A DNA stretch of 64,000 bases, taken from contig NZ_VRYE01000005.1 of NCBI RefSeq assembly GCF_008041835.1, positions 1-64,000 on the forward strand, given 5' to 3'. The notes under the pieces were generated by a model. That model was not told the DNA's origin. It made no database searches and saw nothing but the letters and a program-made list of their open reading frames with translations. Positions 1-64,000 of the stretch are shown piece after piece. A program made the translations under genes and the position numbers. The stretch comes from Ectopseudomonas mendocina (lineage in GTDB: Bacteria > Pseudomonadota > Gammaproteobacteria > Pseudomonadales > Pseudomonadaceae). Within the stretch, counting starts at the first letter, position 1, and every line of letters starts with the position of its first letter.

Positions 1-211
1 TGGCATAGCCGTAGATCAGCAACGACAGCAACATAGCCGGATGGTAGGCAGCGCTGCCACGGCCCGCATAGACGCTCTCCAGCTTCGACAGATCCAGGCC
101 CTCTACGACCTCCACCACGTAGCGCGCCAAATGTGACTCGGGCAGCCAGTCCTGCACCGACGGCGGGAGCAAGTAGTCGATTTCGCGGTTTATCGGTCGA
201 AAGCGGCTCAT
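1..211 (-). CDS. IS1182-family transposase, N-terminal fragment (partial)
   Basis: The minus strand reads 70 codons from an ATG at 211 and runs off the left edge. The product begins MSRFRPINREIDYLLPPSVQ and continues with DWLPESHLARYVVEV and AYHPAMLLSLLIYGYA. These match the conserved N-terminus of IS1182-type DDE transposases: an MSRFRP(I/V)(N/D)R start, a YLLPPS segment and a HPxMLLxLLIYGY block. The DDE catalytic residues lie further on and are outside the window, so whether the transposase is intact cannot be judged. Confidence 0.85.
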   Translation of the reverse strand, partial: MSRFRPINREIDYLLPPSVQDWLPESHLARYVVEVVEGLDLSKLESVYAGRGSAAYHPAMLLSLLIYGYA

Positions 212-276
212 ACAGTCAGGTTCCAGGAGCGATGCGCAATTCTACCGGCGAGGGGAAAAGTCCGACAGGCTGCTAG
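1..276 (-). mobile_element. Left part of an IS1182-family insertion sequence (cut by window edge)
   Basis: The element contains the transposase start described separately and seems to end near 258-276, where the minus strand reads CTAGCAGCCTGTCGGACTT. I recall this type of end from IS1182-like elements in pseudomonads, so I take it as the terminal inverted repeat. Only one end lies in the window, so neither the partner repeat nor a target duplication can be seen. The TetR gene begins to be encoded only 7 bases further on, so the insertion sits just downstream of its stop codon. Confidence 0.5.
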
Positions 277-282
277 GGTGGA

Positions 283-924
283 TTACGCCAGCGGTGCAGG
301 CCTTTTCGGCAGGGCGGGCGGCAGGTACAGGCCGAGGTAGGCATCGAACACGCGCATGCCTTCTTCGGCCAGGCGCGGGGTGATGTGGCCGTGCAACTGC
401 ACGGAACGCGCATAAACACGATCACCCAGCGACATCGCCAGGTTGAAAACGTCGATATCCGTCGGCAATTGCGGCAGGGGGAAGTGACGGTCGAACAGTG
501 CGTGCATCAATCGGCCCAATTCCAGGTCGTGCTGTTGATCGGCCTGGGTCACTTCGGCCAGGCCGTGCTGTGCCAGGATCAGTTGGCGCGCTGCAGCATC
601 CTCGGCATAGATGGCCAGCATGCGCTGCTCGATCAGGCGCGAGAGGTCGTGCCAGCTACGCAGGGCAGTGTGATCGATCGGCTGCTGCAGGCTGGCGCGA
701 AAGGCTGCATGCACGTCGGCAGTCAGCCCTTCGAGCAGGGCCGGTACGCTGGCGAAGAAATGGTAGATAGACGAGGGCGGGATACCGGCGCGTTCAGCCA
801 CCGTGTAGATCGACAGGGTGGCCATGCCTTGCTCGGCCAACAGCTCGCGCGCTGCCGTGAGGATCTGGGCGATCCTCGCCTGGCTGCTGGCGCGGGGTTT
901 GCGCGGGCTGGCAGTGCGCGACAT
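283..924 (-). CDS. TetR/AcrR-family transcriptional regulator
   Basis: This 213-aa protein has the one-domain DNA-binding plus ligand-binding plan of TetR regulators. The helix-turn-helix spans about residues 17-65 (RIAQILTAARELL, then AGIPPSSIYHFF). The rest is a helical ligand/dimerisation domain with no recognisable ligand signature. The ATG at 924 is chosen because GAGGAG lies about 7 bases upstream; a TTG two codons earlier would put the ribosome site inside the gene. It is transcribed in the same direction as spuI, which starts about 1.5 kb away, with its 5' end near the end of spuI (1032). A role in polyamine control is possible from position only. The target is unknown. Confidence 0.85.
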   Translation of the reverse strand: MSRTASPRKPRASSQARIAQILTAARELLAEQGMATLSIYTVAERAGIPPSSIYHFFASVPALLEGLTADVHAAFRASLQQPIDHTALRSWHDLSRLIEQRMLAIYAEDAAARQLILAQHGLAEVTQADQQHDLELGRLMHALFDRHFPLPQLPTDIDVFNLAMSLGDRVYARSVQLHGHITPRLAEEGMRVFDAYLGLYLPPALPKRPAPLA

Positions 925-1031
925 GAACAAGCTCCTCGGTTGTGAGGCGCTATTGGACGTCAGGCGCGGTCACTTGGGCAAGCAGGCTGAGCCGCCCGGC
1001 ACGCTTGAGCGGGTGTGGGCGGCTTCTGCGC

Positions 1032-2411
1032 TTACACGGTATGCAGGTACCAGTTGTATTCGAGGTCGGAGATGGTGGTCTCGAACTCCTGCAGCTCGGC
1101 TTCCTTGCAGGCGACGAAGATGTCGATGTACTTCGAGCCGATGTACTTGTTCATCACCTCGCTGTCGTCCAGCTCGCGCAGGGCATCGCGCAGGTTGTTC
1201 GGCAGGCTGGGCTCGAGCTGTTCGTAGGCGTTGCCCTCGATCGGCTCGCCCGGTTCGATCTGGTTGGTCAGGCCATGGTGAATACCGGCAAGGATCGACG
1301 CCAGCATCAGGTAGGGGTTGGCATCGGCGCCGGCCACGCGATGTTCGATGCGCACGGCATCCGGACTGCCGGTGGGGATGCGAACGGCCACGGTGCGGTT
1401 GTCCAGTGCCCAGCTCGGTGCGTTGGGCACGTAGAACTGTGCGCCGAAGCGGCGGTAGGAGTTGACGTTGGGGCAGAGGAAGGCCATCGACGCGGCCATG
1501 GTATCGAGGATGCCGCCCACGGCATGGCGCAGCGAGCTGTTCTGCAGCGGATCGTCGGCGGCGAAGATGTTCTTGCCGGTCTTCTTGTCCAGCAGCGAGA
1601 TGTGCACGTGCAGACCGTTGCCCGCCTGGCCCGGGTAGGGCTTGGCCATGAAGGTGGAATCCATCTCATGGTCGTAGGCGATGTTCTTGATCAGACGCTT
1701 GAGTAGCAGCGCATAGTCGCAGGCCTTGATGGCGTCTTCGACGTGATGCAGGTTGACTTCGAACTGTGCCGGGGCGCTTTCCTTGACGATGGCATCGGCC
1801 GGGATGCCCTGTTCCTTGGCGGCTTCGAGCATGTCCTGCAGGCAGTCGACGTACTCGTCGAGGTCGTCGATCAGATAGACCTGGGTGGAGTGCGGGCGCT
1901 TGCCGGAGATCGGCGAGCGCGGCGGCTGCGGGCGGCCGTTCACGTTCTCCTGGTCGATCAGGTAGAACTCCAGTTCGAAGGCTGCGCAGATACGCAGGCC
2001 CAGTTCGTCGAACTTCTGCACCACCTGGCGCAATACCTCGCGCGGGTCGGCGAAGAAAGGCGTGCCGTCCAGCTCGTGCATGGTCATCAACAGTTGCGCG
2101 GTCGGGCGCTTCTGCCAGGGTTCGTTGCACAGGGTATTGGGGATGGGGAAGCAGATACGGTCGGCGTCGCCGATGTCCAGGCCGAGGCCGGTGCTTTCGA
2201 CGGTGGAGCCGTTGATGTCCAGGGCAAAGAGCGAGGCCGGCAGGTTGATGCCTTTCTCGTACACCTTGTGCAGGGCATTGCGGTCGATGCGCTTGCCGCG
2301 CACCACACCATTCATATCTGCAATAAGAAGGTCGACGAACTGGACCTCGGGATGTTCCTTGAGGAACGCGTTCGCTTCGTTAAGCTGAACGGCACGCGGG
2401 GGTACCGACAT
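1032..2411 (-). CDS. spuI: Glutamine synthetase-family gamma-glutamylpolyamine synthetase (SpuI-like)
   Basis: This 459-aa enzyme of the glutamine synthetase superfamily probably uses ATP to couple glutamate to putrescine or another polyamine, the first step of the gamma-glutamylation route. The N-terminal beta-grasp region (about 20-110) is followed by the catalytic barrel with metal-binding glutamates in AAFELEFYL (143-151), GLHVHISL (266-273) and GADANPYL in the C-terminal part. It lacks the adenylylation-loop features of GlnA. The start at 2411 is preceded by AAGGTG; the reading frame extends ten codons further without a better site. It is divergent from spuB, the same arrangement as P. 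aeruginosa spuI. The exact amine substrate is inferred from family and neighbourhood. Confidence 0.85.
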   Translation of the reverse strand: MSVPPRAVQLNEANAFLKEHPEVQFVDLLIADMNGVVRGKRIDRNALHKVYEKGINLPASLFALDINGSTVESTGLGLDIGDADRICFPIPNTLCNEPWQKRPTAQLLMTMHELDGTPFFADPREVLRQVVQKFDELGLRICAAFELEFYLIDQENVNGRPQPPRSPISGKRPHSTQVYLIDDLDEYVDCLQDMLEAAKEQGIPADAIVKESAPAQFEVNLHHVEDAIKACDYALLLKRLIKNIAYDHEMDSTFMAKPYPGQAGNGLHVHISLLDKKTGKNIFAADDPLQNSSLRHAVGGILDTMAASMAFLCPNVNSYRRFGAQFYVPNAPSWALDNRTVAVRIPTGSPDAVRIEHRVAGADANPYLMLASILAGIHHGLTNQIEPGEPIEGNAYEQLEPSLPNNLRDALRELDDSEVMNKYIGSKYIDIFVACKEAELQEFETTISDLEYNWYLHTV

Positions 2412-2687
2412 GATGCAACACCTTTTTGTTAAATATATCAATCATGCGACTGCATGGGTGTGAGTCAATCCGAAACGCACTTTACTGTCAAGCAGGCCAC
2501 ATAGTGCCCTGTAGTGGGGCGTGATGGCCATTTTTGGGGCATTTCAGGGTCTTTCACAGGGCTCCAAACGCAGATCTTTCAGGGTGCTCAGTGGGGTGTG
2601 TTCAATTTTTTACAGGGCTATTGTGTAAAAAAATGAACAAGGCTAAGCTCGGTTCAAACCCACTAACAGCAATAATACGGGTGTCTC
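2412..2687. promoter_or_regulatory. Divergent control region between spuI and the spuA/spuB side
   Basis: This 276-base gap separates divergent spuI from the spuA remnant and spuB. It is much more AT-rich near 2600-2640 (a T run followed by TATTGT and an A run) than the genes around it, so promoters probably lie here. A direct repeat TTTCAGGGT occurs at 2543-2551 and 2578-2586, and GCCC/GGGC arms at 2503-2519 could be half sites. No coding potential is visible. The regulator and exact promoters cannot be assigned from sequence alone. Confidence 0.35.
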
Positions 2688-3164
2688 ATGTTTTGCCTGC
2701 CGGCCATCGGCGTCAGCGCTTGTGCCAGGACCATCGGTCACGCTACCTCTACCCGCAGCAGCGAGGCGAGTCGGCCCCTCATGCGGGTCCGAGTGGCCAT
2801 GAACCTGTCCGCTGCCATGCGGCAACATCCTTTCTGTGCGACCGCCGCGTCGCGCGACCTGTCTGACCAGGCGTTTCGTTCATTGCATACCCTGCACGAT
2901 AGCGTACGTGGCCGCATACCGCTGCCTGGCGTGCACCTTGGCGCGCCTCCTGCAGTGTGCAAACCACTGGCTGGTTTCGCTGGGCGCGCGCTAGGCCGCG
3001 AGATAGACAGCTCGATGTTCGACGGCAAGGGTGAGCGATTTTATTTCGGTGGAGTGAAATGCAAGGTGCCGGAGGTGCCACACCCCTAGTAGCATCCACA
3101 CGAATATCTCGCCTTCTTCCAGGCCTTTGGTGAGGCTTGCAGGGAGAGGGCGGGGCAACGCTGA
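2688..3164 (+). pseudogene. spuA: Remnant of spuA, gamma-glutamyl-GABA hydrolase (class I glutamine amidotransferase-like)
   Basis: The reading frame starts MFCLPAIGVSACARTIGHA, which resembles the LPxIGVxAC(T/A)xxIG start of SpuA/PuuD-type hydrolases. After 133 codons come two tandem stops (TAGTAG, 3087-3092). The same frame then resumes with HPHEYLAFFQAFGEACRERA and a TGA at 3162-3164, which matches the usual (N)PxYLAxFQAFGxACRxRA C-terminus. Total length is about 158 codons, against roughly 250 for the family. The catalytic parts (the CRG nucleophile elbow and the QWHPEW histidine/glutamate motif) are absent, and the middle reads as low-similarity sequence. The remnant occupies exactly the spuA place between spuI and spuB. 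An intact copy could exist elsewhere. Confidence 0.7.
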
Positions 3165-3206
3165 ACCCGCTATAACACAAGCAGGTTCTACAACCCTGAG
3201 GTCTCT

Positions 3207-4565
3207 ATGAGTACCAAGCTAGACCAGCTCACGAGCTGGCTGAAAGAACGCAAAATCACCGAAGTCGAATGCCTGATCAGCGACCTGACCGGCATTGCCC
3301 GCGGCAAGATCTCGCCGACCAACAAGTTCCTCGACGAGAAGGGCATGCGCCTGCCCGAGAGCGTGCTGCTGCAGACCGTGACCGGCGACTACGTCGAGGA
3401 CGACATCTATTACGACCTGCTGGACGAAGCGGACATCGACATGTTCTGCCGTCCGGACGCCAACGCTGTATTCGTCGTGCCCTGGGCCATCGAGCCCACC
3501 GCCATGGTGATCCACGACACCTTCGACAAGCAGGGCAACCCCATCGAGCTGTCGCCGCGCAACATCCTCAAGAAAGTGCTGCAGATGTATGCCGACAAGG
3601 GCTGGAAGCCCATCGTCGCACCGGAGATGGAGTTCTACCTGACCAAGCGCAACAGTGACCCGGACTTCCCCCTGGTGGCGCCAGTAGGACGCTCCGGTCG
3701 GCCGGAAACCGGTCGTCAGAGTTTCTCCATCGACGCGGCGAACGAGTTCGACCCGCTGTTCGAAGACATGTACGACTGGTGCGAACTGCAAGGCCTGGAC
3801 CTGGACACCCTGATCCACGAAGAAGGCCCGGCGCAGATGGAAATCAACTTCCGCCATGGCGATGCGCTGCACCTGGCGGATCAGATTCTGGTGTTCAAGC
3901 GCACCATGCGTGAAGCCGCGCTCAAGCATGACGTGGCCGCTACCTTCATGGCCAAGCCGATCACCGACGAGCCCGGCAGCGCCATGCACATCCACCAGAG
4001 CGTGGTCGACATCAAGACCGGCAAGAACATCTTCTCCAACGACGACGGAACGATGAGCGAGCTGTTCCTGCATCACATCGGTGGCCTGCAGAAGTACATC
4101 CCCGAGTTGCTGCCGCTGTTCGCGCCCAACGTCAACTCGTTCCGCCGTTTCCTGCCCGACACCTCGGCGCCGGTGAACGTGGAGTGGGGCGAGGAAAACC
4201 GCACCGTGGGCCTGCGCGTGCCGGAGGCCAGCCCGCAGAACCGTCGCGTGGAAAACCGTCTGGCTGGCGCGGACGCCAACCCCTACCTGGTGCTGGCGGC
4301 GACGCTGCTGTGCGGCTACATGGGCATGGTCGGCGGGGTCAAACCCGGCGCGCCGGTCAAGGGGCGTGGTTACGAGCGACGCAATCTGCGTCTGCCGGTG
4401 ACCATCGAGAGCGCCCTGGAGCGCATGGAAGCCTGCAAGGACGCCGAGAAATTCCTCGGCGAGAAGTTCATCCGTGGCTATGTCGCGGTCAAGCGTGCCG
4501 AGCACGAGAACTTCAAGCGGGTGATCAGTTCCTGGGAGCGCGAGTTCCTGTTGTTGTCGGTGTAG
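3207..4565 (+). CDS. spuB: Glutamine synthetase-family gamma-glutamylpolyamine synthetase (SpuB)
   Basis: This 452-aa member of the glutamine synthetase superfamily is predicted to join glutamate to a polyamine with ATP hydrolysis in the cytoplasm. Visible motifs are SDLTGIARGK near residues 25-34, the glutamate-bearing APEMEFYL (138-145), EGPAQMEINF (206-215), MHIHQS (260-265) and GADANPYL in the C-terminal barrel. It is a clear paralogue of the divergent spuI product but not a close duplicate. It is the first intact gene of the spuBCDEFGH series, starting 42 bases after the spuA remnant. A hairpin-forming repeat lies between it and spuC. The choice among putrescine, spermidine and diaminopropane is not readable from sequence. 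Confidence 0.87.
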   Translation: MSTKLDQLTSWLKERKITEVECLISDLTGIARGKISPTNKFLDEKGMRLPESVLLQTVTGDYVEDDIYYDLLDEADIDMFCRPDANAVFVVPWAIEPTAMVIHDTFDKQGNPIELSPRNILKKVLQMYADKGWKPIVAPEMEFYLTKRNSDPDFPLVAPVGRSGRPETGRQSFSIDAANEFDPLFEDMYDWCELQGLDLDTLIHEEGPAQMEINFRHGDALHLADQILVFKRTMREAALKHDVAATFMAKPITDEPGSAMHIHQSVVDIKTGKNIFSNDDGTMSELFLHHIGGLQKYIPELLPLFAPNVNSFRRFLPDTSAPVNVEWGEENRTVGLRVPEASPQNRRVENRLAGADANPYLVLAATLLCGYMGMVGGVKPGAPVKGRGYERRNLRLPVTIESALERMEACKDAEKFLGEKFIRGYVAVKRAEHENFKRVISSWEREFLLLSV

Positions 4566-4582
4566 TTCCGGCGCAGCTGTAG

Positions 4583-4654
4583 GGTGGGCTTCAGCCCACC
4601 ATTGCAGGCCGACTCGGTGGGCTGAAGCGGATCGCCGCCCGGCCCACCCCACAG
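4583..4654 (+). repeat. Hairpin-forming repeat between spuB and spuC
   Basis: GGTGGGCTTCAGCCCACC at 4583-4600 is a perfect hairpin, and GGTGGGCTGAAGC follows at 4617-4629 with a second CCCACC-rich block to 4654. The GTAGGGTGGGCTTCAGCCCACC unit looks like a dispersed Pseudomonas intergenic repeat. It could also weaken transcription from spuB into spuC, since no T-run follows. Confidence 0.5.
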
Positions 4655-4692
4655 TGCCGCGAGCCGGCAGGGCCAACAAATAAGGTGTGGTA

Positions 4693-6066
4693 ATGAGCAA
4701 GCAAGCGAACAATCCCAAGACAGCCCAATGGCAGGCCCTGAGCCAGGCCCACCACCTGGCGCCGTTCAGTGACTACAAGCAGCTGGCCGAGAAGGGCCCG
4801 CGCATCATCACTGAAGCGAAGGGCGTGCACCTGTGGGACAGTGAGGGCAACAAGATCCTCGATGGCATGGCCGGCCTGTGGTGCGTGGCCGTGGGCTATG
4901 GCCGCGAGGAGCTGGTCGAAGCTGCCGCTACGCAGATGCGTCAGCTGCCGTTCTACAACACCTTCTTCCAGACCGCGCACCCGCCGGTGCTGGAGCTGGC
5001 CCACGCCATCTCCCAACTGGCACCGGCTGGCATGAACCACGTGTTCTTCACCGGTTCGGGCTCCGAAGGCAATGACACCATGCTGCGCCTGGTGCGCCAC
5101 TACTGGGCGTGCAAGGGGCAGCCTGCGAAGAAGATCATCATCGGTCGCGAGAACGGCTACCACGGCTCCACTGTGGCCGGCGCCAGCCTCGGCGGCATGA
5201 AGTTCATGCACGAGCAGGGCGATCTGCCGATTCCGGGCATCGCCCATATCCCGCAGCCCTACTGGTTCGGCGAGGGCGGCGACCAGTCGCCGGAAGAATT
5301 CGGCATCTGGGCCGCCGATCAGTTGGAGAAGAAAATTCTCGAGCTGGGCGAAGAGAACGTTGCCGCCTTTATCGCCGAGCCGATCCAGGGCGCCGGCGGC
5401 GTGATCATCCCACCGGAGACCTACTGGCCGCGGATCAAGGAAATTCTCGCCAAGTACGACATCCTGTTCGTCGCCGACGAGGTGATCTGCGGTTTCGGCC
5501 GTACCGGCGAGTGGTTCGGCAGCCAGTACTACGACCTCAAGCCCGACCTGATGACCATCGCCAAGGGCCTTACCAGCGGCTACGTGCCGATGGGCGGGCT
5601 GATCGTCAGCGACAAGGTGTTCGATGTGATCGAGGCGCATGGCGACTTCAACCACGGCTTCACCTATTCCGGTCATCCGGTAGCGGCTGCGGTGGGCCTG
5701 GAGAACCTGCGCATTCTCAAGGACGAGGGCATCGTCGAGCGGGTGAAGGCGGAAACGGCACCCTATTTGCAGCGACGACTGCGGGAGCTGGCGGATCATC
5801 CTCTGGTGGGCGAAGTGCGCGGCATCGGCATGCTCGGCGCCATCGAATTGGTGCAGGACAAGGCGACGCGCAAACGTTATCCGGGTGACAAGGCGGTTGG
5901 CATGATCTGCCGCGGCCACTGCTTCAACAACGGTCTGATCATGCGCGCCGTGGGCGACACCATGATCATTGCCCCGCCTCTGGTGATCAGCCAGGCGGAA
6001 ATAGACGAACTGGTGGAAAAAGCGCGCAAGTGCCTGGATCTGACCCTGCGTGACCTGTCGGTCTGA
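4693..6066 (+). CDS. spuC: Polyamine:pyruvate aminotransferase (SpuC)
   Basis: This 457-aa class III PLP-dependent aminotransferase most likely transfers the terminal amino group of putrescine or related amines to pyruvate, giving the aldehyde and alanine. PLP contacts are clear: GSGSEGND (121-128) for the phosphate, NGYHGST (154-160), aspartate in VADEVICGFGRTG (260-272) for the pyridine nitrogen, and the Schiff-base lysine in MTIAKGLTSGY (Lys291). ATG at 4693 is used because AAGG lies 7 bases upstream; a GTG two codons earlier has none. Its length fits P. aeruginosa SpuC. It lies between the synthetase genes and the transport genes, and it works without gamma-glutamylation, so it remains useful although spuA is broken. 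Confidence 0.92.
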   Translation: MSKQANNPKTAQWQALSQAHHLAPFSDYKQLAEKGPRIITEAKGVHLWDSEGNKILDGMAGLWCVAVGYGREELVEAAATQMRQLPFYNTFFQTAHPPVLELAHAISQLAPAGMNHVFFTGSGSEGNDTMLRLVRHYWACKGQPAKKIIIGRENGYHGSTVAGASLGGMKFMHEQGDLPIPGIAHIPQPYWFGEGGDQSPEEFGIWAADQLEKKILELGEENVAAFIAEPIQGAGGVIIPPETYWPRIKEILAKYDILFVADEVICGFGRTGEWFGSQYYDLKPDLMTIAKGLTSGYVPMGGLIVSDKVFDVIEAHGDFNHGFTYSGHPVAAAVGLENLRILKDEGIVERVKAETAPYLQRRLRELADHPLVGEVRGIGMLGAIELVQDKATRKRYPGDKAVGMICRGHCFNNGLIMRAVGDTMIIAPPLVISQAEIDELVEKARKCLDLTLRDLSV

Positions 6067-6104
6067 GCGCCCGCAGTCACGGAAAGTTGTCAGCGGTGCC
6101 ATGA

Positions 6105-7295
<1,191 letters not shown>

Positions 7296-7309
7296 TCGCA
7301 GCAGTGCTA

Positions 7310-7336
7310 CCTGGCGGGCACGCCCGCCAGGTTTCT
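7310..7336 (+). terminator. Terminator-like hairpin between spuD and spuE
   Basis: CCTGGCGGGC (7310-7319) and GCCCGCCAGG (7322-7331) are perfectly complementary and are followed by TTTCT. It lies 15 bases after the spuD stop. It may terminate part of the transcripts or protect the spuD 3' end, so that spuD is made in excess of the membrane components, as is common for binding proteins. Confidence 0.6.
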
Positions 7337-8593
<1,257 letters not shown>

Positions 8594-8646
8594 TCGTTCC
8601 TGTCCGGCCGCAGGGGTCGGGCACAATCTTCCGGGAGTTTTCCTAA

Positions 8647-9801
8647 ATGGCTGTTGCCTCCAGCGCCTACAAAAAAGCCCTCGAGGGAGATCAGACACCC
8701 AAAGAGGTGCTGGTCAAGATCGATCGGGTGACCAAGAAGTTCGACGAGACCGTGGCGGTCGACGACGTCTCGCTGACCATCAACAAGGGCGAGATCTTCG
8801 CCCTGCTCGGTGGCTCCGGTTCCGGTAAATCCACGCTGCTGCGCATGCTCGCCGGCTTCGAGCGGCCCACCTCCGGGCGCATCATTCTCGATGGTGTCGA
8901 TATCACCGACATGCCGCCCTATCAGCGGCCGATCAACATGATGTTCCAGTCCTACGCGCTGTTCCCGCACATGACCGTGGCGCAGAACATCGCCTTCGGC
9001 CTGCAGCAGGACAAGCTGCCCAAGGCCGAGATCGAAGAGCGCGTGGCCGAGATGCTCAAGCTGGTGCATATGACCCAGTATGCCAAGCGCAAGCCGCACC
9101 AACTCTCTGGTGGTCAGCGTCAGCGTGTGGCCCTGGCCCGCTCGCTGGCCAAGCGTCCCAAGCTGTTGCTGCTCGACGAGCCGATGGGCGCGCTGGACAA
9201 GAAGCTGCGTTCGCAGATGCAGCTGGAGCTGGTAGAGATCATCGAGCGCGTCGGCGTGACCTGCGTGATGGTCACCCATGATCAGGAAGAGGCCATGACC
9301 ATGGCCCAGCGCATCGCCATCATGCACCTGGGCTGGATCGCCCAGACCGGCAGCCCGGTGGACATCTACGAGACCCCGACCAGTCGCCTGGTGTGCGAAT
9401 TCATCGGCAACGTCAACCTGTTCGACGGTCAGATCGTCAGCGACGAGGCCGACCACGCGATCATCGATTGTCCGCACCTGGACAAGCCGATCTACATTGG
9501 CCACGGCGTCAGCACCCGTGCCGAGGACAAGAAGGTCAGCTACGCCCTGCGTCCGGAAAAACTGCTGATGGCCACCGCCTTGCCGGCCGACCACGAGCAC
9601 CCCGAGTACAACTGGAGCCGCGGCCACGTACACGACATCGCCTACCTCGGTGGCCACTCGGTGTACCACGTCAAGCTCACCTCCGGGCAGATCGTGCAGT
9701 GCTTCATCGCCAACGCCGAGCGCCGCGGCAAGCGCCCGACCTGGGACGATCCGGTGGTGGTGTACTGGGAAGACGACAGCGGCGTGGTACTGCAATCATG
9801 A
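8647..9801 (+). CDS. spuF: Polyamine ABC transporter ATP-binding protein (SpuF/PotG type)
   Basis: This 384-aa ATPase energises polyamine import at the inner membrane. It has Walker A GGSGSGKST (55-63), Q-loop FQSYALFPHM, signature LSGGQRQR (153-160), Walker B LLLLDEP (173-179) and the switch-histidine segment VTHDQEEAM. The C-terminal third (about 290-380) looks like a TOBE-type regulatory domain, including LRPEK. It follows spuE by 53 bases and overlaps spuG by 4 bases (ATGA), indicating translational coupling. Confidence 0.92.
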   Translation: MAVASSAYKKALEGDQTPKEVLVKIDRVTKKFDETVAVDDVSLTINKGEIFALLGGSGSGKSTLLRMLAGFERPTSGRIILDGVDITDMPPYQRPINMMFQSYALFPHMTVAQNIAFGLQQDKLPKAEIEERVAEMLKLVHMTQYAKRKPHQLSGGQRQRVALARSLAKRPKLLLLDEPMGALDKKLRSQMQLELVEIIERVGVTCVMVTHDQEEAMTMAQRIAIMHLGWIAQTGSPVDIYETPTSRLVCEFIGNVNLFDGQIVSDEADHAIIDCPHLDKPIYIGHGVSTRAEDKKVSYALRPEKLLMATALPADHEHPEYNWSRGHVHDIAYLGGHSVYHVKLTSGQIVQCFIANAERRGKRPTWDDPVVVYWEDDSGVVLQS

Positions 9802-10706
9802 AACCGAGCAAACTGGCGCGCTATCTGCCCACTGGGCGGCATGCCGTTATCGGCATTCCGTTCCTCTGGCTGTTCCTGTTCTTCCTGTTGCCCTTCGTCA
9901 TCGTGCTGAAGATCAGCTTCGCCGAAGCCGACGTGGCAATTCCGCCCTACACGGAAATCTACCAGTGGGCGGACAACAAGCTGACGCTGCTGCTGAACTT
10001 CGGCAACTACATCTTCCTCAGCGAAGATGCCCTGTACCTGTCGGCCTATCTGGGCTCGCTGCAGATCGCCTTCTTCAGCACGCTGCTGTGTCTGGTGATC
10101 GGCTATCCGATGGCCTATGCCATCGCCCGCGCGCCGAAGGAACGCCAGACCGTTCTGCTGCTGCTGATCATGATGCCGACCTGGACCGCGATCCTGATCC
10201 GCGTCTATGCCTGGATGGGCATTCTCGGCAACAACGGCCTGCTCAACAGCCTGCTGATGGGTATCGGCCTGATCGACACGCCGCTGCAGATCCTCAACAC
10301 CAACACCGCGGTATACATCGGTGTGGTTTATTCGTACCTGCCGTTCATGATCCTGCCGCTCTACGCCAACCTGGTGAAGCACGATCTCAGCCTGCTGGAA
10401 GCTGCCTCCGACCTGGGTTCGAGCAACTTCAACAACTTCTGGCGGATCACCGTGCCGCTGTCGAAGAACGGCATCATCGCCGGCTCCATGCTGGTGTTCA
10501 TCCCGGTGGTGGGTGAGTTCGTCATCCCCGAACTGCTCGGCGGCCCGGAGACCCTGATGATCGGCAAGGTGCTGTGGCAGGAGTTCTTCAACAACCGCGA
10601 CTGGCCGGTGGCGTCCGCCCTGGCGGTGGTGATGCTGGCGATCCTGATCGTGCCGATCATCCTGTTCAACCGTAACCAAGCGAAAGAGCTGGAGGGGCGG
10701 CCATGA
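9798..10706 (+). CDS. spuG: Polyamine ABC transporter permease (SpuG/PotH type)
   Basis: This 302-aa inner-membrane permease has about six hydrophobic segments, the first around residues 18-38. The EAA-type cytoplasmic loop, EAASDLGSSNFNNFWRITVPL, contacts the ATPase. With SpuH it forms the polyamine channel. The start ATG overlaps the spuF stop. The gene ends AKELEGRP-stop. An altered second copy of this end lies just before spuH, so the two permease genes, which would otherwise overlap, are separated by 82 bases. Confidence 0.92.
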   Translation: MKPSKLARYLPTGRHAVIGIPFLWLFLFFLLPFVIVLKISFAEADVAIPPYTEIYQWADNKLTLLLNFGNYIFLSEDALYLSAYLGSLQIAFFSTLLCLVIGYPMAYAIARAPKERQTVLLLLIMMPTWTAILIRVYAWMGILGNNGLLNSLLMGIGLIDTPLQILNTNTAVYIGVVYSYLPFMILPLYANLVKHDLSLLEAASDLGSSNFNNFWRITVPLSKNGIIAGSMLVFIPVVGEFVIPELLGGPETLMIGKVLWQEFFNNRDWPVASALAVVMLAILIVPIILFNRNQAKELEGRP

Positions 10707-10792
10707 TTCGTTCAATCACTGTGAGCCCATCATTCTCTTCAACCGGCTTTCCAACCAGAAGCGTGGCCAAAGAGCTGGAGGGCCGCCCATGA
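10707..10792 (+). repeat. Diverged duplicate of the spuG 3' end preceding spuH
   Basis: Bases 10762-10792 again encode (V)AKELEGRP followed by TGA, the same ending as spuG, and this second TGA overlaps the spuH ATG as a normal coupled pair would. Further upstream, about 10729-10756 (CCATCATTCTCTTCAACCGG) resembles the spuG sequence that encodes PIILFNR at 10655-10672, but with indels and substitutions that break the frame. The unit is therefore a decayed second copy of roughly the last 60-75 bases of spuG. Confidence 0.75.
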
Positions 10793-11676
10793 AGCGTTTC
10801 AGTTTCTCCAGCATCATGCTCTGGGCGGGGCTGGCATTCATCTACCTGCCCATGGTCATCCTGGTCATCTACTCGTTCAACGCCTCGCGGCTGGTAACGG
10901 TGTGGGGCGGCTGGTCGGTGAAGTGGTACGTCGGCCTGCTGGACAACACCCAGCTGATGAACTCGGTGATGCGCTCTCTGGAAATCGCCTGCTACACCGC
11001 CATTGCGGCGGTGGCGCTGGGCACCCTGGCGGCCTTCGTGCTGACCCGCATCACCCACTTCAAGGGACGCACGCTGTTCGGTGGCCTGGTCACCGCGCCG
11101 CTGGTGATGCCGGAAGTGATCACCGGTCTGTCGCTGCTGCTGCTGTTCGTGCTGATGGCGCAGCTGATCGGCTGGCCGATGCAGCGTGGCATGACCACCA
11201 TCTGGATCGCCCACACCACCTTCTGCTCGGCCTATGTGGCGGTGGTGGTGTCGTCGCGCCTGCGTGAGCTGGACATGTCCATCGAAGAGGCCGCCATGGA
11301 CCTGGGCGCGCGGCCATGGAAGGTGTTCTTCCTGATCACCGTGCCGATGATCGCGCCGTCGCTGGCGGCGGGGGCGATGATGTCCTTCGCCCTATCGCTG
11401 GATGACCTGGTGCTGGCCAGCTTCGTCTCCGGTCCCGGCTCCACCACCCTGCCGATGGAGATCTTCTCCGCCGTGCGCCTGGGGGTTAAGCCGGAGATCA
11501 ACGCGGTGGCCAGCCTGATCCTGCTGGCGGTGTCGTTCGCTACCTTCCTGGCCTGGTACTTCGCCCAGCGCGCCGAGGAAAAACGCAAGAAGGCCATGCA
11601 GCAGGCCATGGACGAGACCGCCAATCCGTCCTGGCAGCAGGTCATCGACAGCCGTCGCAATCCTGGCAGCAACTGA
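10789..11676 (+). CDS. spuH: Polyamine ABC transporter permease (SpuH/PotI type)
   Basis: This 295-aa inner-membrane permease is the partner of SpuG. Hydrophobic segments begin at residues 10-27, and the EAA loop reads EEAAMDLGARPWKVFFLITVP. The C-terminus is basic and polar (EEKRKKAMQQAMDE), an ending typical of cytoplasmic tails. The ATG at 10789 overlaps the TGA of the duplicated spuG tail. It is the last gene of the spu cluster, and a terminator-type inverted repeat interrupted by REP-like sequence follows. Confidence 0.92.
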   Translation: MKRFSFSSIMLWAGLAFIYLPMVILVIYSFNASRLVTVWGGWSVKWYVGLLDNTQLMNSVMRSLEIACYTAIAAVALGTLAAFVLTRITHFKGRTLFGGLVTAPLVMPEVITGLSLLLLFVLMAQLIGWPMQRGMTTIWIAHTTFCSAYVAVVVSSRLRELDMSIEEAAMDLGARPWKVFFLITVPMIAPSLAAGAMMSFALSLDDLVLASFVSGPGSTTLPMEIFSAVRLGVKPEINAVASLILLAVSFATFLAWYFAQRAEEKRKKAMQQAMDETANPSWQQVIDSRRNPGSN

Positions 11677-11694
11677 GCTTCTGGCTGAAAGCAG

Positions 11695-11876
11695 AACGGG
11701 CCCCGCGGGCAATGCCGATCAGATAAGCTTGCCAAAGCGGTCTTTCGTAGGAGCCCCGCCCCGGGGCGAAGCTTTTCAATCGCGTATCGCCCTGGTTCGC
11801 GGCGGGGCGCCGCTCCTACCCATTTGCAGCTTCGACGCTTAACTGACAGACATTAGCCCCGCGGGGCCCGTTTTTC
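11695..11876 (+). terminator. Terminator downstream of spuH whose two arms are split by an inserted repeat
   Basis: AACGGGCCCCGCGGG (11695-11709) is the exact reverse complement of CCCGCGGGGCCCGTT (11858-11872), which is followed by a T run. The arms form a 15-bp stem plus U-tract, but 148 bases lie between them and include a REP-like inverted repeat (11747-11820). The simplest reading is a spuH terminator into which a repeat inserted. Each arm also contains the short palindrome CCCCGCGGGG or part of it. Confidence 0.6.
11747..11820. repeat. REP-like inverted pair in the spuH 3' region
   Basis: GTAGGAGCCCCGCCCCGGGGCG (from 11748) and GCGGCGGGGCGCCGCTCCTAC (to 11819) form an outward-facing inverted pair with GTAGGAGC/GCTCCTAC ends. 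Similar GTAGGAGCG units occur at 11910-11933, 18041-18161 and 47463-47528, marking a dispersed intergenic repeat family. Confidence 0.75.
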
Positions 11877-11909
11877 ATGGTGTCACTGATCGGGGCAGTA
11901 CCGCGATCT

Positions 11910-11933
11910 GTAGGAGCGGCTTCAGCCGCGAAG
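11910..11933 (+). repeat. Single REP-like unit
   Basis: GTAGGAGCGGCTTCAGCCGCG is a hairpin (GCGGCTTCAGCCGC) headed by the GTAGGAGC end seen in the other repeats. It lies just beyond the stop codon of the CYTH/CHAD gene. Confidence 0.7.
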
Positions 11934-11950
11934 GTTGTGAGGCTCAGCCG

Positions 11951-13315
11951 CTATTTCACCAGCGCCTTCCACCCCTTGAGGCTGCTGACGATCTGCGTCT
12001 GAGTTGCCCGCAGTTGCCGTTGCTCGTCATCCAGATCTTGCTGTGCCAGGCCATACAGCTTGTTCAGCTCGCCATACAGGCGGTCAGTCTCCGGCACTTC
12101 CAGCACGCCGCGCGCCAGGCGCAGCCAGACCAGCAGGCGCTCCAGGCGTGGCATCTGCTCGGCCAGATCCTCTGGCTGCTGCTGATAGCGGCGCAGCTGC
12201 AGGGCCGTGCCTTCTTCGCCCAGCAGGGTTGGCAGCCAGTTACCCAGTGCCGCGTTGCCCTGGCGATCGCCACGGCTGTTGCGTGCTTGCGTCCAGCTGC
12301 GTTGCAGCAACCAGTGCGACAGCTTCAGCGACAGCAGGCCCCAACGGCAGCCATCCAGCTCAGCGGCGAACAGTGCCGGCGCATTACGGCGCATGCTGTC
12401 GTCGTGCTGCCCGGCTGCCAGGCGCGGACGCCAGTCATCGAGCAGCGCATCGAGTGCTTCACGCAATTCGCGCGAGCTGGCACGCGGCGCTGCCTGGCCG
12501 AGGCTGGCGAGCAGTGCGCGCAGGTCGATCAGTTGCTCCAGCCATTGCTGCAACAGGCTCCAGTGGCCGTTCCAGCGATATTGCTCGGCCAGGCGCTGAC
12601 TGGCGCCGAGCAGATGCCAGGCCAGCGCCGCGAAAGCGTCGTCCAGGCTCATCTCGGCCGTCAGCTCGGGAGCCGGCAGGCTCAGGCTGTAACTGCCGGC
12701 ATCGAACAGACGGTAGCCACGCTCGGCCTTGCTGATATCGCAGGGCATCAGCGGCAGCTCGGCGGCCAGCTCGCAGGCCAGCTCCAGCAGGGCTGCGGGC
12801 TCGCCCTGGCGCAGTTCCAGTTCCAGCTCGCAAATCTCTTCTTCGCCTTCGCCGGCGATCACCTTGCCCAGGTCCAGCGCGGCCTCGATGACCACCTTGG
12901 CCTTGCCGCGGCCCCAGGCGATCTCGGCCTTCTCGCGGACGAAGTCGGTGGTGAACAGCGGCTGCAGGGTTTTCTTGTCCAGCTCGGCCAGGCTGGCCGG
13001 CCAGCAGCTGTCGTCGAGCTTTTTCAGATCGAGCTTGGCCTTGCTCAGGTACCAGTCCCACTCGTTGCGCTCGGACAGGCCGGCAACGCTCTGGCCGCGG
13101 CTTTTCAGAGTCTGGATGAACTGTTCGCCATCGCGGCGCAGGCGCAGCGCGACCTTGGCATTGGCCAGGTCGCGATCCGGCGTGTCGTAGTACTGATTGA
13201 ACAGCTCGCCGCGCTGCCAGCCGCTCTTGTTGCGCTTTTTCAGCAGTGGATGCTCGCGCAGGGCGGCCAGGGTGGCGCGGCTGGCGCGCAGTTTGATTTC
13301 GGTTTCTTTGACCAT
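11951..13315 (-). CDS. CYTH and CHAD domain protein (inorganic triphosphatase, YgiF-like)
   Basis: This 454-aa protein has an N-terminal CYTH domain (about 1-205) that starts with the diagnostic ExExK-type motif ETEIKLR (4-10) and carries charged strands such as ALRLRRDG and QTLKSRG that bind triphosphate and metal. A C-terminal helical CHAD domain (about 225-440) has many conserved histidines and arginines and is thought to bind polyphosphate. The E. coli homologue hydrolyses inorganic triphosphate. It is divergent from the DUF47-phosphate transporter pair, which supports a phosphate-metabolism setting. Confidence 0.85.
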   Translation of the reverse strand: MVKETEIKLRASRATLAALREHPLLKKRNKSGWQRGELFNQYYDTPDRDLANAKVALRLRRDGEQFIQTLKSRGQSVAGLSERNEWDWYLSKAKLDLKKLDDSCWPASLAELDKKTLQPLFTTDFVREKAEIAWGRGKAKVVIEAALDLGKVIAGEGEEEICELELELRQGEPAALLELACELAAELPLMPCDISKAERGYRLFDAGSYSLSLPAPELTAEMSLDDAFAALAWHLLGASQRLAEQYRWNGHWSLLQQWLEQLIDLRALLASLGQAAPRASSRELREALDALLDDWRPRLAAGQHDDSMRRNAPALFAAELDGCRWGLLSLKLSHWLLQRSWTQARNSRGDRQGNAALGNWLPTLLGEEGTALQLRRYQQQPEDLAEQMPRLERLLVWLRLARGVLEVPETDRLYGELNKLYGLAQQDLDDEQRQLRATQTQIVSSLKGWKALVK

Positions 13316-13427
13316 GGTCGAGAGCTAGATAGCCTTTTATGAAAATGTGACAGACCGATGACGCGTGCTGGCGAATGACGAAGCCGGTCCCTATACTTGC
13401 GGCCTTCTCAAAACGGGGGCTTACCCT

Positions 13428-14105
13428 ATGCCTATCAATCCCTTTGTCAGCCTGTTCGGCCGTTCACCCATCGGCCCCATGCAACAGCATATCGCCAAGG
13501 CCCACGAGTGCGCGGCGAACCTGGTGCCCTTCTTCGAAGCCGTGATGGCCGAGGATTGGGCCAAGGTGGAACAGGTACAACAGGAGATGTCCCGGCTGGA
13601 GCACGAGGCCGACAAGCTGAAGAAAAGCGTGCGCCTGCACCTGCCCAAGAGCCTGTTCCTGCCGGTGCCGCGTTCGGACCTGCTGGAGCTGCTCAGTGTA
13701 CAGGACAAAGTCGCCAACCGTGCCAAGGACATCGCCGGCCTGATGCTCGGCCGCCAGATGGCCATTCCGCAGCCGCTGCAGCCGCTGATGCGTACCTACG
13801 TGCAGCGCAGTGTGGACGCCAGCGCCCAGGCGCTGAAGGCAATGAACGAATTGGACGAGCTGCTCGAGACCGGTTTCGCCGGCCGTGAAGCGGTGCTGGT
13901 GGAAACCCTGATCGAGGAGCTCGGGTCGATCGAAAACGACACCGATCGCCTGCAGATCGAGGTACGCCGCAACCTGTTCAAGCTGGAGAAGGACCTTCCC
14001 CCGGTCGATGTGATGTTCCTCTATCAGATCATCGACTGGATCGGCGACGTCGCCGACCGTGCCCAACGAGTGGGCAACCGACTGGAACAACTGCTGGCGC
14101 GCTAA
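13428..14105 (+). CDS. DUF47/PhoU-related protein (TIGR00153 family)
   Basis: This 225-aa all-helical protein resembles PhoU and is usually encoded upstream of a Pit phosphate transporter, as here (38 bases apart). It starts MPINPFVSLFGRSPIGPMQQH and contains helical EHEADKLKKSVRLHLPKS and VQDKVANRAKDIAGLMLGR segments typical of the family, where acidic residues can bind metal. It probably adjusts activity of the adjacent transporter. ATG at 13428 is chosen from family starts; the frame extends upstream to 13365 through sequence without a better ribosome site. Confidence 0.85.
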   Translation: MPINPFVSLFGRSPIGPMQQHIAKAHECAANLVPFFEAVMAEDWAKVEQVQQEMSRLEHEADKLKKSVRLHLPKSLFLPVPRSDLLELLSVQDKVANRAKDIAGLMLGRQMAIPQPLQPLMRTYVQRSVDASAQALKAMNELDELLETGFAGREAVLVETLIEELGSIENDTDRLQIEVRRNLFKLEKDLPPVDVMFLYQIIDWIGDVADRAQRVGNRLEQLLAR

Positions 14106-14143
14106 GCGCCAGTGTCCTTTCTGGGATCTACGGAAACTAATTT

Positions 14144-15415
14144 ATGCCTCTGATTGCGGACTACGGGCTGGTTCTGCTCGTTCTTGCCTGCCTTTTCGGT
14201 TTTTTCATGGCCTGGGGTGTTGGAGCCAACGATGTAGCCAATGCTATGGGTACATCCGTTGGCTCGCGTGCACTGACCATCAAGCAGGCGATCATCATCG
14301 CCATGGTCTTCGAATTCGCCGGCGCCTATCTGGCCGGCGGCGAGGTGACCGAAACTATCAAGAACGGCATCGTCGATGCCAATCTGATTAGCCCCAACCT
14401 CATGGTGCTGGGCATGATGTCGGCATTGCTGGCTGCCGGCACCTGGCTGCTGGTCGCTTCGACCCGCGGCTGGCCGGTCTCGACCACGCACACCATCGTC
14501 GGTGCGGTGATCGGTTTCGCCGCGGTCGGTGTGTCGGTTGATGCCGTGCACTGGAGCGGCGTCGGCCCCATCGTCGCCAGCTGGGTAGTCACGCCGATGC
14601 TGGCCGGGATCATTTCCTTCTGCCTGTTCGTCAGCGTGCAGAAGCTGATCATCGATACCGACAATCCCTTCCTGAACGCCAAGCGTTATGTGCCGCTGTA
14701 CATGTTCATCACCGGCTTCATGATTTCACTGATGACCATGACCAAGGGTCTCAAGCATGTCGGCCTGAATCTCTCCAGCACCGAAGGCTTCCTGCTCTCG
14801 ATCGGTATCGGCGTGCTGGTCATGCTGATCGGTATCGCGCTGCTCAGCCGCATTCATGTCGACGCCGAAGCCGACAAGGCGTTCCACTTCTCCAGCGTGG
14901 AGAAGGTGTTCGCCATCCTGATGATCTTCACCGCCTGCTCCATGGCCTTCGCACACGGCTCCAACGACGTGGCCAATGCCGTCGGCCCGCTGGCGGCCAT
15001 CGTCGGCGTGATTCAGAGCGGTGGCGAGATGGCCGCTGGCGCTAAGTCGCTGGTGCCGGGCTGGATCCTGCTGCTCGGTGCGCTGGGTATCGTGGTCGGT
15101 CTGGCCACCTACGGCTACAAGGTGATCGCCACCATCGGCAAGGAAATCACCGAGCTGACCCCCAGCCGCGGTTTCGCCGCCGAACTGGCCGCTGCTACCA
15201 CCGTGGTCAGCGCCTCGGGCCTGGGCCTGCCGGTATCCACCACCCACACTCTGGTCGGCGCCATTCTCGGTGTCGGCCTGGCGCGCGGCATCGGTGCGCT
15301 GAACCTGGGCATGATCGGCAAGATCTTCCTGTCCTGGATCATCACCCTGCCGGCTGGTGCGATCCTGTCGATCATCTTCTTCTTCATCCTGCGCGCGCTG
15401 TTCGGCGGGGTCTGA
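14144..15415 (+). CDS. pit: Low-affinity inorganic phosphate transporter (Pit family)
   Basis: This 423-aa polytopic inner-membrane protein should import metal-phosphate by proton symport. Two inverted PiT signatures are visible, GANDVANAMGTSVGSRAL near residues 27-44 and HGSNDVANAVGPLAAI in the second half; each is followed later by a PVSTTHT-type motif (WPVSTTHTIVGAVIG and LPVSTTHTLVGAILG). There are about ten to twelve hydrophobic segments. It forms an operon with the DUF47 gene upstream. Confidence 0.92.
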   Translation: MPLIADYGLVLLVLACLFGFFMAWGVGANDVANAMGTSVGSRALTIKQAIIIAMVFEFAGAYLAGGEVTETIKNGIVDANLISPNLMVLGMMSALLAAGTWLLVASTRGWPVSTTHTIVGAVIGFAAVGVSVDAVHWSGVGPIVASWVVTPMLAGIISFCLFVSVQKLIIDTDNPFLNAKRYVPLYMFITGFMISLMTMTKGLKHVGLNLSSTEGFLLSIGIGVLVMLIGIALLSRIHVDAEADKAFHFSSVEKVFAILMIFTACSMAFAHGSNDVANAVGPLAAIVGVIQSGGEMAAGAKSLVPGWILLLGALGIVVGLATYGYKVIATIGKEITELTPSRGFAAELAAATTVVSASGLGLPVSTTHTLVGAILGVGLARGIGALNLGMIGKIFLSWIITLPAGAILSIIFFFILRALFGGV

Positions 15416-15483
15416 TCCCGGCCTGACGGTTTCCCCTGAGGTTGGATGCCCCTATGATGGGGCTCCGACCCAGGAGATCGCCG

Positions 15484-16650
15484 ATGCCCTTGCCGTCCTT
15501 CCGAGAGCAGTTCGCCGCGCTGATCGCAGCGCCCTCGGTGAGCTGCACCCAGCCCAACTGGGACCAGAGCAACGCGCCTGTCATCGAGCTGCTTGCCGCC
15601 TGGCTCGGTGACCTGGGCTTCACCTGCGAAACCCAGCAGATCGCCCCGGGCAAGTTCAATCTTCTCGCCAGTTATGGCTCCGGCCCTGGTGGTCTGGTGC
15701 TGGCTGGGCACAGCGATACCGTGCCCTTCGATGCGGCCCTGTGGCAGACCGATCCGCTCAAGCTGAGCGAAGTGGGCGACCGCTGGGTGGGGCTCGGCAG
15801 TTGCGACATGAAAGGCTTCTTCGCCCTGGCCATCGAGGCCGTACGGCCGCTGCTCGACCAGCCCTTCAAGCAGCCCTTGCTGATTCTCGCCACCTGTGAC
15901 GAGGAAAGCTCCATGGCCGGTGCCCGCGCCCTGGCCGAGGCCGGGCGGCCGCTTGGCCGTGCGGCGGTGATCGGCGAGCCGACCGGCCTCAAACCCATCC
16001 GCCTGCACAAGGGCGTGATGATGGAGCGTATCGATATTCTCGGGCGCAGCGGTCACAGCTCCGACCCGAGTCTCGGTCATAGCGCGCTGGAGGCCATGCA
16101 GGATGTGATAGGTGAGCTGCGTGGCCTGCGTGCCCAGTGGCAGCGCGAATTCAACAACCCGCAATTCGGCGTGCCACAGCCGACGCTCAACCTCGGTTGT
16201 ATCCACGGCGGCGACAATCCCAATCGCATCTGCGGGCAATGTGCGCTGGAGTTCGATCTGCGCCCTCTGCCCGGCATGGACCCGGAGCAGTTGCGTGAGG
16301 CCATTCGCGGCAAGCTGCAGCCGCTGGCGCTCAAGCATCAGGTACGCATCGACTATGGTCCGCTGTTCCCCGAAGTGCCGCCATTCGAGCAGCGTGCCGA
16401 TGCCGAGCTGGTGCGTCTGGCCGAGCGGCTGACCGGACACAGCGCACAGGCGGTGGCATTCGGCACCGAGGCGCCTTATCTTCAGCGACTTGGCTGCGAG
16501 ACCCTGGTGCTCGGCCCTGGCGATATCGACTGCGCGCACCAGCCGGGGGAACACCTGGAGCTGGCGCGTATCGAACCTACCGTGGCGCTACTGCGCCAAC
16601 TGATCCAACACTATTGCCTGACCCGGAGCGAAGACGTGCAGCGACGATGA
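15484..16650 (+). CDS. argE: ArgE-like acetylornithine deacetylase (M20 peptidase family)
   Basis: This 388-aa M20-family metallohydrolase is predicted to remove acetate from N-acetylornithine. Metal ligands appear in GHSDTVPFD (His76, Asp78) and the acid/base pair in TCDEESSMAG (139-145), with dimerisation-domain segment KGVMMERIDILGRSGHSSDPS. Length fits E. coli ArgE (about 383 aa). The ATG at 15484 follows AGGAGATCGCC; the frame extends 14 codons upstream. Pseudomonads usually recycle the acetyl group with ArgJ, so this gene may be auxiliary or act on another acylated amino acid. It is next to argA, in the same direction. Confidence 0.82.
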   Translation: MPLPSFREQFAALIAAPSVSCTQPNWDQSNAPVIELLAAWLGDLGFTCETQQIAPGKFNLLASYGSGPGGLVLAGHSDTVPFDAALWQTDPLKLSEVGDRWVGLGSCDMKGFFALAIEAVRPLLDQPFKQPLLILATCDEESSMAGARALAEAGRPLGRAAVIGEPTGLKPIRLHKGVMMERIDILGRSGHSSDPSLGHSALEAMQDVIGELRGLRAQWQREFNNPQFGVPQPTLNLGCIHGGDNPNRICGQCALEFDLRPLPGMDPEQLREAIRGKLQPLALKHQVRIDYGPLFPEVPPFEQRADAELVRLAERLTGHSAQAVAFGTEAPYLQRLGCETLVLGPGDIDCAHQPGEHLELARIEPTVALLRQLIQHYCLTRSEDVQRR

Positions 16651-16714
16651 GACCGACCTTCTGACCGAACATGACGGCCATGCCGTCCTACGTCTCTACG
16701 TTAATGGATTGCTC

Positions 16715-18013
16715 ATGCACGACTACGTCAACTGGTTACGCCACGCATCGCCCTATATCAACGCCCACCGCGACTGCACCTTCGTGGTCATGTTGCCGGG
16801 CGAGGGCGTTGCCCATCCGAATTTCGCCAATATCGTCCACGACCTGGTGCTGCTGCACAGCCTCGGCGTGCGCCTGGTACTGGTGCATGGCTCGCGCCCG
16901 CAGATCGAGGCGCGCCTCGCTGCCCGCGGCCTGACTCCGCACTACCACCGCGACCTGCGCATCACCGATGCGCCGACCCTGGAATGCGTGATCGATGCCG
17001 TCGGCCAGCTGCGCATCGCCATCGAGGCGCGTCTGTCGATGGACATGGCGGCCTCGCCGATGCAGGGTTCGCGCCTGCGTCTGACTAGCGGCAACTTCGT
17101 CACCGCGCGGCCGATTGGTGTGCTCGATGGTATCGACTATCACCACACCGGCGAAGTGCGGCGCATCGACCGCAAGGGTATCAACCGCCAGCTCGACGAG
17201 CGCAGCATCGTGCTGCTGTCGCCATTGGGCTATTCGCCCACCGGGGAAATCTTCAACCTGGCCTGCGAGGACGTCGCCACCCGCGCCGCCATTGACCTGG
17301 GCGCGGACAAGCTGCTGCTGTTCGGCGCCGAAGACGGCCTGCTCGACGAGAACGGCAAGCTGGTGCGTGAGCTGCGTCCGCAGCAGGTGCCGGCGCATCT
17401 GGCACGGCTGGGCAGCAACTATCAGGGCGAGCTGCTCGATGCCGCTGCCGAAGCCTGCCGGGGCGGCGTCAAACGCAGCCATATCGTCAGCTACGCCACC
17501 GATGGCGCGCTGCTCAGCGAACTGTTTACCCGCACCGGCAATGGCACGCTGGTGGCGCAGGAGCAATTCGAATCCCTGCGTGAGGCGACCATCGAGGATG
17601 TTGGTGGTCTGATCGAGCTGATCAGCCCGCTGGAAGAGCAGGGCATTCTGGTGCGTCGCTCACGCGAGGTGCTGGAGCGCGAGATCGAGCAGTTCAGCAT
17701 CGTCGAGCGCGAAGGGCTGATCATCGCCTGCGCGGCGCTTTATCCCATCGCTGACTCGGACTGCGGCGAGCTGGCCTGCCTGGCGGTCAATCCCGATTAC
17801 CGCCATGGCGGCCGCGGCGACGAGTTGCTGGAACGCATCGAGGCCAGGGCGCGGGCGCAGGGCATCAAGACCCTGTTCGTACTCACCACCCGCACCGCCC
17901 ACTGGTTCCGCGAGCGCGGCTTCGAGCCGAGCAGCGTCGAGCGTATGCCCACCGCGCGAGCATCGCTGTACAACTATCAGCGCAATTCCAAGGTGTTCGA
18001 GAAGGCTTTGTAG
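16715..18013 (+). CDS. argA: N-acetylglutamate synthase (amino-acid acetyltransferase)
   Basis: This 432-aa enzyme transfers acetyl from acetyl-CoA to glutamate in the first step of arginine synthesis. The N-terminal amino-acid-kinase-like domain (about 1-280) includes LVLVHGSRPQIEARL and binds arginine as feedback inhibitor. The C-terminal GNAT domain (about 290-432) includes CLAVNPDYRHGGRGDELLERIE, the acetyl-CoA loop. The start MHDYVNWLRHASPYINAHRD matches the Pseudomonas ArgA start as I remember it; a TTG two codons earlier is less likely. Confidence 0.93.
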   Translation: MHDYVNWLRHASPYINAHRDCTFVVMLPGEGVAHPNFANIVHDLVLLHSLGVRLVLVHGSRPQIEARLAARGLTPHYHRDLRITDAPTLECVIDAVGQLRIAIEARLSMDMAASPMQGSRLRLTSGNFVTARPIGVLDGIDYHHTGEVRRIDRKGINRQLDERSIVLLSPLGYSPTGEIFNLACEDVATRAAIDLGADKLLLFGAEDGLLDENGKLVRELRPQQVPAHLARLGSNYQGELLDAAAEACRGGVKRSHIVSYATDGALLSELFTRTGNGTLVAQEQFESLREATIEDVGGLIELISPLEEQGILVRRSREVLEREIEQFSIVEREGLIIACAALYPIADSDCGELACLAVNPDYRHGGRGDELLERIEARARAQGIKTLFVLTTRTAHWFRERGFEPSSVERMPTARASLYNYQRNSKVFEKAL

Positions 18014-18040
18014 GCGGGGCGAGAGCAGACCGCAACTGAA

Positions 18041-18161
18041 GGAGCGGATTTATCCGCAAGTTTCGCGGCTGAAGCCGCTCCTACGCTGGAGCGATGCGGG
18101 AGGCCAAGGCCGAGCATGTAGCCGCGACGGGTTCACCGCTCGCGGCTAAAGCCCCTCCCAC
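18041..18161. repeat. Cluster of REP-like hairpins downstream of argA
   Basis: Three related units occur: GGAGCGGATTTATCCGC (18041-18057), CGCGGCTGAAGCCGCTCCTAC (18064-18084), and GTAGCCGCGACGGG with CGCGGCTAAAGC (18118-18151) ending GCCCCTCCCAC. They lie between convergent argA and the RMF-like gene and resemble the repeats at 11747-11933. Confidence 0.7.
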
Positions 18162-18175
18162 GATGCGTTCAGGAT

Positions 18176-18367
18176 TCACGCGCTGTGCTGCTGCAGGCGC
18201 ATCTGTTCGAAACCATCGTCCCAGCCGGCCTCCCAGGCTGCAGCAGGGATTTCGTCAGGGTAGGGCTGGCGGGTTCTCGGCTGGCCGGTAAGGCCGGCCA
18301 TATAGCCTTGCTGGTAAGCCTTGGTCAGGCTCTCCAGGCTCCATTGCGGCGTGGCTTCTTCGGCCAT
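18176..18367 (-). CDS. Small ribosome-modulation-factor-like protein
   Basis: This 63-aa protein contains AYQQGYMAGLTGQP (residues 17-30), then PYPDEIPAAAWEAGWDDGF. The pattern AxQxGYxAGxxG, PY, WxxGW is that of ribosome modulation factor, a small protein that dimerises 70S ribosomes in stationary phase, although RMF is more basic than this acidic protein. It therefore may be an RMF-fold relative with another partner. No strong ribosome-binding site is seen before the ATG at 18367. It is encoded on the gshA strand, downstream of gshA and convergent with argA. Confidence 0.6.
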   Translation of the reverse strand: MAEEATPQWSLESLTKAYQQGYMAGLTGQPRTRQPYPDEIPAAAWEAGWDDGFEQMRLQQHSA

Positions 18368-18492
18368 GGGCGCTGCTCGTCTATCGTCCTTTACCCGGCA
18401 ATGCTAGCTTGCCGGGCGGCCCCGGGAGTGGCCGCCCATCCTGGCTTTTGCTCCGCTGGTTGGCTTTGTGACGCAGTCGACGCTTCGTCGCC

Positions 18493-20073
18493 TTACACGG
18501 CCAAAGCCAGAATGCTCGCCTGATAGGCCGCGACAAAGGCGTCGAAGTCGCCCTTGGGCTGCGCTTCCAGCTCTGCCTGCTCGGCCAGCGACCGATGCGC
18601 GGCTTTCTCGAAGGCCTCCTGCCGTTCGGGGCTGAGCGGCTGCGCGCGGAAGTACTCGGCGTGGCGCAGGCTCTGCTGCAGGGCAAAGTCGGTGAAGCTC
18701 TGGCCCTGACGCAGAATCGCCAGCACCTGCGCCGATGGCGTCATCTCCACGTCGGCGACCTTGGCCTGCTGTTGCGCCAGGGCCTCGACATGCGCGCCAC
18801 TGCCCTGGCTGCGGTCGAGCAGCTCGGCCAGTGGCAGGATGCGTTCGAGCAGCTCGCCGGCCCAGACCTTGAGTTCCACCTGCTGACTGCCCTTTTGCAG
18901 ATGCAGACCGGGACGACGGCCTTCCTTGACCACCTTGAGGAAGTTGCTGGTGCAACTGCTGCACTCGCCGTTCTCCAGCAGCGGGCTGTCTTCCAGCGCG
19001 CAGAACAGCAGGAAGGCATCGATGAAGCGCGCCTGCGCCACGTCTATGCCCAGCGGCAGGAAGGGATTGATGTCCAGGCAGCGCACTTCCACGTACTGCA
19101 CACCGCGGCTCATCAGTGCCTGGATCGGCCGCTCGCCGCTGTGGGTCACGCGTTTCGGGCGGATGCTCGAGTAGTACTCGTTCTCGATCTGCAGGATGTT
19201 GGTGTTGAGCTGCAGCCACTCGTCGCCACGCTTGGTGCCAGCCTCGACATAAGCCGGGTAGGGCGTGCCGACGGCCAGGCGCAGGCTGTCGGTGTAGCTG
19301 GCCAGGTCGTTGTAGCAGGGGGTCAGGCCGGACTGCGCGCTGCTCTGGTAGCCCAGGTCGCTCATGCGCAGGCTGGTGGCATAGGGCAGGTAGAGGGTGC
19401 TGGCGTCCAGCTCCTGCAACTGGTGCGGGCGGCCGCGCATGAAGCCCTTGTCCAGCGCCGGCGAGGCGCCGAACAGGTACATCAGCAGCCAGCTGTAGCG
19501 ACGGAAGTTGCGAATCAGCGCGATATAGCGCGCCGACTGATAGTCACGCGTACTCTGCTCGCTGCCTTCGCTCTGTTGCTGCAGTTGCCAGAGCTTTTCC
19601 GGCAGGGAGAAGTTGTAGTGGATGCCGGCAATGCACTGCATGGTCTTGCCGTATCGCAGCGCCAGGCCCTTGCGGTACACGTACTTGAGGCGACCAATAT
19701 TGGAGCTGCCGTAGCGGGCGATGGGAATGGTCTCTTCGTTCGGCAACTGGCAGGGCATCGACGTGCTCCACAGCAGTTCGCCATTGAGCTTGTCGTAGGC
19801 GAAGCGGTGGATGCTGTCCAGTTCGGCGAGGGTGGCGGCCGGATCCTTGGCGGTGCCGGTGATGAACTCCAGCAGCGACTCGGAATAGTCGGTGGTGATC
19901 TGCGCATGGGTCAGCGCCGAGCCTAGTGCCTGCGGGTGCGGAGTCAGGGCCAGCTGGCCGTCGCGAGTGACGCGCAGGCATTCGCGCTCGATGCCATGCA
20001 GACACTCGCCCAGCAGGGACAGGTTGGCCGGCTCGCCGAGCTGGGCCAGGCGGCGGGAGAGAAGGTCGCTCAA
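18493..20073 (-). CDS. gshA: Glutamate-cysteine ligase
   Basis: This 526-aa class I glutamate-cysteine ligase makes gamma-glutamylcysteine, the first and limiting step of glutathione synthesis. Recognisable blocks are GIERECLRV near the N-terminus, [14 protein letters not shown], the [11 protein letters not shown] region and [14 protein letters not shown]. The best start is TTG at 20073 (product [13 protein letters not shown]), because AGGA lies about 9 bases upstream and family alignments begin here; the frame is open further upstream but without support. gshB lies 35 kb away in the same window. Confidence 0.92.
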
Positions 20074-20113
20074 GATGCAATTCCTAACTGGGCAGTCGCC
20101 ATAATATGGGGAT

Positions 20114-20138
20114 CGCCCCCGCACTCTGCAAGGGGGCG
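20114..20138 (-). terminator. Hairpin between the thioesterase gene and gshA
   Basis: CGCCCCC (20114-20120) pairs with GGGGGCG (20132-20138) across an 11-base loop. It lies after the thioesterase stop on the minus strand, but no U-tract follows, so termination efficiency is uncertain. Confidence 0.4.
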
Positions 20139-20176
20139 AACGCTTACCCAGATTAGATCAGCGAGCGGGGTGCCGA

Positions 20177-20572
20177 TTACACGCAGGCGAAGGTGCCTTG
20201 TGCCTTGGCGACCAGCTTGTCGCCCTGCAGCACTTCGGCTTCCACCACCTGGGTGCGGCGACCAGCGTGCAGCACCTTGGCGTGGCACAGCACGCTGCCC
20301 TCGGAGACCGGGCGGATGTAGTTGATCTTGCACTCCAGGGTCACGCTGCTCGGGCCGCCATCGCCCAGGCTGTGGCTGGCCTGACCCATGGCGGTGTCGA
20401 TCAGCGAGAACAGCGCGCCGCCGTGCAGCTTGCCGTGCAGGTTGCGCAGCTCGTCGGTGAGGGTCAGGCGCACGCGCGCCTCACCGCCGCCGACCTGGAG
20501 GATCTCCAGGCCGAGCAGGCGGGAAAAGGCGCTGCTGGCGCCTACGTTGTCGGTGTTGTCGGTCATGTTCAT
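20177..20572 (-). CDS. Hotdog-fold thioesterase (PaaI/YiiD-like)
   Basis: This 131-aa protein has the hotdog thioesterase pattern: the helix-leading [20 protein letters not shown] motif (residues about 44-63) carries the HGG signature and catalytic acidic residue, and [14 protein letters not shown] forms the central strands. It probably hydrolyses an acyl- or aryl-CoA thioester. Its ATG overlaps the tex stop codon (ATGA), so it is translationally coupled to tex. The substrate is unknown. Confidence 0.85.
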
Positions 20573-22896
20573 TTCTTCAACTGCTTGGCGTTGGCGAACA
20601 GGGCGGCCATGCCGCCGGTGGCGGGTGCCGGTTTGTCCTGGCTGGAATGGCGCTCGCTGCGCGGTGTGTTGCCGCCACGGTTGCCGTTGCCACGCTGACC
20701 GCCGCGAGCGCCCTCGACTTTCTCGCCGGGGGTGTCGCCCATGCGCATGGACAGGGCGATGCGGTTACGCGGGATATCCACCTCCATCACCTTGACCTTG
20801 ACCACGTCGCCGGCCTTGACCGCCTCGTGCGGATCCTTGATGAATTTCTCCGACAGCGCGCTGATGTGCACCAGGCCGTCCTGATGCACGCCGATGTCGA
20901 CGAAAGCGCCGAAGTTGGTGACGTTGGTCACCACGCCTTCGAGCACCATGCCCAGCTTGAGGTCGTTCAGCGTTTCCACGCCTTCCTGGAACTCGGCGGT
21001 CTTGAACTCCGGGCGCGGGTCGCGGCCGGGTTTGTCCAGTTCCTTGAGGATGTCGCCGACGGTGACCAGGCCGAAGCGCTCGTCGGTGAACTTGGCCGGA
21101 TCGAGGCGCTTGAGGAAGCTCGAGTCGCCGATCAGCGAGCGAATGTCGCGGCCGGTGTCCTGGGCGATGCGCTCGACCAGTGGGTAGGTTTCCGGGTGCA
21201 CCGCCGAGGCGTCCAGCGGGTTGTCACCGTTCATCACGCGGAGGAAGCCAGCGGCCTGCTCGAAAGTCTTCTCGCCCAGGCGCGGCACCTTCTTCAGTTC
21301 GGCGCGCGAGGCGAAGGCGCCGTTGGCGTCGCGGTACTGCACAATGTTTTGCGCCAGGGTCGCATTGAGGCCGGAGATGCGCGCCAGCAGGGCGGCGGAG
21401 GCGGTGTTGACGTCCACGCCGACGGCGTTCACGCAGTCCTCGACCACGGCGTCCAGGCTACGCGCCAGCTTGAGCTGCGACACATCGTGCTGGTACTGGC
21501 CGACGCCGATGGATTTCGGGTCGATCTTCACCAGCTCGGCCAGCGGGTCTTGCAGGCGGCGGGCGATGGACACCGCACCGCGCAGCGACACGTCGAGATC
21601 GGGGAATTCGCGGGCGGCCAGCTCCGAGGCCGAGTACACCGAGGCGCCGGCCTCGGAGACCATCACCTTGGTCAGCTTGAGGCCCGGTACCTTCTTGATC
21701 AGTTCGGCGGCCAGCTTGTCGGTCTCGCGGCTGGCGGTGCCGTTGCCGATGGAGATCAGGTCGACACCGTGCTTGGCGCAGAGCTTGGCGAGGATGGCCA
21801 GGGTGCCGTCCCAGTCGTTGCGCGGCGCGTGCGGGTAGACGGTGGCGGTTTCCAGCACCTTGCCGGTGGCATCAACCACGGCCACCTTGCAGCCGGTGCG
21901 CAGGCCCGGGTCGAGCGCCAGGGTGGCGCGCGGGCCGGCCGGGGCGGCCAGCAGCAGGTCGTGCAGGTTGCGGGCGAATACGCTGATCGCCTCGTCCTCG
22001 GCCTTCTCGCGCAGCTCGCCGAGCAGGTCGGTTTCCAGGTGGTTGTACAGCTTGACCTTCCAGGTCCAGCGCACCACCTCGGCCAGCCATTTGTCGGCGG
22101 CACGGCCTTGCGCGCTGATACCGAAGCGCTCGCCGATCATCACTTCGCAGGGGTGCATGCTGCCGGGCAGCTCTTCGCCGACCTTGAGGCTGGCGCTGAG
22201 AATGCCTTCGTTGCGACCACGGAAGATCGCCAGCGCGCGGTGCGACGGCACGCCCTTGAGCGCTTCGTCATGCTCGAAGTAGTCGCTGAACTTGGCGCCT
22301 TCGTTTTCCTTACCCGGCACCAGGCGGGCGCTGAGGGTGGCGTTGTCCTTGAGGAAGCTGCGCAGCTTGTCGAGCAGCGCGGCGTCTTCGGCGAAGCGCT
22401 CCATGAGGATGTACTTGGCGCCTTCGAGCACGGCTTTGACGTCGGCGAAGCCCTTCTCGGTGTCGATGAAGCGCTCGGCTTCCTGCTCGGGCGTCAGGCT
22501 CGGATCGTTGAACAGTGCGTCGGCCAGCTCGCCAAGACCGGCTTCCAGGGCGATCTGGCCCTTGGTACGGCGCTTTTGCTTGTACGGCAGGTAGAGGTCT
22601 TCGAGACGGGTCTTGGTGTCGGCCAGGTCGATTTCGCGCTTGAGTTCGGGGGTGAGCTTACCCTGCTCCTCGATGCTGGCGAGGATCGCCACGCGGCGTT
22701 CGTCCAGCTCGCGCAGGTAGCGCAGGCGCTCTTCCAGGTGGCGCAACTGGGTGTCGTCGAGGCTGCCGGTCACCTCTTTACGGTAACGGGCGATGAAGGG
22801 CACGGTGGAGCCTTCATCGAGCAGGGCCACGGCGGCGGCGACTTGCTGCGGGCGCACGCCCAGTTCATCGGCGATGCGGTTGTTGATACTGTCCAT
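20569..22896 (-). CDS. tex: Tex family RNA-binding transcription accessory protein
   Basis: This 775-aa protein matches Tex/YhgF. It begins [16 protein letters not shown] and then shows the helical Tex N-domain with [16 protein letters not shown] YqgF/RNase H-like domain includes [17 protein letters not shown]. Helix-hairpin-helix repeats follow ([33 protein letters not shown]). An S1 RNA-binding domain (about 645-715, [20 protein letters not shown]) and a glycine/arginine-rich tail complete it. Tex is needed for toxin expression in Bordetella and P. aeruginosa. The frame continues 41 codons upstream, but ATG 22896 fits the family. Confidence 0.95.
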
Positions 22897-22962
22897 AAAT
22901 AAAGCTACCCACTGAAGCGACAGGGCGGCCGCAAAGATGCTGGCCAGACACGAAAGCGGCGC

Positions 22963-22968
22963 ATTATA
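22963..22968 (-). promoter_or_regulatory. Candidate -10 box for tex
   Basis: The minus strand reads TATAAT, 67 bases upstream of the tex start codon. The -35 region at standard spacing is poor, so this is only a candidate. Confidence 0.35.
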
Positions 22969-23098
22969 AACACCGCATTCGCGAGCGCTGCGAACCGTTG
23001 GGGAAAAATCTGCTAACAATGGCTAGAGCGCCCACCCATGCGCCTGAGCGATAATGCCGCCACTTGCCGTCCTCAGTACGGCTGTCCAAGGAGACGCC

Positions 23099-23836
23099 AT
23101 GACCCAGTCCGCTGCCCCTGTCGCCGAAGGCGAGAAGATCCTCATTGTCGATGACGACGCACGTTTGCGCCGCTTGCTCGAGCGCTTCTTCGATGAGCAG
23201 GGCTATCGGGTTCGCGCAGTGGAAAACGTCGAGCAGATGGATCGTCTGCTGGCCCGCGAGCTGTTCAATCTGGTGGTGCTGGACCTGATGTTGCCGGGCG
23301 AAGACGGTCTCTCTGCCTGCCGCCGCTTGCGTGAAGCCGGCAACCAGATGCCGATCATCATGCTCACCGCCAAGGGTGACGAAGGCAGCCGCATCCAGGG
23401 GCTGGAGCTGGGCGCTGACGATTACCTGGCCAAGCCCTTCAACCCGCGCGAACTGCTGGCGCGGATCAAGGCCGTACTGCGCCGTCAGGCACCGGTGGTA
23501 CCGGGCGCGCCGGGCACCGAAGACGAAAGTGTGACCTTCGGTGAGTACGAGCTGTCGCTGGCCACCCGCGAGCTGAAGAAGGGCGATGAGGTGCACATGC
23601 TCACCACCGGTGAGTTCGCCGTGCTCAAGGCGCTGGTGCAGCATGCGCGCGAACCGCTGACCCGCGACAAGCTGATGAACCTGGCCCGTGGCCGCGAGTG
23701 GGATGCGCTGGAACGCTCCATCGATGTGCAGATCAGCCGCCTGCGCCGCCTGATCGAGCCGGACCCGTCGAAGCCGCGCTATATCCAGACCGTCTGGGGT
23801 GTGGGTTACGTGTTCGTGCCGGACGGAAAGAAATGA
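23099..23836 (+). CDS. ompR: OmpR-family response regulator (AmgR-like)
   Basis: This 245-aa regulator has an N-terminal receiver domain with acidic pocket IVDDDARLR (16-24), phospho-acceptor Asp62 in VVLDLMLPG and Lys112 in LAKPFNP, and a C-terminal winged-helix DNA-binding domain (RGREWDALERSIDVQISRLRR). In P. aeruginosa the orthologue is called AmgR and controls membrane-stress and aminoglycoside tolerance genes. AAGGAG lies just before the ATG. The kinase gene follows after an unusual 103-base gap. Confidence 0.92.
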   Translation: MTQSAAPVAEGEKILIVDDDARLRRLLERFFDEQGYRVRAVENVEQMDRLLARELFNLVVLDLMLPGEDGLSACRRLREAGNQMPIIMLTAKGDEGSRIQGLELGADDYLAKPFNPRELLARIKAVLRRQAPVVPGAPGTEDESVTFGEYELSLATRELKKGDEVHMLTTGEFAVLKALVQHAREPLTRDKLMNLARGREWDALERSIDVQISRLRRLIEPDPSKPRYIQTVWGVGYVFVPDGKK

Positions 23837-23939
23837 AGCTGCAAGCTGCAAGCCACAAGTTGCAGGCCAATGCGCACGGTACAGCCACTTATAGCCTGAA
23901 GCCTGAGGCTTGCCGCTGCACCTCCGGGGTTTGCCGCTC
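23837..23939 (+). repeat. Repeat-containing gap between response regulator and kinase genes
   Basis: AGCTGCAAGCTGCAAGCC begins the gap, with ACAAGTTGCAGG next and CCTGAAGCCTGAGGCTTGCCGC near its end. This resembles dispersed AAGCTGCAAGC-type repeats in pseudomonads; a related CTGCAAGTTGCAGG occurs near 54761. OmpR/EnvZ-type genes are usually tightly coupled, so the repeat probably inserted between them. Confidence 0.55.
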
Positions 23940-25256
23940 GTGAAGGCTCCCGCCTGGTTTCCGCAAAGCTTCTTTGCCCGCACCCTCTGGCTGGTGCTGG
24001 TCGTCGTGCTGTTCTCCAAGGCATTGACCCTGGTGTACCTGATGATGAACGAGGATGTGCTGGTCGATCGTCAGTACAGCCACGGCGCGGCGTTGACCTT
24101 GCGCGCCTATTGGGCGGCCAACCCCGATGACCGCGATCACATCGCCCAGGCCGCCGGGCTCAAGCGCATTCCGCGCGACAAGGTGCCGGCCAGCGAACAG
24201 CACTGGCCCTACAGTGAAATCTTCCAGCGGCAGATGCAGACCGAGCTTGGCCCCGACACCGAAACCCGCGTGCGTGCCACGACGCCGCCGGCGCTCTGGG
24301 TGCATGCGCCGAGCCTGGGGGATGGCTGGGTGCGTGTGCCGATGTATCCGCACCCGTTGCGTGGCCAGCGTATCTGGAGCGTGCTCGGCTGGTTCCTCGC
24401 CATTGGCCTGCTGTCCACGGCGGCGGCCTGGATCTTCGTGCGTCAGCTCAATGCGCCGCTCAAGCGTCTGGTATTCGCTGCCCGCCAGCTTGGCCAGGGA
24501 CGCAGCGTCAGGCTGCCGGTGAGTGATACGCCGAGCGAGATGACTGAGGTCTATCGCGCCTTTAACCAGATGGCCGAGGATGTCGAGCAGGCTGCCCGCG
24601 AGCGTGAGCTGATGCTGGCTGGCGTCTCGCATGACCTGCGCACGCCGCTGACGCGCCTGCGTCTGGCCCTGGAGTTCATGGAAAACGACACCGAACTGAC
24701 CGATGACATGGTGCGCGATATCGAGGACATGGACGCCATTCTCGATCAGTTCCTCGCCTTCATCCGTGATGGTCGCGGCGAGCCGGTGGAGGAAGCCGAC
24801 TTCCCCGAGCTGGTGCGTGAAACCCTGGCACCCTATAACCAGGGCAACGAGCGTGTGCGCCTGTGCCTGGAAGCGATTCCACCGTTTCCGCTGCGTCGGG
24901 TATCGATCAAGCGGCTGCTCACCAATCTGGTGGAGAACGCCCTCAATCACGGTGGTGGCGATGCCGTCGAGGTGGTAGCCAGCCTGGCAGGTGATCACAG
25001 CGCGCCCTATGTGGTGTTGAGCGTGCTGGACCGCGGCAATGGTATCGATCCGGCCGAGCTCGACAGCATCTTCAACCCCTTCATTCGCGGCGACAGGGCG
25101 CGTGGTGGGCGCGGCACCGGCCTCGGTTTGGCCATCGTCAAGCGTATCGCGGCGCTGCATGGCGGCAGCGTCGAGTTGCGCAATCGCAGTGGTGGCGGCC
25201 TGGAGGCGCGGGTGCGTTTGCCGCTTGGCCTGCTCTTGCCGCGCGACGCGGTATAG
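23940..25256 (+). CDS. envZ: EnvZ-type sensor histidine kinase (AmgS-like)
   Basis: This 438-aa inner-membrane kinase has transmembrane helices at about residues 13-36 and 147-167 flanking a periplasmic sensor region, then HAMP, the phospho-acceptor motif VSHDLRTPLTRLR (His231) and an HATPase domain (NLVENALNHGG, GNGIDPAEL, GRGTGLGLAIVKR). It phosphorylates the upstream response regulator. The start is GTG at 23940, giving MKAPAWFPQSFFARTLW as in its orthologues; only CCGGGG resembles a ribosome site, so translation may be weak. Confidence 0.9.
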   Translation: MKAPAWFPQSFFARTLWLVLVVVLFSKALTLVYLMMNEDVLVDRQYSHGAALTLRAYWAANPDDRDHIAQAAGLKRIPRDKVPASEQHWPYSEIFQRQMQTELGPDTETRVRATTPPALWVHAPSLGDGWVRVPMYPHPLRGQRIWSVLGWFLAIGLLSTAAAWIFVRQLNAPLKRLVFAARQLGQGRSVRLPVSDTPSEMTEVYRAFNQMAEDVEQAARERELMLAGVSHDLRTPLTRLRLALEFMENDTELTDDMVRDIEDMDAILDQFLAFIRDGRGEPVEEADFPELVRETLAPYNQGNERVRLCLEAIPPFPLRRVSIKRLLTNLVENALNHGGGDAVEVVASLAGDHSAPYVVLSVLDRGNGIDPAELDSIFNPFIRGDRARGGRGTGLGLAIVKRIAALHGGSVELRNRSGGGLEARVRLPLGLLLPRDAV

Positions 25257-25292
25257 CCGAACGTTCAATTACCGCGCTCGAGTGCTGGCGAT

Positions 25293-26550
25293 ATGCTGTC
25301 AGGCATTCGGGCGCCGCTCTATGCCCTGCCGGAAACCGCAGCCGTTGCCCTGGGCTGGTGGCTGTTACGGCGCCAGCCTTTCGATCCTGGCCTGAACTGC
25401 TGCGGTTCTTGGCCTTCGCGGTGTTGCTGCCGAGTGCCTTGGTAGCGTTCGGCTTGCAGGGCACTCTTTGCCTGACGGGGTTTCAGGGCAGTGGACGCAG
25501 GGCGGTCTGGCGATCTGGTTGAGCAACACCACCAATATGCTGCCCTGACGGCACCCTGGCTGGCGCTCTGTACGCCGTTGCTGCATGCGCGTGGCTGGCT
25601 CCGCGAGCCTGAGCATCAGTCGCTCGCCAGGCGGCTGGCTGTTAGCGACGGACGCATTTGTCCTGCTGATGCTGCTCAGTGCCCGTCTGCCGACGCAGCT
25701 CGTCCTGCTCCTGCTGGGCCTGAGCATGTTGGTTCTGGCGCTGCACCACGCCTTTGCCGGGGCGTTGTACGGCGTGCTGCTGGTGTGCGCCGTCACGCTG
25801 CCGCTGGCGCTGTGGCGCGACAGTCCGGGCTTTGGCGAGCTGGATGTGCAGCGCAACCAGTTGGACTTCACGGTCGTGCTGCTGATGCTGGCGACTCTGC
25901 TGGTCGGGCGTGCGCTGGGCGATCTGCGTCAGGCGCTGGCGCGCAGCGCGCAGATGCAGCAGCAACTGGCCCGGGCCAACCTGGCGATGGAGGCCAGCCC
26001 CCTGGGCATGACCATTGCCGGCGCGCGCCAGGCCGATCTGCCGCTGGTCTACTGCAACGCCGCCTTCAGCCAGATCACCGGGTACAGCGCCGAGGAGGCG
26101 CTGGGGCGCAATTGTCGTTTCCTGCTCGGAGATGAGCGTACCCAGCCGGCGTTGCAGGCGCTGCGTAATGCCCAGCGTGACGGACGCAGCGGGCATGCCA
26201 TCGGCAACATGCAACAGCTCAAGGCACAGGGCGTGCGCTTCGCCATCGACGATTTTGGTGCCGGCTACTCGTCGCTGACCTACCTCAAGCGCCTGCCGCT
26301 GGATCGTCTGAAGATCGACCGCAGCTTCGTCGCCGATCTGGATGGCGCTGCGAGCGGGCGCATGCTGGTGCAGACCATCCTGATGATCGCGCGCAACCTG
26401 GAGCTGGAGTGCGTGGCCGAAGGCATCGAGCACGACAGCCAGTTGGCGTTCCTGCGCGAGCAGCACTGCACCCTCGGCCAGGGTTACCTGTTTGGCCAGT
26501 CGATGAGCGAGAGGGCGTTTCTCACCTGGCTGCAGGCGCGGCAGCGCTGA
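25293..26550 (+). pseudogene. Degraded MASE1-PAS-(GGDEF)-EAL cyclic-di-GMP protein
   Basis: Frames around 25293-25650 spell MASE1 membrane-domain pieces (LGWWLLRR; LLRFLAFAVLLPSALVAFG; LAIWLSNTTNML; LTAPWLALCTPLL), which require at least four frameshifts (near 25390, 25488, 25548 and 25640) to join. From 25585 to 26550 one frame stays open. It has membrane segments, then a PAS domain (YCNAAFSQITGYSAEEALGR), then a jump at about 26200 straight into the second half of an EAL domain (AIDDFGAGYSSLTYLKRLPL). All of GGDEF and the EAL signature half are missing. No catalysis is expected. It is convergent with rimK, 23 bases away. Confidence 0.8.
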
Positions 26551-26573
26551 GTGTTTTCAGCAGCAGGGCGCGC

Positions 26574-27479
26574 TCATCCGCGTCCCTTGGTGCGGGTCTG
26601 GCCGGGTTCGGCGTTCTTTTCCAGGTACTGGATGATCATCCCGGCGACGTCCTTGCCGGTGGTGGTCTCGATGCCTTCCAGGCCGGGCGAGGAGTTCACT
26701 TCCATCACCAGCGGGCCATGGTTGGAGCGCAAGATGTCCACCCCGGCGACGTTCAGGCCCATCACGCGGGCAGCACGGACAGCGGTCATGCGTTCTTCCG
26801 GGGTGATCTTAATCAGGCTGGCGCTGCCGCCGCGATGCAGGTTGGAGCGGAACTCGCCGGCCTTGGCCTGGCGCTTCATCGATGCGATCACCTTGTCGCC
26901 GACCACGAAGCAGCGAATGTCGGCGCCACCGGCCTCGTGGATGTATTCCTGGACCATGATGTCCTGCTTGAGGCCGAGGAAGGCCTCGATCACCGACTCG
27001 GCCGCCTTGTGCGTTTCGGCCAGCACCACGCCCATGCCCTGGGTGCCTTCCAGCACCTTGATCACCAGCGGTGCGCCGCCGACCATCTGGATCAGATCGG
27101 GAATGTCGTCCGGCGAGTGGGCGAAGCCGGTCACCGGCAGGCCGATGCCTTTGCGCGACAGCAGTTGCAGGGCGCGCAGCTTGTCGCGCGAGCGGCTGAT
27201 GGCCACCGATTCGTTGAGCGGATAGACGCCCATCATCTCGAACTGGCGCAATACCGCACAGCCATAGAAGGTCACCGATGCGCCGATGCGCGGGATGACC
27301 GCCTCGAAACCTTCCAGCGCCTGGCCACGGTAGTGGATCTGCGGCTTGTGGCTGGCGATGTTCATGTAGGCACGCAGGGTGTCGATCACCTGCATCTCAT
27401 GGCCCCGTTGCTGGCCGGCCTCCACCAGACGGCGGGTGGAATACAGGCGCGGGTTGCGCGACAGCACGGCGATCTTCAT
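26574..27479 (-). CDS. rimK: RimK, ribosomal protein S6 glutamate ligase
   Basis: This 301-aa ATP-grasp ligase adds glutamates to the C-terminus of ribosomal protein S6 (RpsF). It starts [20 protein letters not shown]. Motifs include [22 protein letters not shown]-binding [34 protein letters not shown] and metal-binding [13 protein letters not shown]. The ATG overlaps the upstream rimB stop by 4 bases. Known Pseudomonas work links RimK activity to RimA, RimB and cyclic-di-GMP. ATG 27479 is preferred over upstream in-frame starts because the family begins there. Confidence 0.95.
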
Positions 27480-27946
27480 GGGGCACCTGGAAGGGATGGG
27501 GGGAGGGCGGGTTTTTCCTGCACGTAGCTCAGCGCCGGGTTGACCAGCCAGCAGCCGGTTATCAGTGCCTTGGAACCGAGCAACACGCGATAGCGCATGG
27601 TCTTGCGACAGGCCAGAGTAAATTCCACCGGCCATAGACGATCACCGAGCGCCAGGTCGGTACGAATCACGTAGCGACTCTGCGTCTGGCCATTGGAGCT
27701 TTTGATGCGTTTGACCGAAACCAGCGGCGCCTCGCAGCGATGACGGCGCTGCACCTGAGTGCCGAGGTAGGCGGTGAAACGTACCCAGTCCTCGCCGTCA
27801 CGCTGGAACGGCTGAATATCGCTGGCGTGCAGGCTCGAGGTGCTGGCGCCGGTGTCGATCTTGGCGCGCAGGCCGATGATGCCGAGTTCGGGCAGATTGA
27901 TCCATTCACGCAGGCCGATCACGCTGAGTGGGTCAAAAGTCTTCAA
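27476..27946 (-). CDS. rimB: RimB-type retropepsin-like protein (ATP-dependent zinc protease family)
   Basis: This 156-aa protein carries the aspartic-protease-like [14 protein letters not shown] motif (28-41) and a second conserved [18 protein letters not shown] block, typical of the RimB/PF05618 family. In other pseudomonads RimB works with RimK to control S6 modification; whether it cleaves glutamate tails is inference. It is the first gene of a rimB-rimK operon (4-base overlap) and is divergent from hslR, with a 113-base shared promoter gap. Confidence 0.85.
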
Positions 27947-28059
27947 GGTGAGAGTGCCCCCTGCGGCCTACACGGCCTATGATTGCGCGCATTCTAGTTG
28001 TGCCTTGTGACAACTGCATCTGGCCTGCGTGCCGGATGCGAAATCCATCAGAGAGCGAG

Positions 28060-28488
28060 ATGAGCGAAAAAGACGACGACAAGGTGCGCCTGGACAAATG
28101 GCTCTGGGCCGCGCGTTTCTACAAGACCCGCGCCCTGGCCAAGGCGGCCATAGAAGGTGGCAAGGTGCATCATCGGGGTGACCGTTGCAAGCCAGGCAAG
28201 GAACCCAGGATTGGCGACGAGTACGTACTGCGCACCGGTTTCGATGAGCGCACCGTGGTCGTGCTGGCGCTCTCTGCGGTGCGCCGTGGCGCGCCGGAGG
28301 CGCAATTGCTGTACCGCGAGACGCAAGAGAGCATCGCCCGTCGCGAGCAGGCCGCCGCCCTGCGCAAGGCTGGCGCGATGGGGATGCAGAGCGACGGGCG
28401 GCCGAGCAAGAAGCAGCGCCGGCAGATCCATCAGTTCAACGAACAGCAGGCAGGTGGCCTGCGCCACCCCTGGGCGGATGAGGATTAG
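28060..28488 (+). CDS. hslR: Heat shock protein 15 (Hsp15), S4-domain RNA-binding protein
   Basis: This 142-aa protein has an N-terminal S4 RNA-binding domain (VRLDKWLWAARFYKTRALAKAAIEGGKVHHRG region, residues about 8-40) and a basic C-terminal helix (RPSKKQRRQIHQF). Hsp15 binds 50S subunits that carry stalled nascent chains and returns the peptidyl-tRNA to the P site. ATG 28060 has GAGAGCGAG before it; the frame extends 27 codons upstream without a ribosome site. Confidence 0.9.
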   Translation: MSEKDDDKVRLDKWLWAARFYKTRALAKAAIEGGKVHHRGDRCKPGKEPRIGDEYVLRTGFDERTVVVLALSAVRRGAPEAQLLYRETQESIARREQAAALRKAGAMGMQSDGRPSKKQRRQIHQFNEQQAGGLRHPWADED

Positions 28489-28506
28489 GCGCGATCCGGG
28501 TTGTGT

Positions 28507-28566
28507 GTAGCCCGGATGAAATCCGGGGGAATCACCTCGACCCTCCCCGGATTGCATCCGGGCTAC
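28507..28566. repeat. REP-like inverted repeat (GTAGCCCGGAT family)
   Basis: GTAGCCCGGATGAAATCCGGG at 28507-28527 faces CCCCGGATTGCATCCGGGCTAC at the other end. Each arm is itself a hairpin. A second copy lies at 32241-32298. It occupies the gap between convergent hslR and the PAP2 gene. Confidence 0.8.
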
Positions 28567-28571
28567 TCGCT

Positions 28572-29366
28572 TCAGCGCCCGCTGACGATGCTCAGGCGGC
28601 CCAGCAGCGGCAGTTTGGCCAGGCGCGAGGTGAGCGGCTGGCTGACCTTCTCCAGCCATTCGCTGGCGCGGTAACCCAGCGGGGTGTAGCAGCTCCAGGC
28701 CAGCGCCAGCAGACTGAGGAACACGCCGCCGACCAAGGCGTCCGCGCCCCAGTGGGCGCCGGCCACCAGGCGCGGCAACATGCCGGTCACGGCAATCGCC
28801 CAGACCAGCAGCAGGCGCCAGCTGCGGGCGAAGAAACTCATGAAGTAGGCCCAGATCAGCAGCACCGAGGCATGATCGCCAGGGAAGCTGCGGCGGGCGC
28901 TGTCCTTCAGGTCCCAGCGCTCTTCCCAGGTCGGGAACAGCTCGGTCAGGCGCGCGCTGCCTTCTACCACCAGCGACGGACTGGCGTGCTGCCAGCCCAT
29001 GTACTCGACCAGATCGGCGAACAGCACGCGCATCAGCAGCATGACCGTCAGCGCGACGAGAAAGGCGAACAGCGCGCGACGCACTTGCGGCCCGGTGAAG
29101 ATCAGATCGGCCTTGAGCATCACCGCCAGCATCACCACGCCGACGCCGGCGTCCACCGGGCGCATGCTGCCGATGGCCCAGATATGGGCCCACACACCGC
29201 CAGCATGAACCGGATCGTTGAGCAGCCTGAACAGCCACAGATCGAAGGCGTCCCACAACTCGCGGCTGGGTTGCCACAGCCAGCTGGCAAGCAGCGCGAA
29301 GGCCACGGCATGGCAGGCCAGCATGGCGCGTGGCTGCCAGAGATGATTGATCGAAGGGCTCGACAT
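28572..29366 (-). CDS. PAP2-superfamily membrane phosphatase
   Basis: This 264-aa protein has about six hydrophobic segments and the two PAP2 catalytic motifs: RSFPGDHAS (phospho-acceptor region with catalytic His) and RLVAGAHWGADALVGG (nucleophile His and Asp). The upstream KxxxxxxRP motif is degenerate (LKDSARRSFPGD). The active site would face the periplasm. Family members act on lipid phosphates such as undecaprenyl pyrophosphate, phosphatidate or lipid A. The substrate is unknown. It is convergent with hslR and divergent from hslO. Confidence 0.83.
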   Translation of the reverse strand: MSSPSINHLWQPRAMLACHAVAFALLASWLWQPSRELWDAFDLWLFRLLNDPVHAGGVWAHIWAIGSMRPVDAGVGVVMLAVMLKADLIFTGPQVRRALFAFLVALTVMLLMRVLFADLVEYMGWQHASPSLVVEGSARLTELFPTWEERWDLKDSARRSFPGDHASVLLIWAYFMSFFARSWRLLLVWAIAVTGMLPRLVAGAHWGADALVGGVFLSLLALAWSCYTPLGYRASEWLEKVSQPLTSRLAKLPLLGRLSIVSGR

Positions 29367-29583
29367 GGGAAAACCTTTTGCTGATGAATGACAGGCCTGG
29401 CTCCAAGCGCGCGGATGATAGGCAGCGTGGCCAGCGCTACAAGCTCAGTTGCCCGCTCGTTCAGGCGGGGTTCAGCGGCGGATGTCTGGTATGTGAGCGC
29501 TGGCACATGACGGTCGGGCCTTGGTTGTGCTGGCGTTTGTGCCTAAAATCGCCAGCCTTTTTGCAGACCCTGGGCAGACCGCT

Positions 29584-30477
29584 ATGAACGACTTCAGTCA
29601 ACGTTTCCTGTTCGACGACACCGATGTGCGCGGTGAGATGGTCGCACTGCGAGAGAGCTATGCCCATGTGCTGGCCAAGCACGCCTACCCGCAGGCGGTG
29701 GCGCAACTGCTTGGCGAGATGATGGCCGCTGCAGCGCTGCTGGTCGGCACGCTGAAGTTCGATGGCCTGCTGGTGCTGCAGGCGCGCGCCGAAGGCCCGC
29801 TGTCGCTGCTGATGGTGGAATGCTCCAGCGCACGTGAACTGCGCGGCATCGCCCGCTATGACGCCGAGCGCATCGGCGCCGACGTTGACGCCGACCTGCA
29901 GAGCCTGATGCCCAATGGCGTGCTGGCCATCACCATCGACCCGGCCCGTGGCCAGCGTTACCAGGGCATCGTCGACCTGGATGGTGCCGACCTGGCCGAA
30001 TGCCTGAGCAACTACTTCGCCAGCTCCGAGCAGTTGCCGACGCGTTTCTGGCTCAAGGCCGACGGCCAGCGTGCCCGTGGTCTGCTGCTGCAGCAACTGC
30101 CGCCGCACCACCAGACCGAGCCGCAGGAGCGCGCCGAGAGCTGGAACCATGTGTTGACCCTGGCCGACACCCTGACGGCTGAAGAGCTGTTGGGGCTGGA
30201 TAACCCGACTCTGCTGCATCGCCTCTACCATGAAGAGAACGTGCGCCTGTTCGACGAGCAGCCGCTGCAGTTCCGCTGCAGTTGCTCGCGCGAGCGCTCG
30301 GCCGGTGCCCTGGCCAGCCTCGGTCAGGCCGATGCCGAGCAGCTGCTGGCCGAGCAGGGCGGCAGCGTGGTGATCGATTGCCAGTTCTGCAACGAGCGCT
30401 ATGCCTTCGATGCCGCCGACATCACTCAGCTGTTCGCTGGCGCCGGCAGCGAGGAGCCTTCGCAGACGCGGCATTGA
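29584..30477 (+). CDS. hslO: Redox-regulated chaperone Hsp33
   Basis: This 297-aa cytoplasmic holdase is activated by oxidation. The C-terminal zinc switch is complete: Cys232 and Cys234 (CSC) and Cys266 and Cys269 (CQFC). The N-terminal domain carries [16 protein letters not shown], and the [18 protein letters not shown] segment is typical of Hsp33. ATG 29584 gives the standard [12 protein letters not shown] start. hslR lies upstream with the PAP2 gene between them. Confidence 0.95.
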
Positions 30478-30566
30478 GGAAATTTTCCGGGCGATAGCCG
30501 TTCTCTATCAGATCGGAGGCTGCCAAGCACTTTGCTTTTCTGGCATACTCCCGCGACTTTTTTACC

Positions 30567-30594
30567 GTGTAGTGTGGTTGCCCCTGCACTACAC
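30567..30594 (+). promoter_or_regulatory. Perfect inverted repeat in the pckA leader
   Basis: GTGTAGTG (30567-30574) and CACTACAC (30587-30594) are exact 8-base inverted arms separated by 12 bases, 41 bases before the pckA start codon. This could be an operator for a dimeric regulator or an RNA hairpin in the 5' leader. A possible promoter (TTGCTT ... TACTCC near 30533-30550) precedes it. No regulator can be named. Confidence 0.4.
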
Positions 30595-30634
30595 AACGTT
30601 CGGAAGACTCGGCCAGCGGCCGACGGGGACCCTC

Positions 30635-32176
30635 ATGACGCAAGCCAACAACGCCGTGTACACCGACATCAGCGCCGCGCAACTGGTCGAAGAAGCCATT
30701 CGCCGTGGTGAAGGAGAACTGGCCGCCAACGGTGCGCTGGTCGTTCGTACCGGTCATCGCACTGGCCGCTCGCCGGCAGACCGCTTCATCGTTCAGGAGC
30801 CGAGCACCGAGGCGCAAATTGCCTGGGGCAACATCAACCGTCCGTTCCCGGCCGACAAGTTCGATGCCCTGTGGGATCGCGTGGTCGCCTTCAACAACGC
30901 CCAGGAACACTTCGTTTCCCATGTGCACGTCGGCTCCGCCGAAGAGCACTATCTGCCGGTGAAGATGACCACCGCGACTGCCTGGCAGAACCTGTTCGGC
31001 CGTCAGCTGTTCATCAACCCGAGCGTCTACAACCCGTCCGCCAAGGCCGAGTGGCAGATCCTCAACGTCGCCAATTTCGAATGCGTGCCCGAGCGTGACG
31101 GCACCAACTCCGATGGCTGCGTGATCATCAACTTCGCCGCCAGGAAAGTGCTGATCGCCGGCATGCGTTACGCCGGTGAAATGAAGAAGGCCATGTTCTC
31201 CGTGCAGAACTTCCTGCTGCCGGAAAAAGACGTGCTGCCGATGCACTGCGCCGCCAACATCGGCGAAGAAGGTGACGTCACCCTGTTCTTCGGTCTGTCT
31301 GGCACCGGCAAGACCACCCTGTCCGCCGACGAATCGCGTTACCTGATCGGTGACGACGAGCATGGCTGGGGCGAAGGCGTGGTGTTCAACATCGAAGGCG
31401 GTTGCTACGCCAAGTGCATCGACCTGTCCGAGAAGAACGAGCCGGTGATCTGGAAAGCCATCCAGTTCGGCACTGTGCTGGAAAACGTCGTGCTCGACGA
31501 ACAGCGCGTTCCGGATTACGCCGATGACAGCCTGACCCAGAACAGCCGCGCCGCCTACCCGCTGGAGTACGTCGAGAAGCGCAGCGAGAAGAACCTGGGC
31601 GGTGAGCCGAACGCGGTGATCTTCCTAACCTGCGACCTCACTGGCGTACTGCCGCCGGTGTCGATCCTCAACAACGAGCAGGCCGCCTACCACTTCCTGT
31701 CCGGCTACACCGCGCTGGTCGGCTCCACCGAAATGGGTTCGGGCGGCGGCATCAAGTCGACCTTCTCCACCTGCTTCGGCGCGCCGTTCTTCCCGCGTCC
31801 GGCTGGCGTCTACGCCGAGCTGCTGATCAAGCGCATCAATGCCTTCGGCTCCAAGGTCTACCTGGTCAACACCGGCTGGACCGGCGGTGGCTACGGCGTC
31901 GGCAAGCGTTTCAACATCCCCACCACCCGTGGTGTGATCGCCGCCATCCAGAGCGGTGCGCTGATCGGTGCCGAGACCGAGCACCTGCCGATCATCAACC
32001 TGGACGTGCCGAAGGCCGTTCCGGGCGTCGACACCAACCTGCTCAACCCGCGCAACACCTGGGCAGACAAGAACGCCTACGACGAAGCCGCCAAAGGCCT
32101 GGCCAAGCTGTTCATCGACAACTTCGCCAAGTTCGATGTCAGCGACGCGATCAAGAACGCCGGCCCGCAGCTGTAA
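30635..32176 (+). CDS. pckA: Phosphoenolpyruvate carboxykinase (ATP)
   Basis: This 513-aa ATP-dependent enzyme converts oxaloacetate to phosphoenolpyruvate for gluconeogenesis. Motifs are [10 protein letters not shown] (42-51), the kinase loop [13 protein letters not shown] (218-230) and a later [18 protein letters not shown] block. Length equals known Pseudomonas enzymes. The frame is open upstream to 30401, but ATG 30635 gives [13 protein letters not shown] with the normal N-terminus. A strong terminator follows 20 bases after the stop. Confidence 0.95.
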
Positions 32177-32196
32177 GCTGAGCCGCGCTTCTGACC

Positions 32197-32221
32197 AAGC
32201 CGCCTTCGGGCGGCTTTGTCA
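32197..32221 (+). terminator. Rho-independent terminator of pckA
   Basis: AAGCCGCC (32197-32204), loop TTCG, GGCGGCTT (32209-32216) and a following short T-rich tail make a strong hairpin 20 bases after the pckA stop codon. Confidence 0.85.
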
Positions 32222-32240
32222 TTTATGGCGTGGTGGTCGC

Positions 32241-32298
32241 GGAGCCCGGATGAAATCCGGGATGGCTGGTGACCCTTCCCGGACTTTATCCGGGCTAC
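32241..32298. repeat. REP-like inverted repeat, second copy of the 28507 family
   Basis: GAGCCCGGATGAAATCCGGG on the left faces CCCGGACTTTATCCGGGCTAC on the right, the same architecture as 28507-28566 with substitutions. It lies between the pckA terminator and the helicase gene. Confidence 0.8.
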
Positions 32299-32368
32299 GT
32301 TCCATGGCGTACCCTGGCGAACCGCGTTATGGTCAGGGGCCATTCAGCGGTCAACGGAGTGACAGCGC

Positions 32369-34285
<1,917 letters not shown>

Positions 34286-34325
34286 GGATGATCGCCTGTG
34301 AAATGCCTGGTGCGCACGGCGCACC

Positions 34326-34925
34326 CTACTGGGCGACGCGTTGGCCTTCGGCCAGTGTCCAGTCCACCAGTTCGCGGGACAATTGATCGGCAGCCTTGCC
34401 GAACGCAGTCACTACTGCGGTAATCGAGGTATCGCCTGCTGCCTGGCTGACGCTGAAGCGGCGGCTGGCGATGATCTTCTGGCTGCGCGTATCCACCAGG
34501 TTGACCTCAAGACGGATCAGCGCGTACGGGATACCGTCTCGGTATTCGCTATGGAAGCTGCGCAGATCGCTGACCAGTTCCAGGTCGGCCTGCAGGCGCT
34601 GGTCCTCGTTGCTGAGCGCCTGAATCCGGCCATCATCCTGAAATGCATCGAGCAGTCGCGCACGCAACAACTGTGGCGTGCGCTCGCTCCAGCGCACGCC
34701 TTGATAGGTGTTTACTCGTCCGGGTTCGGGCAGCACGACGATACGTGTACCGTCTAGCAACTGGTTGCTGACCGGGCTGTTGACCCGCAGCGACCAGTCG
34801 ACACGCTGTGTCTGTGCCGGCAGCGTCGTGGCCGGTAGCAGGTAGATATCCAGCGGTTCGCTCTGCGGCAAGATCGAGCAGGCGCTGAGCAGGCCAGCGG
34901 CCAGCAGCAGGGACAGACGCTTCAT
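34326..34925 (-). CDS. ABC-type transport auxiliary lipoprotein (PqiC/MCE-associated)
   Basis: This 199-aa protein starts with a lipoprotein signal (MKRLSLLLAAGLLSAC, lipobox Cys16) and should be anchored in the outer or inner membrane facing the periplasm. The rest fits the ABC_trans_aux family (YLLPATTLPAQ; SERTPQLLRARLLDAF; IASRRFSVSQ). It is the last gene of a four-gene lipid-transport operon and overlaps the MCE gene by 4 bases. It is likely the outer-membrane-side component that receives or delivers lipid. Confidence 0.85.
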   Translation of the reverse strand: MKRLSLLLAAGLLSACSILPQSEPLDIYLLPATTLPAQTQRVDWSLRVNSPVSNQLLDGTRIVVLPEPGRVNTYQGVRWSERTPQLLRARLLDAFQDDGRIQALSNEDQRLQADLELVSDLRSFHSEYRDGIPYALIRLEVNLVDTRSQKIIASRRFSVSQAAGDTSITAVVTAFGKAADQLSRELVDWTLAEGQRVAQ

Positions 34926-35839
34926 GGTTGGAACTCCTTGATGCTGTCGTTGCGCAGCAGGTAGCCGGTGGGGTCCTGCTCCAGGCGGCGGGAGAAGCTG
35001 CGCAGGGCGCCGAGGGTATCGCGCAGTTCGCCAATCGCCGGGCCCAGCTCGCCGAGGCCCTGCATGCCACTGTCCAGCGCACTGCGATTGCTTTCCAGCA
35101 ACTGCTCGATGCTGCGGCTGCTGCGCTCCAGCGAGGCCATCAGGCGTTCGGCATTGTCCAGCGCCTGGCTGCCCTGGCCGTCGAGCAGGCGCTTGGCGGT
35201 GCGCATCAACTCGGCTGCTTCGCGGGTGGCCGCGCTGGTCTGGCGCAGGGCTTCACCGAGTTCGTCACGCTGGTCGGCGATGCCGGCGGTGGCCTGCTCG
35301 AGATTTTCCAGGGTGCGCGAGACGCGCTCGGCATTCTCGCGCGAAAGCATGCGGTTGGCGCGGTTGAGCAGGCGGGTGATATTGACCACCAGGTCCTCGC
35401 CATTGGCCATCAGTCGCGACAGCGGCGAGCGGTCGGCGATAATGATGCCGGGTTGACCATCCTCCCCCTTCAGGGGCGGGCTTTCCGGGCTGCCGCTGTA
35501 TAGCTGGATCACCGCCAGACCGGTGATGCTGGTGATCGACAGGCGCGCACGGGTGTCCTGCTTGATCGGTGTGCCACCGACGATACGGATGCGCGCGCGC
35601 ACCGTGCGTGGATCGTCGGGGTCGAGGCCGAGGCGGATCACGTCACCGACCTTGATGCCGCTGTACTGCACCGCACTGCCCTGCGACAGGCCGCTGACCT
35701 CCTCGTTGAAGATCACTTCGTAATCGGTGAAGGCGCGATCGGCACCGGCCTTGTTCAGCCACAGGCCGAACAGCAGCGCGGCCCCTACCGTAAGCACGGT
35801 AAACAGGCCGATCAGCACATGATGGGCTCTGGGTTCCAT
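34922..35839 (-). CDS. MlaD-family MCE-domain substrate-binding protein
   Basis: This 305-aa protein has one N-terminal membrane helix (about 7-27) and a single MCE domain (about 38-125, with FNEEVSGLSQGSAVQYSGIKVGDV). A long helical region follows (about 150-290), richer in coiled-coil-type heptads than MlaD of the core Mla system. MCE proteins form hexameric rings that carry lipids across the periplasm. Its start codon directly follows the ATPase stop (TGAATG). The cargo is unknown. Confidence 0.87.
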   Translation of the reverse strand: MEPRAHHVLIGLFTVLTVGAALLFGLWLNKAGADRAFTDYEVIFNEEVSGLSQGSAVQYSGIKVGDVIRLGLDPDDPRTVRARIRIVGGTPIKQDTRARLSITSITGLAVIQLYSGSPESPPLKGEDGQPGIIIADRSPLSRLMANGEDLVVNITRLLNRANRMLSRENAERVSRTLENLEQATAGIADQRDELGEALRQTSAATREAAELMRTAKRLLDGQGSQALDNAERLMASLERSSRSIEQLLESNRSALDSGMQGLGELGPAIGELRDTLGALRSFSRRLEQDPTGYLLRNDSIKEFQP

Positions 35840-36625
35840 TCATTGACTCCCTGCCGCCGTAGCGGTCTGTGCAGCCGCGCGTCCACGCGGGCCGTGAAAA
35901 TATTGCTGGATCCAGGCATCGTCGGTGGCGGCCACCACGTCCAGGCGGTCGGCCACCAATACCTTCTTCTGCGCCAGCACCGCGACGCGGTCGCAGATGC
36001 TGTAGAGCGTGTCCAGGTCGTGGGTGACCAGAAACACGCTGAGCCCCAGGCTGTCGCTGAGGGTGCGAATCAGCTGGTCGAAGGCGGCTGCGCCGATGGG
36101 GTCGAGGCCGGCGGTCGGCTCGTCGAGAAACAGAATGTCCGGATCCAGCGCCAGGGCGCGGGCCAGGGCGGCGCGTTTGACCATGCCACCGGACAGTGAG
36201 CTGGGGTATTTGTCGGCGGCATTGCTGGGCAGGCCGGCCAGGGCGATCTTGACCCGCGCCAGGCGTTCGGCGGCGGCGCGCGACAGGCCGGCGTGCTCGA
36301 TCAGTGGCAGGGCAATGTTCTCGCTCACCGTCAGCGAGGAGAACAGCGCGCCGCGCTGGTAGAGCACGCCGAAGCGCCGCTCCAGTTGCGAGCGGCGTTC
36401 TGTCGGCAGGCTCAGCAGCTCTTCACCGAATACCCGTACGGTACCGGCATTGGGGCGGCGCAGGCCGACGATGCTGCGCAGCAGCACCGACTTGCCGGTA
36501 CCCGAGCCGCCGACCACGCCGAGAATCTCACCGCGGTACAGGTCGAAATCCAGATGCTCGTGCACCACCTGGCGGCCAAAGCGGTTGCTCAGGTTGCGCA
36601 CCTCGATGACGCTGTCGCGGCTCAC
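35840..36625 (-). CDS. MlaF-like ABC transporter ATP-binding protein
   Basis: This 261-aa ATPase of the MCE transporter has Walker A GGSGTGKSV, signature SLSGGMVKRAALARAL with the Met typical of MlaF-type ATPases (GGM instead of GGQ), Walker B ILFLDEPTAGLDP and switch VTHDLDTLY. It is cytoplasmic, bound to the permease encoded just upstream, whose stop overlaps its start by 4 bases. Confidence 0.9.
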   Translation of the reverse strand: MSRDSVIEVRNLSNRFGRQVVHEHLDFDLYRGEILGVVGGSGTGKSVLLRSIVGLRRPNAGTVRVFGEELLSLPTERRSQLERRFGVLYQRGALFSSLTVSENIALPLIEHAGLSRAAAERLARVKIALAGLPSNAADKYPSSLSGGMVKRAALARALALDPDILFLDEPTAGLDPIGAAAFDQLIRTLSDSLGLSVFLVTHDLDTLYSICDRVAVLAQKKVLVADRLDVVAATDDAWIQQYFHGPRGRAAAQTATAAGSQ

Positions 36626-37761
36626 CAGCCCATCTCCATCAGGAACAGCGCAGCCAGGGCATCAAGCAGGATCACCACGAAGATCGACTGCACCACCGCC
36701 GAGGTGGTGTGCTCACCCACCGATTGCGCACTGCCGCTGACCTTGAAACCTTCCAGGCAGCCGATCAGGGCGATCAGGAAGGCGAAAATCGGCGCCTTGA
36801 GCAGGCCGACCAGGAAGTGCCGCAGCAGGTCGCTGTCCTGCAGGATCGACAGGTGCATGACCAGCGGGATATCCAGCGCCACGATGCAGACCAGGGCGCC
36901 GCCGAGCATACCGCTGAGCATGGCGATGAAGGTCAGGATCGGCAGGGCGATGAGCATGGCGAACACCCGGGGCAGCACCAGCAGTTCGATGGGGCTCAGG
37001 CCCAGGGTGCGAATGGCGTCAATTTCCTCGTTGGCTTTCATCGAGCCGATTTGCGCGGTGAAGGCGCTGGCGGTGCGCCCGGCCATGAGAATGGCGGTAA
37101 GCAGCACGCCGAACTCGCGCAGGAAGGAGAAGGCCACCAGGTTCACCGTGTAGATGCTGGCGCCGAAGTCGGCGAGGATGGTCGCGCCGAGAAAGGCCAC
37201 CACGGCGCCGACCAGAAAGGTCAGCAGGGCGACGATGGGCACGGCGTTGAGCCCGCATTGCTCCAGGTGCGCGGCCAGGGCGGTCAGGCGCCAGCGTCGC
37301 GGGCGCAGCAGAATCGCCAGCATGCTGGCCAGGGTCAGGCCCATGAAGCCGAGCAGGGCACGGCCCTGGTGCCACATGCCTTCGACCACTTCGCCGATAT
37401 GCCCGAGCACTTCACGCACCACCGAGGGTTGCTCTGTTGGCTGCGTCTGCGGGCTGTCGGCCATGGCGTCTGCCACCGCCAGCAGCAGGGCGCGGCGCTG
37501 CGCGCTCAAGGCGCTCTGCTGTACGAGCTGGCGCAGGCGTTCGCTGCCGAGCAGTTCGACCAGCAGCGCTGCACCGGCAGTATCCAGCGCGGCCAGGTCG
37601 CCGAGGTCGACGCGTTCGCTGCCCTGCAGGCGTTCGCGCAACGCCAATACCTGGGGTTCGAGCAGGCTGTAATGGGCCAGCGTCCAGTCGCCACCCAGCC
37701 GCAGGTCGCTGGCGGCCTCCGTGTCGCGGGTCTGCGGCGAAGTCAGGTAGGGTGTAGTCAT
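36622..37761 (-). CDS. MlaE-like permease with N-terminal STAS domain
   Basis: This 379-aa protein fuses an N-terminal STAS-like domain (about 20-95, RVDLGDLAALDTAGAALLVELL) to an MlaE permease with five or so membrane helices (about 135-379; motif AFSFLREFGVLLTAILMAGRTASAF). In the core Mla system the STAS protein is the separate MlaB, so this is a fused-type operon such as P. aeruginosa PA3211-3214 as I recall. ATG 37761 is used; a GTG two codons upstream is possible. It is the first gene of the operon and divergent from the monooxygenase gene. Confidence 0.87.
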   Translation of the reverse strand: MTTPYLTSPQTRDTEAASDLRLGGDWTLAHYSLLEPQVLALRERLQGSERVDLGDLAALDTAGAALLVELLGSERLRQLVQQSALSAQRRALLLAVADAMADSPQTQPTEQPSVVREVLGHIGEVVEGMWHQGRALLGFMGLTLASMLAILLRPRRWRLTALAAHLEQCGLNAVPIVALLTFLVGAVVAFLGATILADFGASIYTVNLVAFSFLREFGVLLTAILMAGRTASAFTAQIGSMKANEEIDAIRTLGLSPIELLVLPRVFAMLIALPILTFIAMLSGMLGGALVCIVALDIPLVMHLSILQDSDLLRHFLVGLLKAPIFAFLIALIGCLEGFKVSGSAQSVGEHTTSAVVQSIFVVILLDALAALFLMEMGW

Positions 37762-37908
37762 CGGCACAGCTTACCGCCGCACGGGTCTTTCAGGCCAGCC
37801 ATGCCGGTCAGCAGATGTGAATGGCGTGTGGCAGCTTCGGCACGCAGCGGATGACAGGCGCATGCGCTAAGGTGATGCGCATCCTTGCAAGACCGTGAGG
37901 GATGCGCC

Positions 37909-39396
37909 ATGTCCATCGAACATCTGGATGTCCTGATCATCGGTGCCGGTCTGTCCGGTATCGGCGCGGCCTGTCATCTCAAAAGACTGTGCCCGGACAA
38001 GCGCTTGGCCATTCTCGAAGCGCGCGAGGCCATGGGCGGCACCTGGGATCTGTTTCGTTATCCGGGCATCCGCTCCGATTCGGACATGTACACCCTCGGC
38101 TACAACTTCAAGCCCTGGCGCGATGCGCAAGCCATCGCTGACGGCGCTTCGATTCGCCGCTACATCGAGGAAACCGCCGCCGAGCACGCCGTCGACCGCT
38201 TGATTCGCTATCGGCACAAGGTGCTCCAGGCCAATTGGTGCAGTGCCGACGCCACCTGGCAGTTGCTGGTGCAGCGTGGTGATGAGGCCGAGCCGCTGCG
38301 CATGCGTTGTCAGTTCCTGATGATGTGCACCGGCTACTACCGCTACGAGGCCGGCTATACCCCCGAATTCGCCGGGCGTGAGGCTTATCAGGGCACCTTC
38401 ATCCATCCGCAGCAGTGGCCAGAAGGGTTCGACCACAGCGGCAAGCGTGTGCTGGTGATCGGCAGCGGTGCGACCGCCGTGACCCTGGTGCCGGCGCTGG
38501 CCGAGCGCGCGGCGCAGGTGACCATGCTGCAGCGTTCGCCGAGTTACGTGATCAACCTGCCGCAGCGTGATGCGTTATCCAACGCGCTGCGGCGAGTGTT
38601 GCCGGAGAAATGGGTGTACCGCCTGGCGCGCGGGCGCAACGTCACCCTGCAGCTGGTCTTCTATACGCTGGCCAAACGCTTTCCCAATCTGGTGCGGCGG
38701 ATACTGCTGGGGCTGGTGCGCCGTCAACTGGGCGAGCAAGTCGATCTGCGCCATTTCAGCCCCCGCTACAAACCCTGGGATCAGCGCGTCTGTGCGGTGC
38801 CGGACGGCGATCTGTTCCGGGTATTGCTCCAGGGCAAGGCACAGGTGGTGACGGCCGAGATCGAGTGTTTCACTGCGCACGGCATCCGCCTGAAAAGCGG
38901 TGAGGAACTGACTGCCGACGTGATCGTCAGCGCCACCGGCCTGCAGTTGCAGTTGTTCGGTGGTATCGAGGTGCAGGTCGATGGTGTGCCTTTCCAGGCG
39001 TCGCTGAGCATGGGCTACCGGGGCATCATGCTGCGCGATCTGCCCAACCTGGCGGTGGTGATGGGGTATACCAACGCCAGCTGGACGCTCAAGGCCGACC
39101 TCTCCAGCGAATGCTTCTGCCGACTGATCAGGCACCTGGACGCCATCGGCATGCGCCAGGTGACCCCGCGTGATCGCGCAGGCAACGTCCGCCCTGAGCC
39201 TTTTCTCGACTTGCAGTCAGGTTATATCGAGCGGGCCGTGCACCTGTTGCCAACCCAGGGTGACCGCGTGCCGTGGAAGCTGCATCAGAACTACCTGCTC
39301 GACCTGGTGCTCTTGCGCTACGGCAAGCTGGAGGATGACTATCTGGTGTTCTCTTCGCCTCGGCGCGAGTCGCACATGGCGTTGGTGCAGCCTTGA
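37909..39396 (+). CDS. Flavin-containing monooxygenase, AlmA-like
   Basis: This 495-aa class B flavoprotein monooxygenase has FAD-binding GAGLSGIG (12-19), an NADPH-binding GSGATA (185-190) and the Baeyer-Villiger fingerprint YQGTFIHPQQWP (160-171). The GGTWDLFRYPGIRSDSDM (43-60) and PWDQRVCAVPDGDLF segments match AlmA of Acinetobacter, a long-chain alkane hydroxylase. Baeyer-Villiger chemistry on ketones is also possible. It may act in the cytoplasm on hydrophobic substrates. No regulator or partner gene is obvious; the divergent MCE operon is the only lipid-linked neighbour. Confidence 0.82.
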   Translation: MSIEHLDVLIIGAGLSGIGAACHLKRLCPDKRLAILEAREAMGGTWDLFRYPGIRSDSDMYTLGYNFKPWRDAQAIADGASIRRYIEETAAEHAVDRLIRYRHKVLQANWCSADATWQLLVQRGDEAEPLRMRCQFLMMCTGYYRYEAGYTPEFAGREAYQGTFIHPQQWPEGFDHSGKRVLVIGSGATAVTLVPALAERAAQVTMLQRSPSYVINLPQRDALSNALRRVLPEKWVYRLARGRNVTLQLVFYTLAKRFPNLVRRILLGLVRRQLGEQVDLRHFSPRYKPWDQRVCAVPDGDLFRVLLQGKAQVVTAEIECFTAHGIRLKSGEELTADVIVSATGLQLQLFGGIEVQVDGVPFQASLSMGYRGIMLRDLPNLAVVMGYTNASWTLKADLSSECFCRLIRHLDAIGMRQVTPRDRAGNVRPEPFLDLQSGYIERAVHLLPTQGDRVPWKLHQNYLLDLVLLRYGKLEDDYLVFSSPRRESHMALVQP

Positions 39397-39506
39397 GCGG
39401 AGCAATGCCATGGCAAAGTTCCTACACGGGAAAGCGTCAACGCGCCGCTTACTTTTCTGGCATAGCGCCACTACACTTTCGCCAATTGCATCACGGATGA
39501 ACAATC

Positions 39507-39521
39507 AGGTGCCAGGCACCT
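39507..39521. promoter_or_regulatory. 15-base palindrome upstream of the 55-aa gene
   Basis: AGGTGCCAGGCACCT is a perfect palindrome around one central base, 20 bases before the start codon at 39542 and just before its AAGAGGT ribosome-binding site. It could be an operator or a hairpin that limits translation. Confidence 0.4.
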
Positions 39522-39541
39522 AGCCAATCAAGAGGTCGGTC

Positions 39542-39709
39542 ATGAAGGAACAGCGCCATCTGCCCGCACTACGGGCTCATGTCGAGCAATTGCTGAGCAA
39601 GGGCTGGATCATCTCCAATCGCAACCCATTGACCCTGCAGAACGGTCATCGTTGCTATCTGGTTTCCCACGGCATGCTGATCAGCGACTCTTCTTCGCGC
39701 GCTGTCTGA
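39542..39709 (+). CDS. Unrecognised 55-aa small protein
   Basis: ATG 39542 is preceded by AAGAGGT at suitable spacing, and 55 codons follow before TGA. The product begins MKEQRHLPALRAHVEQLLSK and ends ISDSSSRAV. It has no signal peptide or membrane helix. It has a basic, soluble character with a helix-prone N-terminal half (LRAHVEQLLSKGWIIS), and one Cys. I cannot assign a family. The good ribosome site and GC-rich third positions favour a real gene. It follows the monooxygenase by 145 bases, on the same strand. Confidence 0.6.
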   Translation: MKEQRHLPALRAHVEQLLSKGWIISNRNPLTLQNGHRCYLVSHGMLISDSSSRAV

Positions 39710-39931
39710 TTGCTTTCCCGACCGCTGCGCCCTGATCCCCGTCTGGCGCAGCGTTTACCGGATGTTGCCCGCCAGCCACCTCCATTCCTCCTTATGCTCC
39801 CGTCCTGACTGGGCTGATGGTCTCTGTTCATCTCGGTCTGTCGTGCTCGATAGGCAGTGAAAGCAACGCTAACGTCTTGGTCTGAACGTGGTCAGTGCCT
39901 ATAACCATTGGGTCACTGTCAGGGGAGTAAC
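39710..39931. other. Non-coding stretch before the aldo/keto reductase remnant
   Basis: I see no reading frame with support, no hairpin-plus-U-tract and no repeat copy in these 222 bases. The last 20 bases contain AGGGGAG, the ribosome site of the following pseudogene. Confidence 0.4.
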
Positions 39932-40615
39932 GTGCCCAGTCGTCGAGTCCTGCAAGGTGGTGCCAGCCTGGCCGCATTGGCAGCCCTGATGCCCTGGCTG
40001 CCGCCATCCGCCTTTGCCTCGGGCACCCTCCTGAAACGAACGATTCCCGGTAGTGGCGAGCTGTAGCCGGTGATCGGCCTGGGCACCTCGCGCACCCATG
40101 ACGTGGCAATGAGCGATGAGGCGCTACAGCCGTTGCGTGAGGTGCTGCAAACCCTGGTCAACGGCGGCGCCAGCCTGGTGGATACCGCACCCAGCTACGG
40201 GCGCGCCGAGGCGGTATGTGGCGCCTTGGTTGCCGAAGACGACATGCGCAAGAAGACCTTTCTCGCCAGCAAGGTATCTTCCAGCGGGCGTGCAGCGGGC
40301 GAGCGGCAGATCACAGCCAGCTTCGCGGCCCAGCGCACCGACGCCATCGACCTGATGCAGGTGCATAAGGCCTGGCCGGATCGTCAGCAACAGGTCATTC
40401 TGGCCGGCCGGCTGAGACCCTATCGCCATGCTGACATGCCCCACTACAGCGCCAGCGTGGTGCTGCAGGGTGATCGCATCAGTGTGCCCAGGCGCTACCG
40501 CGAGGCCTTCGCGCAATGGCGGCTGCGCGCCTACGACGAAAAAAGGCCCAGGGTGCAGGTCGAAGTCGCCTTCGGCCAGCGCCATGAGCCTTGGCTGGTT
40601 CGCGTCGATCAGTGA
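39932..40615 (+). pseudogene. Broken Tat-exported aldo/keto reductase with unrelated tail
   Basis: GTG 39932 follows AGGGGAG and starts a twin-arginine signal peptide (PSRRVLQGGASLAALAAL). In-frame TAG at 40064-40066 interrupts it just before VIGLGTSRTHD, the beginning of an aldo/keto reductase barrel; GASLVDTAPSYGRAE and DAIDLMQVHK follow in the same frame. After that point (about 40365) aldo/keto reductase similarity stops. The frame continues as an arginine-rich segment I do not recognise (RLRPYRHADMPHYSASVVL; RVQVEVAFGQRHEPW) to TGA 40615. So there is an internal stop plus a fusion or deletion that removed most of the barrel. Confidence 0.75.
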
Positions 40616-40656
40616 CGGCGCCAGTGCTTGTGGTGCTTCTTGTGTTTCTTGCCATG

Positions 40657-41055
40657 TTAGTGGCGGTGATGCTTGCCGCGACGGTCGTCGTCGTAGCTGG
40701 CGTTGCCCATGTGATTGCCTAGCGCACCACCGGCGCCGCCACCGACTGCTGCGCCCAAGATGCCACCTGTATTGCCGCCGACCTGCTGGCCGACGACGTT
40801 GCCGCCGGCTGCGCCCAGCGCACCACCAATGGCGGCTTCGGTGCGGCTGCGGCGATCGGCACCGACCATGCTGCCGGCTGCGCCACCAAGGCCGGCGCCA
40901 ACTGCCGCGCCGGTGTTGCCACCGACCTGCTGGCCGACCATGGCGCCCACCGCGCCACCCAGGGCACCGCCCAGGCCGGCTTCGGTATTGCCGGCAAAGG
41001 CGAAGCCGCCGCTGCTCAGGCCAAGGGAAAGAAACAACAGTTGCAGTGACTTCAT
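40657..41055 (-). CDS. Exported glycine-zipper protein
   Basis: This 132-aa protein has a signal peptide (MKSLQLLFLSLGLSSGGFAFA) and then two glycine-zipper repeats, each containing VGQQVGGNTG (first near residues 41-50, second near 90-100) with GxxxG spacing, ending in a short polar tail DDDRRGKHHRH. Glycine-zipper proteins pack helices in or on membranes; the job of this one is unknown. GAGG lies 6 bases before ATG 41055. A TAA ends it, but the same frame then continues for 15 codons rich in His and Lys (KKHKKHHKH), so the present stop may be a truncation. Confidence 0.8.
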   Translation of the reverse strand: MKSLQLLFLSLGLSSGGFAFAGNTEAGLGGALGGAVGAMVGQQVGGNTGAAVGAGLGGAAGSMVGADRRSRTEAAIGGALGAAGGNVVGQQVGGNTGGILGAAVGGGAGGALGNHMGNASYDDDRRGKHHRH

Positions 41056-41133
41056 GAGAACCTCGTGCAGGAGTCGCTGGATCGACGTTATGCCATTGAC
41101 CCGCGACTGTGGCACGAGGTTCCGGGCCGCTGG

Positions 41134-43473
41134 TCAGCTCAGTGCGCTGCTGCCCAGCAGATTGCCGTTGCTGGCGGCCTGCAGGCGAATGGCAACGAAC
41201 TTGGAGGTCGGAGTGCTGCTGCCGACGCCGGCACTTTCCAGCGGTACCAGTGGGTTGGCCTCTGGGAAGTAGGCGGCAGCCTGGCCGGCCGGGATGTCGA
41301 AGGCGAGCAGGGTGAAACCGTTCACCCGGCGTTCGATGCCGTCGTTCCACAACGAGCGAATATCCACCTTCTGGCCGGGCTTGAAGCCCAGGCGCAGGAT
41401 GTCTGCTTCGTTGGCGAAGAGCACGTCGCGCTGGCCGCGCACGCCGCGGTAGCGGTCGTCGAGGCCATACACCGTGGTGTTGTACTGATCGTGCGAGCGC
41501 AGGGTCTGCAGGATCAGATCCGGCGTTTCACCGCTTTCGCGCACCTGTGGCGGCAGCAGGTCGTCGAGCAGCGCGTTGGCCTTGAAGTTGGCTTTGCCGG
41601 ACGCGGTTTTCCACTGCCGTGCGCCCGCCGAGTTGCCGAGGTAGAAGCCGCCAGGATGAGCGACGCGCTGGTTGAAGTCGTGGAAGCCGGGAATGGTGTC
41701 GGCGATCAGCTCGCGAATACGGTCGTAGTCGGCGATCAGTGCATCCCAGTCCACCGGATGGTTACCCAGGGTGGCCTTGGCGATACCGGCGATGATGGCC
41801 GGCTCCGAACGCATTTCGCTGCCGGCCAGCGGCTCGAGCTGGCCGTAGGAGGCGTGGATCATGCTGAACGAGTCTTCCACCGTCACCGCCTGCGGGCCGC
41901 TGGCCTGCAGGTCGATATCGGTACGGCCGAGGCACGGCAGGATCAGCGCGTCACGGCCGACGGTGAGGTGACTGCGGTTGAGCTTGGTGCTGATCTGCAC
42001 GGTGAGGTCGCAGCTTTGCAGCGCCTTGTGCGTGCGCGGGCTGTCCGGCGTGGCCTGGGCAAAGTTGCCGCCGAGGCCGATGAACACCTTGGCCTGGCCG
42101 TCGATCATGGCGTTGATCGCCTCGACCGTGTTGTGGCCGTTGGCGCGTGGCACCTTGAACTGGAAGCGTTTTTCCAGGGCATCGAGCAGCGTCACCGGCG
42201 GGCGGTCGTTGATGCCCATGGTGCGGTCGCCCTGTACGTTGCTGTGGCCGCGCACCGGGCACAGGCCGGCGCCGGGGCGGCCGAGGTTGCCGCGCAGCAG
42301 TTGCAGGTTGACGATTTCCTGGATGGTGGCCACCGAATGGTGGTGCTGGGTGATGCCCATGGCCCAGCAGATGATCACGCGCTTGGCGCGGCGGTACATG
42401 CGCGCCGCCTGTTCGATTTCCTGCAGGCTGAGGCCGGACTGGGCCTGCAGTGCTTCCCAGCTACAGTCGTCGAGCAACTGCAGGTAGGCCTCGACGCCGT
42501 CGGTATGCTCGGCGATGAAGGCATGATCGAACACTGCCGGTTCGCCCTTGGCCTGCGCCTCGCGCTCCCACTGCAGGAGGAACTTGGCGATGCCGCGCAG
42601 GGCTGCCATGTCGCCACCCAGCGCCGGACGGAAGAACGCGGTATTCAGCGGCTCGGAACCGTTGGTGAGCATCTCCAGCGCGTGCTGCGGATGCTGGAAA
42701 CGCTCCAGGCCACGCTCTTTCAGCGGGTTGAAGCAGACCACCTGCGCGCCGCGTTTGACCGCTTCACGCAGCGGCTCGAGCATGCGCGGGTGATTGGTGC
42801 CGGGGTTCTGCCCCAGCACGAAGATCGCATCGGCGTGCTCGAAGTCGTTGAAGGTCACGCTGCCCTTGCCGATCCCCACGCTTTGACCGAGGGCGACGCC
42901 GCTGGCTTCGTGACACATGTTCGAGCAGTCGGGGAAGTTGTTGGTGCCGTAGGCACGGACGAACAACTGGTAGAGAAACGCCGCCTCGTTGCTCGCCCGG
43001 CCGGAGGTGTAGAACTCGGCCTGATCCGGGCTGGGCAGCGCTTTGAGGTGCTCGGCGATCAGGGCGAAGGCTTCGTCCCAGCTGGTCTGCACGTAACGGT
43101 CGGTGCTGGCGTCATAGCGCATCGGGTGGGTCAGGCGACCCTGGTATTCGAGCCAGTAATCACTCTGTTCACGCAACTGGCTGACCGTATAGCGGGCGAA
43201 AAAGGCTGCGTCCACACGGCGCTTGGTGGCCTCCCAGTTGACCGCCTTGGCGCCGTTCTCGCAGAACTTGATGCGGCCATCCTCGGGCGAGTCGCCCCAG
43301 GCGCAGCCGGGGCAGTCGAAGCCGCCATTCTGGTTGGTCTTGAGCAGCGCGCGCAGGTTCTTGAACGGCTGCTTGCTGTCCAGCCAGAAGCGGGTGACGG
43401 CATTCAGCGCGCCCCAGCCGGCGGCCGGGCCTTTGTAAGGCTTGTAACGAGGGTTGACGGGTTGCAGGCTCAT
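41134..43473 (-). CDS. FdhF/YdeP-family molybdopterin oxidoreductase
   Basis: This 779-aa cytoplasmic oxidoreductase of the formate-dehydrogenase-alpha-like FdhF/YdeP family has N-terminal cysteines (CPGC at 54-57 and Cys71) for an iron-sulfur cluster. The molybdopterin domains contain SNMCHEASG (possible Mo-ligand Cys), GQNPGTNHPRM and WAMGITQHHHSVATIQEI. The C-terminal dinucleotide-binding domain has DVLFANEADI. Members of this family lack proven physiological substrates; acid resistance was proposed for YdeP. Its start overlaps the fdhD stop by 4 bases, and FdhD is the sulfurtransferase that such enzymes need. No other electron-transfer subunit is encoded nearby. Confidence 0.87.
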   Translation of the reverse strand: MSLQPVNPRYKPYKGPAAGWGALNAVTRFWLDSKQPFKNLRALLKTNQNGGFDCPGCAWGDSPEDGRIKFCENGAKAVNWEATKRRVDAAFFARYTVSQLREQSDYWLEYQGRLTHPMRYDASTDRYVQTSWDEAFALIAEHLKALPSPDQAEFYTSGRASNEAAFLYQLFVRAYGTNNFPDCSNMCHEASGVALGQSVGIGKGSVTFNDFEHADAIFVLGQNPGTNHPRMLEPLREAVKRGAQVVCFNPLKERGLERFQHPQHALEMLTNGSEPLNTAFFRPALGGDMAALRGIAKFLLQWEREAQAKGEPAVFDHAFIAEHTDGVEAYLQLLDDCSWEALQAQSGLSLQEIEQAARMYRRAKRVIICWAMGITQHHHSVATIQEIVNLQLLRGNLGRPGAGLCPVRGHSNVQGDRTMGINDRPPVTLLDALEKRFQFKVPRANGHNTVEAINAMIDGQAKVFIGLGGNFAQATPDSPRTHKALQSCDLTVQISTKLNRSHLTVGRDALILPCLGRTDIDLQASGPQAVTVEDSFSMIHASYGQLEPLAGSEMRSEPAIIAGIAKATLGNHPVDWDALIADYDRIRELIADTIPGFHDFNQRVAHPGGFYLGNSAGARQWKTASGKANFKANALLDDLLPPQVRESGETPDLILQTLRSHDQYNTTVYGLDDRYRGVRGQRDVLFANEADILRLGFKPGQKVDIRSLWNDGIERRVNGFTLLAFDIPAGQAAAYFPEANPLVPLESAGVGSSTPTSKFVAIRLQAASNGNLLGSSALS

Positions 43474-44285
43474 GGTCGTTCTTCTTCGTCAGGCGCGGGG
43501 CTGTAGACCCGCGGCGTGCTGTGATGAGGCAGATGGATGAGGTTGAGGCGGTGGCGCCGCGCCCACTCCACAGTCAGGGCGGTAGGCGCGGACAGGCTTA
43601 CCAGGGTACCGATGCCGGCACGTACCGCCTTGTGCAGCAACTCCAGGCTGCAGCGACTGGTGACCAGGGCGAAGCCGCCCAGGGTGTCGATACCTTCGCG
43701 GGCGAGGGCGCCGATCAGCTTGTCCAGCGCGTTGTGCCGGCCAATGTCTTCGCGGCACAGGCGAATCTCGCCGCTGGCGTCGATGAACAGGGCGGCATGC
43801 AGCGCGCCGCTGTGACGTGCCAGTTGCTGTTGCTCGCCAATGCGCTCACGCAGGCCGCTGAGGTGTGCCAGTGGCGGCAAGGTGGCGCCAGGCAGGGCGG
43901 TCAGGGCCGGTAGCGCCTGTTCCAGTGCATCCACACCGCACAGGCCACAACCACTGGTGCCAGCCATTTGCCGGCGTTGCTGCTTGAGCGCCCAGAAGGC
44001 ACGGCTGCTGACCTGCAAGCGGGCTTCGCGGCTGTCACCGAGGCCGCGCAACTGGATGTCATAGATGTCGTCGATTGACTTGATCAGGTCGTTGCCAAAA
44101 CTGAAGCCGACGGCAAAATCTTCCAGGTGATGGGGCGAAACCATCATCACCGCCTGGTTCAGGTCGTTGTAGCTGATCGCCAGGGCACATTCTTCGGCCA
44201 GTGCAGCGTGCTGCGCGCGACCGTCACCGAGTTCGGCGTAGGTATAGGCACTGGCAATGTGCGGCTGGGCGGCTGGCTTGGCCAT
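43470..44285 (-). CDS. fdhD: FdhD, sulfurtransferase for molybdoenzyme maturation
   Basis: This 271-aa protein carries the CGLCG motif (113-117) whose cysteines pass sulfur from IscS to the bis-MGD cofactor of formate-dehydrogenase-type enzymes. EDIGRHNALDKLIG is also typical of FdhD. The overlap with the oxidoreductase gene downstream implies coupled production. Confidence 0.93.
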   Translation of the reverse strand: MAKPAAQPHIASAYTYAELGDGRAQHAALAEECALAISYNDLNQAVMMVSPHHLEDFAVGFSFGNDLIKSIDDIYDIQLRGLGDSREARLQVSSRAFWALKQQRRQMAGTSGCGLCGVDALEQALPALTALPGATLPPLAHLSGLRERIGEQQQLARHSGALHAALFIDASGEIRLCREDIGRHNALDKLIGALAREGIDTLGGFALVTSRCSLELLHKAVRAGIGTLVSLSAPTALTVEWARRHRLNLIHLPHHSTPRVYSPAPDEEERP

Positions 44286-44382
44286 CGAGGCGCGCTCTGT
44301 GACAGATTGACACAGCTAAGCCTAGGCCCATGGGCGGGGAGCGTCTAATCGTTGGCTTTGATGTGTTGATCGAGCAAATCTA

Positions 44383-45270
44383 TCAAGCGTTCGCCAGCCA
44401 CTCTCGTGCCTCTTCGAAACAGGCTTGCGCGAGCGGTGAGGCAGGGGCGCCGCGGCGCATGATCAGGCCCTGAGGTGCCAGGGTATGAGCGTCCTCGATG
44501 GGTAGCAGGCGCAGATGACCGTCGGTCGGTGCACCGTCGGCCGGTAATGGCATGACGCTGCAGCACAGCCCGGCGCTGACCGCTTGAGTCAGGTGGTGCA
44601 CGGCATCGGCCTCCAGGCGTACCTGCGGGCTCAGGCCGCGAGCACGGAAGCTGTGATCGATGGACAGGCGAAAGTGCATGCCGGTGGAGAGCAGGCCCAG
44701 GGGCAGGTTGGCCAACTGCTCCCAGCGCAGGCTGCTGCTGACGAAGTGGAAATGCCGCTGATCATAGAGCAGGCCCATGCGTGCTTCGGCCAGCTCCAGG
44801 CTGGCGAAGTGCTCGCGGTCGAGGCGGTCAAGATAGGACAGGCCAAGGTCGAGCTGATTACGTACCAGCCCCTCGAGAATCTGATCGCTGCTCAGCGCGT
44901 GCAACTGGAAACGCAGCCCGGGGTGACGCTCGGCGAACAGACTGATCAGGCGCATCGGGTCGAAACTGGCCAGCGGCACCACGCCCAGGCGCAGGGTGCC
45001 CACCAGGTGCCCACGACAGGCGGCTGCTTCGGCGAGCAAGCCATCCTGCGCCGCTAGCAGGCTGCGTGCCCAGGCCAGAATGCGCTCGCCCTCGGCACTG
45101 AAACCCTCGAAGCGCTGGCCACGGCGCACCAGCTCCAGGCCCAATTCGTCTTCCAGCTGGCGCAGACGCATGGACAGCGTCGGCTGGGTGACGTGGCAGC
45201 GCGCAGCGGCCTGACCGAAGTGGCGGGTTTCGTCGAGGGCGACGAGGAACTTCAGTTGCTTGATGTCCAT
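44383..45270 (-). CDS. LysR-family transcriptional regulator
   Basis: This 295-aa regulator has an N-terminal winged helix-turn-helix (FLVALDETRHFGQAAARCHVTQPTLSMRLRQLE, residues about 8-40) and a periplasmic-binding-like effector domain (LVGTLRLGVVPLASFDPMRL; LSSDQILEGLVRNQLDLGLSYLD). It is transcribed toward fdhD and lies 8 bases downstream of the HAD gene stop. It is the likely regulator of fdhD-oxidoreductase by position. The effector is unknown. Confidence 0.88.
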   Translation of the reverse strand: MDIKQLKFLVALDETRHFGQAAARCHVTQPTLSMRLRQLEDELGLELVRRGQRFEGFSAEGERILAWARSLLAAQDGLLAEAAACRGHLVGTLRLGVVPLASFDPMRLISLFAERHPGLRFQLHALSSDQILEGLVRNQLDLGLSYLDRLDREHFASLELAEARMGLLYDQRHFHFVSSSLRWEQLANLPLGLLSTGMHFRLSIDHSFRARGLSPQVRLEADAVHHLTQAVSAGLCCSVMPLPADGAPTDGHLRLLPIEDAHTLAPQGLIMRRGAPASPLAQACFEEAREWLANA

Positions 45271-45278
45271 GGGCGTCC

Positions 45279-45941
45279 TCAGAGGTCGGCGATCAGGGTA
45301 CGGTAATCTTCGACTGCAGCAAATTCTTCGGTGTCTTTTGGGCCTGTCTGGCTATCGGGTTGGCGCACGGCGAGCAGATGGGCAACACCGAACCGGCCGG
45401 CGCTGCGCAGGATCGGCAGGCTGTCGTCGATGAACAGGCTGCGCGCGGGGTCGAAATCGACGTCCTGGCGCAGAGCGAACCAGAACTGCTGGTCCTCCTT
45501 GGGAAAGCCGTAGTCGTGAGAGCTGATCAGGCGTTCGAACCAGGGCGCCAGCTCGACGCGTTCCAGTTTCAGTGACAGTGAGTCGCGGTGCGCGTTGGTG
45601 ATCAGCACCACGCGCTTGCCAGCTTCGCGCAGGGCGCGCAGAAACAGTTCTGCATCGGTGCGCAGGGCGATCAGGTGCGCGACCTCGCGCTTGAGCTCGC
45701 GGATCGACAGCCGCAGCTCGCGGCTCCAGAAGTCGGTGCAGTACCAGTTCAGCGTACCGGCATGCTCGCGAAACAGCGGTAGCAGCTCGGCCTCGGCCAG
45801 CGCCAGGCTGACGCCATGGTGCTCGGCGTAGCGCTGCGGCAGGTGGGTGAGCCAGAAGTGGTTGTCGAAGTGCAGGTCGAGCAACGTGCCGTCCATGTCC
45901 AGCAGGACGGTGTCGATCTGCTGCCAGGGTAGTACGGGCAT
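45279..45941 (-). CDS. yrfG: HAD-family hydrolase, GMP/IMP nucleotidase YrfG-like
   Basis: This 220-aa HAD phosphatase has nucleophile motif LLDMDGTLLDL (Asp15, Asp17), motif II VVLITNAHRDSL, a lysine near FPKEDQQFW and acidic motif IDDSLPILR. E. coli YrfG dephosphorylates purine nucleotides; here the substrate is inferred from family. It starts divergent from nudE with 123 bases between. ATG 45941 matches the family start; ATG two codons upstream is an alternative. Confidence 0.85.
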   Translation of the reverse strand: MPVLPWQQIDTVLLDMDGTLLDLHFDNHFWLTHLPQRYAEHHGVSLALAEAELLPLFREHAGTLNWYCTDFWSRELRLSIRELKREVAHLIALRTDAELFLRALREAGKRVVLITNAHRDSLSLKLERVELAPWFERLISSHDYGFPKEDQQFWFALRQDVDFDPARSLFIDDSLPILRSAGRFGVAHLLAVRQPDSQTGPKDTEEFAAVEDYRTLIADL

Positions 45942-46064
45942 GCGCATCTCTCTGATCGGGAACAATTGTTCCGTAGCCTGTTTCGCCTTGATGCAATCTC
46001 GGCCACGGATAATGGCGAAAGCCGCTGTATGATAACCCGCTCGGTCCCGCCAAGGAGTCGCCTC

Positions 46065-46631
46065 ATGCGCCAAAAGCCCACGGTTCTCGCTCGCGAAATT
46101 GTCGCCAGCAGCCGTCTGTTTCGTGTCGAGGAAGTGCAGTTGCGCTTCTCCAACGGCACGGAGCGCACCTATGAGCGACTGGTCGGCAAGGGCTCGGGCT
46201 ACGGCGCGGTGATGGTGGTGGCGATGCTCGACGCCGAGCACGCGGTGCTGATCGAGGAGTATTGCGGCGGCACCGATGATTACCAGCTGTCGCTGCCCAA
46301 AGGCCTGATCGAGCCGGGTGAAGACGTGTTGGTGGCAGCCAACCGCGAGCTCAAGGAAGAGGCCGGTTTCGGCGCGCACGAACTGGAGTACATCACCGAA
46401 CTGAGCCTGTCGCCTGGTTACATGAGCCAGAAGATTCAGGTGGTGCTGGCGCGCAATCTGTATGAAGAGCGCCTGCCGGGTGACGAGCCCGAGCCGATGC
46501 GGGTCGACCGCATCAGCCTGCGCGAGCTGTCCAGCCTGGCCAAGCACGAACAGTTCAGTGAAGGCCGCGCACTGGCGGCGCTGTACCTGGTGCGCGACCT
46601 GCTGACTCAGCGCGGGGAGTACCGTCCATGA
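46065..46631 (+). CDS. nudE: ADP compounds hydrolase NudE (Nudix)
   Basis: This 188-aa Nudix hydrolase has a full Nudix box at residues 80-102 (GLIEPGEDVLVAANRELKEEAGFG; GX5EX7REUXEEXGU). NudE splits ADP-ribose, NADH and Ap3A-type compounds. AAGGAG lies 8 bases before ATG 46065. The stop overlaps the start of cysQ by 4 bases. Confidence 0.92.
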   Translation: MRQKPTVLAREIVASSRLFRVEEVQLRFSNGTERTYERLVGKGSGYGAVMVVAMLDAEHAVLIEEYCGGTDDYQLSLPKGLIEPGEDVLVAANRELKEEAGFGAHELEYITELSLSPGYMSQKIQVVLARNLYEERLPGDEPEPMRVDRISLRELSSLAKHEQFSEGRALAALYLVRDLLTQRGEYRP

Positions 46632-47446
46632 GCCATCCCTACATCCCCAAGGTGATCGAGCTGGTTCGCGCTGCCGGTGCCGCAACGCTGCCGTATTGGC
46701 GTAGCGATGTGGCCGTGACGGAAAAGGCCGATGCCTCGCCGGTGACCGCCGCCGACCTGGCTGCGCACCATATTCTGTTCGCTGGCCTGCAGGCGCTGGC
46801 GCCGGAGATTCCGGTGTTGTCGGAAGAAGCAGCGGATATTCCCTTGAGCGAGCGCTCGGCCTGGACGCGCTGGTGGTTGGTCGATCCGCTCGATGGCACC
46901 AAGGAATTTATCGCCGGGTCGGAAGAATTTACCGTCAACGTCGCGCTGATCGAGCGCGGCCGCGTGGTGTTCGGTGTGGTGGGTATTCCCGCCAATGGCC
47001 GCTGCTATTACGGCGGCGCTGGTCTGGGCGCCTGGTGTAGCGACGTGCCGGGCAAGGAGTATTCGATCAGCGTGCGCCTGGCGCCTGCGCAGGGTTTCAC
47101 CCTGGTAGCCAGCAAACGTCACTCCAGCGCCGCGCAGGAAACTCTGCTGGTGGGGCTTTCCGCGCGTTTCGGCGAGCCGGCGCTGGCCAATATCGGCAGT
47201 TCGCTGAAGTTCTGTCTGCTGGCCGAAGGCAATGCCGACTGCTACCCGCGTCTGGCGCCTACCTCGCAGTGGGACACCGCCGCGGCACAGGGCGTGCTGG
47301 AAGGGGCGGGTGGCGAAGTGCTGAATCTGGCCGGCGAAGTGCTGACCTACGAGGCGCGCGAATCCTTTCTCAACCCCTCGTTTCTGGCCTTGCCGGCCGC
47401 CGCCGAGTGGCGTGGCGAGCTGATCGAGCTGGCGCGTAGTCTGTAG
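46628..47446 (+). CDS. cysQ: 3'(2'),5'-bisphosphate nucleotidase CysQ
   Basis: This 272-aa inositol-monophosphatase-family enzyme removes the 3' phosphate of PAP, a product of sulfate assimilation. Metal and phosphate residues are in LSEEAADIP (Glu67-68 region), DPLDGTKEF (86-94) and the C-terminal TSQWDTAAAQGVLEGAGG. It is co-transcribed with nudE. A REP-like inverted repeat follows. Confidence 0.93.
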   Translation: MSHPYIPKVIELVRAAGAATLPYWRSDVAVTEKADASPVTAADLAAHHILFAGLQALAPEIPVLSEEAADIPLSERSAWTRWWLVDPLDGTKEFIAGSEEFTVNVALIERGRVVFGVVGIPANGRCYYGGAGLGAWCSDVPGKEYSISVRLAPAQGFTLVASKRHSSAAQETLLVGLSARFGEPALANIGSSLKFCLLAEGNADCYPRLAPTSQWDTAAAQGVLEGAGGEVLNLAGEVLTYEARESFLNPSFLALPAAAEWRGELIELARSL

Positions 47447-47462
47447 CCTTGACACTTTACCT

Positions 47463-47528
47463 GTAGGAGCGAGCTCTGCTCGCGAACCCTGGTGACCCAG
47501 AAGCTTCGCGAGCAGAGCTCGCTCCTAC
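47463..47528. repeat. REP-like inverted repeat between cysQ and fabY
   Basis: GTAGGAGCGAGCTCTGCTCGCGAA faces TTCGCGAGCAGAGCTCGCTCCTAC, a near-perfect long inverted repeat with 18 bases in the centre. It belongs to the GTAGGAGCG family of 11747 and 18041 and lies between convergent cysQ and fabY. Confidence 0.85.
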
Positions 47529-47553
47529 GGTTTGTGCGTCGTTGCTGCTTCGC

Positions 47554-49461
47554 TCAATCGAGCATATCGCTGTAACGCGTGTCCTTCCTGAACACCAGTG
47601 GCTGGTCGAAGCCCGGCACCTTCACTTCTTCGGTGGTGATGGAGATCGCCTGGTCGTCGATCATGTCGTTGCCGAAGTTGTAGATGATGTCCAGCTTGCC
47701 CTGCAGGGCAAGCTGATCGTACGCGGCAGCGGCGGCACGGGTGCTCTCGCGGCGCGCCAGGTAGGCGTCGAAGGCGGCCTGGCCATGACGCTTGCGCAGC
47801 ATGCGCTCGGCAACGTGCGGGGCCAGCACCAGGGCGCTGGCATTGTTGCCGCCAAAGCCCTTGGAGTTGATGAAGGCCACGTCCAGCGCCTGCTCACCCA
47901 CTTTACGATCGATGGTAGACAGGCTCAGGTGCTCCTGATGCACGTCGCCAGCGACCGCGTCGATGGTCTTGATGCCCGGCACGATGCCGTACCTGAACGC
48001 GCCGAGCGCGGCGATCACCTGGTCGCCGCTGGCGGTGGCCAGGGAGTGGCCGACGAAGGCCTTCACCGCCGTGACCGGCCATTGCTCGATACCGAAGGCT
48101 GCCGCGACGCGGTCGAGGATTTCCGACTCGGTGACGCGGTTGGCCGGTGTGCTGGAGCCATGGGCGTGGACGAAGCTGCGGTTGCGCACGGCGTCCAGAC
48201 CGAGCAGTTGCACGGCGCTGGCCACGGCCTTGGCCACGGTCAGGTAGTTGCCCGGGCCGGGGGCGGAAATGGATTTCTTGAAGCCATCGGCGTTGATGAA
48301 CACGTCCGGCACCGCGCCGTGGATGTCGGCGCCCAGCTCCAAGGCCAGTTCGTCGTCCATCAGCACCACGAACTGGCAGGCTTCGGCCAGGGTGAAGCCG
48401 CAGTTGTCGCCGAACGGGCGGCTGGCGCGGCGGAAGTCCACGTCGCTCTTGCTCTCGATCTGACGCAGGCCTTCTTCGGTGGCCAACGCACCCATAGCGC
48501 CGTAACCCTCGATGCATTCCTGGTTGATCGGTGCCTCGCTGCTGCCGACGATCACCACGCGTGCCTTGCCGCTGGCGATCTGCTCGATGCCCTTCTGCAG
48601 GTTGTAGAGGAAGGTGGCGCAGGCACCGGTGATGCTGCCGGTGGTGCCGACGCTGCCGAGCACGTAGGCGTTGATGAAGTCCGCCGGCATGGTATTGAGG
48701 CCCAGGGCCAGCTGCTTGGCGGTAACGCGACCGCCTTTCAGGCGCGACTGCATCATGCCGCCGAAGCCGTTCTCGTCGAGCTGGCTCATGATGCAGCTGG
48801 CAAACACGGCGATCTCGTCCGGGGCGACATGCTGGACGATGCGCTGCCAGTCGATGCCCACCGAGCGCAGCGCGTCAGTGACGCCGACCACGGTCATGGC
48901 CAGGCCGCGCGGATGGAAACGCGCGTTGTACAGCTCGCTCGGCTCGAACCCGGTGGGCAACTGGCCGGCGGACTTCACCGCCAGTGGGCGGTAGCTGTCG
49001 ACCTTGAATTCGCAGCTGTCGTGCAGGGTGACGCGCACTTCATTGCCGTCGAGCTCTTCTACGGACCAGTTGGCCGGCAGTGGCTCGGGCAGTTGCTTGC
49101 GCTGGGTGATGAAGCTCAGGTTGGCACCATTGGCGGGAGCGACGTCGATGCTCTTCTGCCAGTGGGCGGCGTCCGGGTCGAGATGCTGTTTCTCGATGCG
49201 GCGCACCAGGGTGCCGGCCAGAATCTGCTTGGCGTAGCGGCTTTCGATCTCGGCGAGGCTCAGTGCTTGGCCGTCCTGATCCTGATACTTGCCATCGACC
49301 ACGCGTACCAGCTTCATCATCTGCGCCAGCCCGGCCAGGGTTTCCTGGCGCGCCTGGGGTTCCAGCGACTCCTGCACGGTACGGCGAAAACCATGGTGGA
49401 AGGAGCTGCGCCCGGCTGCGTTGTAACCCCCAAAACCCACGATCACAGGTAAGCGCGACAT
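47554..49461 (-). CDS. fabY: Beta-ketoacyl-ACP synthase FabY
   Basis: This 635-aa condensing enzyme is the FabY type that starts fatty acid synthesis in P. aeruginosa, replacing FabH, by condensing acetyl-CoA with malonyl-ACP. The thiolase fold carries the active-site Cys in TGACATFLYN (about residue 281), histidines in VHAHGSSTPANRV and a glycine-rich KGFGGNNAS near the C-terminus. It is about 200 residues longer than FabB/FabF, as FabY is. Loss of FabY lowers siderophore, LPS and rhamnolipid output in P. aeruginosa. It is monocistronic, with REP-like sequence downstream. Confidence 0.92.
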   Translation of the reverse strand: MSRLPVIVGFGGYNAAGRSSFHHGFRRTVQESLEPQARQETLAGLAQMMKLVRVVDGKYQDQDGQALSLAEIESRYAKQILAGTLVRRIEKQHLDPDAAHWQKSIDVAPANGANLSFITQRKQLPEPLPANWSVEELDGNEVRVTLHDSCEFKVDSYRPLAVKSAGQLPTGFEPSELYNARFHPRGLAMTVVGVTDALRSVGIDWQRIVQHVAPDEIAVFASCIMSQLDENGFGGMMQSRLKGGRVTAKQLALGLNTMPADFINAYVLGSVGTTGSITGACATFLYNLQKGIEQIASGKARVVIVGSSEAPINQECIEGYGAMGALATEEGLRQIESKSDVDFRRASRPFGDNCGFTLAEACQFVVLMDDELALELGADIHGAVPDVFINADGFKKSISAPGPGNYLTVAKAVASAVQLLGLDAVRNRSFVHAHGSSTPANRVTESEILDRVAAAFGIEQWPVTAVKAFVGHSLATASGDQVIAALGAFRYGIVPGIKTIDAVAGDVHQEHLSLSTIDRKVGEQALDVAFINSKGFGGNNASALVLAPHVAERMLRKRHGQAAFDAYLARRESTRAAAAAYDQLALQGKLDIIYNFGNDMIDDQAISITTEEVKVPGFDQPLVFRKDTRYSDMLD

Positions 49462-49716
49462 AACTCAAAAGCTCCTGAACAAGGCCAGCGCGACGCCAGG
49501 CCGGCGCCTTGGGCGCGGGCGGGGTCATAGGGCGGTGGCATTTGGAAAATTTCGGCTGCCTAACCTGACGTGGATCATGACCGTCGAGTCACTCATTCGT
49601 CCAATGTCGTGGCAAGTGCGGCGCGTGTCGCGGATGGGATGGGACTTTGCAAGGGCCGAGGGTGCGCCTGGCGCACCCTCGAACAGCGAGCCCGCCAGGC
49701 GGTGGGCTCGAAGGGC
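49462..49716. other. fabY upstream region and pyrC' downstream region
   Basis: These 255 bases hold the fabY promoter region (no clear -35/-10 pair seen) and the sequence after pyrC'. The pyrC' side has the hairpin at 49658-49680. I see no small gene with a convincing ribosome site. Confidence 0.4.
49658..49680 (-). terminator. Hairpin downstream of pyrC'
   Basis: GAGGGTGCG and CGCACCCTC form a 9-bp stem with a 5-base loop, 37 bases after the pyrC' stop on the minus strand. No strong U-tract follows, so it may be a weak terminator. Confidence 0.5.
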
Positions 49717-50988
49717 TCAGCTCTGGTAGCTGATATGTCCATCCACCAGCGTGTAGCGCACCGCGCCGGGCAGGCAATGGCCGATGAACGGGCAGTTGCT
49801 GCCCTTGGAGTACCACTGCTCGCCAGCGACGGTGGAGGCCTGCGCATCGAACAGCACGATATCGGCAGCGCCACCAACGCTCAGCGTGCCGGCCGGCAGG
49901 CGCAATGCGGCGGCTGGGCCACTGGTCAAACGTGCCAGCAGCGTCGGCAGATCCAGCAGGCCGTCCTGCACCAGGCTCATGGCCAGCGGCAGCTGCAGTT
50001 GCACGCTGCTGATGCCCGGCTCGGTGGCGGCGAAGGGCGCCAGCTTGGCGTCGCGTTCGTGCGGTTGGTGGTGGCTGGCGATGGCCGAGATCACTCCGGC
50101 CTTTACCGCTTCGCGCAGACCGTCGCGGTCGGCCCGCGAGCGCAGTGGTGGCTGTACGTGATAGAGACTGGAAAAATCGATCAGCGCCTCATCGGTGAGG
50201 ATCAGTTGGTACAGCGCCACGTCGGCGGTCACCGGCAGACCACGTGCCTGGGCGGAGGCGATCAGCTCGGCGCCGCGGGCGCTGGTGATCTGGCTGAAGT
50301 GCGCGCGCACGCCGCTCTGTTCCACCAGCAGCAGGTCGCGGGCCAGGGCCACGGTCTCGGCGGTTTCCGGGATGCCGGCCAGGCCGAGGAAGCTGGCGGT
50401 CGGGCCCTCATGCGCCAGCCCGCCTTCGGCCAGGTCGGCATCCTGCGAATGGAAGATCACCTGCAAGTCGAAGGTGGCCGCATATTCCAGCGCGCGGCGC
50501 AGGGTGCGGCTGCTGCGGAAGTTGTCCAGGCCGTTACCGAAGGCGACGCAACCGGCATCGCGCAGGGCAACCAGCTCGGCCAGTTGTTCGCCAGCCAGCC
50601 CCTTGCTCAGCGCGCCAATGGGGAAGACCTTGGTGTGTCCGGCTTCGCGGGCGCGGTCGAGAATCAGCTCGGCCACCGCCGAGGTATCCAGCACCGGCTT
50701 GGTGATCGGAGGGCAGCACAGGCTGGTGACGCCGCCGGCCGCAGCCGCCAGGGTTTCCGTGGCGATGCTGCCCTTGCGGCTATAGCCTGGCTCGCGCAGG
50801 GCCACGGACAGGTCGACAAGGCCGGGGGCAGCGATCAGTCCTTGGGCGTCGAGCGTCTTGTCGGCGACGAAGCCAGCAGGCGCCTGGCCGATGGCGGCCA
50901 GCTTGGTGCCGTCGATATAGAGGTCAGTGACCTGATCCAGGCCGCTGGCCGGGTCGATCACGCGAGCGCCGAGGATTGCGGTACGCAT
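49717..50988 (-). CDS. pyrC': Inactive dihydroorotase-like subunit PyrC' of aspartate transcarbamoylase
   Basis: This 423-aa protein has the dihydroorotase fold but at residues 59-68 reads DLSVALREPG, where active enzymes have DxHxHLREPG. Both zinc-binding histidines are lost (Ser61 and Ala63). In pseudomonads this inactive homologue is a structural partner that PyrB needs to assemble into aspartate transcarbamoylase. Its start overlaps the pyrB stop by one base (TGATG). Confidence 0.92.
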   Translation of the reverse strand: MRTAILGARVIDPASGLDQVTDLYIDGTKLAAIGQAPAGFVADKTLDAQGLIAAPGLVDLSVALREPGYSRKGSIATETLAAAAGGVTSLCCPPITKPVLDTSAVAELILDRAREAGHTKVFPIGALSKGLAGEQLAELVALRDAGCVAFGNGLDNFRSSRTLRRALEYAATFDLQVIFHSQDADLAEGGLAHEGPTASFLGLAGIPETAETVALARDLLLVEQSGVRAHFSQITSARGAELIASAQARGLPVTADVALYQLILTDEALIDFSSLYHVQPPLRSRADRDGLREAVKAGVISAIASHHQPHERDAKLAPFAATEPGISSVQLQLPLAMSLVQDGLLDLPTLLARLTSGPAAALRLPAGTLSVGGAADIVLFDAQASTVAGEQWYSKGSNCPFIGHCLPGAVRYTLVDGHISYQS

Positions 50989-51995
50989 CAGTTGGCCTCC
51001 TCGGCGTTGAGTTGACGTTGGGCGTTCTGCCCGCTCATGGCCATCGACAGCACGGCCATGCGGATGGCGATGCCGTAGGTGACCTGGTTGAGGATCACCG
51101 ACTGCGGGCCGTCAGCCACTGCCGACTCGATCTCCACGCCGCGGTTGATCGGGCCTGGGTGCATCACCAGGGCATCCGGCTTGGCCAGTTTCAGGCGCTG
51201 CTCGGTGAGGCCGAACAGGCGATAGAACTCGCCCTCGCTGGGCAGCAGGCCGCCCTGCATGCGCTCGCGCTGCAGGCGCAGCATGATCACCACGTCGACG
51301 TCCTTGAGGCCTTCATTGGCATCACTGAATACGCGCACACCGTAGCTTTCCTCCAGGCCGACGGGCAGCAGGGTCTTCGGCGCAATGACGCGGATATCCG
51401 GGCAGCCCAGGGTCTTCAGCGCCAACATGTTCGAGCGTGCCACCCGCGAGTGCAGGATGTCGCCGACGATGGCCACCGACAGGTTCTCGAAGTCGCCCTT
51501 GTGGCGGCGGATGGTGAGCATGTCGAGCATGCCCTGGGTCGGGTGCGCGTGGCGGCCGTCGCCGCCGTTGATGATCGCCAGGTTCGGGCACACGTGCTCG
51601 GCGATGAAGTGCGCGGCGCCGGAGTCGGCATGGCGCACGACGAAGATGTCGGCGGCCATCGCCTCGAGGTTGCGCAGGGTGTCGAACAGCGTCTCGCCCT
51701 TGCTGGTGGAACTGGTGGAGACGTTGAGGCTGATGACGTCCGCCGACAGGCGTTGGGCGGCCAGCTCGAAGGTGGTGCGGGTGCGCGTGGAGTTCTCGAA
51801 GAACACGTTGCACACCGTCTTGCCGCGCAGTAGCGGGACTTTCTTCACCGCCCGCGCGCCGACTTCGAGGAAGGAGTCGGCGGTGTCGAGGATTTCGGTC
51901 AACAGCTCGCGGGGCAGGCCGTCGAGTGAGAGGAAATGGCGCAGCTGACCTTGGTCATTGAGCTGCAGCGGGCGCTTGGCGGCGAGTGGCGTCAT
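50988..51995 (-). CDS. pyrB: Aspartate carbamoyltransferase catalytic subunit
   Basis: This 335-aa enzyme joins carbamoyl phosphate and aspartate, the committed pyrimidine step. Carbamoyl-phosphate binding [13 protein letters not shown] (65-77) and HPTQ-type [12 protein letters not shown] are visible, with [14 protein letters not shown] near the aspartate site. Class A ATCases have an N-terminal extension and bind PyrC'. It lies between pyrR (10 bases away) and pyrC' in one operon. Confidence 0.95.
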
Positions 51996-52005
51996 CGCGG
52001 GGATC

Positions 52006-52509
52006 TCAGTTGGCGAGCGTCTGGAGTTCGAGGGTCAGCGGCGTGGGGCCGGACAATTTTACCCGCTCGTTGGCCGCCAGCGACAGGGTGGCGCCGACCA
52101 CATCGGGGCGAATCGGCAGCTCGCGAGCGTTCAAGTCGAGTAGGCTGACCAGGGTCACGCTGGCCGGGCGACCGTAATCGAACAGTTCGTTCAGCGCGGC
52201 GCGGATGGTGCGCCCGCTCATCAGTACGTCGTCGATCAGCACCAGGTGCTGGCCTTCGATTTCGAACGGCAGCTCGGACGGTTGCACCTGCGGGTGCAGG
52301 CCGTTCTGGGTGAAATCGTCGCGGTAGAAGGACACATCGAGCACGCCCAGTGCGTCGTTACGCCCTAATGCTTGCAGCAAGGCCTGGGCGACCCAGACGC
52401 CGCCAGTGCGGATGCCGATGAAGCGCGGCTCGCTGATCTGGCGCTGGTTCAGATGCTGGGTCAGCGCACTGGCCATGGCCGGCAGCAGGTCGTTGGGATT
52501 GGGTAGCAT
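52006..52509 (-). CDS. pyrR: Bifunctional PyrR: pyrimidine regulator / uracil phosphoribosyltransferase
   Basis: This 167-aa phosphoribosyltransferase carries the PRPP-binding motif [12 protein letters not shown] (90-101) and flexible-loop region FYRDDF. In Gram-positives it binds mRNA to attenuate pyr genes; in P. aeruginosa it was linked to control of pyrimidine genes as well. No obvious attenuator is visible here between it and pyrB. It is the first gene of pyrR-pyrB-pyrC'. Confidence 0.92.
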
Positions 52510-52534
52510 GGCGAAACTCCAAATATGAACAGCT

Positions 52535-52716
52535 TCTGAGAGCGTAAGCGAGGCCGCCGAGGCAAGGCAAAAACAGGCGAGGAAGCGCAGTTTACGAGTT
52601 GTAAATGAGCATTGCTCGTTTCACTCGTCCTTCGGGCCGCGCTGAAGCGCGTCAGCCTTTAACGGCTTTCCGAGCCTGTTTTTAACGCAGCATCGGCAAC
52701 GCAGGTAGCTCTCAGA
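52535..52716. repeat. Nested inverted-repeat element between ruvX and pyrR
   Basis: TCTGAGAGC (52535-52543) matches GCTCTCAGA (52708-52716), and AAAAACAGGC (52569-52578) matches GCCTGTTTTT (52674-52683), so two nested inverted pairs enclose about 95 bases. The interior has further symmetric words. The unit fills the ruvX-pyrR gap, and its outer arm runs into the ruvX stop codon. It looks like a non-autonomous mobile or miniature repeat unit. Confidence 0.6.
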
Positions 52717-53146
52717 CCGTGCAGTTTTCCTCTAGCCATCCCTGCAGCAGCAGAGCTGCGGCAATGGAGTCGACCGGGCGCTCGCGATAGCCGCCACTCT
52801 GGCCTTCGCGCAGGCGCTGGCCCTTGGCCTCGAAGGTGGTCAGGCGTTCATCGTGGGTGTAGGCCGGCAGGTTGAAGCGGCCGTTGAGGCGGCGGGCGAA
52901 TTTCTCGGCGCGGGCGCTCATCTCGCTGGGCGTGCCGTCCATGTTCAGCGGCAGGCCGACCACCACGGCGTCCGGCTGCCATTCCTTGATCAGTGCTTCG
53001 ACACGGTTCCAGTCCGGCACGCCGTTCTGCGCCTTGAGCACGCACAGTTCACGGGCCTGGCCGGTGATCACCTGGCCGACGGCGACGCCGATCTGCTTGG
53101 TGCCGTAGTCGAAGCCCAGTAACAGGCGCAGTGGCTTGTCGCTCAT
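52712..53146 (-). CDS. ruvX: Holliday-junction resolvase-like RuvX (YqgF)
   Basis: This 144-aa RNase H-fold protein has GFDYGTKQIGVAVG (11-24) with the catalytic aspartate, VVVGLPLNMDGT and DERLTTFEA. YqgF is involved in 16S rRNA 5'-end processing and is essential in E. coli. It overlaps the algH stop by one base. Confidence 0.93.
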   Translation of the reverse strand: MSDKPLRLLLGFDYGTKQIGVAVGQVITGQARELCVLKAQNGVPDWNRVEALIKEWQPDAVVVGLPLNMDGTPSEMSARAEKFARRLNGRFNLPAYTHDERLTTFEAKGQRLREGQSGGYRERPVDSIAAALLLQGWLEENCTV

Positions 53147-53715
53147 CAGGCGTGCCCGACCTGTGAGCTCAGCAGGCTGAGGTCGACGCCCAGGCGCGCG
53201 GCTGCGGCGTTAAGACGCTGGTCGAACGGCAGGTCGAAGAGAATGCTGCTGTCGGCGGGGCAGGTCAGCCAGGCGTTGTCGGCCAGTTCCGCTTCCAGTT
53301 GCCCGGCATCCCAGCCGGCGTAGCCGAGGGTGATCAGGTATTTGTCCGGGCCGCTGCCATCGGCAATGGCAAACAGCACGTCCTGCGAGGTGGACAGGCC
53401 CAGTTCACCAAGATCCAAAGTGGCCTGAAACTGTTGGCCGGCCGGGTGCAGGACGAAGCCGCGGTCGGTCTGCACCGGGCCGCCGGCGAAGATCGGCAGG
53501 CTGTGGCACAACGCTGCGGGCTCTGCCTCGGGGCGCAATTGCTCGAGTACGTCGGCCAGGCTGAGGCCATTGGGCTTGTTGATCACCAGACCCATTGCGC
53601 CTTGTGCGTTGTGCTCGACCAGGTAGGTGACGGTCTGTGCGAAGTTCGGATCGTCCATGTGCGGCATGGCGATCAGAAAGTGATGCTTGAGCGAGGTGGG
53701 GGCTGAGTTCTTCAT
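53146..53715 (-). CDS. algH: YqgE/AlgH family protein
   Basis: This 189-aa UPF0301 protein begins MKNSAPTSLKHHFLIAMPHM and has GAMGLVINKPNGLSLADVLEQL and ITLGYAGWDAGQLEAEL, both family hallmarks. AlgH of P. aeruginosa was reported to affect alginate and quorum traits; its biochemical role is unclear. It is co-oriented with ruvX. ATG 53715 matches family length; the frame is open upstream but without support. Confidence 0.9.
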   Translation of the reverse strand: MKNSAPTSLKHHFLIAMPHMDDPNFAQTVTYLVEHNAQGAMGLVINKPNGLSLADVLEQLRPEAEPAALCHSLPIFAGGPVQTDRGFVLHPAGQQFQATLDLGELGLSTSQDVLFAIADGSGPDKYLITLGYAGWDAGQLEAELADNAWLTCPADSSILFDLPFDQRLNAAAARLGVDLSLLSSQVGHA

Positions 53716-53809
53716 GACGGCTAGTTTCGGCTTTAAGGCGCCGGGCTTCAAGCTGTAGGGCAATGCAGGACGCCCGCGGCTTCGTATGCAGACCGTTTCG
53801 ATCGACGCT

Positions 53810-54706
53810 CTAGTTGCTCGACAGTCGATCGCCGCGCTCGAAGCGCCAGGTGCGGATGATTTCCAGGCGGTCGATATCGGCCAGGTCACCGGTGAAGGGG
53901 GCATAGGGCGCGGCCAGGCGCACGATGCGTTGCGCGGCCTGGTCGAGTACCGCCTGGCCGGATGATTCCAGCACCTGTACTTCATACAGCGAACCGTCGC
54001 GGTTGATCGACACCAGCAGGCGCAGGCTGCCATAGATACGCTGGCGGCGGGCGTCGTCCGGGTAGTTGAGGTTGCCGATGCGTTCGACCTTCTTGCGCCA
54101 CTCGTCCTTGTACCAGGCGCCCTTGTCGCGCATGGTCGAGGCTGCGTTGAGGCGATGAATCTTCGGGCGCTTGGCATAGGCCTGCACCTCCTGCGCCAGT
54201 TCCGCTTCCAGGCTGGCTATCTCGGCGGACAGTTGGGCAGCGTCGAATACCGGCGCCGGGCGCGTTGTCGCAACCGGCTTGGCTTCCTCGCGTTTGACTG
54301 GCGTCTTCTGCTGCTGCGGGGCGCGGGTGGCGACGGCGGCCTTGGGCGTCTCCTGTCGGGTGGCGGGCTGCTGCGGCGTGGCGGGCGGCGTGACCTTGCG
54401 CACCTCGCTGTCCTGAAAGGGCGCCTGCTCGGTAGTCTTCGGTGCGGCGGTATGCTCCAGGGTGCCGCTGCCTTGCTGGTTGTCCTGAGCGAGGAAATCG
54501 GCCTTGTCCGGTGCTTTTTCGCTCTTGAAGGTGGACAGGGTGATTTCCAGTGTCTTGCTGATTTCCGGTGGCGACTCCAGGGTGAAGCCGACGCCAAGGA
54601 TCACCGCTACGTGCAGTGCGGCGGCAAGAAAGAGGGTGAACCCGAGGCGATCCGCCGGTCGGACGGTGGCGGAGGGCGCGCTGGTTGGGGAGGCTGCTGC
54701 GTTCAT
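53810..54706 (-). CDS. tonB3: TonB-family energy transducer (TonB3-like)
   Basis: This 298-aa protein has one N-terminal membrane helix (about 21-42) without a long preceding tail, a Pro/Lys/Glu-rich linker in the middle (about 70-150) and a C-terminal TonB domain with NYPDDARRQRIYGSLRLLVSINRDG. In P. aeruginosa the homologue (PA0406) is needed for twitching motility, in keeping with its place near pilG-chpA. It is followed downstream by algH and preceded by gshB on the same strand. Confidence 0.88.
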   Translation of the reverse strand: MNAAASPTSAPSATVRPADRLGFTLFLAAALHVAVILGVGFTLESPPEISKTLEITLSTFKSEKAPDKADFLAQDNQQGSGTLEHTAAPKTTEQAPFQDSEVRKVTPPATPQQPATRQETPKAAVATRAPQQQKTPVKREEAKPVATTRPAPVFDAAQLSAEIASLEAELAQEVQAYAKRPKIHRLNAASTMRDKGAWYKDEWRKKVERIGNLNYPDDARRQRIYGSLRLLVSINRDGSLYEVQVLESSGQAVLDQAAQRIVRLAAPYAPFTGDLADIDRLEIIRTWRFERGDRLSSN

Positions 54707-54794
54707 CGCGTATCGGGTCTGCTTTCGAATGTCGCGCAGTCTGCCGGGTAGCGGTGGGCGCCTGCAAGTTGCAGGCGCCAGGCTGCCACTTGCG

Positions 54795-55751
54795 TCAAGC
54801 TTTTAGTCCGCGCTTGCGTGCAATGCAGTCCATCAGGCGTTCGCCGATGCGGGTATCGAAGGCGGCATCGATCTCGCGGATGCAGGTCGGACTGGTGACG
54901 TTGATTTCCGTCAGATGGTCGCCGATTACGTCGAGCCCGACGAAGATCAGGCCTTTTTCGCGCAGGGTGGGGCCAACTGCCGCAGCGATCTCGCGGTCGC
55001 GTTCGGTCAGTGGGCGGGCCTCGCCGCGTCCGCCGGCAGCCAGGTTGCCGCGAGTCTCGCCGGCGGCCGGGATGCGCGCCAGGCAGTAGGGTACCGGTTC
55101 GCCGTCTATCATCAGGATGCGCTTGTCACCGTCCTTGATCGCCGGCAGGTAGGCCTGAACCATGATCTGTTGGCGACCATGCAGGGTCAGTGCTTCCAGA
55201 ATCACGGAAAGATTCGGGTCGCCTTCACGGTGACGAAAGATTTGCGAACCACCCATGCCATCAAGGGGTTTGAGAATGATGTCACGGTGCTCATCGGCAA
55301 ACTGGCGCACAATGTCGGGGCGCCGGGTGACCAGAGTAGGTGGTGTGTACCGAGGGAACTGGGTGGCGAAGAATTTTTCGTTGCAGTCACGCAGGCTCTG
55401 CGGCCGGTTCACGACCAGGACACCATCACGCTCCGCCTGCTCGAGCAGGTAGGTGGAGTAGACGAATTCGTTGTCGAAGGGTGGATCCTTGCGCATCAGG
55501 ATCACGTCCAGTTCGGCCAGCGGCGTGTCCTGTTCGGCATCCAGGGCAAACCAGCGTTGCGGGTCGTTGAATACCTCCAGCGGGCGCATGCGGGCACGGG
55601 CCTGGCCACGAACCTGGTAGAGATCCTGCTGCTCCATATAGAACAGCGACCAGCCGCGTGCTTGAGCGGCCAGTAACATGGCCAGCGAGCTGTCCTTCTT
55701 GAAGGAAATGTTGGCAATCGGATCCATGACGATCCCGAGACGAAGGCTCAT
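54795..55751 (-). CDS. gshB: Glutathione synthetase
   Basis: This 318-aa ATP-grasp ligase joins gamma-glutamylcysteine and glycine. It starts MSLRLGIVMDPIANISFKKD and has DIILKPLDGMGGSQIFRHREGD and DVIGDHLTEINVTSPTCIRE, standard GshB motifs. It is divergent from pilG across 241 bases. Confidence 0.95.
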   Translation of the reverse strand: MSLRLGIVMDPIANISFKKDSSLAMLLAAQARGWSLFYMEQQDLYQVRGQARARMRPLEVFNDPQRWFALDAEQDTPLAELDVILMRKDPPFDNEFVYSTYLLEQAERDGVLVVNRPQSLRDCNEKFFATQFPRYTPPTLVTRRPDIVRQFADEHRDIILKPLDGMGGSQIFRHREGDPNLSVILEALTLHGRQQIMVQAYLPAIKDGDKRILMIDGEPVPYCLARIPAAGETRGNLAAGGRGEARPLTERDREIAAAVGPTLREKGLIFVGLDVIGDHLTEINVTSPTCIREIDAAFDTRIGERLMDCIARKRGLKA

Positions 55752-55992
55752 GGGGGAAATCTCCGCGAGGTAAGAGGGTTAAGGCCTGGTTGGCTATGCC
55801 TTGTGAGGCTGTCAGGGTGGCGTTGGCGATGGCCTTGGTCAAGGGCTGGCGCAGCCCCGGCAGGCTTATAGATTGCATCTGGAGAGTGTGCTACAAAGGC
55901 CCGACGATTGGGCCAAAGCCCATCGGCAACTGGGCCTCAGGCATACTGATAACGCGAATATAACGACTCACCGAGGCGATGGTAGGGCGAAA
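55752..55992. promoter_or_regulatory. Shared promoter region of gshB and the pilG operon
   Basis: This 241-base divergent gap must hold promoters for gshB and pilGHIJK-chpA. TATAAC at 55957-55962 (33 bases before pilG ATG) is a possible -10 for pilG. No convincing -35 pairs are seen. Confidence 0.3.
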
Positions 55993-56400
55993 ATGGAACA
56001 GCATTCCGAGGGTTTGAAAGTGATGGTGATCGACGATTCGAAAACGATTCGTCGCACCGCTGAAACTCTGCTGAAAAAAGTGGGCTGTGATGTCATCACT
56101 GCGGTCGATGGCTTCGATGCCCTGGCCAAGATTGCCGACACTCACCCCAGCATCATCTTTGTCGACATCATGATGCCGCGTCTCGATGGGTATCAGACCT
56201 GTGCCCTGATCAAGAACAACAGTGCCTTCAAGTCCACGCCAGTGATCATGCTGTCCTCCAAGGACGGCCTGTTCGACAAGGCCAAGGGGCGTATCGTCGG
56301 CTCCGATCAGTACCTGACCAAGCCTTTCAGCAAGGAAGAGCTGCTCGGTGCGATCAAGGCTCACGTGCCCGACTTTACCCCGGTGGAACAAGCCTCCTGA
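55993..56400 (+). CDS. pilG: Twitching motility response regulator PilG
   Basis: This 135-aa single-domain receiver has acidic residues VIDDSK (12-17), Asp58 in FVDIMMP and Lys in LTKPFS. It is phosphorylated by ChpA and promotes pilus extension through PilB-linked control. ATG 55993 gives the normal MEQHSEGLKVMVIDD start. Confidence 0.95.
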   Translation: MEQHSEGLKVMVIDDSKTIRRTAETLLKKVGCDVITAVDGFDALAKIADTHPSIIFVDIMMPRLDGYQTCALIKNNSAFKSTPVIMLSSKDGLFDKAKGRIVGSDQYLTKPFSKEELLGAIKAHVPDFTPVEQAS

Positions 56401-56446
56401 CGTTCCGGCCTGACCGCCGTACGCCACTTCTGTATTGGGAAACACC

Positions 56447-56812
56447 ATGGCTCGAATTCTGATTGTTGATGACTCCCCGACCGAGATGTACAAGCTGACC
56501 GCCATGCTGGAAAAACATGGGCATCAGGTACTCAAGGCGGAAAACGGCGCTGACGGCGTGGCTCTGGCTCGCCAGGAAAAGCCCGATGCGGTGCTGATGG
56601 ACATCGTCATGCCCGGCCTCAACGGCTTTCAGGCGACGCGTCAGCTGACCAAGGACGCCGAGACCAGCCACATTCCGGTGATCATCGTCACCACCAAGGA
56701 TCAGGAAACCGACAAGGTCTGGGGTAAGCGCCAAGGCGCCAAGGACTACCTGACCAAGCCGATCGACGAAGATACCTTGCTGAAGACCCTCAATGCGGTA
56801 CTGGCCGGCTGA
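56447..56812 (+). CDS. pilH: Twitching motility response regulator PilH
   Basis: This 121-aa receiver has IVDDSP (6-11), Asp52 in LMDIVMP and a TKPID lysine. It opposes PilG in the Pil-Chp pathway. It starts MARILIVDDSPTEMYK. It lies 46 bases after pilG. Confidence 0.95.
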   Translation: MARILIVDDSPTEMYKLTAMLEKHGHQVLKAENGADGVALARQEKPDAVLMDIVMPGLNGFQATRQLTKDAETSHIPVIIVTTKDQETDKVWGKRQGAKDYLTKPIDEDTLLKTLNAVLAG

Positions 56813-56857
56813 TGCCGTGCTGTCCGTGTACTAAATAAAAAGAAGGCCAAGGCTGGC

Positions 56858-57391
56858 ATGTCCGCGCAGACTCCTTTCCAGATTCTCCTTGAGATTGACC
56901 AGCGTTGCCGTGCCCTGGCGGCTGGCCTGCCGTCGCAGCAGGCGGCGGTGCAGACCTGGAGCGGCATCGGCTTTCGTATGGGGGAGCGCCTGTTCGTTGC
57001 ACCCATGGGGGAGGTGGGTGAGGTTTTGCACGAGCCGCGCTATACCTTGTTGCCAGGCGTGAAGAGTTGGGTCAAAGGGGTGGCTAACGTGCGTGGCCGC
57101 CTGTTGCCGATCATGGATCTGTGCGGGTTCTTCGGTAATGAACTGTCGCCGCTGCGCAAGCAGCGGCGGGTGCTGGTGGTCGACCACCAGGAAATCTTCG
57201 CCGGCCTGACGGTCGACGAAGTCTTCGGTATGCAGCATTTCCCCGTGGATGCCTACTCAGAACAACTGCCGCCTCTCGAGGCGAGCATTGCGCCGTTCAT
57301 CCACGGTGTCTTCCAGCGAGAACAGCCCTGGTTGGTATTCAGCCCCTACGCGCTGGCTGCCGATCCGGGTTTTCTCGATGTGGCTTATTAA
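56858..57391 (+). CDS. pilI: CheW-like adaptor PilI
   Basis: This 177-aa CheW-domain protein couples PilJ to ChpA. Core motifs are GEVGEVLHEPRYTLLPGVKSWVKGVANVRG and LPIMDLCGFFG; the binding surface is typical of CheW. It has no membrane segment. Confidence 0.93.
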   Translation: MSAQTPFQILLEIDQRCRALAAGLPSQQAAVQTWSGIGFRMGERLFVAPMGEVGEVLHEPRYTLLPGVKSWVKGVANVRGRLLPIMDLCGFFGNELSPLRKQRRVLVVDHQEIFAGLTVDEVFGMQHFPVDAYSEQLPPLEASIAPFIHGVFQREQPWLVFSPYALAADPGFLDVAY

Positions 57392-57475
57392 AGATTTATC
57401 GGTTGGGTCGGTTCTGCCGGCCTTTTGGCGTTACATGGGAACCGTAGTGCGGTCGGTCCAGGCGGGGGCCAGAAA

Positions 57476-59512
57476 ATGAAAAAAATCAATGCAGGCAATT
57501 TGTTGGCGGGGGCACGCAGCAGTTCGCTGATCGCAGCGCTGTTCGTGGTGCTTATCGTGTCCATCGTGCTGTTGTTCGCGAACTTCGCCTACATCAACAC
57601 CCAGTCCGGCTACGATACCGAGTACATCAGTCACGCCGGTGAGCTGCGCGTACTGTCCCAGCGTATCGCCAAGGACGCCAATGAAGCGGCCGCAGGTACG
57701 GCGCCAGCTTTCGGACTGTTGCGCGAGGCGCGTAACGACTTCCAGCAGCGCTGGGGTTATCTGACCGATGGCGATGCCAGCACCGGTCTGCCGCCAGCGC
57801 CGGCCTCTGTACAGGCGCAAATGGCTGCCGTACAGAAGGACTGGGATGCGCTGCGGCAGAACACCGACGCCATTCTCGCCAGCGAGCAGACCGTATTGTC
57901 GCTGCACCAGGTAGCCGCCACCCTGGCGGAAACCATTCCGCAACTGCAGGTCGAGTACGAGGAAGTGGTCGACATCCTGCTGGAAAGTGGTGCGCCGGCG
58001 GCTCAGGTTTCCGTGGCTCAGCGCCAGTCGCTGCTGGCTGAACGTATTCTGGGTTCGGTGAACAAGGTGCTGGCCGGTGACGAAGATTCGGTACAGGCCG
58101 CCGACATGTTTGGTCGTGATGCCAGCCTCTTCGGCCGCGTGCTCAATGCCATGCTCGAAGGCAATGCCGCCATGGAGATCACCCAGGTGACCGACGAAGA
58201 GGCGCTTGAGCGCCTGGCGGAAATCTCCGAGCTGTTCGAGTTCGTCTCCGGCTCGGTGGACGAAATTCTAGAAACCTCGCCGGAACTGTTCCAGGTGCGT
58301 GAATCGGCGAACTCCATCTTCACCGTGTCGCAAACACTGCTGAGCTCCGCTTCCGACCTGGCCGCTGGCTTCGAAGACCTGGCTGACGGCCGTGCCATCA
58401 ACACCCTGTTCGGCTATGTGCTGGGTGGTCTGGCACTGGGTTCGATCATTCTCATCGGTCTGGTGATGGTGCGTGAAACCAACCGCCGACTGGCCGAAAC
58501 CGCCGAGAAGAACGAGCGTAACCAGACGGCGATTCTGCGACTGCTCGATGAAATCGCCGACCTCGCCGACGGTGACCTGACCGTGGCCGCGACAGTAACC
58601 GAAGACTTCACCGGTGCCATCGCCGACTCCATCAACTACTCCATCGACCAGCTGCGCGACCTGGTAGCCACCATCAACCTGACCGCCGTTCAGGTAGCCG
58701 GTGCGGCCCAGGAAACCCAGGCCACGGCGATGCACCTGGCGGAAGCGTCCGAGCACCAGGCGCAGGAAATTGCCGGTGCCTCCGCGGCGATCAACGAAAT
58801 GGCCGTGTCGATTGACCAGGTATCGGCGAACGCCTCGGAATCCTCCGCGGTAGCGGAACGTTCCGTAGCCATCGCCAACAAGGGCAACGAAGTCGTACAC
58901 AACACCATCACCGGCATGGATAACATCCGTGAGCAGATCCAGGACACCTCGAAGCGAATCAAGCGCCTCGGTGAATCGTCCCAGGAGATCGGTGACATCG
59001 TTAGCCTGATTAACGACATTGCCGACCAGACCAACATCCTTGCACTGAACGCCGCGATCCAGGCGTCGATGGCCGGTGATGCCGGTCGCGGCTTCGCCGT
59101 GGTAGCGGACGAGGTACAACGCCTCGCAGAACGTTCCTCGGCGGCGACCAAGCAGATCGAGGCGCTGGTAAAAACCATTCAGACCGACACCAACGAAGCC
59201 GTTATCTCCATGGAGCAGACGACTTCCGAAGTGGTGCGCGGTGCCCGCCTGGCGCAGGACGCCGGGGTGGCCCTGGAAGAGATCGAGAAGGTATCGAAAA
59301 CCCTCGCGGCCCTCATCCAGAACATTTCCAACGCCGCCCGCCAGCAGGCTTCGTCTGCGGGTCACATTTCCAACACCATGAACGTGATCCAGGAGATCAC
59401 CTCGCAGACGTCCTCGGGTACCACCGCCACCGCCAAGAGCATTGGTAACCTGGCCAAGATGGCCAGTGAGATGCGCAAGTCGGTATCCGGTTTCACCCTG
59501 CCAGACGCCTGA
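57476..59512 (+). CDS. pilJ: Methyl-accepting chemotaxis receptor PilJ
   Basis: This 678-aa inner-membrane receptor has transmembrane helices at about 17-40 and 308-334, a periplasmic PilJ-type sensory region between them, HAMP-like sequence, then the methyl-accepting signalling domain with the hairpin tip ([19 protein letters not shown], about 525-545). PilJ senses surface contact/pilin and controls ChpA; length matches P. aeruginosa PilJ (682 aa). ATG 57476 gives [12 protein letters not shown]; the frame is open upstream to 57425 but lacks a ribosome site. Confidence 0.95.
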
Positions 59513-59554
59513 TAAAGGAGTGCGGAGGCTGGCTGCAGCCTCTGCTACACAGCC

Positions 59555-60433
59555 ATGACCCAGGGCGAAGGTATGCAGTCAGCGGGCGTGTGGGCATTGC
59601 GCCCGGTGGCCGATATGTCGCAAGCCGATTTCCACGACTGGCAGACGCTGCTCGAGGCGCGTACCGGTGTGGTGATCAGCGAGCAGCGGCGCGCTTTTCT
59701 GCAGACCAACCTGAGTGCGCGCATGCGCGAACTGGGCGTCACGGATTACGCCAGCTACTACCAACAGGTCACCGATGGCCCACGCGGCGCAGTGGAGTGG
59801 TCGACCCTGCTGGATCGTTTGACCGTACAGGAAACCCGTTTCTTCCGGCATGGGCCTTCCTTCGAGGTGCTCGCGCAGTACCTGCAGGAGCGCCTGGCGG
59901 CAGGCCTGGGCAAGCCTTGGGAGTTCTGGAGCGTCGGTTGCTCCAGTGGTGAGGAACCCTACTCGCTGGCGATCATGGCGGCTGAGGCGCTACAGGGCAG
60001 CGAGTTGCCCGAGCATTTTGCGGTAACCGGCACCGATATCAGCCAGGGCGTGCTGAGTAAGGCGCGTGAGGCCTGTTACTCGGCGCGGCGCCTGGAGCAG
60101 GTGAGTGACGAGCTGCGCGAGCGCTACTTTCTCGCGCAGGCCGATGGGCGTTTCAAGGTAGTACCGAGTCTGGCCGCGCGCGTGTGCTGTGCCCGGCTCA
60201 ATGTGCTGGAACTGGCCAATGCGCCAATGTGCGGCATGGATGTGATTTTCTGTCAGAACTTGCTGATCTATTTCCGCCGCTGGCGTCGCCGCGACATCCT
60301 CAATCGCCTGGCCGAGAGCCTGGCGCCGGGTGGCCTGCTGGTCGTGGGTGTGGGCGAAGTAGCCGGTTGGCAGCACCCGCAACTGGTGCCGGTGGCCGAC
60401 GAGCGAGTTCTGGCGTTTACCCGCAAGGGATAA
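59555..60433 (+). CDS. pilK: CheR-type methyltransferase PilK
   Basis: This 292-aa S-adenosylmethionine-dependent glutamate methyltransferase modifies PilJ. It shows the CheR N-domain, ETRFFRHGPSFEVL, SVGCSSGEEPYSLAIMA (SAM-binding) and FCQNLLIYF. It is the fifth gene of the Pil-Chp operon. Confidence 0.93.
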   Translation: MTQGEGMQSAGVWALRPVADMSQADFHDWQTLLEARTGVVISEQRRAFLQTNLSARMRELGVTDYASYYQQVTDGPRGAVEWSTLLDRLTVQETRFFRHGPSFEVLAQYLQERLAAGLGKPWEFWSVGCSSGEEPYSLAIMAAEALQGSELPEHFAVTGTDISQGVLSKAREACYSARRLEQVSDELRERYFLAQADGRFKVVPSLAARVCCARLNVLELANAPMCGMDVIFCQNLLIYFRRWRRRDILNRLAESLAPGGLLVVGVGEVAGWQHPQLVPVADERVLAFTRKG

Positions 60434-60458
60434 GGCCAAGTTTATGAGTGGAGTGGCT

Positions 60459-63400
60459 ATGGGTGATCGGCATGATTATGTCGCCCTGGAGTGGGTCAAA
60501 GGCGAGATCGGGGAAACCCTGAAGCAGGCGCGTCAGGCTCTGGAGGCGTTCGTCGAGAACCCGCAGGACCCCACGCGCATGCGCTTCTGCCTGACCTATG
60601 TGCACCAGGTTCACGGCACCTTGCAGATGGTCGAGTTCTACGGCGCGGCGTTGCTCGCCGAGGAAATGGAGCAGCTGGCCAAGGCGCTGATGGACGGTCG
60701 CGTGGCCAATCAGGGCGAAGCCCTGGAAGTGCTGATGCAGGCCATCCTGCAGTTGCCGGTGTACCTCGACCGCATCCAGACCGCTCGCCGCGACCTGCCC
60801 ATGGTCGTGCTGCCGCTGCTCAACGACCTGCGCGCCGCCCGTGGCGAAAAGCTACTGTCGGAAACCAGCCTGTTCTCGCCAGACATGTCCGCGCGCCTGC
60901 CCGCGCTGCCGGAAGGCAGCATGGCGCGCCTGCGTACCGCCGAATTGCCGGTGCTGCTGCGCAAGCTGCGGCAGATGCTGCAGATGGCCCTGGTCGGCGT
61001 GATCCGCAATCAGGACCTGCCCACTAACCTGGGCTACATGGCGCGGGTCTTCGCGCGCCTGGAAACCCTGTGCCAGGACGCTCCGCTGGGCGGTCTGTGG
61101 CAGATCGCATCCGGTATGGCCGAAGGTCTGGCCAATGGCAGCGTGGTCAACGGTACCTCGGTGCGCACCCTGCTGCGCCAGGTCGACAAGGAACTCAAGC
61201 GCCTGGTCGAACAGGGCGCCGATGGCATCAACCAGCCCGCCCCGGATGAACTGACCAAGAATCTGCTGTTTTACGTGGCCAAGGCGCCGGCGCAGTCGCC
61301 GCGTATCCGTGCGCTGAAAGAGCAGTACCGCCTCGACGAGGCGCTGCCTGACAACGAGGTGGTGGACGAAGAGCGTGCCCGTCTGGCCGGCCCGGACCGC
61401 GATGCCATGCGCTCGGTGGTCGCTGCGCTGTGTGAAGAGCTGGTACGGGTCAAGGACAGCCTCGACCTGTTCGTGCGCAGTGATCGCACTCAGCCCGGCG
61501 AGCTGGACGCCTTGTTGGCGCCACTCAAGCAGATCGCCGATACCCTGGCGGTGCTGGGCTTCGGTCAGCCGCGCAAGGTCATCCTCGACCAGATCGACGT
61601 GGTTCACAGCCTGTCCCTGGGACAGCGTGAGCCCAACGACGCCGTACTGATGGATGTCGCTGGTGCGCTGCTTTATGTCGAAGCGACCCTGGCCGGCATG
61701 GTCGGCCCTAGTGAGGCCAGCCAGAACGAACAGAGCCGTCTGCCCACCACCGACGTGGCGCAGATCCATCAGTTGGTGATCAAGGAAGCGCGCAATGGTC
61801 TGGAACAGGCCAAGGACGCGATCATCGAGTTCATTGCTTCGCAGTGGAACCACGAGCACCTGGCTCGCGTGCCCGAGCTGCTGACTCAGGTCCGTGGCGG
61901 CCTGGCGATGATCCCGCTGCAGCGCGCCGCCGACCTGCTCAATGCCTGTAACCGCTACATCCAGGAACAGTTGCTGGCGCGCCAGGCCGTGCCCAACTGG
62001 CAGAGCCTGGATACCCTGGCCGACGCCATCACCAGCGTCGAGTACTACCTCGAGCGTCTGGCCGAGGATCACGGCACCCAGGGTGACCTGATTCTCGATG
62101 TCGCCGAAGAAAGCCTGGAAACCCTGGGTTATCCGCTCAAGGAAAAACCCTCGATTCTCGACCGCATCGAGCCGCCGGCAGAAAGCCTGGCGCCGCTGGC
62201 CGACCCGCTGCAGGAAATCGAACTGCTCGGTGCCGAGGACGAACAACTCGAAGAGGCGCCGGTCGCGATTGAGCCGCTGGCATTCGAGCCAGCCGAGCCT
62301 GACAGCGATCTCGCTACGGATCTGCAGTTGCCGGACGCCGAGCCCGAGCTGCCAGCCGACAGTTTCACCTTCGAACTGGATACGCTCGAAGAGCTGCCGG
62401 CCCTGCACCAGGAAGAAAACCTCGCTGCGCCTCTGCTCGATGCCGAACCGGAGTTCGCGCTCGAAGAGCTGAACCTTGAGCAGCTGGCCGAGGCGAACCA
62501 GTGGGGCGAACTGGAGCTGGCGGATCTGGATCTGCCAGAAGTCGAGCTGCCCAGCGCTCCCGAGAGCGTCCCTGAACTTGACGCAGTGGCCGCCGAAAAG
62601 CCGCTGTCGATGGCTGACGTCATGGCTGCCCCAGTGCAGGCCATCAACCCGCCTGCAGCCGACGTGCCGCCGAGTCTGCTGCCGCCGCCCGCGGATGAGG
62701 AGCCGGTGGACGACGATCTGCTGGAGGTCTTCATCGAAGAAGCCGGCGAAGTGCTGGAAACCATCGCCGAGTATCTGCCGCAGTGGCAGGCCGATACCGC
62801 CAACAAGGAGGCGCTGGTCGAAGTGCGCCGCGCCTTCCATACCCTCAAAGGCAGTGGACGTATGGTGCGGGCGCTGGTGCTCGGCGAATTGGCCTGGTCC
62901 ATCGAGAACCTGCTCAACCGTGTGCTGGATCGCAGCATCGAGCCGAACGCGCCGGTGCAACAGGTGGTGCTCGACGTGGTGGCGCTGATGCCGGCGCTGG
63001 TCGACGAATTCGCTGCCAAGGCGCAGCGTCAACGCGATGACGTCGACCTGTTGGCCGCTACCGCGCATGCGCTGGCAAAGGGGCTGACGCCCCCAAAATC
63101 TGAAGCCCCGGCCGCCGAGCAGGTAGCTGAGCCCGCGGGCATTGCCGAGGCTACCGCCGCCGTCGGGGAAGGTGAAAGCCTGGTCGACGAGGTCATCGAT
63201 GCCGAGCCTCCAGAGGCTGAGCTCCACGATGGCGAATCCCAAGAGGAGGAGCTTCTCGATGGCGAGCCCCTCGACCCGCAGCTGCTGGAGATTTTCCGCA
63301 ACGAAGCGGAAACCCATCTGGACACCCTGGTGGGCTTTCTCGCCGACTGCGCGCAGGAGCTGCCGCAACCGGTGACCGACGACCTGCAGCGCGCCTTGCA

Positions 63401-64000
63401 CACCCTCAAGGGCAGCGCCTACATGGCCGGTATCCTGCCGGTGGCGGAAATCGCCGCCCCGCTGGAAAAGCTGGTCAAGGAATTCAAGACCAACCTGATT
63501 CAGGTGGACCTGTCCGCCGCCGAGCTGCTCAGCAGTGCCGAGGGCCTGTTCCGCGCCGGTCTCGACAATCTGGAGAGCCAACCCCTGGCGCCGATCCCCG
63601 GTGCCGAAGCGTTTCTGGCCCGCGTCCAGGCGCTGCATCATGAACGTCTGGCCAGCGCCGAAGACGAGCGTCAGGCGCAGAGCGGCGAGACTCGCGACCC
63701 GCAACTGATTGGCATCTTCCTCGCCGAAGGCATGGACATCCTGCTCGATGCCGAGGATCTGCTGCGCAAATGGCGTGAACACCCCTCCGAGCGCCAGGAG
63801 CTGTCTGCACTGCTGGAGGAACTCACCACCCTCGGCCGTGGCGCCGAAATGGCCGAGTTGCCGCAGGTCGACGAACTGTGCGAAGCCCTGTTGGATCTGT
63901 ACGGCGCGGTCGAGGAAGGCAGCCTGGCGGTGAGCGAGCGCTTCTTCGACGAAGCGGAAAAGGCCCATGAAGCCCTGATCGGCATGATGGATCAGGTTGC
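60459..64000 (+). CDS. chpA: ChpA hybrid histidine kinase of the Pil-Chp system (partial, right edge)
   Basis: The frame is open from ATG 60459 (MGDRHDYVALEWVKGEI) to the end of the window, 1,180 codons, and ChpA is about 2,470 aa in P. aeruginosa. The N-terminal region (residues 1-600) holds FHA-like helical domains with conserved RGEKLLSETSLF. An acidic linker follows (about 560-740). Phosphotransfer domains have FHTLKGSGRM (His794) and LHTLKGSAYM (His981). The kinase and receiver domains lie outside the window. ATG 60444, with AAGG 8 bases upstream, is an alternative start five codons earlier. A 1,038-codon open frame on the opposite strand is a shadow. Confidence 0.93.
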   Translation, partial: MGDRHDYVALEWVKGEIGETLKQARQALEAFVENPQDPTRMRFCLTYVHQVHGTLQMVEFYGAALLAEEMEQLAKALMDGRVANQGEALEVLMQAILQLPVYLDRIQTARRDLPMVVLPLLNDLRAARGEKLLSETSLFSPDMSARLPALPEGSMARLRTAELPVLLRKLRQMLQMALVGVIRNQDLPTNLGYMARVFARLETLCQDAPLGGLWQIASGMAEGLANGSVVNGTSVRTLLRQVDKELKRLVEQGADGINQPAPDELTKNLLFYVAKAPAQSPRIRALKEQYRLDEALPDNEVVDEERARLAGPDRDAMRSVVAALCEELVRVKDSLDLFVRSDRTQPGELDALLAPLKQIADTLAVLGFGQPRKVILDQIDVVHSLSLGQREPNDAVLMDVAGALLYVEATLAGMVGPSEASQNEQSRLPTTDVAQIHQLVIKEARNGLEQAKDAIIEFIASQWNHEHLARVPELLTQVRGGLAMIPLQRAADLLNACNRYIQEQLLARQAVPNWQSLDTLADAITSVEYYLERLAEDHGTQGDLILDVAEESLETLGYPLKEKPSILDRIEPPAESLAPLADPLQEIELLGAEDEQLEEAPVAIEPLAFEPAEPDSDLATDLQLPDAEPELPADSFTFELDTLEELPALHQEENLAAPLLDAEPEFALEELNLEQLAEANQWGELELADLDLPEVELPSAPESVPELDAVAAEKPLSMADVMAAPVQAINPPAADVPPSLLPPPADEEPVDDDLLEVFIEEAGEVLETIAEYLPQWQADTANKEALVEVRRAFHTLKGSGRMVRALVLGELAWSIENLLNRVLDRSIEPNAPVQQVVLDVVALMPALVDEFAAKAQRQRDDVDLLAATAHALAKGLTPPKSEAPAAEQVAEPAGIAEATAAVGEGESLVDEVIDAEPPEAELHDGESQEEELLDGEPLDPQLLEIFRNEAETHLDTLVGFLADCAQELPQPVTDDLQRALHTLKGSAYMAGILPVAEIAAPLEKLVKEFKTNLIQVDLSAAELLSSAEGLFRAGLDNLESQPLAPIPGAEAFLARVQALHHERLASAEDERQAQSGETRDPQLIGIFLAEGMDILLDAEDLLRKWREHPSERQELSALLEELTTLGRGAEMAELPQVDELCEALLDLYGAVEEGSLAVSERFFDEAEKAHEALIGMMDQV

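Follow-up and report, generated by a model that had tools for sequence, protein, structure and literature searches.

The remnant of spuA between spuI and spuB is, on balance, probably best read as a dead enzyme gene that is kept as a translated leader of spuBCDEFGH and whose transit by ribosomes protects the transcript. The window, meaning the whole stretch of 64,000 nucleotides analyzed here, holds one allele of this remnant. The SpuA enzyme was lost once in the common ancestor of the group to which the window belongs and several more times on other branches of the genus; under this proposal its start region and open frame would have been retained as the translated leader of spuBCDEFGH. Selection would maintain the passage of ribosomes over the several hundred bases from the spuI/spuA control region to spuB, and the encoded amino acids would hardly matter. 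The most likely reason is that untranslated RNA in this interval would be subject to premature (Rho-dependent) termination or to decay before spuB is reached. Both the translation of the frame and its benefit, the protection of the transcript, we infer from comparison of sequences.

The SpuA-derived reading frame and its neighbors

The sequence and its list of open reading frames place the remnant between spuI and spuB, where spuA belongs. SpuA and PauD1 are the names that we take to denote the gamma-glutamyl-GABA hydrolase (Peptidase_C26) of the spuABCDEFGH operon. From the ATG at 2688, frame 0 of the window encodes MFCLPAIGVSAC... and runs for 133 codons to the first TAG; this SpuA-derived ORF (2688..3089, + strand, TAG included) is the proposed translated leader of the spuB operon. 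The stop is double (3087..3092, + strand), with TAG at 3087-3089 followed by TAG at 3090-3092. Beyond it, frame 0 continues as HPHEYLAFFQAFGEACRERAGQR and then meets TGA at 3162-3164.

Comparison with six loci that carry an intact SpuA indicates what has been lost. The distance from the ATG to spuB is 519 bp in the window versus 796-844 bp in these loci, with similar first and last codons, and the intact SpuA at the equivalent site in relatives has 250-265 amino acids. The GICRG nucleophile region, which holds the catalytic cysteine, is absent from the window ORF, and the HPEW site of SpuA reads HP-stop-stop. For the 133-residue product, Pfam gives no family at E≤1 and NCBIfam no model at E≤1e-5, so that no Peptidase_C26 profile is matched. 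The window copy cannot be the SpuA hydrolase. The center is still recognizable by eye and in frame (HDSVRGRIPLP in the window, corresponding to HDSARDATTLPL); since both SpuA-like ends and this center share one frame, the shortening occurred in frame. An earlier note on this DNA, made from the letters alone, had described SpuA-like termini around a short, divergent middle with two tandem stops and had considered the copy dead as a hydrolase. Sequence and intact loci bear out both statements, and comparison with the intact loci finds the ends similar and the middle shortened, with the correction that the frame is preserved.

Strain P818 carries a near-identical allele (99.3% identity to the window in the ORF middle), and a search of a public collection with the double stop plus the next bases finds the junction in 17 contigs; the window allele is no assembly artefact. 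The 17 contigs include P. mendocina, oleovorans, alcaliphila, toyotomiensis, chengduensis, composti, indoloxydans, sediminis, guguanensis, yangonensis, and khazarica; the window-type allele is spread across the P. mendocina/oleovorans group.

Family models identify the neighbors. The divergent gene spuI (1032..2411, - strand) and the gene behind the remnant, spuB (3207..4565, + strand), are both of the glutamylpolyamine synthetase type. They are followed on the + strand by the aminotransferase gene spuC (4693..6066), two genes for PotF-like binding proteins, each SpuD or SpuE (6198..7295 and 7502..8593), and genes for a SpuF-like importer ATPase (8647..9801), a SpuG-like permease (9804..10706, the stretch tested, with an approximate start) and a SpuH-like permease (10789..11676). 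Each matches its family models over nearly the whole length, in agreement with the earlier claim that both synthetases, SpuC and the importer are intact; because most of the best models score below their curated cut-offs, the exact Spu names are assigned from gene order and the usual nomenclature of the operon. On the minus strand at window positions 2-211, a 70-codon open frame runs off the window start. This fragment presumably resembles the start of a transposase, and it has no Pfam match at E≤0.001.

Open frames at the site of spuA

The set of window-type alleles comprises 29 loci, 24 of them distinct after removal of duplicates, and an open frame was not a criterion for inclusion. The double stop served to choose 23 of these alleles; locus L081 was included by similarity, its first TAG being gone and the second closing the frame, and the other 23 all keep the double stop. 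One locus whose contig ends too early (L069) is omitted from all counts. Loci L011 and L012 lack the double stop and are kept outside the 24 although they fall within the window's group on the spuI+spuB tree; they have open frames of 106 and 150 codons. In L012 (genome G008) the frame, lacking the double stop, reaches the old stop of SpuA at its 150 codons.

Frame 0 is open in all 24 distinct alleles, at a length of 126-135 codons. Neutral simulation on the same tree places a stop in 19.9 of the 24 tips on average, and not one of 1000 runs remained stop-free. The other two forward frames contain stops in 24 of 24 alleles and the reverse frames in 21, 21, and 24. A gene overlapping in another frame is therefore rejected, as every such frame is interrupted in at least 21 of the 24. 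In nucleotide alignments blind to codons, all gap runs have lengths divisible by three; depending on the settings there are 9 or 10 internal gaps, with runs of 3, 9, 12, 15, 21, or 24 bases.

A census of the genus extends these observations. It covers 199 distinct Pseudomonas spuI-spuB gaps among the matches listed, a non-random sample in which related genomes are not independent. By motif, SpuA is intact in 80 of these gaps and missing in 119. Every one of the 119 SpuA-less gaps among the matches listed retains an ORF, 58-150 codons long (median 118), and in all of them a homologous ATG, sought between gap bases 260 and 300, lies at bases 275-279. The start-region consensus of the remnants resembles that of the intact loci, with less similarity in the 20 most divergent. 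The ORF stops no more than 150 nt from spuB in 118 of the 119 loci listed, at positions that range from 8 nt inside spuB to 150 nt before it; the exception is L087 at 261 nt. The remnants thus possess both features expected of a leader ORF, a kept start region and an open frame that reaches spuB. In L087 (genome G283), 144 extra nucleotides separate the remnant from spuB. By eye this insertion has imperfect inverted end repeats, as in a small mobile element, and a check found only a 12-nt palindrome near one junction.

Relatedness was reduced by choosing 22 representatives less than 60% identical, from which L087 was excluded owing to its insertion. The first frame-0 stop after codon 25 falls within 150 nt of spuB in 22 of 22, versus 4 and 5 of 22 for the other frames; 300 dinucleotide shuffles reach 6.0 on average and 12 at most. 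With the identity threshold raised to 70%, frame 0 succeeds in 31 of 31, versus 5 and 6 for the other frames and 8.9 (maximum 17) in shuffles. The 150-nt limit was chosen after the distances were known; with a limit of 100 nt the result is 15 of 22 for frame 0 versus 2 and 2 for the other frames, the shuffles giving 3.9 (maximum 9). A few copies (L055, L181) appear by eye to be frameshifted relative to their neighbors, and their frame still ends within 150 nt of spuB. We also simulated neutral evolution for the other remnant shapes, where stop-free outcomes numbered 15 of 1000 runs for the 79-codon group, 0 for 118-122 codons, 81 for 126 codons and 61 for 58/61 codons. As these groups were picked by ORF length or ending, their simulations are partly circular and are set aside; the window-type set and the 22 representatives serve as our evidence for the open frame.

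On a spuI+spuB tree of the 77 of 199 loci with enough flank, the presence or absence of SpuA changes state 7 times, at least 5 of them by supported branches; some of these changes could be regains of SpuA by transfer. The remnants are most likely several retained leaders of separate origin within the genus.

Apparent selection on the frame and alternative readings

Amino-acid constraint was assessed by codon likelihood (our own implementation, with the tree fixed). Intact SpuA gives omega values of 0.145 (17 sequences) and 0.138 (25 sequences), and a value of 1 is rejected with 2dlnL above 1000. For the window-type ORF omega is 1.05 (grid values within 95%, 0.9-1.2). By segment it is 0.83 for the N-terminal 20 codons, 1.12 for the middle and 1.05 for the C-terminal 21 codons (0.7-1.5 for the last), and none of the three differs from 1. 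The neutral rate scale is 0.39 and 0.55 at the two ORF ends versus 1.07 in the middle, which suggests that the ends are conserved at the level of DNA and not of protein. By the median of pairs, the middle diverges 1.6-1.9 times as much as the fourfold sites of spuB and 2.9 times as much as those of spuI. The GC content at the three codon positions, 0.63/0.55/0.62 in remnants versus 0.73/0.45/0.69 in intact SpuA, is flattened, as expected for sequence without protein constraint. The window and genome G283, which carry the same species label, are 99.4% identical in spuI and 94.6% in spuB and only 56.3% in the ORF middle, so that very different sequences seem to be interchangeable at this site; one further locus, L065, looks like a chimera of two alleles. 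Such swaps of alleles are in keeping with a sequence whose content is irrelevant. It is the frame, and not the protein, that selection appears to preserve; if translation itself is the function, one would expect just such a frame, open and unconstrained in its amino acids.

Four other readings were weighed. That the ORF encodes a new, fast-evolving small protein, in which positive and purifying selection average to an omega of 1, we regard as unlikely. It would account for the retention of the frame and of an approximate length of 126-135 codons in the window-type set, and it finds some encouragement in the group of 58/61 codons, whose omega of 0.65 is nominally below 1 (2dlnL 4.7; 6 sequences) and in which some protein constraint is possible. 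The three other remnant shapes give 0.80, 0.85, and 1.16, none different from 1. Against a protein stand the segment values given above, lengths (58-150 codons) and ends that vary by lineage, and the lack of any Pfam or NCBIfam match for the window ORF.

The stop positions bear on a second reading, improbable in our judgment, by which ribosomes leaving the ORF would open or reinitiate at the spuB start site. Such translational coupling suits the lineages in which the stop lies 7-8 nt before spuB or overlaps its start. In the window, however, 117 nt separate the stop from spuB, and the spacing in other lineages is 79-146 nt; such distances are too great for reinitiation as usually understood. 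Given stops that range from 8 nt inside spuB to far upstream of it, strict stop-start coupling fails for some lineages, whereas shielding of the transcript from Rho or RNases can account for the stop positions in all of them. Remnants show no greater excess of C over G, a crude indicator of Rho loading, than intact SpuA does (p 0.41).

Ordinary neutral decay of spuA, with a frame open by chance or by recent descent, is very improbable. The enzyme domain is gone, omega is close to 1 and the middle evolves faster than the fourfold sites of both flanking genes, all of which a pseudogene would satisfy. But stops and frameshifts fail to accumulate: the window-type copies hold no stop at all where about 20 with one are expected, their gaps all come in threes, and the same pattern recurs in lineages with a separate loss of SpuA. 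Neutral decay is therefore rejected. The earlier note had called spuA a pseudogene, which holds as far as the enzyme is concerned and fails for the frame, open in every distinct window-type copy and in the other SpuA-less lineages too. Most implausible is a ribosome-arrest or attenuator peptide that senses polyamines or amino acids, as SpeFL and TnaC do; the operon does handle polyamines, and in most window-type ORFs the double stop is preceded by ...EV-x-(H/C/Y)P, but we reject it since the last 21 codons show DNA-like conservation without constraint on amino acids, two window-type alleles end in CS and one in PG, and the ends in other lineages are quite different.

The translated leader that we favor resembles SpuA/PauD1 in position, start region, reading frame, neighbors and, as DNA, the last 24 codons; it differs in having 133 rather than 250-265 codons, an omega of about 1 rather than 0.14, and neither nucleophile, HPE motif nor Pfam match. 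A partial parallel is uPPE2 of Mycobacterium tuberculosis, for which the excerpts available of PMC11260477 describe an upstream ORF whose translation the downstream gene needs, and name Rho-dependent termination or coupling as possible reasons. On the strength of those excerpts, the two share an ORF ahead of a gene and these candidate reasons. The proposed leader differs from uPPE2 in its descent from an enzyme gene, its occurrence in several lineages, its 58-150 codons and its free amino acids. In the open-access literature searched, we found no report of a spuA remnant or leader ORF.

An open frame with a dN/dS of 1 is usually read as a gene or a pseudogene, and the SpuA remnant seems to be neither; dN/dS alone cannot separate dead genes from leaders. 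The SpuA-less lineages amount to a replicated natural experiment on what untranslated RNA costs in an operon, with several lineages, one site and one outcome, and what looks like a pseudogene at the head of an operon may be required by the genes downstream. We advance more tentatively, as plausible but short of probable, the idea of a genus-wide class of "sequence-free" genes, kept after repeated loss of the enzyme only because ribosomes must cross them. If such a class exists, its ORFs would drift beyond recognition and be swapped between strains and yet stay open, and annotation would give a pseudogene, a hypothetical protein or nothing.

Conserved DNA at the two ends and the fate of the hydrolase step

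Both ends of the former gene are conserved as DNA. Behind the double stop, the former 3' end of SpuA (3093..3164, + strand) is nearly invariant: among remnants the mean identity reaches 96.7% over the 81 bp from the stop, while the middle of the ORF averages 71.1%. In those relatives of the window that have an intact spuA (17 sequences), the final 23 codons likewise have a neutral rate scale of 0.30 versus 2.79 in the gene body, and this drop is much weaker in the set of 25 intact SpuA genes from the other large lineage. The tail at 3093-3164 and the intact spuA 3' ends of relatives (L013-L029) contain several AGG codons, which are rare in Pseudomonas; the stretch is retained both where it is coding, as in intact spuA, and where it is non-coding, as behind the stop of the remnants. 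A hairpin is predicted by folding within the tail (3109..3155, + strand). The folding of the tail is not unusual (z -1.3; 17 of 200 shuffles fold equally well), and covariation is scant in a nearly invariant sequence with few informative changes.

At the other end, both intact sets keep their synonymous choices in the first 20 codons: among pairs with the same residue, fractions of 0.27 and 0.19 use different codons, versus mostly 0.3-0.55 further along intact SpuA. A P1 RNA (Rfam RF00623; 2504..2684, - strand; 146 bits) lies at the spuI/spuA junction of the window and also occurs at 9 of the 13 other loci searched, some with SpuA and some without. It is an element known from Pseudomonas, separate from the ORF and on the opposite strand. 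Its predicted 5' end is 3 nt before the ORF ATG, so the P1 promoter may overlap the first codons, and this proximity may explain their conservation as DNA. Pairing of the P1 RNA with the conserved tail is matched by 8 of 100 shuffled tails. A search for promoter and terminator patterns returned none on the + strand and one promoter-like site on the - strand.

The earlier note had also suggested that the step might be supplied by a second PuuD-like hydrolase, and a search of the rest of the genome found one. Its gene lies on another contig (G000:C220:3114-3908, stop included), encodes 264 amino acids and matches PF07722 at E 4.8e-65, the sole other strong match in the genome. The best NCBIfam model is that of gamma-glutamyl-GABA hydrolase (PRK11366), at 195 bits versus a cut-off of 266. 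Four weaker PF07722 matches (E 1e-5 to 1e-8) look by eye like GuaA, TrpG, PyrG, and CarA. A second enzyme of the PuuD type, encoded elsewhere in the genome, probably performs the step lost with SpuA.

We searched 73 genomes for such hydrolases, 47 without and 26 with SpuA at the locus, at a threshold of E≤1e-20. A match is present in 65 of the 73, which in the SpuA-bearing genomes may be SpuA itself. Of the 16 SpuA-less genomes in the window's group, 15 have the hydrolase at 86-100% identity. The other 31 have a relative at 71-82% in 10 cases and at 40-44% in 14. At the same threshold no relative was found in 8 of the 47 SpuA-less genomes: G008, from the window's group, and the seven others G122, G040, G017, G031, G004, G043, and G026. 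The alternative in the earlier note, that the step is lost and catabolism proceeds by SpuC, is therefore not needed for the window's genome and may apply to these eight.

In P. putida spuA sits in another cluster (PP_2179 in KT2440), according to excerpts of PMC10606097 and PMC11879879, and the available part of PMC10606097 treats this displacement as a rearrangement. As far as these excerpts go, P. putida and the SpuA-less loci are alike in that spuA is gone from the operon and spuBCDEFGH stays; the excerpts say nothing of an ORF remaining at the original site. Three of our genomes, G036, G034, and G011, hold a stretch of 47 bp that weakly matches the spuI/spuA upstream region (E about 1e-4) at G036:C1:3965763, G034:C1:4617314, and G011:C2:443153, in each case ending about 50 bp before a hydrolase match of 42-43% identity. 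This arrangement fits a relocation of spuA together with its control region, as in the P. putida case described in those excerpts (PMC10606097, PMC11879879).
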